From a virus, in the IMG/VR virus record IMGVR_UViG_3300023210_000073, positions 1-41,813 of that record: a stretch of DNA of 41,813 bases; one strand, 5' to 3'. The translations under genes were made by a program, and so were the position numbers. Of the stretch, positions 1-41,813 are shown piece after piece. How positions within the stretch are numbered: position 1 is the first letter of the stretch; every line of letters begins with the position of its first letter. Below the pieces are notes generated by a model, which was not told the origin of the DNA, ran no database searches, and worked only from the letters and a program-made list of their open reading frames with translations.

Positions 1-3000
1 TCTTACCATCTACAACCTTGTTTAACTCTGAGAAGTCCCATTTATAACCTAACTCTGTTAGCTCTTGATATGTACTAGCGTATTGTTCTGCGTTTAAAGT
101 TCCTTTAGTACCATCTGGTCTAGTAAATCTAATCAAAGACTTGCTTGTTGCCAATGTATCATCAAAATCTAGAACAGTAATACCTCTAGATTCGTTATTA
201 GTTGAACGAGAGAACTGAATGGCATTGTTTAATGTTTGGGCGTTTTGAGACTTACTAAAATTAGGACTAAAATCCATGTATTTATACTTATCCATTTCTT
301 TCTTAACATCTTGAATTTTATAAACTTCTTTACCCCCAGTTGTCTTGTAAGATTGCCCGTTTGCATCCCTATGTTTGTTTATTATTTTATCAGCCTTTTT
401 AGTTATCAAATGTACCTCAGTGCTTTCGAGATAATCTCTTAACTCTTTTAGCTTTGCCTCTTTGTTTTTTGGTGTAATCTCATCAATAATTTGATCTATT
501 TTCTTGTGAACATTATTAACAGTTGGTCTGTGATCAAGCTCAACCTTTTTCCCGTAATTAATTATCATTTTTCCAGGAACAGCTATTTTTCTAATACCAC
601 CTTCTGTGTCGAAAGCCATAGACCTTACTTCTGATTTTTTAGATTCTACAGTTGTTTCTCCAGCAATAACATTCATCAAGTGGTCTATAGTAGTACCGCT
701 TTCTTCTTTCATTTGCTTTGCAGCCTCGCCTCTCTGCTCAACTGTTCCATTAGTGAAAACCTGCTTTATTTCTGTTATATTTTTTAAACCCGACACTGGC
801 TTGCCTTCAAAAGTTACCCTTGTATTTCCTTTGTTGTCTATAGTTTTAAACCCAAATCCTTTTACACCGTTTGTTTTGGCTATGTCTGCTATAACCACCT
901 CAGCAAACTGCTGATTTGTCGTGATTGTTTGCCCTTTATATTTAACTTTAGCCGTTTTAAAAGCTTTACCACGATGTTTAAACCACTCTATTATTGCATC
1001 AGCTTTCGTTTGATTTGATCTTAGCGGTTTTAATCTTTTGTTAAGCGATTTAATAGATTCGTTAAAACCTATTTGTGCTACTTCAACCTCAGTTGTCTTT
1101 TTTATTTGCCCTAATATATTTGCTAGGTGATTTTTAGTAAGCACTCCTTCTGATAAAATACCTAAAATAGTATTATCACTATGCATGTGCTCTGTAGACT
1201 TCCAAGTTGTATTAACTATCTCCATAAAAGGAACGCCCTTTTGTATATTTGAGTATAAAATTTCAAAAAAGTCTCTTGCTGTTTTACTGTTCTCTGGTAA
1301 ATTGTCTATTATATCCCTAACTGCAATTTTACTTTTCCTAACTTGATTTCTCTTACCATCCATAAGAGTAGTCCACTTAGTGTTGCCTGCGTGTAAATTA
1401 TAATCAATAGTAGATTTAGAAAACCTAAGGTTTGTTTCTTGTACAACACCGTCTATTGTTACGACTGTACTATTACCGGCTTGTATGCTTTCTAGTGTTT
1501 GTCCAGCAATTTCAAAATTTGAAACTACCTCAACTTTCTGACCTTGTATGCCGTAATACCTTTCGCGTGCAGGTGTTAAATAAGGTAGGTTAGTTTTAGT
1601 AAATCCCTCTGCTGAGCTAGGATCATTAAACTCCTTAAAGTACTTTTGGTTAACAGTACCTTCAATAGTTATAACTTCATTATCCGGAAGCCTAATGTTG
1701 TCTTCAGACTCTAAAAAATATCTTTCATACTTAGTTATATTGTCAAGTCTAATTTCATCTCTACCGAAAGCAGTTTTTACTGTGGCTTTTTTATCAATAT
1801 AAGTTCTTACTTCTTTATAATCTTCCCTAAGTCCATCTCTATAGTTTTCAGTTTGTGTTCGGTAGTATTCGTTTCCACTTTTGTTATCTTTTTCCACCTT
1901 GATAACTTCTCCCTCAAACCCCCCATCTACTTTAGTTTGCTGCAAAATAACTAATCCATCAAGATCTTTATGGATAGTTGTACCGTTTTTCTTATTACCA
2001 GTTACTTTTTCGTAGTACAATAAAGTTTCTTTAGCTTTGTCTACTTCTATAACCTCTTTAAAACCGTTAACTTTTTTACCCCTTACAACAACTCCGCTTG
2101 TAGGTTCGTCATTTCTATCCCACCATCGCATTTCGTTACCATCTCTAAAGGAAACTAACCTACCGTTTTGAAATGCTATTTGATGGCCGTTACCTTCTTT
2201 GTTGTAGTTTTTCCATAGTTTAAACGAACCTTTTAATTCGTTAACTTTTTCTGGTTGTTGCTTTACTATTATTTCATAACCTCCATCAGCTTTGTGAACC
2301 TCAACTACATTTCCTTTAGCTTCCTCTTCTTTAACAATAGAGTCTTTTTCAGCGTTAGTATCTGCCTCTTCAGTGTATAAATACTCTCCTGTTCTAGCGC
2401 ATAAACACCAAGGGTTTGCTTTTTTACCAAAGTGAGTATCAATTACTTTTCTAGTATCAAGTTGTCCCTGCTTAGAGTCTTCAACATCGTAAACCGTAAC
2501 ACCGTTAGTTAACTCTGTTTTATTAGTAAAAGTCTTAACATTATCAGGATTAGTTCTAGTACCTTTAACTTCTCCAACAAATGTTTCTATTAGAACATTA
2601 GGATTTTTAAAAGAGAATGGATCTAACTTCTTCTGAGTAGCTATCTTTTCAGCCTCTATAACTTTATAACCATCTTCAGGTAGTATTAAGAAACCATTAG
2701 CCGTATAGTGCATAGCCATTTTCTCATACTTAGACTTTTTATTGTTTGGTATTTCTTTACCATCTACAAAGTCAAATACAGATTGAACAGCATTTTTTCT
2801 TTGATCTTCAGTAAGATCAGGTCTTCTTTTAGTTAATTGCTTTTCATAAGCTTCTCGGTGCGATTTAGAGAACTTAATTTGAGAATACACGTTAACACTT
2901 CCCGAACCGTCTATAGCCGCTGAGATGTCTCCTATCGCGTTACTCTTAGAGAATTTAACATTAACCTCTCTACCAATTGCAGCTCCTAGTTCAGCAACAC

Positions 3001-6000
3001 TTCCTGGGTCGATGTCCATTTCAGCAATCTTACTTTGAACTTCTTCAGACTGTCTAGCTTCCATAATTGCATCGGTAACTAAACCATTAACCATTCGCAT
3101 TGCAAGACCATCTTTTCTAGTACCTTTTAAACCTTGTCTAGCACCAGTAACTGGATTAATACCTGGTTGATCAGCCCAACTTACCAACTCAGTTTCCGTG
3201 GGCATTATTTTATTATATAGAGAAGGTGAGAAAGCACCTTTACCTGTTTTCTTGTCTTTTGTAATTTTGTTTAAAGCCTCTGGAGGTAATTGCTCTCTGT
3301 TCACGGCATCTTGTACTTGCTCTATAGAAGTTAATGTCTTAACAAAATTTGTAAAGATTCTATCGGCTTCAGGAGTGTTTCTTTCCATTTGAACTAAATC
3401 CGCTGTAGACGTATTTTTAACGATGTCTTCTCTGAACTTCTTAAGATTAGATATATATGTATCTTTTGTTCCTCTTTTTACGTAAGTATCAGCAACGCCA
3501 TAAGTTAAGAAGTTTTTGATTTGCTTAAACAAAGGACTATTAAGATTAGCATATTCTTTCTTTAGTTTAGTTGCAATAGCTTTTGATCTTAACTGAACGT
3601 CTGTAATATTTTGAGTAGTACCATAAGCCATCATTAAACTTTTCTTAACGTTGTCTAGTACTTCATTATATATTTTACTACCAGTTTCAAACCCTAATTT
3701 TCTTCTATATTCAGAATATCTTTGTTTGTCAACTTTTGCTTTTTTGGCTTGACCTTGAATCGATAAATCCTCTTCTTCAAAAGCTTCCATCTCAGCAGAT
3801 TTTTCTGCTGCAACTTGAACTTTTACTTCACCTTCTTTGGTTGTTTTACCGATATCTTTAGCGCCTTTCATTTCATCAGCAACCTTAAACTCTCTATTGT
3901 AAACGTTACCAGCTTTATTAGCTATTTGAGAATTAACCCAACCAAACAAATTATCATTTTGCTCGGGTTTAAAATTCTTAACGTGACTAACTAACTCAGA
4001 GTAAACTAAGTTAACAAAGTTATCAGGAACAATATCAGCTTTATATTTAGATCTTATCAATCCATCAAGCATTTTATTGCTTTGCATTTCTTTAATAGCA
4101 AAGTCAGCGCCTGATTCTTTCCATGTTTCATTAGTCCAACCCATTTCAGCTAATTCGTTTACAGAATTTGTTTGGTCTTTACTTACGGACTCTTTATCTA
4201 CAACGCCTTCTCCTTCAACTAACTTCTTACTAGTCAAACCAACATCTAGTATTTTTGTACCCATAAGTTTACCTAGTAAACCTTTTCTATTTATGTTTTT
4301 ATTATAAGTGCTTAAAAAGCTAATGACATCTTTTGCTGAATCTAATTTTATTTCGCCAAAGCCAAATCCTGCCATAACATCTGTTAATTGGCTTTTTAAT
4401 CCTTTTGAATTAACTTCTTTTATATCAATTTTTTGCTTACTAATTAAATCAGAAAACACGTTTAAATATTCTTCTAAAGCACCATCTTTTATTGTACCAT
4501 CTTTATTAGTATAAAAGTTATCTATTCTTTGCTGAACTCTTACAAAAACATCTGAGTGGTTGTCTTTTAAGTAAGTTTTTAGCTCATCTACCAACGGTGC
4601 CATAGATTTGTTGTCTGTTTTAAACTTTCTAGAAATCATGTAGTGTAAGAGCTCATGACCTAAAACGTTAGTTGCACCAGCTGCGGCAGCTACATTTTTG
4701 TTTATATATATAGTAGCTTTACCGTCTTTACCTTTAGCTATAAATGCTCCGTCTGATTTCTTAATACCACCACCTTCTTTTTCCGCTACAGCATCGACTT
4801 CTTCTTGAGTGTTTAGTATTTTAATAGTAAGATCTTCTCTATTTATGCCTTTGGCTTTTTTAAGTATTGGATCTAGTATTTCAGAAGCTTTTAATGCTTC
4901 ACCTATACTCTGTTCAACATCAACATCTAAATCCACATTACCAATAGAATCAAACATGTTTTGAAACGCTTTTCTAGAAACGTTTTCAGCTTGAGCTTGT
5001 GCTTGCTCTGAGTAGTTTTTGTTATTTACAACACTTAAAGCTTTATTAGCTATATCCATTTGCTCAGCGTATTTTATCTGCTCAGTTCTAGACATGGCGT
5101 CAAACTTACTATATAAATCTGTTTTATTTTTATTAGCTAATTCTATTAGCTTTTTCTCATTGTTTTGAAAAACATCTACTTGGTCTTGATCGTTGTTTTC
5201 TTTTGCTATCTTTAAATCTTTGGCATTATTATCTATTTGCCTAGCAATTTTTTGTTGCTCGATTTGCCATTGTTTTGGAGATATAAGGTGATATAATTTA
5301 TTTTTATTACTTCCTTGCATTGCTCTACCACCACCAGAAACACCACCACCCATAACGGCACCTACAGCAAACGTGTTAATAAAACCTCTTATAAAGTCTT
5401 GATTTGTTTTTATGTCGCCAAATATTAGTTGGTCAGCTTTTTGTTGTAAAAAGTCAGTTGAACCCTCTGTAATACCTTCTGATAAAAAACCTAAACCAGC
5501 TTTCTTTAAAATATTGTTACCAAAACTCATCGATAAATCAGCTACAGTTTTAGATACTTTTTTAGATGGATCTAAGTTGTTTATTACCCTAAAAAGCTTA
5601 CCACCAGCCCACTCAGTTCCCCACTCAGCAGCTCCTTTTGACAGCGAGTTGTACCATATATTCTCTAAAGTTTCATCTGGTCTGTTTTTCAAACTTTCTT
5701 CAAAAGATTCCCCAGCAGTACCAGCTCCTAAAACCATGCTACCCAACACTGGGACAGCTGCTGTTATAGCTAGAGCTGGCGCTGAGCTAAAAGCTTGATA
5801 AGCAAGTAGTTCACCAGCATCACCATATCTACCATCTTCAACTAAGCCGTATAAATCTTCAGTTTCACCAGTTAACTCATCATACTTCTCAACACCCATC
5901 ATATCTAAAACATCTGACATTTGGTTGTAAGTTCTACTAAATTGATTTTGCCCATCAGCAATCATTTCTTCTTTAGTCATACCTATAGCCGACTCATAAC

Positions 6001-6424
6001 CTTTTTCAACAAGACTTCCAACATTAGCTCCCAAACGAGTCATAAAAGAACTAGCCCCAGTAATAGCTGGTACCATAAACTCAGGTATCCCAAAGATATC
6101 AGAGTAAGCAGCTGTCAATCCCTTTTTGATAATCTCATCAGTTTTATTTTGTCGCTTTCTAGCCTCTATCTCTTGTTGCCCCGAAGAACCACGCCCCAAT
6201 CTCGACCCCGTACCTTTTGGCTCTTCGTTTGGAGTCACACCCGCAGAGCCTTTTGTCTTTCCCATTACACTACTTTTCCATGTGGCAAAGTCGTCTTCAA
6301 CGTCTAAACTAGAGTGTAGTTTAGTTAAATAATCATCGTTGTCTTTAACCGCGTTAATCCATGTTGGAAAATCATCTTCAACGTCTAGACTAGAATGTAG
6401 GTTTATTAAATATTCTTCGTTCAT
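1..6424 (-). CDS. Giant polyvalent virion protein (partial, C-terminus beyond window)
   Basis: One open frame runs from an ATG at 6424 off the left edge, giving at least 2,141 residues; it has no stop in the window. Seen: a 27-residue-period repeat at the N-terminus (residues 5-22 and 32-49); two Ala/Gly-rich hydrophobic stretches (about 204-241 and 343-369) that could contact or cross a membrane; a zinc-peptidase motif HELLH at 590-594 (4643-4657); a module with NPWCLCART (about 1336) and WWDRND (about 1433); five FS[KR]S motifs at 1158, 1185, 1668, 2056 and 2071; and DFDDT at 2086-2090 (155-169), which fits motif I of HAD phosphatases. Such multi-domain proteins are known as phage polyvalent proteins, thought to enter the host with the DNA. 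It is the last gene of the virion cluster, 5 bases after the 596-residue gene. Packaging and ejection are inferred; the third zinc ligand and later HAD motifs were not identified. Confidence 0.85.
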   Translation of the reverse strand, partial: MNEEYLINLHSSLDVEDDFPTWINAVKDNDDYLTKLHSSLDVEDDFATWKSSVMGKTKGSAGVTPNEEPKGTGSRLGRGSSGQQEIEARKRQNKTDEIIKKGLTAAYSDIFGIPEFMVPAITGASSFMTRLGANVGSLVEKGYESAIGMTKEEMIADGQNQFSRTYNQMSDVLDMMGVEKYDELTGETEDLYGLVEDGRYGDAGELLAYQAFSSAPALAITAAVPVLGSMVLGAGTAGESFEESLKNRPDETLENIWYNSLSKGAAEWGTEWAGGKLFRVINNLDPSKKVSKTVADLSMSFGNNILKKAGLGFLSEGITEGSTDFLQQKADQLIFGDIKTNQDFIRGFINTFAVGAVMGGGVSGGGRAMQGSNKNKLYHLISPKQWQIEQQKIARQIDNNAKDLKIAKENNDQDQVDVFQNNEKKLIELANKNKTDLYSKFDAMSRTEQIKYAEQMDIANKALSVVNNKNYSEQAQAQAENVSRKAFQNMFDSIGNVDLDVDVEQSIGEALKASEILDPILKKAKGINREDLTIKILNTQEEVDAVAEKEGGGIKKSDGAFIAKGKDGKATIYINKNVAAAAGATNVLGHELLHYMISRKFKTDNKSMAPLVDELKTYLKDNHSDVFVRVQQRIDNFYTNKDGTIKDGALEEYLNVFSDLISKQKIDIKEVNSKGLKSQLTDVMAGFGFGEIKLDSAKDVISFLSTYNKNINRKGLLGKLMGTKILDVGLTSKKLVEGEGVVDKESVSKDQTNSVNELAEMGWTNETWKESGADFAIKEMQSNKMLDGLIRSKYKADIVPDNFVNLVYSELVSHVKNFKPEQNDNLFGWVNSQIANKAGNVYNREFKVADEMKGAKDIGKTTKEGEVKVQVAAEKSAEMEAFEEEDLSIQGQAKKAKVDKQRYSEYRRKLGFETGSKIYNEVLDNVKKSLMMAYGTTQNITDVQLRSKAIATKLKKEYANLNSPLFKQIKNFLTYGVADTYVKRGTKDTYISNLKKFREDIVKNTSTADLVQMERNTPEADRIFTNFVKTLTSIEQVQDAVNREQLPPEALNKITKDKKTGKGAFSPSLYNKIMPTETELVSWADQPGINPVTGARQGLKGTRKDGLAMRMVNGLVTDAIMEARQSEEVQSKIAEMDIDPGSVAELGAAIGREVNVKFSKSNAIGDISAAIDGSGSVNVYSQIKFSKSHREAYEKQLTKRRPDLTEDQRKNAVQSVFDFVDGKEIPNNKKSKYEKMAMHYTANGFLILPEDGYKVIEAEKIATQKKLDPFSFKNPNVLIETFVGEVKGTRTNPDNVKTFTNKTELTNGVTVYDVEDSKQGQLDTRKVIDTHFGKKANPWCLCARTGEYLYTEEADTNAEKDSIVKEEEAKGNVVEVHKADGGYEIIVKQQPEKVNELKGSFKLWKNYNKEGNGHQIAFQNGRLVSFRDGNEMRWWDRNDEPTSGVVVRGKKVNGFKEVIEVDKAKETLLYYEKVTGNKKNGTTIHKDLDGLVILQQTKVDGGFEGEVIKVEKDNKSGNEYYRTQTENYRDGLREDYKEVRTYIDKKATVKTAFGRDEIRLDNITKYERYFLESEDNIRLPDNEVITIEGTVNQKYFKEFNDPSSAEGFTKTNLPYLTPARERYYGIQGQKVEVVSNFEIAGQTLESIQAGNSTVVTIDGVVQETNLRFSKSTIDYNLHAGNTKWTTLMDGKRNQVRKSKIAVRDIIDNLPENSKTARDFFEILYSNIQKGVPFMEIVNTTWKSTEHMHSDNTILGILSEGVLTKNHLANILGQIKKTTEVEVAQIGFNESIKSLNKRLKPLRSNQTKADAIIEWFKHRGKAFKTAKVKYKGQTITTNQQFAEVVIADIAKTNGVKGFGFKTIDNKGNTRVTFEGKPVSGLKNITEIKQVFTNGTVEQRGEAAKQMKEESGTTIDHLMNVIAGETTVESKKSEVRSMAFDTEGGIRKIAVPGKMIINYGKKVELDHRPTVNNVHKKIDQIIDEITPKNKEAKLKELRDYLESTEVHLITKKADKIINKHRDANGQSYKTTGGKEVYKIQDVKKEMDKYKYMDFSPNFSKSQNAQTLNNAIQFSRSTNNESRGITVLDFDDTLATSKSLIRFTRPDGTKGTLNAEQYASTYQELTELGYKWDFSELNKVVDGK
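155..169 (-). other. HAD-type motif I (DFDDT) in the giant protein
   Basis: Residues 2086-2090 read DFDDT in the context ITVLDFDDTLATSKS. A hydrophobic beta strand followed by DxDxT is the nucleophile motif of the HAD phosphatase superfamily. The other HAD motifs would lie beyond the left edge of the window, so activity cannot be judged. Confidence 0.65.
4643..4657 (-). other. HELLH zinc-metallopeptidase motif in the giant protein
   Basis: In the frame of the giant protein these 15 bases encode HELLH (residues 590-594), followed by YMISRKF. The preceding residues GATNVLG and the aromatic/basic continuation fit an active-site helix of an HExxH peptidase. No third ligand could be assigned by eye. 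Confidence 0.7.
6278..6412 (-). repeat. Tandem 27-codon repeat at the N-terminus of the giant protein
   Basis: Two copies, 6359-6412 and 6278-6331, each encode YL-x-x-LHSSLDVEDDF-x-TW, with a period of 81 bases. The DNA of the two copies is close but not identical (for example ctagact versus ctaaact), so the duplication is recent or under selection. Confidence 0.85.
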
Positions 6425-6429
6425 TTAAT

Positions 6430-8220
6430 TTATTTTTTATATGAGTTTGGGTCAAAATTACTGTTAGATATACCATACATGTCGTCTAAAAACTCTTCTT
6501 TTGTCCAAGACCTAGTTTCATTGCTAAAACCTCCCTCACCTTTATTTAGCTTTGAATCCCATACTTTTATAACTTTATTTTTTAGTTTTTTATCTCCGGA
6601 AGCGTGAAAACCTCTGATCGTACCGTTTTCTGACATTCTATACTTGTTACCGTTGTAATCGTAAAACACTCCACCAGGAACCATAAGGGACACTTGTTTA
6701 TCTACGTCTAATATTTGATTTTTTTGGTAACCTACATATTCGTACTCTCCGTTAGCTGGGTTGTAAATACCTCTTTTTCCACCAACTATTGTTGATTGCT
6801 TATCCCTACCGTCGTTTGGGTCCGTAGGATTATCAGCTTTATATGCAGCCACGTTGTCTGTATACTGCTTTTCAAAGTTTTTAAATATTTTATCAGTAGC
6901 TTCTTTTCTATAAAAAGAACCTTTAACAAATGATTGACCCTTTAAAGCTAATAGTCTACCCTCCCAATCCGCAGATCCAGGTCCGTATCCCTCTGCAAAT
7001 TTCCCATCTTTATAAGTTCCATCGCTTTCATCTTCCGCTAAAAGCCTTTGATAAGCAGGTGCGCTCTCACTCATTCTACCTGAAGAGTGATCAAATGTGT
7101 CTCCACCAAAGTAATAGTCCTTAAACTGATCATCATTGTAATCACCTATCTTAGCTTGAAGCTCACCGTAATATTCCTCAGCCACACGTTCCCACGGTAC
7201 AGCATTTGCTCTATAAGACGCTTTTAAAATATCTGACTTAATACCTCTCATGGTGTCAGCCAGCATACCGTCTGATTCAACAGCAAATTTCATGTTTTTA
7301 TATAATATTGTGCTGACAGCACCTCTGTTTTGCTGGTTAAGCTTAGTCCACTCTTCTCTTGACATTGGAGGATTAACGCTTTGTGCTACGTCAATATCTC
7401 TTCCTCCAGACGGGTCGTCAGGGTTAGGGTAAAAACTAGTTCTTTGCTCTGTAGTTCCATCCTCATTTTCTAAAGCTATAGAATTATTAGCTGGATCAGT
7501 TGAAGGTGATTGCTTCTGCAGATACTCTTCGTAAGTACCGGTTTCAGCTTTGTCCATGTAAACTTTTCTACCCTGCTCGTCCTCACGCCACTCACCGCCT
7601 ACTTGCACTTCCATTTCACCTGTTTCTATATTCCATCTTAGACGCGCGCCTAAAGCACCAGTGGCTTGTTGTGTAGTGTTATCTGTTTCATATGCGTTGC
7701 TACCAGAGCTTATAGTTTTTACACCCTCATCCGAGTTAGTAACGCCAGATAAAACACCTAGCATAGCCTTTGATTTCTCCCTACTAGTTTTGTATATTTC
7801 CAAAACAGCGTTCATGTCGCTTAATTGCTTCATGTACCTAGCCATGTCTTGCCTACCTTTGTTTCTTCCTTTACCAATACCAAAAGAAGCTTTACGAGCA
7901 GCAGCATCGTATAAAGACTTTAACTCAAGAATAGACCCTTTTAAAGACTCGTTTTCACTAACGGCATAATCACCACTTGAAGCTGGCATCTTATCAACCT
8001 GTAGGTTTAAAAGAGACGTTTGACTATCTGAAGCGTTTCTATATTCTTGTAGCCCTCGATAGTTCTGTTTAATTTGCCCAATAGCCGCTTGGCCTAGAAT
8101 GTTAAAAGCTGTTTTTGTTATAGCGTTTAATCTTTCATTTCTCTCGTCACGAGCTACATCTCTACCAGTGCTTTTACTACTAAAACCAGCTCGGTACATT
8201 GCATTTGCGTCTATTGCCAT
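6430..8220 (-). CDS. Unknown virion-associated protein, 596 aa
   Basis: I do not recognise a named family. The first ~150 residues are rich in Ala, Arg, Lys and Gln and look helical (RNERLNAITKTAFNILGQAA). The remainder is hydrophilic, rich in Gly, Asp, Tyr and Asn, with no membrane segment or Cys motif. The gene starts 2 bases after the S74-like gene and stops 5 bases before the giant polyvalent protein, so all three are probably co-transcribed and co-translated. Position after the tail genes and beside the giant protein suggests an internal or ejected virion protein; this is inferred from context only. Confidence 0.8.
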   Translation of the reverse strand: MAIDANAMYRAGFSSKSTGRDVARDERNERLNAITKTAFNILGQAAIGQIKQNYRGLQEYRNASDSQTSLLNLQVDKMPASSGDYAVSENESLKGSILELKSLYDAAARKASFGIGKGRNKGRQDMARYMKQLSDMNAVLEIYKTSREKSKAMLGVLSGVTNSDEGVKTISSGSNAYETDNTTQQATGALGARLRWNIETGEMEVQVGGEWREDEQGRKVYMDKAETGTYEEYLQKQSPSTDPANNSIALENEDGTTEQRTSFYPNPDDPSGGRDIDVAQSVNPPMSREEWTKLNQQNRGAVSTILYKNMKFAVESDGMLADTMRGIKSDILKASYRANAVPWERVAEEYYGELQAKIGDYNDDQFKDYYFGGDTFDHSSGRMSESAPAYQRLLAEDESDGTYKDGKFAEGYGPGSADWEGRLLALKGQSFVKGSFYRKEATDKIFKNFEKQYTDNVAAYKADNPTDPNDGRDKQSTIVGGKRGIYNPANGEYEYVGYQKNQILDVDKQVSLMVPGGVFYDYNGNKYRMSENGTIRGFHASGDKKLKNKVIKVWDSKLNKGEGGFSNETRSWTKEEFLDDMYGISNSNFDPNSYKK

Positions 8221-8222
8221 AT

Positions 8223-9074
8223 TTATATTTGTTTAAATTCTACGTCTAGCATGTTATAGTTGACTCTATCATAACCATCAACACTTGTAACGGCTTCTCG
8301 TGGTACCTCATCAGACATAACACCTTGAAACAATCCCTCGCCGTCTAATGAATCTTTATACTCGAAAGAGTATATATTAAACCCTCTATTTGATTCACCT
8401 ATTTTTGTAATATTTTTCTTTAATCTACGGTCAGATTTACCAGCGGTATCAGCATCCTTATTAGACTCATAAGCTTGTTGTTGTCCTGCTAAAAATGATA
8501 GTTGACCTTGTTTTTGTTGTAGAGTTAAATCTCTAGCATCAGCAGCTCCTTGTAATCTAAATTTCTGAGCTTCCATTTCACCTTGCCCCATAGCTATTTG
8601 ATTTCTAGATTCTTGTTGTGCTGCTGCCATTTGGTTTGCGGCTTCTTGTTGTCCTACGGACGCAGATATTTGCTGTGCAGTTTGAGACTGTTGATTTGCC
8701 ATCGCTTGGGCCAATCCAGCCGCTCCACTACCACCAGCAGCACCTCTAAAAGTATTCATTGCATTAGCCGCCCCTTGTTGTGACATTTCTTTTTGCAATT
8801 GAAATTGCTGTTGGTTAACCGTTAAGTCTTCCATAGTATTCGTTAAACTCATTTGGTTTCTAGCGCCCGCAAATAAGTTTTTCGATGTATCTATAGCTCC
8901 AAACTCCCCAAAGGCTTTTTCTACTTTTGCTTTACCACTTTTAATCCCCCACTCGTCTTCACCATAACTACCTTTACCAAAGGTGTCGCCTCCAAACCAA
9001 TTAGTTTTTTTACGATCACCCTCGCCTTTACCTCTCTTATGGAATGGACTTGGTCCTGTATTTTTATCACTCAT
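8223..9074 (-). CDS. Gln-rich virion protein with C-terminal Peptidase_S74-like domain
   Basis: The 283-residue protein has a basic Gly-rich start, then a long Gln/Ala/Met-rich helical stretch (about 75-205), then a C-terminal module beginning SDRRLKKNI at residues 214-222. That signature marks the intramolecular chaperone (Peptidase_S74) domain of phage tail spikes and fibres, where the Ser and the Lys make the self-cleavage dyad. The module continues with NIYSFEYKD, FQGVMSDEVP and YDRVNYNML and ends about 14 residues later at VEFKQI, without the long trimerising helices of tail-spike versions. It may be a non-cleaving relative used in an internal virion protein. The gene starts 4 bases after the GNAT-like gene stops. 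The family call for the C-terminus is fairly secure, the role is not. Confidence 0.8.
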   Translation of the reverse strand: MSDKNTGPSPFHKRGKGEGDRKKTNWFGGDTFGKGSYGEDEWGIKSGKAKVEKAFGEFGAIDTSKNLFAGARNQMSLTNTMEDLTVNQQQFQLQKEMSQQGAANAMNTFRGAAGGSGAAGLAQAMANQQSQTAQQISASVGQQEAANQMAAAQQESRNQIAMGQGEMEAQKFRLQGAADARDLTLQQKQGQLSFLAGQQQAYESNKDADTAGKSDRRLKKNITKIGESNRGFNIYSFEYKDSLDGEGLFQGVMSDEVPREAVTSVDGYDRVNYNMLDVEFKQI

Positions 9075-9078
9075 ATTT

Positions 9079-9501
9079 TTATATTTCTTTTGTTGAATTT
9101 GAAGAGCATATTAAATAATATGGATCTTCTGATACTTTAACGCCAAGAGCTTTACACCTCTTTAGCATGCCTTTACTTTTTGTTACAAACCAAAAATCTT
9201 CACAACCTAGCCTGTAAGCGGTTCCAATAGATTGATCCATTAACTCTAACACTATCTCAAACCTATCTCTTCCTTTGTAACTAGTGTCACTAATCATATA
9301 ATCACAATAACCAAAAGCTGAGTTTGTCAAATACAAATAAGTACAAACTATGGGTCTACCATCTTTACAGGCCATAAGCCCATGTAATCCGAATTCTGGT
9401 AATAGCTTTCTTGGCGGTGGTGCTTTACCAATCATTTCCCACCAACTATTTATAAGAACATAATCCTCCTCTTCTATGGGTCTTACTGTAATATCTTCCA
9501 T
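9079..9501 (-). CDS. GNAT-family N-acetyltransferase-like protein
   Basis: The 140-residue length and pattern fit a single GNAT fold: an N-terminal ITVRPIEEEDY (strand 1 and helix 1), WW at 20-21, a central GLMACKDGRPIVCTYLYLTNS (strands 2-4), and helix-rich RFEIVLELMDQSIGTAYRLGCEDFWF followed by GMLKRCKALG and YYLICS. GNAT enzymes move an acetyl group from acetyl-CoA to an amine. The acetyl-CoA loop (Q/RxxGxG/A) is not clearly conserved, so substrate and activity are open. It sits alone among tail and virion genes, after a 49-base gap, so it may modify a virion or host-envelope component; this is inferred. Confidence 0.7.
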   Translation of the reverse strand: MEDITVRPIEEEDYVLINSWWEMIGKAPPPRKLLPEFGLHGLMACKDGRPIVCTYLYLTNSAFGYCDYMISDTSYKGRDRFEIVLELMDQSIGTAYRLGCEDFWFVTKSKGMLKRCKALGVKVSEDPYYLICSSNSTKEI

Positions 9502-9550
9502 GTGATTTAATTAAATTTATACCTTAATAGTCACAGTTTTTATCTTTTTT

Positions 9551-11128
9551 TTACGATGGAGCTGAGGTAGAAAGCAGTCTATCTACATCGAATCTTAATA
9601 CAGCACTAGCATTACCAGCTTTTATAATTTCGATGTTACCTGTTATAGTTGCTACTCTGCCAGTATTTTCTATCGTCAAGGTAACACCAGTTTCTAGAGT
9701 CTGGACAGCATCCATAACCCAATCACCAGCTCCGTCCGCGCCACCACCAGATGTAATAAGTGGGTTTTGTAACGCTGGATTTATACCTATACCACCAACT
9801 CTAGAAAAGTTATTAATAACACCTTCTCTATCAGCAACTGCTATTGTTGCGTGAGCGCTAGTAGCCTCAGTCGTTGCTGTAGATGGCACAGATAATGTCA
9901 TCGCTAAGTCGGATAATATAACCTCATACCCGTAAACATTTAGTATTTGTTCCTCACCATAACCACCAATCTTCAAAGAGTCCCCAGCTAAAGCTAGAAC
10001 TTGTTGTTTGTTAAACACAACGCTACCAAGTTGAACCGTAACCTCTCCATTGACTATAGTTGGTTTTTGGTTCTTAGTGTCTAAAGCTGGTGCTTGATTT
10101 TTTGTTATTATTTCTTGCTCGTTCGTATCAGCAAATATAGTTATAGTATCTTTATAGTCGCTAACTACAGTGTCAGCCGCAACGTTGGTGTCTGGTACCA
10201 CTATCATACCAGGTGATATTGACTTTATGCTATCCAATGGCCATCGGTAGTTCATCTGGTTGTAAAAGTCTAACCTAACACCACTCCCAACTGATATAGC
10301 TTCAGAGGCTGTGAATTGGTTTACTGAAAGACCACCACCACTAATAGCAACAACAGTAACTATGTTAGCAAAAAACGGGCCTATTGCCTGTATGACCTTG
10401 TCACCAATTTTAAGTCCTAACTCCTCTATTGTGTCCGCCATCGTGATCGTAACAGTACTAGACATAACAGCATTAGTGTTACCCGTTGCCGTTTTGGTTG
10501 GGTATATATTTTCTCCAGGTAAGGTTTCTGGGGCGCTACCAACCGTTGGCTCTAAAAATGATAACACGTCATTAGCCACTGGTTGCTTTAAAATTCTATA
10601 AGCAGCTGTTGCGGAGGCTGTAAATGTAAAAGAAAAAGGAGTTTTTGTTTTGCTTCCACCACTGTCAATAGCAATATTGTCGGTAGTAGTGGTGCCACTT
10701 ACAGTACCCCCAACAGAATATCCACGCAACCCTAGTGTTAATGCTGTATATTGGTATATAACTTTATACAGCATTAAAGAATTGGAGCCAGTTGAAGAGT
10801 TTATATCTAAAGTGCCATCTAAAAATCTAACCTCAGTATAATCAATATGCGTAGTACCTGGTTTAGCATATAAACTTATGTTATACTCGTCATTATCTCC
10901 AACAGCTGGAAACTTTACTACATCTTTGTAAACACCGGTAGAAATAAAGCTTTCTAACCTAGCTCTTTTAGATTGAAAGCTTTGTGTTACGAAATTGTAG
11001 TAATGATTATCTTCGTTGCTAATCTCTAAAATAAACTCAGCGCCAACACCGCCAATTATGGTGAGGTTTCTTGTCTCTCCACTAGCTGGTAAACTTGATA
11101 AATCCAACTCAAACTTTGTTATAATCAT
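9551..11128 (-). CDS. Probable tail/structural protein, 525 aa
   Basis: I do not recognise a named family. The protein is Thr/Ser/Val/Gly-rich and predicted beta-rich, with alternating strand-like segments (TITMADTIEEL, GDKVIQAIG, LDFYNQMNYRWPLDSIKSISPG). It has no Cys motif and no membrane segment. It begins 10 bases after the 124-residue gene, which follows the 2,899-residue stabilisation/adhesin protein, so it probably contributes to the same tail or surface assembly. The C-terminal GITGN-like beta segment (about 480-520) resembles surface beta proteins but is not diagnostic. Confidence 0.75.
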   Translation of the reverse strand: MIITKFELDLSSLPASGETRNLTIIGGVGAEFILEISNEDNHYYNFVTQSFQSKRARLESFISTGVYKDVVKFPAVGDNDEYNISLYAKPGTTHIDYTEVRFLDGTLDINSSTGSNSLMLYKVIYQYTALTLGLRGYSVGGTVSGTTTTDNIAIDSGGSKTKTPFSFTFTASATAAYRILKQPVANDVLSFLEPTVGSAPETLPGENIYPTKTATGNTNAVMSSTVTITMADTIEELGLKIGDKVIQAIGPFFANIVTVVAISGGGLSVNQFTASEAISVGSGVRLDFYNQMNYRWPLDSIKSISPGMIVVPDTNVAADTVVSDYKDTITIFADTNEQEIITKNQAPALDTKNQKPTIVNGEVTVQLGSVVFNKQQVLALAGDSLKIGGYGEEQILNVYGYEVILSDLAMTLSVPSTATTEATSAHATIAVADREGVINNFSRVGGIGINPALQNPLITSGGGADGAGDWVMDAVQTLETGVTLTIENTGRVATITGNIEIIKAGNASAVLRFDVDRLLSTSAPS

Positions 11129-11138
11129 ATCTATTTAT

Positions 11139-11513
11139 TTATTTACTACTTTCTGAAACTTCTGATCCTAACGAGAATAACATAACATCTTCTTTAGAAT
11201 CATTAACCAACTTAACATCTGCGTAATAACCTATTAAACTAGAGGAGTTAACTTGTTTATCTTTTTCAAACATTATATAATCAGGGTTTGATGGAGAAAA
11301 AGATGGGAGTGGTATCGCGGCATCATAAACAACCTTCACGCTTGGAGGGTCTACTATTATATTATTCACGACACCAAATTTTACCATACTAGCAGTTGTT
11401 GCTTTAGGTATGTTGCTATTTGGAGCTGAGGTTGTACTAGAATAGTAAACTATATCTCCTAGTTGAAGACTAGAGTTTAGAGGTTCGCTAAATGTTAAAG
11501 TTGCTAATGGCAT
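11139..11513 (-). CDS. Small probable structural protein, 124 aa
   Basis: The product starts MPLATLTFSEPLNSSLQLGDIVYY, a beta-rich pattern, and contains VKFGVVNNIIVDPPSVKVVY and YIMFEKDKQVNSSSLIGYYADVKL, again beta-like. It has no identified domain. It lies 18 bases after the giant stabilisation/adhesin gene and 10 bases before the 525-residue gene, in one operon-like run. A minor tail or adaptor subunit is plausible from context; the family is unknown to me. Confidence 0.7.
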   Translation of the reverse strand: MPLATLTFSEPLNSSLQLGDIVYYSSTTSAPNSNIPKATTASMVKFGVVNNIIVDPPSVKVVYDAAIPLPSFSPSNPDYIMFEKDKQVNSSSLIGYYADVKLVNDSKEDVMLFSLGSEVSESSK

Positions 11514-11531
11514 AAGTTATGTTTTATATTA

Positions 11532-14500
11532 TTATACTTGAGACCAAGTTTCAACCCAAGGACCAGCTTGCAGTGTAGTATTCACTGTTTTAACAGCTCT
11601 AACTCTAAATCGCATCCATCTACCAGTAGGGTCTGTTTGAGAAACTAGGGTTGGGTCCTCAATTGAACCCTCTGGGTTAGAACCGGTGTACGGTGGGTGG
11701 GTACTAATATTAGTTGAGTAGGCCCCATACATGGCGTCCGCTGCATTAGGTCCTTGACCGTCACCCTGAGTAAATACCGCTTCAATTTCGAAATTATCAG
11801 GAGTAGCATCTCCAGGGGTGTTAGCTGTATAATCCCATTGCATACTTTGCGTGACATACCAAAGACCATACGCCGCGGTACTAACTGCGGGGCTCACAAC
11901 AGTGTTGTCAATCACACCAACTAATTCACAAAGGGTATTATCAAAGAAAGGAATTTCATCATTATAACCAGCCCACGCGTTAGAATCATTACAACCTAAC
12001 ATAACGTTATATGTTTCCACGTTTGTTGTGTGCGTAGGTATATTGGTGTTTGTAAACCCAATTTTTGCCGCTTGTTGTTGCGCGCCATTACTAGCGGTTG
12101 GCGGGTATAACGCCGCTTTAGTTGCTGATGGTAAAAACTCAACTACTCCGGAGTGGGAACTGAATCGGAATCGTATTAACTGCACGTTATCACCGTTGTT
12201 AAAGCCGTTTCCACTAATCCAACTAGCACCGTCATTAACACTGTACCACCAACTTATTTGACTTGTAAAATTAGTTATATCACCAGCATTACTACCCGCA
12301 GAGTTTTCGTACGCAAATTGAAGGTTGTTTTTATCTATAGCTGGAGACGTACTAACGTCCCAAACGGCAAAAACCACTCTATTAGTCCCACCCCATACGT
12401 TGGTAGTAGACCAACCATCCGTATTTAAAAGTGGAGCTTGCATTCCTAGCGGCACGGCATTATATAATGTTGGCATAATATAAGTACAAGTACCATCATC
12501 CGTATTCGCGGGTGTTGTTGGAGGCGTATAACTATTAATATTTTGAGTATTTGGACCAGCATAATTTGTCGCGGCATAACCACTACCACTATTATTTAGT
12601 GAATCATCCATACAACCAAGTACTTCCGCGACGCATGATCCATTAACGAGAATAAAACCAGTTAAACAAGCACCCGAGCAATCCGCGTTAGCGGCTGGGT
12701 ATAAACAAGAACCATCATCTACTGTAGCGCCCGTGGTTTGGTTACATGCCAATTGATCTGTACAACCAGCACAAGTAGTATAGTTACAAGAACCATTATC
12801 TACAGTGGCACCTGTAGTGGGATTACACGCGTTAGGGTCAGTACAACCATAAACAGGGGCAGATTGTGTTGAAGCCGAAATTTGTGAACTCCAAGGAGAA
12901 GATGTATTCCAACCTAGATTTAACGGTGAGGTACCAGCGGAACAAATAGCTTGTACTTCGATAAGATAAGCAGTTGATGGAGACAAACCGCTTATAGCGT
13001 AACCTACGCTACCAGCTATAACATTGGGTTGTATGTTAGTAATCGTAATCCAAGTAGTTCCTGCGTCAGCGCTATAGTTAATATCATAATGATCAACCGC
13101 TGCTGCATCAGCAACATTCCACGTTTCATCCCAGGATATATCAATTGTATCATAACTAGGACCTCCAAAAATTTGTTGTAAATTACTCACCTGCTTGCAA
13201 TACAAACACCCATTATCACATGAGTATGGATCACCACCTTGGCCTGGTCCATCATAATTATTTGCTGCGCTATCATTACACCAATTACAAGAACCATCAT
13301 TTTGATTAGCTAGCGCGTTATACTCACAGGATGTAGCATCCATACAACCTGGAATAATGTAAAAACAAGGGTTGTTTAAGTCAATAGATGATACTTGTTG
13401 AACGTTTGCATCACAATTTCCATTGCAGTTATAATTATCAGCCAAAGTATCCATGCAACCATAAACAGCTGTTACACAGCAGCAATTACTACCTGCTTGA
13501 CCACCAACACAAACAACTGGGACGGAAAAGTTAGGGAAATTCCCATTAATACCATCACATGCTTGGGTAGCTGAAATATCAAAATTAAGCATATTATAAA
13601 CACCATTAGCATCAGTAGAGCTATCCGTACACCCATATACATCGTAAGTACACGGGAAATTTGCAGAACCAGTCGTTGCGTTAGAATCGTAATTTGTTGC
13701 GTTAGCATCTGTACAACCATAATATACACATGAGCCATCATCCGTGTTAGCCAATGGGTTATAACCATCTCCACTTGTTGGTACCGCCGTCGGGTCCGTA
13801 CACCCTAAAACTGTAGCCGTACAACTACCAGGAATAGCGGCGTTTGAATCGTAATTTGAGTATGTGTTATAAGTAACACCACCATCAACAAATGTAGAAT
13901 CATTCATACATCCAACGGTATTAACTGAAGTTGCATTTTCTGATAACATTCCTATTCCTTGAAAAGAAAAATCAGCATTATTAAAACCACTAGTAATATT
14001 AGCTCCATCTGTTACACTACCAGCCTTACCTCTTATATAGTTGAACCATTTTCCTTCTTTTTCAATAAATTCATTTAATGAACCTTCTTCTTGATCTGTT
14101 TGAATATGCAGAACTTTCCAACCAGGTTTATCAGGTCCTAAATTGTAATATTCATTATTATATATATTAGTGGGATTAGCATTAGTACCAGGAGTGTACG
14201 TGTTATAATCTGTAAAAGTATTTACTTTAGATTGTGTTCCTTCGTAATTTAGAGTATGGAAAGTTTTTATAGTTCCAGGTGATTCGTTTAAAATAACATT
14301 AATACTTGATTCCTTAAAGTTCGTATAAAATGTATTTCGATCTACGGCTTCGTCGTGATGTTTCCATATGTTACCATCTTTAAACGTGTAATATTCGTTG
14401 GCACAACTAATAGCATTTTCAGGTACAAAAGATTTAAAACTAACCCAACCTTTTACATCCTCTTTAAAAGAAACTGTTGTTGGAAATGGTATTTTTGCAT

Positions 14501-17500
14501 CAATAGTATCTCCTTTTAACGTTAAATTGTATTCAGATTTTCTACTATCATAACTACCAACTAGTTTGCTTGACAACTTTAAGTTATCTCTAAACCAGTC
14601 TTTCATTCCGTGAGCAGATATAGGTGTTAACCCATCCATAGACAGCCTCATAACAGTGCCTCTAACTTTATCCGTAAAGTAAGCTCTATAAGCTTCCGAT
14701 GCAAACGATTCTGGATTTTTAGATATACCATACTCACCAGAATAAGGGATAGTTTGACCTAAAACGTTGTTAGTTGAAGTTACATTTGAATTGCCATCAG
14801 CATTGTATAAAGCATCTTTATTGGCTAGTATTTTTAAAACTCTATCTTCGCATAGTGCGACTAAATCACCACCTTGCCCCCAACCAGCGTATAACTTTTG
14901 AATACTACCGTAAGTTGGGTTTATATCTTTAGTTATTTTTTCAGCAGCAATAAATTGATTTAAACTGTTTACTCCACTGTTTGAGTTGTATATGCCGGAG
15001 TATATTAAACCATAATTTCTTATTTCTTGCCCAGGGCTATCTTTTGCCGTGGTAGATAGAGTTACTCCATTACTTAAGTATGGTTTGTTATAAGTATCAC
15101 CTATCCTATTGGATTCAACACCATTATTAAATGACCAGCAATTGTGCCAGCTTAATCCAAATTCATTACTAGGTGTGATTTGTAATTGGCTGGTTGTTCC
15201 ATTTGGTGCTATACCGTAAAAAGTAACATCACCATCATCAGCTATTGTAGCGGTTACATACGTACCATCGTCCCTTAAAAACTCAACACGCCCATTGTTT
15301 AATGCTAGCATAGCGTACTGCACTTGAGTTATTGGTGTTGACAAGTTGACATAAAGATCTGAGGTAGGTGTAATGTCACTCCACCCAGTTATAAATATAC
15401 CGTCTGGAAAATCTCCAACCGTTGGGGGTACTATAGTTGTTCCTATTGGTATGAATAAAAATTTATTTTTATTTGTTAGCGGAAAAACAGGTAGGCTAGA
15501 ACTAGCCTCGTAATACAAGTCTAAACCAACGTCTTCTTTTGGTTCTGTTTCAAATATTGCTGGATTTGAACTGATTTTGTTTTCGCCTTCGTACTCAACC
15601 TCTTCTAAAAATTGAATAGTGTTAAATACAGTGCCAGTTGAAGCAAGGATAGCATCGTTGCCGGCAGCGTCTTCTTCATCTGCTAGAGTAACGGTAGATG
15701 ACACGCCAACTGGAGAAGATAACATGTCTATCTCATATCTAATTCTATACGTAGCTCTTTTGTTTTGCGGTTTTTTAATTTCCTCTATCTGTGCTAGATT
15801 TTCAACATTGCTAAAGTAACCACTATTACTACCTATTTCTTCACCAGCACCATTATAACCAGTTTCTGTAAATGGCACTTCCATTATATTTGTACCACCC
15901 TGCGCGTTTGGGCCCATAAGTATAGATGGCACCCCCATGTAGTTTAGTAATCTAAATTTTTCTACACCTAGTATTTTGTATATAACGTTCCCGTTCTTAA
16001 GTTTAAATCTAGTACCCTCTGTTAACTTGCTAACGATATGCTCTTGATCGTCCGTTGAAGTATTTGTATTAGGATTACCAACATCCCAAGTTGTCCCACC
16101 ATCTTCCAACGGTGCGTTAGGGCTTAATATTGAGTAAGACAAGTCTATATAGTTGCTACCATTTTTAGTGTGAAAACCTTTCATACCCAACCTACCTAAA
16201 CTTATTCCAGTACCAATATTTAAACTATTAGTCGGGGCAGTTCCATCAACGTTAAATGTGGAAAAGTAGCTTTGTAATTGGGCTACGGTATAAATCGTCC
16301 CCTGGTCATTGGTATAAGTAAAATCTGGCAACGTACTAGCTAAATCACAAGAATCATAATCTGTAGTTCCATTGTTAAACTCAGTTTGATAAGTGCCTCC
16401 GCTATTACTAAACCTACCGGCAAAAGGAGCGTTGTCAATAAACCACGCGGCTTTCAACGTAGGCCCACCAAACTTCAAAGCAGCTTCCCATTCCCATGCT
16501 TGATTTAACGAGCCATAGTCACTATCGTCAGGATCGAACGTAACAGCTGGAGTTGTTGGAACTGCAGCAGAGCTCCAATTATAGTCGTTATCACTGTTGC
16601 TTGCAAGGTTATCATCTTCCAGTCTGTATATGTCGAGATCAGTTGTTCTCCACGAATTAAATATAGATTTAGCTCTTGATAGGTGTTTTTCCGTAGCCTG
16701 GTCACTTAGTATTTTAACAAAAAACCTACCGTCAAACTCAGGTTTATTAGTGACAGATTTCTGCCAAAATATAACATGTATCCCGTCAGCCTGCAAAGAG
16801 ACCCCGTTAGTAGAGTGACCAGAGTCTTGAGCAACAAAATCATCATTTACACCTATTGGCGTTTCCAGATGTATAATGTATGGGCTGGTTCCAACAATCC
16901 CCTCATGAACCACGTCAATAACGCGGTATTTATCCCCTGATTGAATATTTGTAACACCACCGCTTTCTGTTTCTTTGGTGAAGCTAACATACATTTCATT
17001 ATTAACAGTCTCTGAATTACTGGTAACCTCGTTAAAAAGAGTAATTAAGCTTGGTAAACCCATATACTTGTTAGTGGTGCTGTATTCACCACCCCACCTA
17101 CCATTACTTATACTAAAGCTTTTTCTACCAACGATAGGTGGGTTTAAACTCTCGTTTGCGTAATTACTGTTTCCCGGGTAAGCAGTACATCCAGCACCCA
17201 AAACCGGGGGTTCACTGTCCATTTGATCAGGGTAGTTTGAGCCTCCCCAAAAATTACAAGAGTGTGTTGAGTGTGTGTCATCTTGATTACTCCTAACAAT
17301 TAAATCATAAGAAGTTTTAATGTACTCTGGAGCCTCATTCTCTATAGCAACAACCTTATACCTAGCCTCTTGATCAACTAGTCCCTCAGAATCTACACCT
17401 TTCTTTAAAATAATATATGTATCTTCGTCTATTTTATTTCTATCAACTGATGGGAAAGAAACCCATATACCACCATCGCTAGCGTCATATACCCTGTCTA

Positions 17501-20231
17501 CAGCTAAATTGTAATATTCGTTAGAAGTTTCTTTTACGTAAAATCTATAGTAATCAGACCATCTAGGCGAAGAGTTTAACGACACATTTAAATGGTTACT
17601 AGTTTTAGATTTGTTTTTTGGAACTAAAATAGACCCTGATTTTGACGCTACAACAGGTGTTTCCCTACCATATTTGTCCCCCCAAACAACCCCTACCTCG
17701 TAGTTTCTCAAAGACTTTATTGATTTCTTAGCGCTGTTATCGCTCGTATCGATTGTGTTACTTCTTACTGATAAGTTAATATCAGGAGTGATATTTTTAC
17801 CATTATCATTTTTTATATCGTAACCTTGAACGTAGTTTCCGTATATAACTCTATTACCACTAACCTCTTGTGCTAAAGCTTTTTTAGGTACATTATCCCA
17901 AGATCTTAGAGACTGGTTGCTAGGCAGTGCTTGTGCTATGTTTTCGTTTGTTATATTATAATAACCACTATTACTATTTGCTAAGTTGTGATTACCTGTG
18001 GAATTCCAACTGTTTTTCCCATTAATAAGCTCGTCTTTATTAGACACCGTGTCCACCAAGTATATTATAGGTGAAGTTTCATTTTTGTAAAGAAGGTCTA
18101 TGCTCGCAACGTCTTTTGGGATATCAGGAGTAATAAAACCCGTAATTGCTAAAGATTCAATAGTATTCGCCATACCCTTGTTGTAGGCTTTTACTGGCTC
18201 GTAATTAAAGTCTCCTGGATAAAAAGCTACGTTTGTAAAAGGGCTAAAAGAAGAATATTCATTGTCTAAATACTTATATCTATAGGCAAATCTAGGCAGT
18301 TTTCTTTCGAATAAAAAACTACCAATAGGTTCTAGCTCCGCGTACCAACTGTTAACATTAACGACATCAGCGTTAGGTGATATAGACAATACTTTAACCG
18401 TATACGTATAGTTGTCTATTTCTATAACCTGAGCTCTCAAGTCAAAACTTGGAAAATAAACAAGTTCCTCGGACAAGCGTATAATATCACCAGGTAAGAA
18501 CCCGTAGGTGTTATTAGATGCAGTTATATTGATAGTCTCACCTACAATAGAGTTAGCAAAGTTTTCAGTAAATACAACGTTAAAACCACCAACAACACTC
18601 TCTCTAGCTGTTGTTTCAAAATTTATGGAAGGAGCTGACAACGGTGCTTTTCTAATAACAGTAATATGTTCTTCTCTAACCGGTACGTTATCCCATATAG
18701 AAATACCTTGAGGCTCGTTTATTAATCTAGTGTGTTCAAAACCTGGTGTTGTACCAGGTATTTTACTACCCTGTATACTTCTTGGTATGTTTATTTTTTT
18801 AGGTTCCGTCTTGCCATCTGTCCAAAACAACATGTCGTCGATGATGTTTATTCCAGTGATGTAATTGTTGTGGTCGAAGTTTAAAGTTCTAGGGCCTCTA
18901 TATAAAAGCGATGTGTATGTTGCGTTTGAAAGGTCTATATTTGTGTCAAGTTGCACTTGAATTTGGCTCTGTATTATAATCGCCCCACCAATAGGTTGCA
19001 GAACGTCATAAATGGAACCACCAACCTGCCAGCCATCATGAATAGCGCCGGTATTACAATCTTTTAGAGTTATGGAATTGTTTATTGTATCCTTACTTTC
19101 AACGCAATAAGCAGTGTTGTCTTTGTAAACCGTATCATCCACAGCTATAGCACTAACATTAAAATAGTTAATGTCAATAGTGAGCTCTCCAGTAGCTATA
19201 TTAAGGTTTAATATGTCTTGGCTTGTAATAATAGCGTCTATAACACTACCATTAGCAGTCGCTGAGTGTGGTACCGATGCACCCGCTCCAGCTGGAGATG
19301 GTTGGTCTATAGGTGGACCCGTGAAGCTTGTTAGATTACTATCTAATGTTACTTTGATAACATTGAGTACATATCCACCTGGAAACGTCATCACAACGGT
19401 TATTGCATTTGATATTGTGAAAGTTTGAGGAGTAGTGTGGTAAGGAAGGATATCTATAGTATCACCAACTAATGTAGATGGGGTCCCATTAAATCCAATC
19501 ATATATACTACGTTGGAGTTGTCTTGGAAGTACGTGGAGCCAGACTTATCAGTATACATCGGTATTAAAATCCCACTAGCCACGGCGTGCGGGCTGTTTC
19601 CAACATAACTATTGATGTTGATTGGTGTTGTTACTACCGTGGATTCAAATTCAACAGGTATGTAGTTGCTCTGAATATCACCTAAACTAACTATTGTAGA
19701 CGTGTTAGATGCATCGCCATTGTCGGCAACACCGGTAACTGTCCAGCCAGGTTGAATTTGATTTATTATACTTAAGTCTATACCGCTTAGGGTATCACTG
19801 TTTATGGACCCAACGTAGGGTTGTGAAAACGCAAACTTATCAACAAAAACAGGTTCACATTTATTAGGTCCTTTTTTTAATATAAGATCTTTCATGGTCA
19901 CAACACCACCATCCCAATCGTTGTTACCCACCATATTATCTGCTGAGTAACTCTCTCCAGATATCAACCAATATAAAGAGTCGTCTTTTTCATCGGAAAT
20001 AGACCCAACAGTAAAAGAACCACTAGGTATTGGATTACTACTTGGATTTAAAACGTAGTCCGTACAACCCAACGTATTACCAAGTATATTCTGAACAGTC
20101 CCAACACTCGACCCCTCTGAAGTTGACACCTGTATGTTCATTGCATCTCTATATTCACCTTTGGGAATAAGTCTTTCATCAAGATCTTTATTCATTTTGC
20201 CACCGGTAAACTGATTTTTAATCTCTGGCAT
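11532..20231 (-). CDS. Giant stabilisation-type tail protein fused to Cys-rich/FnIII adhesin
   Basis: A 2,899-residue protein. The N-terminus (KNQFTGGKMNKDLDER..GEYRDAMN..GTVQNILGN) matches the start I associate with stabilisation proteins of crAss-like and related marine phages. The long core runs to about residue 2070 and contains RAYFTDKVRGTVMRLSMDGL and GMKDWFRDN (about 1845-1875). From about 2103 to 2340, and again 2460-2590, there are roughly ten GC[TMN][DN]...DGSC-type units (12480-13930), the calcium-binding thrombospondin-3-like style common in marine Bacteroidota surface proteins. A fibronectin type III-like domain (about 2347-2459) separates the two blocks, and the C-terminus (RFRVRAVK..GPWVETW) looks like a second one. 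The core probably caps the connector while the C-terminus binds surfaces; this is inference. It starts 3 bases after the ring-protein stop. Confidence 0.85.
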   Translation of the reverse strand: MPEIKNQFTGGKMNKDLDERLIPKGEYRDAMNIQVSTSEGSSVGTVQNILGNTLGCTDYVLNPSSNPIPSGSFTVGSISDEKDDSLYWLISGESYSADNMVGNNDWDGGVVTMKDLILKKGPNKCEPVFVDKFAFSQPYVGSINSDTLSGIDLSIINQIQPGWTVTGVADNGDASNTSTIVSLGDIQSNYIPVEFESTVVTTPININSYVGNSPHAVASGILIPMYTDKSGSTYFQDNSNVVYMIGFNGTPSTLVGDTIDILPYHTTPQTFTISNAITVVMTFPGGYVLNVIKVTLDSNLTSFTGPPIDQPSPAGAGASVPHSATANGSVIDAIITSQDILNLNIATGELTIDINYFNVSAIAVDDTVYKDNTAYCVESKDTINNSITLKDCNTGAIHDGWQVGGSIYDVLQPIGGAIIIQSQIQVQLDTNIDLSNATYTSLLYRGPRTLNFDHNNYITGINIIDDMLFWTDGKTEPKKINIPRSIQGSKIPGTTPGFEHTRLINEPQGISIWDNVPVREEHITVIRKAPLSAPSINFETTARESVVGGFNVVFTENFANSIVGETINITASNNTYGFLPGDIIRLSEELVYFPSFDLRAQVIEIDNYTYTVKVLSISPNADVVNVNSWYAELEPIGSFLFERKLPRFAYRYKYLDNEYSSFSPFTNVAFYPGDFNYEPVKAYNKGMANTIESLAITGFITPDIPKDVASIDLLYKNETSPIIYLVDTVSNKDELINGKNSWNSTGNHNLANSNSGYYNITNENIAQALPSNQSLRSWDNVPKKALAQEVSGNRVIYGNYVQGYDIKNDNGKNITPDINLSVRSNTIDTSDNSAKKSIKSLRNYEVGVVWGDKYGRETPVVASKSGSILVPKNKSKTSNHLNVSLNSSPRWSDYYRFYVKETSNEYYNLAVDRVYDASDGGIWVSFPSVDRNKIDEDTYIILKKGVDSEGLVDQEARYKVVAIENEAPEYIKTSYDLIVRSNQDDTHSTHSCNFWGGSNYPDQMDSEPPVLGAGCTAYPGNSNYANESLNPPIVGRKSFSISNGRWGGEYSTTNKYMGLPSLITLFNEVTSNSETVNNEMYVSFTKETESGGVTNIQSGDKYRVIDVVHEGIVGTSPYIIHLETPIGVNDDFVAQDSGHSTNGVSLQADGIHVIFWQKSVTNKPEFDGRFFVKILSDQATEKHLSRAKSIFNSWRTTDLDIYRLEDDNLASNSDNDYNWSSAAVPTTPAVTFDPDDSDYGSLNQAWEWEAALKFGGPTLKAAWFIDNAPFAGRFSNSGGTYQTEFNNGTTDYDSCDLASTLPDFTYTNDQGTIYTVAQLQSYFSTFNVDGTAPTNSLNIGTGISLGRLGMKGFHTKNGSNYIDLSYSILSPNAPLEDGGTTWDVGNPNTNTSTDDQEHIVSKLTEGTRFKLKNGNVIYKILGVEKFRLLNYMGVPSILMGPNAQGGTNIMEVPFTETGYNGAGEEIGSNSGYFSNVENLAQIEEIKKPQNKRATYRIRYEIDMLSSPVGVSSTVTLADEEDAAGNDAILASTGTVFNTIQFLEEVEYEGENKISSNPAIFETEPKEDVGLDLYYEASSSLPVFPLTNKNKFLFIPIGTTIVPPTVGDFPDGIFITGWSDITPTSDLYVNLSTPITQVQYAMLALNNGRVEFLRDDGTYVTATIADDGDVTFYGIAPNGTTSQLQITPSNEFGLSWHNCWSFNNGVESNRIGDTYNKPYLSNGVTLSTTAKDSPGQEIRNYGLIYSGIYNSNSGVNSLNQFIAAEKITKDINPTYGSIQKLYAGWGQGGDLVALCEDRVLKILANKDALYNADGNSNVTSTNNVLGQTIPYSGEYGISKNPESFASEAYRAYFTDKVRGTVMRLSMDGLTPISAHGMKDWFRDNLKLSSKLVGSYDSRKSEYNLTLKGDTIDAKIPFPTTVSFKEDVKGWVSFKSFVPENAISCANEYYTFKDGNIWKHHDEAVDRNTFYTNFKESSINVILNESPGTIKTFHTLNYEGTQSKVNTFTDYNTYTPGTNANPTNIYNNEYYNLGPDKPGWKVLHIQTDQEEGSLNEFIEKEGKWFNYIRGKAGSVTDGANITSGFNNADFSFQGIGMLSENATSVNTVGCMNDSTFVDGGVTYNTYSNYDSNAAIPGSCTATVLGCTDPTAVPTSGDGYNPLANTDDGSCVYYGCTDANATNYDSNATTGSANFPCTYDVYGCTDSSTDANGVYNMLNFDISATQACDGINGNFPNFSVPVVCVGGQAGSNCCCVTAVYGCMDTLADNYNCNGNCDANVQQVSSIDLNNPCFYIIPGCMDATSCEYNALANQNDGSCNWCNDSAANNYDGPGQGGDPYSCDNGCLYCKQVSNLQQIFGGPSYDTIDISWDETWNVADAAAVDHYDINYSADAGTTWITITNIQPNVIAGSVGYAISGLSPSTAYLIEVQAICSAGTSPLNLGWNTSSPWSSQISASTQSAPVYGCTDPNACNPTTGATVDNGSCNYTTCAGCTDQLACNQTTGATVDDGSCLYPAANADCSGACLTGFILVNGSCVAEVLGCMDDSLNNSGSGYAATNYAGPNTQNINSYTPPTTPANTDDGTCTYIMPTLYNAVPLGMQAPLLNTDGWSTTNVWGGTNRVVFAVWDVSTSPAIDKNNLQFAYENSAGSNAGDITNFTSQISWWYSVNDGASWISGNGFNNGDNVQLIRFRFSSHSGVVEFLPSATKAALYPPTASNGAQQQAAKIGFTNTNIPTHTTNVETYNVMLGCNDSNAWAGYNDEIPFFDNTLCELVGVIDNTVVSPAVSTAAYGLWYVTQSMQWDYTANTPGDATPDNFEIEAVFTQGDGQGPNAADAMYGAYSTNISTHPPYTGSNPEGSIEDPTLVSQTDPTGRWMRFRVRAVKTVNTTLQAGPWVETWSQV
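12480..13930 (-). repeat. Cys-rich GC[TMN][DN]..DGSC repeat region
   Basis: About ten degenerate units in the frame of the 2,899-residue protein, each starting GCTD, GCMD, GCMN or GCND and often closing DDGSC-x-Y or DNGSC-x-Y. An FnIII-like segment (about 12855-13190) interrupts the array. Asp/Asn-rich loops with paired Cys suggest disulphide-stabilised calcium-binding turns. Confidence 0.8.
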
Positions 20232-20234
20232 GTA

Positions 20235-21542
20235 CTAGTGTTTTATTTGTTTTGATTTACCTCTTAAAATTTGAGTAAGCTCTTCTAGCTTAAGATTAGA
20301 CAATCTTAATTTTGCAGTTCTAACAGCTGCAAACCTTTCTTTCTTAAACCTGTTAATTATATACTCTTGAACGTTAGCTCTAGTAGACAATATAGCATGG
20401 GCTATCCATTTGTACATGGCTTCTTCAGCAAATTTATGAACCTGCATCTCTCCATCCGTTCCAAGACTATCACTTATGTAATCTAAGATCACAGTTTTTC
20501 CACTAATATTAGATGAAAAATGTATTTTTCCTGATAGATCGTCTATATAAAACGATCCGTTAGCTTGAGCATGTTGTGGATCTAATCCATATCTTGATCC
20601 ATCCATTGGCCAATAAGTATCATCTTGATAATCATCTTGATTTTCTGATGGTGTTCCAGATTTGTAACTTGACCAAGTTGTAGATTCTGAGTTTAACGGT
20701 ATATCTGTTGATTCAACTAGAACTATGTTTGATATATTACCCGTAAAAGCCGTTGTTGTTTGAGTTTGAAACCAAAACCTATTAGCATACACAGTTGAAG
20801 ATGTCTCAAGCATAGTAAGCGTCTCAGTGTACGTTCCGTTTTGGGATTGATTTTGAAATTGAACACGATTTCCAAACCCGTCGTGTAAAACAGGTCTTAT
20901 TGCTGGTACAGTAGTTGTTAGAGCTGGATCTGTGTAAGGCACATCACTTATAGTATAGGTCAAAGTATAAGTTTTACCAACCTCAGGCGCGGGAGTTACA
21001 TTGTTCCAATTCAATTTATGCCATTGAGGCGCCGCTGTAAAAACCGCTTGATTGTTAGTCGAGTCAATGGTAATATATAAGTCAGTTGTAATATCTGTGT
21101 CATCCAAAACAAGTGAATCATTAAAACCACTAACAAGAGGAGAGTAAATACCTAGACTACCCTGAGCAACAGTGTCTTGCACCACGGAAGAAGGATTTGA
21201 AGTTTTACTCGCAGGATATAATAAGTGTTTTATTCCAGCGGAATCCACCCAGCTAATTTTAGTGTAGTTAACGTAATCTTGCGGAAGTATCATTTGTAGT
21301 GAAGGCGGAAGCGTTATCTCTTGTGCTTTTGTGGATTTAAAAGTATCGAATGATAACTCTTGTAATGCTCTTTGTGCGTGGAATGCAACATCTACTCTTT
21401 TAACTTTAGATATTATTTTATCCTCACCGACATAGGCGATAATAAATTGATTTATTACATCGTTTAGAGAGGTAAATTGATAGTTTCCGTGATCGTTTCC
21501 TTGGTAATAATCTTGCTGTGTAGTGCTATCTAGTAATCCCAT
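20235..21542 (-). CDS. Ring/connector-type structural protein with inserted beta domain
   Basis: The 435-residue protein has a helical N-terminus (SLNDVINQFIIAYVGEDKII, KRVDVAFHAQRALQELSFD) and a conserved-looking second half (RYGLDPQHAQANGSFYIDD, GKIHFSSN, VILDYISD, then a long helical C-terminus ending in LRLSNLKLEELTQIL). This layout and its position between MCP and stabilisation protein resemble ring or tail-connector proteins of crAss-like phages. Residues about 150-280 form an extra beta-rich insert (KTYTLTYTISD..GTYTETL..FTGNISNIVLVE) that looks like a carbohydrate-binding module of the type found in the LamG proteins of this window. It begins 4 bases after the upstream gene stops. Role by position, moderate confidence. 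Confidence 0.75.
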   Translation of the reverse strand: MGLLDSTTQQDYYQGNDHGNYQFTSLNDVINQFIIAYVGEDKIISKVKRVDVAFHAQRALQELSFDTFKSTKAQEITLPPSLQMILPQDYVNYTKISWVDSAGIKHLLYPASKTSNPSSVVQDTVAQGSLGIYSPLVSGFNDSLVLDDTDITTDLYITIDSTNNQAVFTAAPQWHKLNWNNVTPAPEVGKTYTLTYTISDVPYTDPALTTTVPAIRPVLHDGFGNRVQFQNQSQNGTYTETLTMLETSSTVYANRFWFQTQTTTAFTGNISNIVLVESTDIPLNSESTTWSSYKSGTPSENQDDYQDDTYWPMDGSRYGLDPQHAQANGSFYIDDLSGKIHFSSNISGKTVILDYISDSLGTDGEMQVHKFAEEAMYKWIAHAILSTRANVQEYIINRFKKERFAAVRTAKLRLSNLKLEELTQILRGKSKQIKH

Positions 21543-21546
21543 TTAT

Positions 21547-22212
21547 TTATTGTTTTTCTTGTTGAACTTTAGCTGTCTCCATACCAACCGCCGCTTGAGT
21601 TAAATCTGGTTTTCTCATGGATATCCCAGCAAACGCTAGTATTCTATATACAAGCTCTGATTCTTCGGCTTGGTGGAGATCGAAATTATCTGTTGTAGAA
21701 GAGTCGTACATGGCTCTTTCGTTAACAACAACGTATCCCCAACTTGGTTTTGACGGTACGCGTACATATGTGTAGGTAACACTAGCTGTAGATGGTGTTA
21801 TATCTATAGATTTATCTCCAGTTCTAACGTATACCTTTCTATCTTGCTTTGGCACTGTTAACTTAGAATTATTCATATACAGTAGTTCGTTTTGCTGCAC
21901 TTCCTCAACCTCGCTACCATTGCTCTTTACAGTACCTAATCTGTACAGATCGTCAGCTAGTGATAAAGGCGATCCAGTCGCTTCAGATTCAAATATAGCT
22001 ATTTTTTCGTTTACGTTGTGAACGATATCACTGTACTCTTCAGATCTACCTGGCACTCTAGCTAATTGATTTAGATCGTAAAAATACTGTTCAAATATTT
22101 CCTTTTGAGCCATGTCAGCAAATAGATTAAATTGCTGCGGCGTTATATAACCCCTTTGCTCTTTGCTTGCAAACGTTAAAACTTTTTGATATACAGTATC
22201 TATAAGTATCAT
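21547..22212 (-). CDS. Ring/adaptor-type structural protein, 221 aa
   Basis: The N-terminus (ILIDTVYQKVLTFASKEQRG, ITPQQFNLFADMAQKEIFEQYFYDLNQ) is helical and resembles small adaptor or ring proteins that bind under the portal. A beta-rich middle (DDLYRLGTV, KVYVRTGDKSIDITPS, VTYTYVRVPSKPSWGYVV) is followed by a C-terminal helix (QAEESELVYRILAFAGISM). It is placed between the Cys-containing small protein and the larger ring protein. No motif gives a firm family, so the role rests on gene order. Confidence 0.7.
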   Translation of the reverse strand: MILIDTVYQKVLTFASKEQRGYITPQQFNLFADMAQKEIFEQYFYDLNQLARVPGRSEEYSDIVHNVNEKIAIFESEATGSPLSLADDLYRLGTVKSNGSEVEEVQQNELLYMNNSKLTVPKQDRKVYVRTGDKSIDITPSTASVTYTYVRVPSKPSWGYVVVNERAMYDSSTTDNFDLHQAEESELVYRILAFAGISMRKPDLTQAAVGMETAKVQQEKQ

Positions 22213-22221
22213 AATTTCTTT

Positions 22222-22386
22222 TTAGTTATTATAAGGAAACAACCTGTTTAAAGTATCTTGACGCTTAGCACAACCACAGTCTTTGCCTACAACCTTGCTA
22301 ACCTTGTCTACTACTTTTTTAATTCCAGTTGCTTTTGTTATTTTAGCGACAGTGTCGCCGAATCCTTTTGATTTATTTTTTTCCAT
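22222..22386 (-). CDS. Small conserved protein with CGC..LN..FPY C-terminus, 54 aa
   Basis: The frame also has an ATG at 22431, but I chose the ATG at 22386 because it is preceded by the AT-rich leader seen before other genes here, and the upstream 15 residues look unrelated. The product is basic and helical (TVAKITKATGIKKVVDKVSKVV) and ends KDCGCAKRQDTLNRLFPYNN. The Cys-Gly-Cys plus LNRLFPY tail is a recognisable pattern in head-gene neighbourhoods of such phages, but no function is known to me. It could bind metal or DNA. Confidence 0.65.
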   Translation of the reverse strand: MEKNKSKGFGDTVAKITKATGIKKVVDKVSKVVGKDCGCAKRQDTLNRLFPYNN

Positions 22387-22442
22387 ATAATATAATTTGT
22401 AGTTTGCAATCGCCCCGTAGAGCGACTGCATCTACAGTTAGA

Positions 22443-23315
22443 TTAATTTAATCTTTTTTCAATATTGGAGTAGATCTCCATTCCTTCGTCTGTTTTAAAC
22501 CAGTGTGCTAAAGCAGTGTAAGGATGCTCGTCAAATGGTATAACCATTAGTTTCCTTCCATTTGCCCCCCACATAAAGTTTCTTTGATCAGTAGACAATC
22601 TTAGTATACCAGCTTCAACAGCTTTAATACCAAAGTTTCTTAGCATTACATTCTCGTCATCCGCTAACTCTAAGAAGAGTTTAGGATTATTCTTTGCAAA
22701 TACTAACAAATCTCTTTTAAGTTCCTTAGAACTCAAGTTAGATACCTCAGAACCTTTTTCTACACGCATAATAGCTTCAGCCATATCTATGTCAATATTT
22801 CTAGCCGCAATTAACGCGTCAACCTGCATGTCTAAGACTTCTATTTCATCAGCTGCTTGCGCTGCTGGTTTATGTTCTTCATATGTCTTGTTTCTATCTG
22901 GATGATATAAAGATAATAACTTTTGCAAAACAGTCTGCTCTCTAGGCACAAATAGAGATCCAGATCTAAATATAATATGCTCTAGTCTTTGATCACCCAC
23001 CATTTCATCAACAAAAGATGTTTTTTGGTTTTGACAGTACTTAAGCTCTCTTTCATAGCCTTTTTCTTCGTCAAAAAAGTAAATGCCAGCAGCTTTAATT
23101 GATTTAGACAAAGGTTTTCTACCACTTTTTAAATAGTAAATCCTATCTTTTATTTCCCACTCGTTAGTGGGTTTTAGTCTTTTTCTTGCTTTTGGTTCTT
23201 CAACTACAGGTTCTTCAAAAAATTCTGTAACTGTTTCTTCCATTGTTTCAACTTCTTCGAAGTCTTTTTCTATTAAAGGTTCTACAACCTTTTTTGTTTT
23301 TTGTTTTTTTGCCAT
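22443..23315 (-). CDS. Unknown head-module protein, 290 aa
   Basis: The N-terminal ~50 residues are highly charged (KKQKTKK, then Glu/Val-rich), followed by a folded part with KDRIYYLKSGRKPLS, GIYFFDEEKGYERELKYC and a helical C-terminal half (ELKRDLLVFAKNNPKLFLELADDENVMLRNFGIKAVEAG). No named family recognised. It is the first gene after the terminator that follows the major capsid gene, so it is probably expressed at a lower level than the capsid protein, and it lies before the connector genes. Its AT-repeat leader is immediately upstream. Confidence 0.75.
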   Translation of the reverse strand: MAKKQKTKKVVEPLIEKDFEEVETMEETVTEFFEEPVVEEPKARKRLKPTNEWEIKDRIYYLKSGRKPLSKSIKAAGIYFFDEEKGYERELKYCQNQKTSFVDEMVGDQRLEHIIFRSGSLFVPREQTVLQKLLSLYHPDRNKTYEEHKPAAQAADEIEVLDMQVDALIAARNIDIDMAEAIMRVEKGSEVSNLSSKELKRDLLVFAKNNPKLFLELADDENVMLRNFGIKAVEAGILRLSTDQRNFMWGANGRKLMVIPFDEHPYTALAHWFKTDEGMEIYSNIEKRLN

Positions 23316-23336
23316 AATATAATATAATATAAATTA
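23316..23336 (-). promoter_or_regulatory. AT-repeat leader before the 290-residue gene
   Basis: Directly upstream of the start codon the minus strand reads a run of TATAT/TATTA units with no purine-rich Shine-Dalgarno sequence. The same kind of leader precedes several other genes here and fits translation initiation in Bacteroidota, which relies on AT-rich, unstructured leaders. Confidence 0.5.
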
Positions 23337-23370
23337 ATAAAAATAAAAGGCCGAGGCCGAAGCCCCGGTC
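23337..23370 (-). terminator. Rho-independent terminator after the major capsid gene
   Basis: On the minus strand, 18 bases beyond the MCP stop, a GC-rich hairpin forms between 23370 and 23349: GACCGGGGC, loop TTCG, then GCCTCGGCC, with one A/C mismatch and one G-T pair. It is followed by TTTTATTTTTATT. A stable TTCG loop and a T tract in a very AT-rich genome are hallmarks of intrinsic termination. It probably separates high-level capsid transcription from the connector genes. Confidence 0.8.
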
Positions 23371-23387
23371 TTTAATATAAATAATGC

Positions 23388-24881
23388 TTATTTCATTAAC
23401 ATGAAATTGTTAGCACCCTGTGTAATCAAACATCTTTCTGATAACATGTGGATTTGCATTGCATCTAAAGCAGATGTAGCAGCTCCAACAGAACCAGTAG
23501 TCCATGTTTTCATTCTTCTGTTATCAGTTTGTGAAGCTCTGTAACGAACGTGTAAGAAAGGTCTCTTAAGATTCTTTCCTAATTGTTGGTCATAAACAGT
23601 AGAAGTTCCAGCTGGGATAATTACCCCTCTGATAGCGTTAGATCCAGCTGCAGCGTTAATACCACCTCTTGTTGCTTTGTCATTCAAGTATCTAAAGTCA
23701 GACTTGTAGAAGTCATAAGAACCTCTTCTGAAACCAGAGAAACCTAGGTTTAAAGCCATATCTTCAGAATTGTCAAATACTCCGTAAGAAGTACCACCAG
23801 CTCCGTAAGAATTCATAGAAGCTAACATGTCATCCATTGCTAACGAAGTAGCTCTGTTTACAAACATCATGTTCTCTTCAATAGCACCTTGAGAGTCAAA
23901 TTCTGCTAAAATAGCATCAAACTCAGCTAAATCAGTTGCAGCGTTAACACCAGTGATACCTGAAGTTTCATTACCTCTTGCTTCAATAGCAGCGAATAAA
24001 CCTTGAGTACCTGTTTGGTTACCATCTGCACCATACATACCGAAAAATAAATCTGTATGAGTTGCAGAACCATCAGCAGCAGAAATCTCACCCTCTAACA
24101 TTGCCATTTCTAAGTAGTCGTTAAAACGAGCTCTTGTATCAGCTTCAGCTTTTAAATACCACAAGTAACCGCTTTGACCCATCTCTCCAGTAACTTCAAC
24201 CCAACCAATTCTAGCTGTATCAGAACCTGATACCTCGTAGTAATCTTTTAAGATAATTGGTTTGTTAGTGTAAGTCTTCATTGATGGCTCGTTAGCCTTA
24301 TGAGAATCAGAAGCAGCATCGCCAGCTTCGTTAGTGTAAGATTTACCTTTTGCATATTCAGAACCATAAACTAATATAGTCGTGTCGTTAGTAGCACTTG
24401 TTGCAGCTAAAGCTGTAGCAGTATAACAAGCCACGTTAATCACAGCATCAGCCACTTCAGTAACTAAACACTTGAAAACACCGTTTGAGTTAGATACAAT
24501 AACTGTATCATGCACTCTAACCGCGTGTCCAGCTCCAGAAACAGCTAAGCCATCAATTTCTTTTTGTAAAGTAATTTCAGAAACTCCTGAAGGTACAGAA
24601 CCACCCGTAGCGCTTGTTACCTGCCCTGTGTATGAAAGATGTAATCTTCCTTGTTCAGACCATACGACTTGATCAGCCGACATTGCCTCTTCAGCTCCTA
24701 CTTGTGAAAGAAATCCTGATATAGTTCTCGGTCCGAAAACTTCAGCTTCTTTCTCCATAAGATCTGGTAAATATTGTTGAGCCCACGTTGTGTCCGCAGT
24801 GCCCGTAAAATCTAGATAATTTGTATTCAACGCCTGCTGACTTGGAGCAGGTGTTGGAGTACCATTAAATGTAACTGCCAT
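23388..24881 (-). CDS. Major capsid protein
   Basis: The 497-residue protein follows the scaffold-like gene by 11 bases and is succeeded by a strong terminator, as expected of the most abundant virion protein. Its composition is Ala/Gly/Thr-rich with few Cys. Segments such as MEKEAEVFGPRTISGFLSQVG (N-terminal arm), TNKPIILKDYYEVSGSDTARIG, YLWYLKAEADTRARFNDYLE (spine-like helix), ENMMFVNRATSLAMDDMLASM and KRPFLHVRYRASQTDNRRMK (near the C-terminus) fit an HK97-fold subunit of the length usual in crAss-like phages. An inserted beta region at about 75-195 could be a surface domain. The call rests on order, size and these features, not on a search. Confidence 0.85.
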   Translation of the reverse strand: MAVTFNGTPTPAPSQQALNTNYLDFTGTADTTWAQQYLPDLMEKEAEVFGPRTISGFLSQVGAEEAMSADQVVWSEQGRLHLSYTGQVTSATGGSVPSGVSEITLQKEIDGLAVSGAGHAVRVHDTVIVSNSNGVFKCLVTEVADAVINVACYTATALAATSATNDTTILVYGSEYAKGKSYTNEAGDAASDSHKANEPSMKTYTNKPIILKDYYEVSGSDTARIGWVEVTGEMGQSGYLWYLKAEADTRARFNDYLEMAMLEGEISAADGSATHTDLFFGMYGADGNQTGTQGLFAAIEARGNETSGITGVNAATDLAEFDAILAEFDSQGAIEENMMFVNRATSLAMDDMLASMNSYGAGGTSYGVFDNSEDMALNLGFSGFRRGSYDFYKSDFRYLNDKATRGGINAAAGSNAIRGVIIPAGTSTVYDQQLGKNLKRPFLHVRYRASQTDNRRMKTWTTGSVGAATSALDAMQIHMLSERCLITQGANNFMLMK

Positions 24882-24892
24882 AATTTTGTTTT

Positions 24893-26083
24893 TTAATTTT
24901 TAAATTTATTGTTTTTAATTTTAAACTTAAAATCAGAAGAATCTTGTCCTAATACTTTTACAGTCATGCCACCGGCTTCAATTTTCCCATGAGCTTGTCT
25001 TGGGTTCATATCAACGTTTTTGGCTTTAGAAACGCTGTCTTTCATAGCATCTGCTTTTCCTTGTTCGTAAAAGTGTTTTGCAATAGCATCAGGGTTACTG
25101 GCTGTAAATAAAGCCTTGTGATATCCGTTTGCATCTTTTAAAGTGGAATCTTCATTAACAAACTTTGTCATGAATTGATTTATATCACTTTGTTCAGATT
25201 TAACTTTATCTGTATCCTTAATATTAAATCTATAATTTTTATCACCGACGTTATATTCAAAACCTTTGAATTTGTCGTTGAAAACATTGTTCGTTTTCAT
25301 TGTGAAGTTATTACGATTTTTTTCACTGCTTTTTGAAATCTCTTCTGACTCCTTGTTGTATCTATCAAAGAAGTTAATTGCTTTTTGTTGCTCAGTTGTG
25401 AGTTTTGATCCAGCTTTAATTTCTTCATAGTATTTAGACTTTTGCCCGTCTAGGTGGCTTTTAGCGCTGGCAACTTGCTCTTTAAGCGCTAATTTCTTTC
25501 TACGTATATCTCTTTCGTCATCTACGTCTTCGTCGAATGAGAATGTATCTTCCATTAGGAAGTTAATTTCTTCTTGGTTTAAATGCGGTTTTGTTTGTTT
25601 GTAGAACTCGTGCAACAAGTCTGAATCGTCTAGCTTACTATAATCTTGATTAAGCTTTACGTAGTCGCTAACGTCACCACCAGTCTCCTCCATAAAATCA
25701 ACTAGCTTCTGTATGTTCTCTGGTAAAGCTTTTCCAGTAGCCTCAGCTTGCGCTACAGCTTCTTCAACTTGCTCTTCAACCTTTTCAACCTCTTCGGTTA
25801 CCTCTTCTAACGTTGTAGCTTCTTGTGTTTCAGCTTCCGGTTGTACTTCTTCTTGTTCTTGTGGGGCGTCGGCATTTTCAACGCTTGCAACCACTCCGCT
25901 GTCGTCAGCGTTATTTTCTTCAACTTCATCTTCCTTTGGTTTTGGTGGGTTGCTCAAGTCGACTTTCGTGATTGTCTGTTCGATAACTTCCCCTGGTTTT
26001 TTCATACTTGCTTTTACTTTTGTAACGTCACCCTTAGGTTCGTTTGTAGTTTTCTCCACTACTTCTTCTTCTTTTTCTGCCAT
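24893..26083 (-). CDS. Scaffold-like acidic head protein
   Basis: 396 residues, strongly acidic in the first ~130 (Glu/Val/Ala repeats such as EEVTEEVEKVEEQVEEAVAQ), then helical and charged (RDIRRKKLALKEQVASAKSHLDGQKSKYYEEIKAG). Low-complexity, acidic, coiled-coil proteins between portal and major capsid genes are typically assembly scaffolds; no protease is visible in the adjacent genes, though HExxH proteins exist elsewhere in the window. It ends with a Lys/Asn/Phe-rich tail, which may contact the capsid protein. Role inferred from position and composition. Confidence 0.75.
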   Translation of the reverse strand: MAEKEEEVVEKTTNEPKGDVTKVKASMKKPGEVIEQTITKVDLSNPPKPKEDEVEENNADDSGVVASVENADAPQEQEEVQPEAETQEATTLEEVTEEVEKVEEQVEEAVAQAEATGKALPENIQKLVDFMEETGGDVSDYVKLNQDYSKLDDSDLLHEFYKQTKPHLNQEEINFLMEDTFSFDEDVDDERDIRRKKLALKEQVASAKSHLDGQKSKYYEEIKAGSKLTTEQQKAINFFDRYNKESEEISKSSEKNRNNFTMKTNNVFNDKFKGFEYNVGDKNYRFNIKDTDKVKSEQSDINQFMTKFVNEDSTLKDANGYHKALFTASNPDAIAKHFYEQGKADAMKDSVSKAKNVDMNPRQAHGKIEAGGMTVKVLGQDSSDFKFKIKNNKFKN

Positions 26084-26100
26084 AATATAATATAATAATA
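26084..26100 (-). promoter_or_regulatory. AT-repeat leader before the scaffold-like gene
   Basis: The minus strand reads TATTATTATATTATATT up to the start codon. There is no Shine-Dalgarno sequence. Same leader type as upstream of the 290-residue gene. Confidence 0.45.
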
Positions 26101-26109
26101 GTTAATAAC

Positions 26110-28530
26110 TTATCTAGGGTCAAACACGCCTAAGTCAAATCCTCCGCCTAATATATCATTACCTGCGGACTCAAAGTTTTTAGGTGGTTTACCACTATTT
26201 CTTTGGTCAATCAACTCACTTTGTTGAGTCGCTTGAATTTTTGTTCTTTCGTCTTTACGATCTTCTTTTTCTTTCTCGCCTGTTTTCTTGCCCTCAACCT
26301 CCATTCCTTTCAACTGCATGTTCATTTGGAACTCCAACTGCATTAACTGTTTTTTGTGCTCAACCTCTTGCTCCATTTTCTGAGAAGCTAATTGTGCTTT
26401 CAACTGTTCTAATTGTCCTTGACTAGCTGTTAGTGCTTGATTCTTTTGCACCTCGCTTTGAGCCGCGGCTTGAGCTGCTTGTTGGTTCATTTGACTTTGC
26501 ATCTGCATATTCTTTTCTTGAAGAGCTTGGTCTTTGTCCATCTTCTTTTTTCTACGTATTTTTAGAAGTTGGTTTGCAAGCTTTACGTTCTTTATGTCTC
26601 TAAGATCAATAGCATCCTCTAAGTCTATACTTTGTTGTTGTATTGCCATTTGAATGTTGTTTTCAAGAATAGCTTTTTCTTCATCATCTGGCATTAAGTC
26701 GATAAATATACCAAAGTCATAAAGATGTAACTCTGATATCTCCTCTAACGCAGCAACGTTGTGAACTCCTATCTGATGTATAAAAGCATCTTTTGTTGGT
26801 GAATACTCTATAATATCGGAAATTCTCAACGACAAGCACTCAGCCGTTTCTGCTGTTAGAAATAACCCAGCTTGTAGTATGTGTCTAGTAGCTGTATTTG
26901 AATTTGCAGCCGCCATTTTTTGAATACCAACTAAAGCGTTTTTATCTGGCATACTACCATCTCTAGCTTCATTAAGGCCGGTTACATCTCTTATCATCTG
27001 TAGATAATAGTTGTATGTTTGTATTAAGCTTTGCATCTTGTTACCACCACTTCCAGATTGTATTTCTTGAATAGGTATTTTACCTGGGTTCATATCGCCA
27101 TCAGAAGTAAAGCTTCTCCCTATAACAGATCCAGTTTGGAAATACATGTTTAACGCTTCTTGTGGGTTGTAGTTTGTTCCGTTACCTAAATCTATTTCAG
27201 CTAAACCATCCGCATCTAAGTAGATACCATCTGGAACTAACCTAGACATTACTTGTTGAAGCTTAAGGTGTGTAAGTTGAATCATATCGGCAAAGCCAGT
27301 TATTCTCTTAACCAAAGAGTCTATTTTTCCATTGTACATTCTAGGAGCTACTATAGAATAATTCATTTTTACTTTAGTAAAATCACTCTTCTCCCTCATC
27401 ATGTTCTTGGCCATCTCCCACTTAAGTAGTTTTTCAGTACCAAGAATCATAGCTCCTTCGTAAAGGCACTCTATCGATCTTATCATTTTACCGTATCCAC
27501 CTTCTTTATCTTCAGGTGGGTTAAAATTATCGTCTTTAGGTATAATTTTGTCAGCACCACTAGCAGTTTCTTTCATTTTATAAACCTCATTCATATAGGT
27601 CTTGTAATTAAAATAAAGAACCTGAATACTGTTATTGTCCTCTTTATCGTAATTGTGCTTTGAATTGTAGTTAGCTCTACTGCTAGACTTATTCTTCATT
27701 ATGTCTTCAAGGTCGCTTTCTGATAAATGCGGAAACTCTTTAGCTAACTCGTTTACAGGTATTGTTTTAACCTCACCCACGTAATATATGTCTTCAAAGT
27801 ATGGAGAGTCTGTGTACGAATAAACAAGGTTAGCTGGATCTACGTAGTCAATCACAACGCCTTCTGACGTGTTAAAGCTAGTTTTAACAGCTCCAATGCC
27901 AAGCACGGTTAAGTCATAATAAAAACGCTTTTTAATCAACTCGTAATTATTACCTTCCATTAAAACGTTTAAAGCTTGTTCTTCTGCTAACTCTATAGTT
28001 TGCTTATAAGTAAGCTGCATATGTAATTTTAGCTCTTCTTCGGTTTCTGGTAAAGAATCTTTATCGTTTTCGTAGAGATTTACGTCAAAAGCTTTCATTG
28101 CAAAGTCGTTGAACTCTTGGGCTCTCATATCCGCTAGCACTGATTCCATATACTCAGTCCTCCTAGCTACACCAAACGGATCTTGTGAGTAAGCCTTTAT
28201 ATCATAAGTTCTTTCAGCAATACCATTTACAACTATATCAACAAACTTAGATATAATGGGAACAGGCTTCCAATCTAAATTAAGATAGGACAAATCACCG
28301 TTGATCGATAACTCATCCTTATACTTTTGAATAGACTGCTCGCCTCGAGCGTACAGCCTTAAGTTATGAAAATCGTTTTGATTAGTTCTATATCTATTAG
28401 AGCCTCTATCGTGGTTAAACCACTCTTGCTCTATAGCCTTACCTATCTTTAACCCGTACTCATAGCTCAGCTTTTCAGCATCACTAACCGTTTGACTTGG
28501 GAAATAACTTTTAATGCCAGACTCTGCCAT
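26110..28530 (-). CDS. Portal protein
   Basis: 806 residues, in the size range of crAss-like portals, placed directly after TerL (5-base gap) and before the scaffold-like gene. The body contains WKPVPIISKFVDIVVNGIAERTYDIKAYSQDP, a clip/stem-like stretch, GAVKTSFNTSEGVVIDYVDPANLVYSYTDSPYFEDIYYVGEV (wing-like beta), and HLKLQQVMSRLVPDGIYLDADGL followed by YYLQMIRDVTGLNEARDGSMPD (stem and crown helices). These resemble portal proteins from many dsDNA phages. The last ~150 residues are Gln/Met/Lys-rich coiled coil, which may extend into the capsid. Identification is from order and overall pattern. Confidence 0.9.
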   Translation of the reverse strand: MAESGIKSYFPSQTVSDAEKLSYEYGLKIGKAIEQEWFNHDRGSNRYRTNQNDFHNLRLYARGEQSIQKYKDELSINGDLSYLNLDWKPVPIISKFVDIVVNGIAERTYDIKAYSQDPFGVARRTEYMESVLADMRAQEFNDFAMKAFDVNLYENDKDSLPETEEELKLHMQLTYKQTIELAEEQALNVLMEGNNYELIKKRFYYDLTVLGIGAVKTSFNTSEGVVIDYVDPANLVYSYTDSPYFEDIYYVGEVKTIPVNELAKEFPHLSESDLEDIMKNKSSSRANYNSKHNYDKEDNNSIQVLYFNYKTYMNEVYKMKETASGADKIIPKDDNFNPPEDKEGGYGKMIRSIECLYEGAMILGTEKLLKWEMAKNMMREKSDFTKVKMNYSIVAPRMYNGKIDSLVKRITGFADMIQLTHLKLQQVMSRLVPDGIYLDADGLAEIDLGNGTNYNPQEALNMYFQTGSVIGRSFTSDGDMNPGKIPIQEIQSGSGGNKMQSLIQTYNYYLQMIRDVTGLNEARDGSMPDKNALVGIQKMAAANSNTATRHILQAGLFLTAETAECLSLRISDIIEYSPTKDAFIHQIGVHNVAALEEISELHLYDFGIFIDLMPDDEEKAILENNIQMAIQQQSIDLEDAIDLRDIKNVKLANQLLKIRRKKKMDKDQALQEKNMQMQSQMNQQAAQAAAQSEVQKNQALTASQGQLEQLKAQLASQKMEQEVEHKKQLMQLEFQMNMQLKGMEVEGKKTGEKEKEDRKDERTKIQATQQSELIDQRNSGKPPKNFESAGNDILGGGFDLGVFDPR

Positions 28531-28535
28531 ATTTA

Positions 28536-30749
28536 TTACTTGATTATTTGTGAATTACTTCCAGTGTTTTTATATCTGGAAATGTTTATATTTAACTTTG
28601 GTTTTTGAACATCAGCGTTTGATCTATATAGGTGTCTATTGTTAGCCATGATAGCTAAACCAGAACTTATCGACGCATCATGCTTTGTTCTTTTGTTTAT
28701 ATCAAACTTACACCAGTCATTTAATAGCTCGTTAAAATAACAGTCCCCGTGACTCCCATCTTTCTTAACGCCTACGTGATCTTGGATGTACATCTCGATT
28801 GCTGCTGCATGAGCTTGTTTAATGTCTTCCGAGGAATTCGGTATTCCACCAACCTCTTTTTCTGCAACAGATAGTTTGTTCCAAACTTTATCAGGTCTAT
28901 TCATACTAAACCCTCTATACCCTCTACGCCTCAGGTAGTACAAGAGACGAGGTTTATTGTTCTCCGCGAGTATAGGCATCCCGTAAAATACTAAAGCCAT
29001 TAGAACGTCCTCAAAGAACATCTCGGCCGTTGGTGGTCTTGATAGGTATTCTAAAAAGAAACTATTAGCTGGAGCATCTTCCATTGAAAACTTAGTTAGA
29101 CCGTGTAAAGCTCCTTTAGATCCAACTCCATCCACCGTACCTGATATATCATAACTATCACAACCAAATGAACCCATGTGCTCGTTACCCGGGTACTTAA
29201 CACCATTTTTAAGTACCACCTTGTTTTGTATATTAGAAGGTGGAACCCAACTTATTTTAAACCTACCCTTTGGATCTGGGTTAAAAGTTACTTGAGTGTC
29301 TTTAATTCCGTTTGTCCACTGAAAGTTACCTTGAGTAACGCCTAGAGTGTTTACCATCTCTTCATTGTAATCTATCTGCTCGTATAGCTTGACCAAGTTG
29401 AATATACTACCTTTAGTCTCGTCTCTAAAAGCGTGCTCTGTAGTTCTTGGGAACTGACGGTAAAATTCGTTCAAACCATCTTGATCATCTTTTAAACCAT
29501 CTACTTCGTTTTGCCAGTTATCTATTACACCTACATCTATTAATTCACCACTTGGGTCGAACCTATCGACATCAGGAGTAGTGAATACTGGAATTCCGTA
29601 CTCATCAATAAAGCCTTCGTAGTTCCATTCCATTGGGATAAACAAAGAGTATAAGCCAGACTTTGTTTGACCATTTCTGTTTCTTTTTGTAACATCTGAA
29701 GCATTGTATAATTTTTTAAAGTTCTCACCTCCTTTATCTAAAGCGTTTGATGTCGATCCCATCATACACTTACCGATGATTCTAGATCCTAATCTTAAAC
29801 AAGTTTTTGTAACTCTCCAGTTATTAAGTATATTCTCAGGTCTCTCCCATTTACCAGCCTCATCGTGTACTAGCAAGGCTAATTTTTCACCATCATAACT
29901 ATTGTCTCCAGTGTTTTTCCAGTCAATCGTTGTATCCAACCCTTCTAAGTCCTCTATCTTTTCGTTTGCTGTTATTTTCTTTCTGGTAAACCTTGTGGAT
30001 GGAACTCTGTAAGCGAGCTCTGTTTTCGGACGATCCATACCATCTTGTATCGGTTTGAAGAAGAATGGATAATTTATACTAATCGGTACGATTTTATCGG
30101 TAAACATCTTCTTAGCATCTGCACCTGTTTTAGATAACACCCCAAATCTACTATCACCTGCAAGAGTGGCTAAATTAACGGTTTCAGCTGATGACATGAA
30201 AGAAAATCCAGAACGTCTATTCTTAAGGTAGCACATTCCATAACATCTTTTGTCTGCCTTACAAGCCTCCCAGAATATAAAGAACAACCTATTTGCTTCT
30301 CTGAAGTCTGGTGCTCCAACATCAATCTTACTCCACTGTAAATACATGTACTGAGTACCTGGCATCCACGTTGGTTTTCCATTGTTGTTAAACCAAAATC
30401 CCTCTTCTCTTCTTCTGAACTCTTCGTCTATGTAATCGTACCATTGTTCTTTTTGATCCTCCGGATACGCACGCCAATCAAAGATGTTCTTTAAGCGCTC
30501 TAATTCCTTCGGCTGAGCAAATCTAACCCATTTTTGTTTCGTGTTGCTATACACATCCTTAGGCACCTTAGGTAGAGCTATGACTAAACCCTGTATTTCT
30601 ATAATCTCTCCTATCTGACCAGTGCGAGAGAGCACTATAACATCATGATCTTTATCGTAGCCATACTTCCACTTCTTACCCTTATTCATTCTAGAGATAG
30701 TGGTTCTTTTTATCGGCTCAACTGTCTTAACTAAGTTTTGCTCGTACAT
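28536..30749 (-). CDS. terL: Terminase large subunit
   Basis: 737 residues: N-terminal ATPase plus C-terminal RNase H-like nuclease that package DNA through the portal. Seen: GTQYMYLQWSKI (131-142) upstream of the ATPase, typical of the crAss-like branch; a Walker A region LKNRRSGFS (175-183) that lacks the usual GK[ST] Lys and instead carries Lys176 early, as in lambda gpA; Walker B ALLVHDE with D296/E297; coupling motif MMGSTSN (329-335); nuclease acidic residues in GCDSYD (D531, D534); and a late Asp (D691) in KHDAS. It precedes the portal by 5 bases. The start is at an AT-repeat leader. High confidence for function. Confidence 0.95.
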   Translation of the reverse strand: MYEQNLVKTVEPIKRTTISRMNKGKKWKYGYDKDHDVIVLSRTGQIGEIIEIQGLVIALPKVPKDVYSNTKQKWVRFAQPKELERLKNIFDWRAYPEDQKEQWYDYIDEEFRRREEGFWFNNNGKPTWMPGTQYMYLQWSKIDVGAPDFREANRLFFIFWEACKADKRCYGMCYLKNRRSGFSFMSSAETVNLATLAGDSRFGVLSKTGADAKKMFTDKIVPISINYPFFFKPIQDGMDRPKTELAYRVPSTRFTRKKITANEKIEDLEGLDTTIDWKNTGDNSYDGEKLALLVHDEAGKWERPENILNNWRVTKTCLRLGSRIIGKCMMGSTSNALDKGGENFKKLYNASDVTKRNRNGQTKSGLYSLFIPMEWNYEGFIDEYGIPVFTTPDVDRFDPSGELIDVGVIDNWQNEVDGLKDDQDGLNEFYRQFPRTTEHAFRDETKGSIFNLVKLYEQIDYNEEMVNTLGVTQGNFQWTNGIKDTQVTFNPDPKGRFKISWVPPSNIQNKVVLKNGVKYPGNEHMGSFGCDSYDISGTVDGVGSKGALHGLTKFSMEDAPANSFFLEYLSRPPTAEMFFEDVLMALVFYGMPILAENNKPRLLYYLRRRGYRGFSMNRPDKVWNKLSVAEKEVGGIPNSSEDIKQAHAAAIEMYIQDHVGVKKDGSHGDCYFNELLNDWCKFDINKRTKHDASISSGLAIMANNRHLYRSNADVQKPKLNINISRYKNTGSNSQIIK

Positions 30750-30766
30750 TTAATTTAATTTAATTT
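30750..30766 (-). promoter_or_regulatory. AATTA-repeat leader before terL
   Basis: Immediately upstream of the terL ATG the minus strand is a three-copy TAAAT/AATTA repeat with no G-rich Shine-Dalgarno site; it overlaps the upstream gene's stop codon. This fits leader-type initiation in Bacteroidota. Confidence 0.45.
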
Positions 30767-31535
30767 ACTGATACTTTGCGCTTTGATCCACTACAATTAT
30801 ACCAAAATTTACGAACACAGAGGTATTATTTGCCCCAACAAGTGCTTCTGCATATAAATCCGTTTTTTCTTCAAAACTTAATGGAATTGCATATGTCTTA
30901 TTAAACTCAGAGGTACCCGTGGAATCTAAACTTATCTGTTGATGCAGCCTTATAACACCATTTTTTCTAGAGTAATACTGGATGTCAGCGGATGTAGCAG
31001 CGCCCGCACCCTTAACAATAGCTCCAGATAAGTTTGTTAGATATGCTTTATGGTTTCTAGGAACAGTGTATATAGCCATTTGAGTTTGTCCGTTCTCAGC
31101 TGGTATTGTAGCTAAAGTTAAGCTATCGTCAGAGTTGTTTATAGTTATAACGCCCTCGTTGTATTCGCTCGATCCAGCAGAAGTAACAAAAGCTCTATAA
31201 ACTCTTAAAAACTCCTTATTACCAGTTACCGCAGTTTGACCATTTAACGTGAAATCTTCTTCTATGGTATCGTAGTTAGTGTCCAAACCTTGAACTTTTA
31301 TTGTTAAAGCTCCAGTAGTACCAGTCCCATTGTCATCAACATCATTACTTATTATCTTAAGTGTGTCAGCTGAACTTGGGAAGACATACAAACCACCAGC
31401 ACTCCATATTGTTTCGGGATCTGAACCCGTGTCTATATCTCGATTAGAACCAAACTTATTAATGCCCACATGCTTTGGCACAAGCCCTTTGGCCAATTCT
31501 AAGTAAAAATCTAATGTATTATTGTTTAATCCCAT
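30765..31535 (-). CDS. Probable structural (decoration/tail) protein, 256 aa
   Basis: The protein starts MGLNNNTLDFYLELAKGLVP and contains DPETIWSAGGLYVFPSSADTLKI, then beta-rich segments (TTGALTIKVQGLDTNYDTIEEDFTL, FLRVYRAFVTSAGSS, MAIYTVPRNHKAYLTNLSGAI). I recall this overall pattern from structural genes of marine phages but cannot name a domain. It is upstream of terL, in front of the head genes, and stops 15 bases before it. A virion surface or neck protein is likely. Confidence 0.75.
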   Translation of the reverse strand: MGLNNNTLDFYLELAKGLVPKHVGINKFGSNRDIDTGSDPETIWSAGGLYVFPSSADTLKIISNDVDDNGTGTTGALTIKVQGLDTNYDTIEEDFTLNGQTAVTGNKEFLRVYRAFVTSAGSSEYNEGVITINNSDDSLTLATIPAENGQTQMAIYTVPRNHKAYLTNLSGAIVKGAGAATSADIQYYSRKNGVIRLHQQISLDSTGTSEFNKTYAIPLSFEEKTDLYAEALVGANNTSVFVNFGIIVVDQSAKYQ

Positions 31536-31543
31536 GTGTTTTA

Positions 31544-31822
31544 TTATTTTGATCTACCCTCTGCGAATCCCTTAAAAGTCTTTTCCTCTACCTTTTCAGT
31601 TACTTTACCTTCAAGCAGGTTCTCTTCTTCTTCTATTCTATTAAGTATCTCAAATGCATCAAATATAGCTAGTTTCTTTGAAGCCGCAGCATTCTTTAAC
31701 TTGTCAGCTGTTAGATCGTCTTCAGAATCAGTGACAATAGCTTCTTTTGCTACTTTAATTAACTCTTCAACTGCCTTGTGCCCAGCTTGGATTATACTTT
31801 TCTTCGTTTCCTTGATGTTCAT
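31544..31822 (-). CDS. Small helical protein, candidate small terminase subunit
   Basis: The frame opens at 31909, but I chose the ATG at 31822 (MNIKETKKSII); the longer start would overlap the upstream gene by 143 bases instead of 56. The 92-residue product is almost all alpha-helical and charged (HKAVEELIKVAKEAIVTDSEDD, KLKNAAASKKLAIFDAFEILNRIEEEENLLEGKV). Small, helical, slightly acidic proteins two genes upstream of terL are often DNA-recognising small terminase subunits, but no helix-turn-helix is obvious. Function is inferred from context only. Confidence 0.55.
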   Translation of the reverse strand: MNIKETKKSIIQAGHKAVEELIKVAKEAIVTDSEDDLTADKLKNAAASKKLAIFDAFEILNRIEEEENLLEGKVTEKVEEKTFKGFAEGRSK

Positions 31823-32357
31823 ATTTGATTGTAATAAAATTAGATTTAACTCGATATAGTCTTTCGCCATCAACGATAAACTCGTATTCACTACTTGGTC
31901 TAAAACCAACTAGATCGTTTACTTCTACTGTACCATCGGAGAATTTAACGATGCCTTGTAAAGGTTTTTCAGATTCCGTGTTAAATTGATCCACTGCTTT
32001 CAAGGGCATTACGAAACAATATCCCTTAGGGCAAATCCATTCCCCATCTCTTTTGTACAAAAAAATCTGATCAGGTGCTATAAAATATGTTTTCTCATCG
32101 AAATAACTTCTGCTATTTTTTTCCACACCCTTAATATCATTCCACCTTCTAAAAACGTTGTGATGTATTAAAACAGTATCTCCAGTGTCTATGTCAGTGT
32201 GACCAATAAGTGGTTTTGCTGTTACTATAGCTTCTCTGTTGACAAACTGATGATTAAAAATATTAGTGTTTAGAATAAGCTCCCCACCGTCTAACTGCTT
32301 AGCGTTGTTGTATCTTTCTCCTTTTGGCGTTACAACAAAGTCGTGAACGCTTTTCAT
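31767..32357 (-). CDS. Putative tandem GroES-like double-barrel protein
   Basis: 196 residues. The second half (about 112-180) reads FVMPLK..LQGIVKFSDG..VNDLVGFRPSSEYEFIVDGERLYRVKSNFITI, matching the cpn10 order of strands: a barrier-like start, G-I-V, a v..GD/ND-V-F turn, then an E-x-x-v/i-D-G-E-x-Y segment and a final hydrophobic strand. The first half (about 5-103) has the same layout: FVVTPK..GGELILN..REAIVTAKP..DTGDTVLIHHNVFRRW..YFIAPDQIFLYK. I therefore read it as two GroES-like barrels in one chain. It starts at the stop of the upstream gene (TAATG overlap). It could be an accessory co-chaperonin or a structural protein with that fold; no mobile loop (IVL) is clear in either half. Confidence 0.6.
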   Translation of the reverse strand: MKSVHDFVVTPKGERYNNAKQLDGGELILNTNIFNHQFVNREAIVTAKPLIGHTDIDTGDTVLIHHNVFRRWNDIKGVEKNSRSYFDEKTYFIAPDQIFLYKRDGEWICPKGYCFVMPLKAVDQFNTESEKPLQGIVKFSDGTVEVNDLVGFRPSSEYEFIVDGERLYRVKSNFITIKYEHQGNEEKYNPSWAQGS

Positions 32358-32746
32358 TATATTCTTTTGTGTTTTCTAACAGCTCTTTTACCTTTATATG
32401 TTTTTACTTTAGTACCGCCTCTTCTTTTACTTTTAGTAACAGTAGAAGTAACATTACCTTCTGGATCTGTCATCAAAAGTGATTTTTTATATTTCACTTT
32501 AGTACCACCCTTTCTTTTGCTTTTAGTAGTAGTTTTACTTTTTATATCAGAAGTATATCCTGAAGTTGGATCTTCAGTATTTATTTTATCGGTTGTTGGG
32601 GTGATAGAGGTGTTTCTTGTTACTGTTGTTTTATACTTATCACCTTTAGTTTTAGTAGTTCTTGTAACATCACTTTTAACACGCTCTTGTTTCAAAGGTG
32701 AATTCCCAAAACCAGAAAATCCTTTCATTTTAAATGGTGTGCTCAT
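32357..32746 (-). CDS. Basic Lys/Thr-rich repeat protein, 129 aa
   Basis: Starts MSTPFKMKGFSGFGNSPLKQ. Residues 74-88 and 104-118 are two copies of T-K-S-K-[RK]-[KR]-G-G-T-K-V-K, separated by a short acidic DPEGN turn, and the C-terminus is RAVRKHKRI. The strong positive charge suggests DNA or RNA binding or a capsid interior protein. No named family recognised. It overlaps the next gene by one base (TAATG). Confidence 0.7.
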   Translation of the reverse strand: MSTPFKMKGFSGFGNSPLKQERVKSDVTRTTKTKGDKYKTTVTRNTSITPTTDKINTEDPTSGYTSDIKSKTTTKSKRKGGTKVKYKKSLLMTDPEGNVTSTVTKSKRRGGTKVKTYKGKRAVRKHKRI

Positions 32747-32750
32747 AATT

Positions 32751-32972
32751 TTAATATTGTAAGTTATATTCGACAGATACTGCCATGTTTTTATTAAAGT
32801 CTTTCCAAGGCAAAATATCTTTACCTTTTTTAATATAAACAGAAAATTTATCTTCTTCCTCTATGATATCACATATAGTATGACCACCATACACTTCTTG
32901 CCCTACGGCATAGTGCATGGCGTCATTCTTATAGTTCGCTCCTATAGATATTTTACGAATCAGCTTCGCCAT
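32751..32972 (-). CDS. Small unknown protein, 73 aa
   Basis: Compact beta-like sequence: LIRKISIGANYKNDAMHYAVGQEVYGGHTICDIIEEEDKFSVYIKKGK, then ILPWKDFNKNMAVSVEYNL. I recall it as a recurrent hypothetical protein in marine phages but know no function. It overlaps the upstream coiled-coil gene by 20 bases, so the two are probably co-translated. Confidence 0.65.
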   Translation of the reverse strand: MAKLIRKISIGANYKNDAMHYAVGQEVYGGHTICDIIEEEDKFSVYIKKGKDILPWKDFNKNMAVSVEYNLQY

Positions 32973-33228
32973 CGTAATTTATTGTTCCATCATTGATATT
33001 TACATCAACCGTACCATACTCTTTCTTAAGTTCGTCTTGAAGTAAAGTTAACTCATCTTTCACTCCAGCTAGTTGATGTAATACCTCATGCTTTCTTAAC
33101 TCCATACCACCAATCTCAATTTGAGCCCTGTTTATCGTGTTAACTGTTTCTTGAACTTTCTTTAACTGCTCGTCAGTTATTTTTTCTGGTTTAGACTTTA
33201 AATCTACTATCTTTTCTTTTTTTGCCAT
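32953..33228 (-). CDS. Small coiled-coil protein, 91 aa
   Basis: Residues about 10-70 form an amphipathic helical pattern (DEQLKKVQETVNTINRAQIEIGGMELRKHEVLHQLAGVKDELTLLQDELKKEYG), followed by a short beta-like tail. No Cys or motif. It starts after a 24-base TAAATT repeat leader and overlaps the next gene by 20 bases. Function unknown. Confidence 0.65.
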   Translation of the reverse strand: MAKKEKIVDLKSKPEKITDEQLKKVQETVNTINRAQIEIGGMELRKHEVLHQLAGVKDELTLLQDELKKEYGTVDVNINDGTINYDGEADS

Positions 33229-33252
33229 AATTTAATTTAATTTAATTTAATT
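33229..33252 (-). repeat. AATTT tandem repeat leader
   Basis: Nearly five copies of AATTT on the plus strand (AAATT on the coding strand), directly upstream of the 91-residue gene start. It is the longest of the AT-repeat leaders in the window. Confidence 0.8.
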
Positions 33253-33253
33253 G

Positions 33254-33806
33254 TTATTCGGTGAATAGTTCACCTGATACTAAAGCTTGTGCTTCGGTTT
33301 TTGTTAATACAGAGTTGTTTGGATAATCCATCCCGCTACCTAGATCTATTATTGCAGATAACTCACCAGTTCTTAAGCTAAATTCACCTTTAATTACTAT
33401 TAAGTTACCGTCTAGACTTGTTCTTGGCGCTCCTAAGTTACCTTTAAAAGCCGCTTCTTTCCACGTTGGAGTGTAAGCTGTTGTTGTATCTATCTCTTGA
33501 TCTATGTAAGTATATGATTCTTCTACTTGTGGAGTATCGTGCGGCGCTGCGTATAGCTTTTCAAGTAGTTCGGCTTTCGTATCACCTGAAGCGTAATCTA
33601 CGCTTGCATCGTCCATATAAGCTTTAATCTCAGCTACAGTGTTATCCTCTGATGGAAAGTAATCGTATTTATTTACCATTCTTGTACCTGTTCTCTCTGT
33701 CTCTGTATACGTGTAGTTATTCCACAAGCTTAGGTTGTAATACACTTGGTACCGCAGATTCATAAACCGCTTTCGTTAAACATACATATAATTCGTAATG
33801 TGCCAT
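33254..33806 (-). CDS. HeH/SAP-like protein interrupted by a +1 frameshift
   Basis: The natural start is ATG at 33806, 10 bases after the previous stop. It reads 29 codons (MAHYELYVCLTKAVYESAVP..) to a TAA at 33717-33719. The downstream frame, offset by +1, runs to 33254 and encodes NNYTYTETERTGTRMVNKYDYFPSEDNTVAEIKAYMDD.. then GDTKAELLEKLYA, which fits a helix-extension-helix (HeH/SAP-like) DNA-binding domain, and ends with beta-rich GNLIVIKGEFSLRTGEL. A separate ATG for that frame exists at 33763 (MNLRYQ), which overlaps the first frame. One-base skipping at GAA-TAA-C would join the frames. It may be programmed, a mutation or an assembly error. Confidence 0.6.
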
Positions 33807-33816
33807 TTTTTATTTT

Positions 33817-36800
33817 TTAATTTCTGTGACTACCTTTTGTTGCGTTATAATTTCTTAGTATTTCAGTTCCATCTAAAGCTTTGTTGTATATCTTGACACC
33901 ATCAATTGCATCTTCGTAAGCTCTATTATAAGTAGCGTCAGTATCATCACCAATTGTTTTGTTTGAGGTATTTGTTACGGTTTGACTAGATGTAGCTGTT
34001 GAAGACTCTACGACTGAATCTATATACAACCTCATTGTTGTACCTGTTCTAGTTCCAACAACGTGATACCAATCACCTACAACTAAAGTAGGGGTAGAAC
34101 CTATAGTGGTCGTCCCACCTATATTGAAGTAAAACTTTCCAGATTTTGTAGCTAAACCAGCTGAAGTAGTTGAAACTATGGAACCTCCTAAACTTACAAC
34201 ACTATTCCAAGTACTATTTTTGTTTATAAAAGCAAATTTAGCCCAACACTCTATAGTGAAATCTCCTGTACCAAAATCTAATGTGTCATTGTCCCCTATT
34301 TCCACGTAATCCTCCATGCTACTCATATTCAAACTACTCGTATCTTTCTGCTTATTCATTATAAATCCTTGCGCATCTCGCGTAGAATCTACACCTTGTG
34401 GGATTAGAATTGTTTCTGTTCCTGTTACAGTTCCATTATTCGAGTTTGTTGATAGATCATTCCACGTAGACAGCCCGTTGTTTCTCCAATAACCCGTAAC
34501 AGTACTGTACTGAGAGTGAGTTGTTACATCTAAAGCTTTACCATCGTTATATAATTCTAAAACTTCCGCATCACTTAGCACAATGGTTTTGAAAAGAGCT
34601 ACTTCCGTTATACAACCTGCAAAACGGCTACCAGACGCACCGCCTATCGCAGCTGATGAGGAGTTGTCTAAACTACCAGTATTCTCTGATATATCATAGT
34701 TATTTGCCATCGTCTGCTCCACTCCATTTAGATACAAGGTTTGGTTTGCGCTTCTATCCCAAACACCAACCACGTGATACCATTTTCCTTTTTCTATAGC
34801 GGTATCTGTATATCCCCAGTCATTACCACCTGGAGTGGTAGCTGTGTTTATTGCTAATTTATTACTACTAGTAAAACCTATACTATACCCTTCACTACCC
34901 CATCCTCCTTTTCTCCATAGAGCGGTATAACCATCGTAATCGTCATCGGTTTTAAACCAAAGAGACATACTAAAATCACCTGTTCCAACGTCTAACGCAG
35001 CATCATCGGCTATTGAAACGTATGCGGCGCCAGAGGTTTCGGTACTGAAACCATGTAAGAGTTCATTATACGATTGCAACGCTGTTTGCGGTATATGTAA
35101 TTGTTGATCTGCGTCTGTCCAGCCTGAGGCTACGCCGACTTCTTTTACTGAGACTCTTGAGATTTGAGCAGCGGTATCTGAACCAGACGCTGTCATAGAA
35201 AATCCAGCCGTTGTTAACGCTGTAATAGTCGCTGTTCTAAGTCCTGTGGTGGTAAGATAGCTTCCTCCACTAACACCACCTAAATCAAATCTTAACCCCG
35301 TTCCAGAAGCACTGTCCACGACCATCTCTGCGTAATAGGTTCTTCCTACAACAACTGCCATGTCTGTACTTGTTACATTCGTGGTTCCTGCCGCTGACGA
35401 ATCCACAGTGGCTACTCCGTTACCCGAAACCGTCCAACCCGTTTGCGGTGTCCAATCGCTTGAGGTTGCAAAAGATTCGTTCTCAACCAACTCATCCCCA
35501 TAAAACACGGTTGTCGCGTGGTTTTTGTCGTTTATTGCTTTTAATGATACATTGTCGAAGAAACAATAATGACCTGTGCTACCTGTTTCCCATAAATACA
35601 AAATCAAACTAGTAGATGTACCTACTGCTGTAAAATAAAATTCTACTTCACCATCTGTAGTTAATTGCTGACTGCCTAAATTCGCACCATCATATACTCT
35701 AACTTCAATAGTACTAGCAGTACCTATTTCAACTGTTGCGTTTACTTTATAAACTTGTCCTGCAACTGTTGTTACTGATTGGTATAAATTAGGATAACTT
35801 GAAGTATCATCATTTGTTATTTTTGCTCTACTACTATCCCAAGCATAACTCCCTCTACCTGCTTGTCCTGTCCACCCACTTAAATCCGTGTCAAAACCCC
35901 CATTAGTAACTTTCTCATCTCCCAACCCAGTATTCGCACCATCTAAAATGTATGATTGTTGGCCCCTGTGACCATCTTGCATTGGGTACCATAATTTAAG
36001 GTTGGATTCTGTTAAAGCTGTTCCGCCATTATTTAAAGCGAGTGATTCTGGGTTTAGGTAGTCGTAGGTTACGTCGGCTGCGGACCAAGCGGTATCCCAC
36101 GCTTGGAAGTCACTTAAATAACCATCAAACCAATTAGCTATACCATAGTTTTTTCTCCCAATCACGAGATCGCGAGTGGTATCTAGAGTTTTGGTTACAC
36201 TCTGGGATACGTCTAAAACTCCGTTAATATATATTTTTTGTGTTACCCCGTCATACGTGTGCACAACCCTAACCCACGTGTTTATATAGGAATAAGTAGA
36301 CGTCAGTGTAGTCGCGTCATTGATCTTAGCTTGGATAATATTACTCGCGTTAAACCCGATAAGAAAACCGTCCTCACTCAAGTCCCTTGTATCCGCAATC
36401 ATCGTTGTAGTACTGTTATCGTTAGCCATAGCCCAAAACGCTACAGTGTGATTAGTTTCGCTAAAAACTATACCCGCGTCCAAATAATCCGTAATCCCAT
36501 CAAATTCTAATCCTCGACCAGAATATATTTGTCCGTGATTGTTGTTTGGGAAGTTTTCTAATTTTAATATACTAATGTTATCTACGTCATATAAGCCTCC
36601 TTGATCTGCTCTAAAGAATATATTTCCACTCGATACACTATGAGTGAAATCAAATGTATGTGTGCCATTGGCTAATATGTGGAATAAGAGCACTCCTGCC
36701 GTGTTGATTACCCTACAAGTTGTTGTATCATCGTTATAATTTGTAACTGTGAATGTCACTCTATAAGAGCTACCTTGCTCTGCGACATCTTGGTATATCT

Positions 36801-37020
36801 GCATTTTTGAGTCTGAAGCAGCTGTTGCATCTAACCTAGCGGCACCACTTACAATGGATTTAACCCCACCGTTAGAAGCGCTTTCATTCCATCCTGTAAA
36901 ATCCCCTGTTGCAAAGTCACCGTTAGTGATTAGATTAGATCCCACTGTCTGCCATCCACTAGATGTGTCTAATGCCCTAGCTTTTTTCGGTAATTCTATT
37001 TGTTGTATTGTCGTCGCCAT
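33817..37020 (-). CDS. LamG/carbohydrate-binding-module surface protein, 1,067 aa
   Basis: Three concanavalin-like LamG domains (about 167-325, 655-835, 920-1060) are recognisable by the W-x-H-V-V-x-T/V-x-D pattern (NTWVRVVHTYDG; GKWYHVVGVWDR; GDWYHVVGTRTG) and the LYxNG/D turns. Between them lie three beta-sandwich modules of carbohydrate-binding type (about 29-152, 367-495, 508-635), each starting G-x-F-x-x-x-L/F-x-x-W and ending near VDNISI/FDNVSL. Such chains bind glycans and are common in phage receptor-binding or decoration proteins. It overlaps the previous gene by one base (TAATG). Surface role inferred, domain calls fairly secure. Confidence 0.8.
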   Translation of the reverse strand: MATTIQQIELPKKARALDTSSGWQTVGSNLITNGDFATGDFTGWNESASNGGVKSIVSGAARLDATAASDSKMQIYQDVAEQGSSYRVTFTVTNYNDDTTTCRVINTAGVLLFHILANGTHTFDFTHSVSSGNIFFRADQGGLYDVDNISILKLENFPNNNHGQIYSGRGLEFDGITDYLDAGIVFSETNHTVAFWAMANDNSTTTMIADTRDLSEDGFLIGFNASNIIQAKINDATTLTSTYSYINTWVRVVHTYDGVTQKIYINGVLDVSQSVTKTLDTTRDLVIGRKNYGIANWFDGYLSDFQAWDTAWSAADVTYDYLNPESLALNNGGTALTESNLKLWYPMQDGHRGQQSYILDGANTGLGDEKVTNGGFDTDLSGWTGQAGRGSYAWDSSRAKITNDDTSSYPNLYQSVTTVAGQVYKVNATVEIGTASTIEVRVYDGANLGSQQLTTDGEVEFYFTAVGTSTSLILYLWETGSTGHYCFFDNVSLKAINDKNHATTVFYGDELVENESFATSSDWTPQTGWTVSGNGVATVDSSAAGTTNVTSTDMAVVVGRTYYAEMVVDSASGTGLRFDLGGVSGGSYLTTTGLRTATITALTTAGFSMTASGSDTAAQISRVSVKEVGVASGWTDADQQLHIPQTALQSYNELLHGFSTETSGAAYVSIADDAALDVGTGDFSMSLWFKTDDDYDGYTALWRKGGWGSEGYSIGFTSSNKLAINTATTPGGNDWGYTDTAIEKGKWYHVVGVWDRSANQTLYLNGVEQTMANNYDISENTGSLDNSSSAAIGGASGSRFAGCITEVALFKTIVLSDAEVLELYNDGKALDVTTHSQYSTVTGYWRNNGLSTWNDLSTNSNNGTVTGTETILIPQGVDSTRDAQGFIMNKQKDTSSLNMSSMEDYVEIGDNDTLDFGTGDFTIECWAKFAFINKNSTWNSVVSLGGSIVSTTSAGLATKSGKFYFNIGGTTTIGSTPTLVVGDWYHVVGTRTGTTMRLYIDSVVESSTATSSQTVTNTSNKTIGDDTDATYNRAYEDAIDGVKIYNKALDGTEILRNYNATKGSHRN

Positions 37021-38126
37021 TATGATAAAGTTCCTGTGTTACCGTTAATTTCTTTTACTGATACACTCGTTAATAGCATTTCGTCACCCGAGTTTTTATA
37101 TATTTGTATTCTGTTTGCGGTAGAATCTACAAACAAATTCAGTGTTGCGGGTAAGGTTCCAACAACAGTCTGAGTAGCTGCAAGTCCCGAGTACCCCACT
37201 CTAATTTTAGCGTTACCTGTTCCTTCCAAAGTAATAGCGTAAACTTTATCATCAGTATAACTGAGGTTCTGAAATATGTAATCAGTACTAGCGTCAGCAT
37301 CAAAAGTTACAACTCCACCTGATTCGGTAACCCCAGAATTACTCCAACTATCAAGACCATTTATAAATGTACCATCAGTCACCTTGTCGGTACCAAGTGT
37401 CTCTCCTCCCCCGTAATGATTATCGTAAATTGATGTTGTATCTGGAATTACAGAATCTAAATTCCACCATGAAACTAAATCTGTTTTCTCGCTATCAGAT
37501 AAACCTGCGTAATTTTTATTCATTATGGATTTGATTTGTGCTTGGGATAGGTGACTAGACCATACCCCGAAGTTGCACATGTAGCCTCGATACTCATTGG
37601 ACCCCTCTTTTCCTATAACCATATCACCATAAGAGTTAGGGGTTCCAGTATCAATACGGCCAGAATCCTGAGCTATTAACACTCCATCTATATATAATTT
37701 ACATCCATTTTGCATATCATCCACGTCTACCACAATAGCCCAATGATGCCATTTACCGTCGTCAGCAAAACCAGTGTCAGCCCAATATTGGTATCTATTA
37801 CTGTGTAGGTATAAAAGAGGTTTATTAGTACTACTCATAACAGCGTGGAAAGCACCAGTTGAATTACTTCCATGTGAAAAAATTGTTTGGTATGCTGTTT
37901 GGGTGGAATTAGACCACCAGCAATACGTACCATCAGCTGTGTCAATAGGCTTACCGCTTATAGCTATATATTCATTGTTAGCAGCGTCAGCATTAATATC
38001 TGCAGCACCAGAACTTAATGGTTCAACGCTACTCAAATTGTAATTATGTTGTAACACTAAACCATCGCGCACGATAGATTTACCCGTAACCGGGTGTTTC
38101 ATCATATTGGATCCTAATCCAAGCAT
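37020..38126 (-). CDS. LamG plus carbohydrate-binding-module protein, 368 aa
   Basis: The frame opens at 38192 but I chose the ATG at 38126, which overlaps the upstream stop as TAATG and begins MLGLGSNMMKHPVTGKSIVRDGLVL. A LamG domain spans about 30-215 (GKWHHWAIVVDVDDMQNGCKLYIDGVL is diagnostic). A carbohydrate-binding-like module fills about 245-360 (DKVTDGTFINGLDSWSNSGV..LLTSVSVKEI). The same pair of modules is present three times in the next gene, so the two proteins are probably paralogous receptor-binding or decoration subunits. Confidence 0.8.
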   Translation of the reverse strand: MLGLGSNMMKHPVTGKSIVRDGLVLQHNYNLSSVEPLSSGAADINADAANNEYIAISGKPIDTADGTYCWWSNSTQTAYQTIFSHGSNSTGAFHAVMSSTNKPLLYLHSNRYQYWADTGFADDGKWHHWAIVVDVDDMQNGCKLYIDGVLIAQDSGRIDTGTPNSYGDMVIGKEGSNEYRGYMCNFGVWSSHLSQAQIKSIMNKNYAGLSDSEKTDLVSWWNLDSVIPDTTSIYDNHYGGGETLGTDKVTDGTFINGLDSWSNSGVTESGGVVTFDADASTDYIFQNLSYTDDKVYAITLEGTGNAKIRVGYSGLAATQTVVGTLPATLNLFVDSTANRIQIYKNSGDEMLLTSVSVKEINGNTGTLS

Positions 38127-38488
38127 TATACTCCGAAGTAACAGATTATACCCCCAGTAGCCGAAGCTCCGGAAAGAGTAATACTTTTCCATCTTCCATA
38201 CACTGTTAATCCAGCTGGAAAAAGAGTGCCACTATCTGTCTCATCAGAACCAGAGCCATGCACAGCGGCAACAGCTGTAGTGTGACTAAAGTATCCTGTA
38301 TTCCCAGCAACTGGAGTGGAATCTAATTGTGATACATCTGCAACTAATCCAGCTAAAGTTGTATCTTCTAAAAACGTTATCGCCACAATAACTTTTCCAG
38401 TTGGTGGTTGGTGTTCACCCGCAGTGTCTACAAAAGAACTTCCTAATTGTCCAAATCCATATGCTACCTCCGTTGAATTTTGTCCCAT
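38126..38488 (-). CDS. Small virion-type protein, 120 aa
   Basis: Gly/Thr/Ser-rich and beta-like (KVIVAITFLEDTTLAGLVADVSQL, TLFPAGLTVYGRWKSITLSGASATGGIICYFG). The GLTVYGRWKSITLSG segment is typical of small decoration or head-completion proteins in marine phages, though the family is unnamed to me. It sits just after the holin-like gene (4-base gap) and overlaps the LamG gene by one base. Confidence 0.65.
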   Translation of the reverse strand: MGQNSTEVAYGFGQLGSSFVDTAGEHQPPTGKVIVAITFLEDTTLAGLVADVSQLDSTPVAGNTGYFSHTTAVAAVHGSGSDETDSGTLFPAGLTVYGRWKSITLSGASATGGIICYFGV

Positions 38489-38492
38489 AATT

Positions 38493-38885
38493 TTATTTTT
38501 TTACTTTTTCTAATGATCTCCCGCCAAAGTAAGCGCCGATCACAGTTATTAATACTAATTGTAATAAGTCTGTCCATTTAGGTTCGACTATAAATTTTAT
38601 TGTTCCAGCATCAATGAATATCATTAAAACTGTGGATACTACCAAGAAAGCTAAAACCAGTGGTCTTATGTTCTTGGCTAACCATGAGTCTGATTTCATA
38701 TCAGCCTCCCATCGAGATGTAATTTGCTTCTCCATCTCTATCTCATAATCACTTACAAGCTGCTTGATTTTAAGCTCAGCGGCAAGCTTTTCCTCTTTAG
38801 ACGTGTGTAGGTTATCTATGATACCACCTACACCTTTTACAAGCTCAGTTGCTCCAGAAGAGAATATGTTTGTTAATATACTCAT
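38493..38885 (-). CDS. Holin-like membrane protein (3TM/GTA-type)
   Basis: The frame opens at 38957, but the ATG at 38885 is chosen: it lies 2 bases after the preceding stop and begins MSILTNIFSSG. The 130-residue product has a soluble helical half (GGIIDNLHTSKEEKLAAELKIKQLVSDYEIEMEKQ), then SRWEADMKSDSWLAKNIRP, and two hydrophobic segments (about 74-93 and 104-122). The W-x-x-D-x-x-S-D-S-W-L-x-K-x-[IV]-R-P motif marks the holin family found in gene-transfer agents and many phages (GTA_holin_3TM). It would form inner-membrane lesions for release. The pairing with an adjacent peptidase supports a lysis block. Confidence 0.8.
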   Translation of the reverse strand: MSILTNIFSSGATELVKGVGGIIDNLHTSKEEKLAAELKIKQLVSDYEIEMEKQITSRWEADMKSDSWLAKNIRPLVLAFLVVSTVLMIFIDAGTIKFIVEPKWTDLLQLVLITVIGAYFGGRSLEKVKK

Positions 38886-38886
38886 T

Positions 38887-39324
38887 TTATTCGTTTCCGT
38901 TATTAGCATCATTTTCCCAAGGAAAGCCAGTATCTCCAGCTTCCTTCCATTGTCCATCTACTAATATAGAGTCAACGCCATTAATATCTTGTCTTTCAAA
39001 TCTTTCACCATTATACATAATGTGATCGTCATCGTAGGCTAACTTACCAATCTTCATATCGGTAGCATGTCTCATTTCGTGATTAATCGTTTGTCTGTAT
39101 TCGAAGCTATCAGGGTCAAGTTGTTCATTGACATAAATACTCCCATCCATATTAGCTTCACCCATAATGCCTTCTGCAAGAGGCATGGGTATAATAGGCG
39201 TTCCAGGAATAGTGGCTTGTTGGTTTCGTCTAAAACTAAGTTTAGTTTTAATCTCACCGTTACCAGCTTGAAAGGGCATTTCCTTCCCCATCTTAAACCC
39301 GGTACTTTTCTTGAAGTTTGGCAT
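38887..39324 (-). CDS. HExxH metallopeptidase-like protein, 145 aa
   Basis: Contains NHEMRHATDMK (HEMRH at 82-86), a zinc-peptidase motif, with possible further ligands in AYDDDHIMYNG (D98-D100, H101). The N-terminus (FKKSTGFKMGKEMPFQ) is basic. It lies 2 bases after the winged-helix gene and 2 bases before the holin. This order and size suit a cell-wall endopeptidase or a maturation protease; with no peptidoglycan-binding domain seen, the role stays open. Confidence 0.75.
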   Translation of the reverse strand: MPNFKKSTGFKMGKEMPFQAGNGEIKTKLSFRRNQQATIPGTPIIPMPLAEGIMGEANMDGSIYVNEQLDPDSFEYRQTINHEMRHATDMKIGKLAYDDDHIMYNGERFERQDINGVDSILVDGQWKEAGDTGFPWENDANNGNE

Positions 39325-39325
39325 A

Positions 39326-39766
39326 TTACCTATCTTTATCTTTAATCATATCGTCTATAGCTTTATTGTAAACTTTATCTGTATATGATTTATTCTTATA
39401 AAATACACTTCTTTCTGAAGTGGGTAAGTCTTCCTCACCTAATAGGATTCTATATATCCTACTAATCATTTGAGAGCATTTCCATGAAGTTTTAAATACT
39501 GAGTACTTAATTGTTGTTCTATTCCTGTGTCTCCAGGTTTCGATCCAACCTTCTCGTTTTAATCTCTCCCATCTGTTTTTATCCCATGAGTATGTATAAA
39601 CTCCGTTGATAAAATCGTTTCGTGTAAATCTTCCTTTACAATCTAAATAAATTAATAATTCTAAGTCTGCATCTTTTAACCCGTAAGTTTTACAGACCCA
39701 CTTTCTAGTGAGCCTGTAATACTTAAGGATATTCATGTCACGCAGATCCTGCGCGGTTAATCTCAA
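39326..39766 (-). CDS. Winged-helix-like putative DNA-binding protein, 146 aa
   Basis: Helix-rich, with KWVCKTYGLKDADLELLIYLDCKGRFTRNDF (a helix-turn-helix-like stretch at about 22-53), then NRWERLKREGWIETWRHR..TTIKYSVF, which resembles the recognition helix and wing of MarR-like or similar winged-helix proteins. The C-terminal half is basic and helical. It may be a transcriptional regulator or packaged DNA-binding protein. No close family assigned. Confidence 0.55.
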   Translation of the reverse strand: MRLTAQDLRDMNILKYYRLTRKWVCKTYGLKDADLELLIYLDCKGRFTRNDFINGVYTYSWDKNRWERLKREGWIETWRHRNRTTIKYSVFKTSWKCSQMISRIYRILLGEEDLPTSERSVFYKNKSYTDKVYNKAIDDMIKDKDR

Positions 39767-39772
39767 TTACTA

Positions 39773-40138
39773 TTAAGATAGTGCAACAGAAACGAAACCA
39801 TCATTAGTACCTGGTGAAGCCAAGCCAACTGTAGTTAAAATCTCTGCAATAGTTAGTCCAGCCCATAGATCAAAAGTTTTAACAGCTTCTTTTCTATTAG
39901 CATCGTTACCAGTGTAATCTAAAAACTTAGGCACTAGATATGCCGCCATAGCATTAGCGTTAGCTAATTTTTCAGCAGTATCTCCGTCAAAAGTAAAAGT
40001 TAACGTCCAACCGTTACCTCCAAGTACAGTTGTTGCAGCGTTTACAGTAACATCCTGTAAAGTAGAAGCATCAATGTAGATAAAGTTATCAGCAACAAGA
40101 GCGTCAGCTGTTACTAATGGAATTTTAAACATTTTCAT
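39773..40138 (-). CDS. Small probable structural protein, 121 aa
   Basis: Thr/Ala/Val-rich beta-like sequence (KMFKIPLVTADALVADNFIYIDASTLQDVTVNAATTVLGGNGWTLTFTFD), followed by a helical segment (AEKLANANAMAAYLVPKFLDYTG). No recognised domain. It follows a 78-base leader rich in A and C on its coding strand, the largest gap in the window, so it may be translated at a high level. Confidence 0.65.
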   Translation of the reverse strand: MKMFKIPLVTADALVADNFIYIDASTLQDVTVNAATTVLGGNGWTLTFTFDGDTAEKLANANAMAAYLVPKFLDYTGNDANRKEAVKTFDLWAGLTIAEILTTVGLASPGTNDGFVSVALS

Positions 40139-40216
40139 AATATTTGTTTTTTTTTGTTAATTAATTAGTTTGTTGTTTTTTGGTTTGGTTTTGAAGTCTA
40201 AGGTTTGCGGTTTAGG
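40139..40216 (-). promoter_or_regulatory. A/C-rich unstructured leader
   Basis: On the coding strand this gap is A/C-rich and almost free of G in its downstream two thirds (runs such as AAAACCAAACCAAAAAACAA), ending in nine A's shortly before the start codon. Low G means little folding, which would favour ribosome access. No promoter matching the Bacteroidota consensus was found by eye. Confidence 0.4.
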
Positions 40217-40474
40217 TTAATCTACTAGAACTACGTCACCATCACGAATGACCCGGTAAAGTACATCTTTCCATGATATGTCGTGTCCAGCATGTTTATC
40301 GTAATATATCGTATCACCATCTTTCAGCCCTTCGACTAAATGTCCACACGATATTATTTTTGCTTTTATATAACGGTTGTCTTGATCAGTCTCGTCTGTC
40401 ATGATCAACCCAGCAACCTTTTTAGGCTCTGTCTTTATTCTGTCTACTATAATATATCTATTGATTGCTTTCAT
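40217..40474 (-). CDS. groES: Phage co-chaperonin GroES
   Basis: 85 residues, slightly shorter than bacterial GroES (about 95). Seen: an N-terminal strand MKAINRYIIVDRIK, a short loop KKVAGLIMTD corresponding to the mobile loop (GLIM in place of the usual GIVL), YIKAKIISCG, LKDGDTIYYDKHAGHDISWKDVLYRVI (the GD-x-[IV]-x-[YF]...G..[IV]...-Y sequence of cpn10) and final VVLVD. GroES caps GroEL chambers. It overlaps the groEL gene by 17 bases and is transcribed after it, the reverse of the usual bacterial order. Confidence 0.9.
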   Translation of the reverse strand: MKAINRYIIVDRIKTEPKKVAGLIMTDETDQDNRYIKAKIISCGHLVEGLKDGDTIYYDKHAGHDISWKDVLYRVIRDGDVVLVD

Positions 40475-41813
40475 TCATTCTCATATTTGAAATTACACAA
40501 TCTGCAGATATAATTGTTGATACTACACTTACTGCATTCTTAAGAGCTGACTTGGTTACAAGTACAGGATCTATGATACCAGCTGAGATCATCGTGGCTC
40601 TTTCACCAGTTACAACATCAATTCCGTAACCTTCGTGATCTTCGTATCCATCTAGCATAGTTATACCAGCATTGTCAAGTACAGTGTAGAAAGGAGCTTG
40701 AATAGCTTTTAGTAGTATCTTTTCACCTACCGCTTTAGCGGGGATTTTTTGAGAGGCATTAAGTAATGCTACACCTCCGCCGGGCACGATACCTTCTTTT
40801 AGTGCTGCTTTTGTAGCATAGATAGCATCTTCTATTCTATCTTTCTTTTCTTTAAGCTCAACTTTAGAATCAGCACCTACTTTTACCATACCTACTGATC
40901 CTGACAGCATAGCTAGTCTTTGCCTGTGTTTCTTTTGTATAAACGGGTTTTTCTCCCATTTATCTATAGTCTTATTAATACTAGCAATTCTCTCCTCCAT
41001 TTCCTCTTCTGGAGTATCTATCGTGAGAACTGTATTTTTATCATCAGTAATTGCAGTATAAGCTTCTCCTAAGCAATCTATATCTATAAGATCTAAATCA
41101 TCACCTAGTTGTTCGTTGATTACTTTAGCGCCAACAAGGAATGCAAGATCAGCTACGGTATCGTCTTTAGTAGGACCAAAGCCTGGTAAATCAACGATGT
41201 TTACTTTAATGTTACCTTTTACCTTGTTCATAAGTAAAGCAGCTTTAACTTGTTGTTCTACCGGAGCAACGATCAATAAAGATCTCTTGTGCTTTATAAC
41301 ATGTTCTAATACTGTTTGTATTTTTCTGATGTTAGGTATTTCTGAAGATACTATTAATACTAATGGGTTATCAAGCTCACATATCTGCTTGTCCTTATCA
41401 GTAACGAAATGTGGAGATGTGAGTCCTGAATCTACCTGCACGCCGTCAACTACTTCGACGTATGTCTCTTCAGTTGGAGACTCTTCCATTAATACCACAC
41501 CATCTTTACCTACTTTAGTATAAGCTTCCGCTATAATCTTTCCTAGTTCTGTATCATTATTACAACTTATTGAACTAACAGATTCGAGCATATCGCCTTC
41601 GATCTTGACAGAAATCTTATCTAGGTAATCATTTACCTTCTTAAGACCGGATTTAATCCCATCTTTCACTTCTCTTATAGTTACACTTTTCTCGCAACTA
41701 TTAACTTCTTTTAACAATGATTCAGCAAGGACGGTAGCTGTAGTAGTACCGTCACCTGCTTCTCTCACTGTATTTCTAGCAGCCTCCTTAATTAAGGTAG
41801 CCCCCATGTTTTC
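40458..41813 (-). CDS. groEL: Phage chaperonin GroEL (N-terminus beyond window)
   Basis: At least 451 residues; the open frame continues beyond the right edge because the first in-window codons (E-N before the first ATG) correspond to the ENMGA segment near residue 67 of E. coli GroEL. Seen: EAGDGTTTATVLA (nucleotide binding and the Asp in the DGTTT loop), apical-domain SPHFVTDKDK and LPGFG, KVELKEKKDRIEDA, GIVPGGGVALL, and SAGIIDPVLVTKSALKNA with the second catalytic Asp. The region around ASQKIPAKAVGEKI..LDGYEDHEGYGID is shorter than in host GroEL, and the C-terminus (MRMNESNQ) has no GGM tail. It folds virion proteins in the host cytoplasm. Confidence 0.95.
   Translation of the reverse strand, partial: ENMGATLIKEAARNTVREAGDGTTTATVLAESLLKEVNSCEKSVTIREVKDGIKSGLKKVNDYLDKISVKIEGDMLESVSSISCNNDTELGKIIAEAYTKVGKDGVVLMEESPTEETYVEVVDGVQVDSGLTSPHFVTDKDKQICELDNPLVLIVSSEIPNIRKIQTVLEHVIKHKRSLLIVAPVEQQVKAALLMNKVKGNIKVNIVDLPGFGPTKDDTVADLAFLVGAKVINEQLGDDLDLIDIDCLGEAYTAITDDKNTVLTIDTPEEEMEERIASINKTIDKWEKNPFIQKKHRQRLAMLSGSVGMVKVGADSKVELKEKKDRIEDAIYATKAALKEGIVPGGGVALLNASQKIPAKAVGEKILLKAIQAPFYTVLDNAGITMLDGYEDHEGYGIDVVTGERATMISAGIIDPVLVTKSALKNAVSVVSTIISADCVISNMRMNESNQ

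Follow-up and report, generated by a model that had tools for sequence, protein, structure and literature searches.

The window analysed here, a stretch of 41,813 nt covering positions 1 to 41,813 of the virus record IMGVR_UViG_3300023210_000073, begins with a giant open reading frame on the minus strand (2-6424; 2141 aa). No stop codon is met before the contig end, so the encoded protein is incomplete. It contains five nearly identical tetrapeptides, FSKS at residues 1158, 1185, 1668 and 2056 and FSRS at residue 2071, and the same chain carries an HELLH motif at residue 590. All these positions agree with the original prediction, which took the tetrapeptides for domain-boundary marks and possible sites of self-processing. 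The question raised by this locus is whether a phage protein of this size can be a chain of modules that is cut apart at a common motif and, if so, which protease cuts it.

As had been supposed, the recurrence of the motif is hardly accidental: 0.04 FS[KR]S occurrences are expected from composition, giving a probability of five or more of about 1e-9, a figure to be taken as a guide since the motif was picked after inspection. More than three copies were never found in 20,000 shuffles of the giant protein. A less biased check, covering all tetrapeptides of the relatives, has placed FSKS among the most recurrent ones in distinct contexts. FS[KR][STN] is absent from the other ORFs of the window (11,609 aa examined). 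The spacing of 15 residues between the last two copies before the HAD-like part was also given correctly. On the other hand, the Ser/Thr/Asn/Gln-rich stretch said to follow every copy is found after the last two and loosely after two others, but not after the 1185 copy (HREAYEKQLTKRRPDL). A probable weaker site upstream, VSKD at residues 747-750, had been overlooked; relatives read KFSK there. FSRT at residue 162 was considered as one more site and rejected: it is common only to L001 and, since this sole sharer is identical to the window protein there, probably reflects chance.

The chain (all coordinates below are on the minus strand) starts with a tandem repeat of about 25 aa, read directly from the sequence (LHSSLDVEDDF.TW twice; residues 3-49, 6278..6418), which may serve in packaging or docking. 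MW202828 has a syntenic giant whose N-terminus is doubled in a similar way, with a different segment. A zincin-type metallopeptidase domain (approximately residues 500-720, 4265..4927) is indicated by alignment, an AlphaFold model and structural matches. It includes HELLH (residues 590-594, 4643..4657), recognised in the sequence and the alignment, and Glu652 (4469..4471), the candidate third zinc ligand. The probable site Z (VSKD, 4175..4186) aligns with KFSK of L003 and L006 and KFSM of L002. It forms the left border of a module common to the window protein and L003: the two proteins are about 95% identical over residues 750-1300 or so, including the whole segment that runs from site Z up to the first FSKS (residues 751-1157, 2954..4174), and unrelated in the upstream, peptidase-containing part.

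The first FSKS (residues 1158-1161, 2942..2953) is followed at a distance of 27 residues by the second one (residues 1185-1188, 2861..2872), and the aligned relatives have FS[KR] at both positions with a spacing of 26-27 residues. Cassette 1 (residues 1189-1667, 1424..2860) is kept in about ten relatives; the mean pLDDT of its fold model is 70. Within it the stretch HFGKK.NPWCLCAR is nearly invariant, and one half is predicted by AlphaFold to be rich in beta structure. The third FSKS (residues 1668-1671, 1412..1423) precedes sequence that is non-homologous in most relatives. Cassette 2 (approximately residues 1672-2055, 260..1411) is an exchanged module with 12-28% identity to L001 and up to 75% to L064. 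It ends at the fourth FSKS (residues 2056-2059, 248..259), where the motif is aligned in the window protein, L002, L003 and L007. FSRS (residues 2071-2074, 203..214) stands directly ahead of the HAD-like module, the start of which (GITVLDFDDTLATSK; 2..184) is cut by the contig end; in the nearest proteins this site precedes the HAD-like sequence GITVLDFDDTL. Modelling of residues 1140-1699 placed all three motifs covered (1158, 1185 and 1668) in low-confidence coil, the one at 1185 lying between helices. Comparison of the giant with Pfam and PHROGs gave nothing usable, and curated Pfam models, including those of polyvalent domains, had no match in three giants, although remote kinship could escape such models.

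Relatives were collected by IMG/VR scans with the protein, the C-terminal module and the peptidase regions as queries. The resulting set includes 123 non-redundant giants and four more, 127 environmental proteins in total, taken from the matches listed (more than 450 candidates exist). The position of the motif is conserved in 10/10 relatives at 1158, 10/10 at 1185 and 8/8 at 1668, and in 7/7 and 5/5 at two later sites, so the lack of positional conservation that would speak against a processing role was not found. The 7/7 refers to the site preceding the HAD-like module, and the 5/5 to a further site located after this module, beyond the window contig; all these figures are for the ten nearest proteins. 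Full-length relatives, which are about 2,100-3,800 aa long, have this post-HAD site (site C), and across 119 giants it shows F in 84% and S in 96%, in a stretch that varies strongly past the motif. The expectation that the motif would be kept while its neighbours vary is thus borne out by conserved motif columns between variable flanks. Against a processing role, canonical motifs are scarce or absent in many relatives, and A1 and A2 often read FSL, FSI or something else alongside FSK at site C.

Two giants were compared with cultured phages by tblastn and matched none; for the full-length protein the comparison covered 50,697 cultured-phage records. Syntenic giants do occur in cultured relatives (Elemovirus, phi38:1, phi13:2, Gundel_1 and MW202828), but they have no such motif set, which speaks against the processing role and rules them out as motif carriers. 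The HAD-like and C-terminal modules are very common in uncultured virus contigs (e.g., L005, 6345-15327; more than 450 IMG/VR stretches).

The motifs coincide with the joints of a mosaic. Different segments of this very large chain resemble different relatives, as expected for several unrelated exchangeable domains. The DNA of the window protein and its nearest relative, L001, is identical for 3506 nt, up to residue 1168, and divergence starts eight residues past the first FSKS. Cassette 2 is then unrelated in L001 and related in L064, and the HAD-like module is near-identical again. Overall, 74 homology breakpoints fall no more than 5 aa away from a strict motif, compared with 11.3 expected and a permutation maximum of 25. 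No excess was seen with the controls, a pair of scrambled motifs and a variant with FN, and the FT and LS near-variants gave a weak one. Both this enrichment and the module borders in relatives support the reading of the motifs as domain-boundary marks.

Such a strong tie to recombination borders could also be expected if the motif were a short DNA repeat promoting module recombination, with the peptide being incidental. We consider this very improbable. The motif serine is encoded by TCN in some copies and by AGY in others, and in the window protein the codons of the five copies match one another no better than under random choice of synonyms (75 matches vs 80). Since the codons differ among copies, selection acts on the peptide; the comparison largely refutes a hidden DNA repeat, which would in addition leave the concerted amino acid shifts described below unexplained.

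One chain tends to reuse one motif at several non-homologous sites. FSE is found after the peptidase, at the TTAQ site (site A3) and after the HAD-like module in L071, L179, L180 and L081; it occurs four times in L071 and three times in L081, L031 and L091, the latter two carrying HDxxH in place of HExxH. SAG is present three times in both L086 and L076, at the same three places, with flanks about 60% identical to those of L071. Further within-chain repeats are FKR (KFKR; four in L149), SQS (three in L121), FSN (three in L089) and FASK (KFASK; two in L157), but these four cases were found with knowledge of site C and serve as illustrations, not as tests. For the ESK class (L061, L099 and L101) the evidence comes from the A and C sites (MESK, GAESK/GVESK), L101 reading MEAK at A; ESK ahead of the HAD-like module of these proteins weighs little because KESKG is also present there in FSK-type proteins.

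Sites A3 and C carry the same residue in 15 of 18 proteins, against a shuffled mean of 6.5, and pooled A1/A3 sites agree with site C in 31 of 40 cases (shuffled mean 14.8, maximum 25). Label permutations leave shared ancestry in, while a test on tree-controlled independent pairs removes it at the price of modest power; all six pairs went in the same direction (p = 0.03). In a blind test, the tripeptides of each protein's own post-HAD site were counted in its upstream 1500 residues for all 116 proteins; as the core was taken one residue early (KFSK), the permutation over all proteins is used and a split into canonical and non-canonical motifs is not. This has produced 256 own matches against 176 ± 11, with a maximum of 217 in 5000 permutations (P = 0.0002); without near-duplicates the figures were 235 and 175 ± 10. 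The sites inside one protein therefore change in concert.

This behaviour also bears on the suggestion that the copies are due to chance or to inherited duplication of one functionless linker. Some resemblance between linkers does exist (LNNAIQFSRS is similar to LNNIKFSRK), so some sites may descend by duplication. As a full explanation, however, chance or duplication is refuted by the conservation of the sites over deep divergence, the breakpoint enrichment and the lineage-specific concerted replacement, and we give it hardly any credence.

Concerted change points to a single agent recognising all sites of a chain, and the peptidase domain is the obvious candidate. In an alignment of 59 sequences just four positions of this region are invariant: H, E and H in the HExxH motif, and a Glu located 62 residues past the first His, which corresponds to Glu652 of the window protein. 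Judged from the alignment, this is the pattern of an active metallopeptidase with Glu as the third ligand. The catalytic motif is present in all 121 giants with a complete 5' end (HExxH in 116, HDxxH in five). The AlphaFold model of the domain has a pLDDT of 84.5. Metallopeptidases or related folds make up most of its best structural matches, which include a polyvalent-type ArdC, but with Z of 3.2-6.1 these do not reach the trusted level. Foldseek with the same model found no significant fold match, and a PDB sequence search by the zincin profile found no convincing one. The HDxxH (HHDxxH) zincins belong to L031, L061, L091, L099 and L101, and linker motifs are changed in all five.

Is the in-chain zincin the cutter, or could another phage or host protease process the chain, the zincin being an effector directed against host proteins? 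An effector role has been proposed for such domains (PMC5512222), and any single cutter would give concerted change. Besides, the motif class at site C follows the C-terminal module better (r = 0.22) than it follows the zincin: a partial Mantel test of the site-C motif against zincin sequence, given the HAD-like and C-terminal modules, was not significant (r = 0.06, P = 0.10), so we do not claim zincin sequence as a global predictor of the motif. On the other side, a catalytic zincin motif is retained in every complete giant, and [FY]S[KR] is missing from site C in each of the five HDxxH proteins (Fisher P = 0.006), which represent only about three independent lineages. In seven chimaeras (L071, L076, L086, L091, L019, L047 and L152) the motif follows the zincin neighbour and not the neighbour by C-terminal module, against three with the opposite behaviour (L062, L049 and L147), according to our own reading of these proteins. 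Finally, no prohead protease gene was recognised among the ORFs searched in the window, which is a partial genome. Altogether, processing by a separate protease seems unlikely to us, and the in-chain zincin is the likely protease as far as sequence comparison can tell. Because the global correlation of zincin and motif is weak, we put the zincin forward by inference; of the original idea of self-processing by the HExxH domain, the concerted sites and the invariant HExxH and Glu are consistent with it, and the partial correlation is not significant.

We thus consider it reasonably probable that the giant is a polyvalent protein with modules joined by cut-site linkers and released by a single protease, most likely the metallopeptidase of the same chain. 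The protein, probably virion-borne, would be a string of exchangeable modules connected by short unstructured linkers, each holding one linear recognition motif, in this case hydrophobic-x-F-S-K/R-S. These motifs would be protease cut sites, all recognised by one protease, presumably the domain near the N-terminus. Metallopeptidases of this sort often accept a bulky hydrophobic residue at P1', so the likely scissile bond would be the one just before Phe. The expected products are the peptidase part, the central module, one or two variable cassettes, the HAD-like domain and the C-terminal module as separate proteins. We infer that recognition means cleavage, which may occur during assembly, in the virion or after injection.

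As to the phage itself, the window terminase is nearest to those of MW202828 and flavobacterial podovirus-like phages (Elemovirus, Cellulophaga phi38:1 and phi13:2, Tenacibaculum Gundel_1), and a fragment of the C-terminal module is present in a Bacteroidetes MAG. A GroES-like protein (31767-32357, minus strand) is also encoded in the window, as is GroEL (40458-41807, minus strand), the 5' end of which coincides with the contig end; GroEL and GroES are present in MW202828 and Elemovirus too. A 2899-aa protein (11532-20231, minus strand) has an fn3 domain and a match to the crassvirus muzzle C-terminal domain that barely exceeds the Pfam cut-off, which connects this group of phages with crassvirus-type tails. 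The syntenic gene of Elemovirus and phi38:1 codes for a giant recorded as 'structural protein', which suggests that the window giant may be carried in the virion.

A virion location would also be compatible with the motifs being linear tags read without cleavage, e.g., by a portal, tail or ejection factor threading or storing the chain, or acting as unfolding start points. One recogniser of this kind would likewise yield concerted change, and ejection in a partly unfolded state has been suggested for the cargo proteins of a crassvirus (PMC10172136). Yet such a tag is lacking elsewhere among the ORFs of the window, and cutting is a simpler account of a tag at every inter-module linker of a chain with an embedded peptidase. 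We therefore regard tags of this kind as rather improbable, even more so than cutting by a separate protease.

In prohead processing of the T4/phiKZ type the cut motifs are Glu-based (cf. PMC10052503) and the protease is encoded by a separate gene. The likeness to our case consists in large virion proteins being matured by proteolysis at a short motif; here the motif is Phe-Ser-Lys/Arg, not Glu-based, and is confined to one chain. A closer parallel is provided by the polyvalent proteins of phages and conjugative elements, giant multidomain chains with an embedded zincin-like metallopeptidase domain, for which an autoproteolytic release of the remaining domains was proposed (Iyer et al., 2017; PMC5512222). 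The giants described here differ from them by a named motif at module borders and co-evolving copies of it; the main text of PMC5512222 does not mention a linker, a processing site or FSK, and no later report of such a cut-site motif was found in open-licence literature. Autoproteolysis of polyvalent proteins has thus already been proposed from domain composition, and the new part is the cut-site motif together with its concerted evolution.

One such polyvalent protein, DdrB of phage P1, was reported to be processed before packaging. The virion RNA polymerase of N4 enters the virion in unprocessed form (PMC5512222). This polymerase, a Schitoviridae protein of about 3500 residues (PMC12633501), is a giant with a HExxH domain like ours, so its packaging in an intact form counts against the self-processing proposed here. 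The analogy between polyvalent proteins and polyproteins of eukaryotic RNA viruses was also drawn in PMC5512222. It extends to one embedded peptidase with several similar sites, and sites and specificity would be expected to shift together; the differences lie in the peptidase type, the DNA phage context, the free exchange of cassettes at the sites and the putative character of cleavage here.

We would put at somewhat below an even chance the broader proposal that these giants, encoded by a large uncultured family of Bacteroidota-phage relatives, are true self-cutting polyproteins, in which peptidase specificity and all sites were switched together in some 8-9 lineages and the sites serve as joints for cassette exchange. 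Whether phages make real polyproteins could be settled with a few recombinant proteins, as the finding offers a concrete candidate cut-site motif with natural variants (FSK, FSE, SAG, FKR and ESK) that allow the peptidase for each linker to be predicted. It further locates the borders of modules exactly, so that domains of unknown role can be cloned and folded singly.
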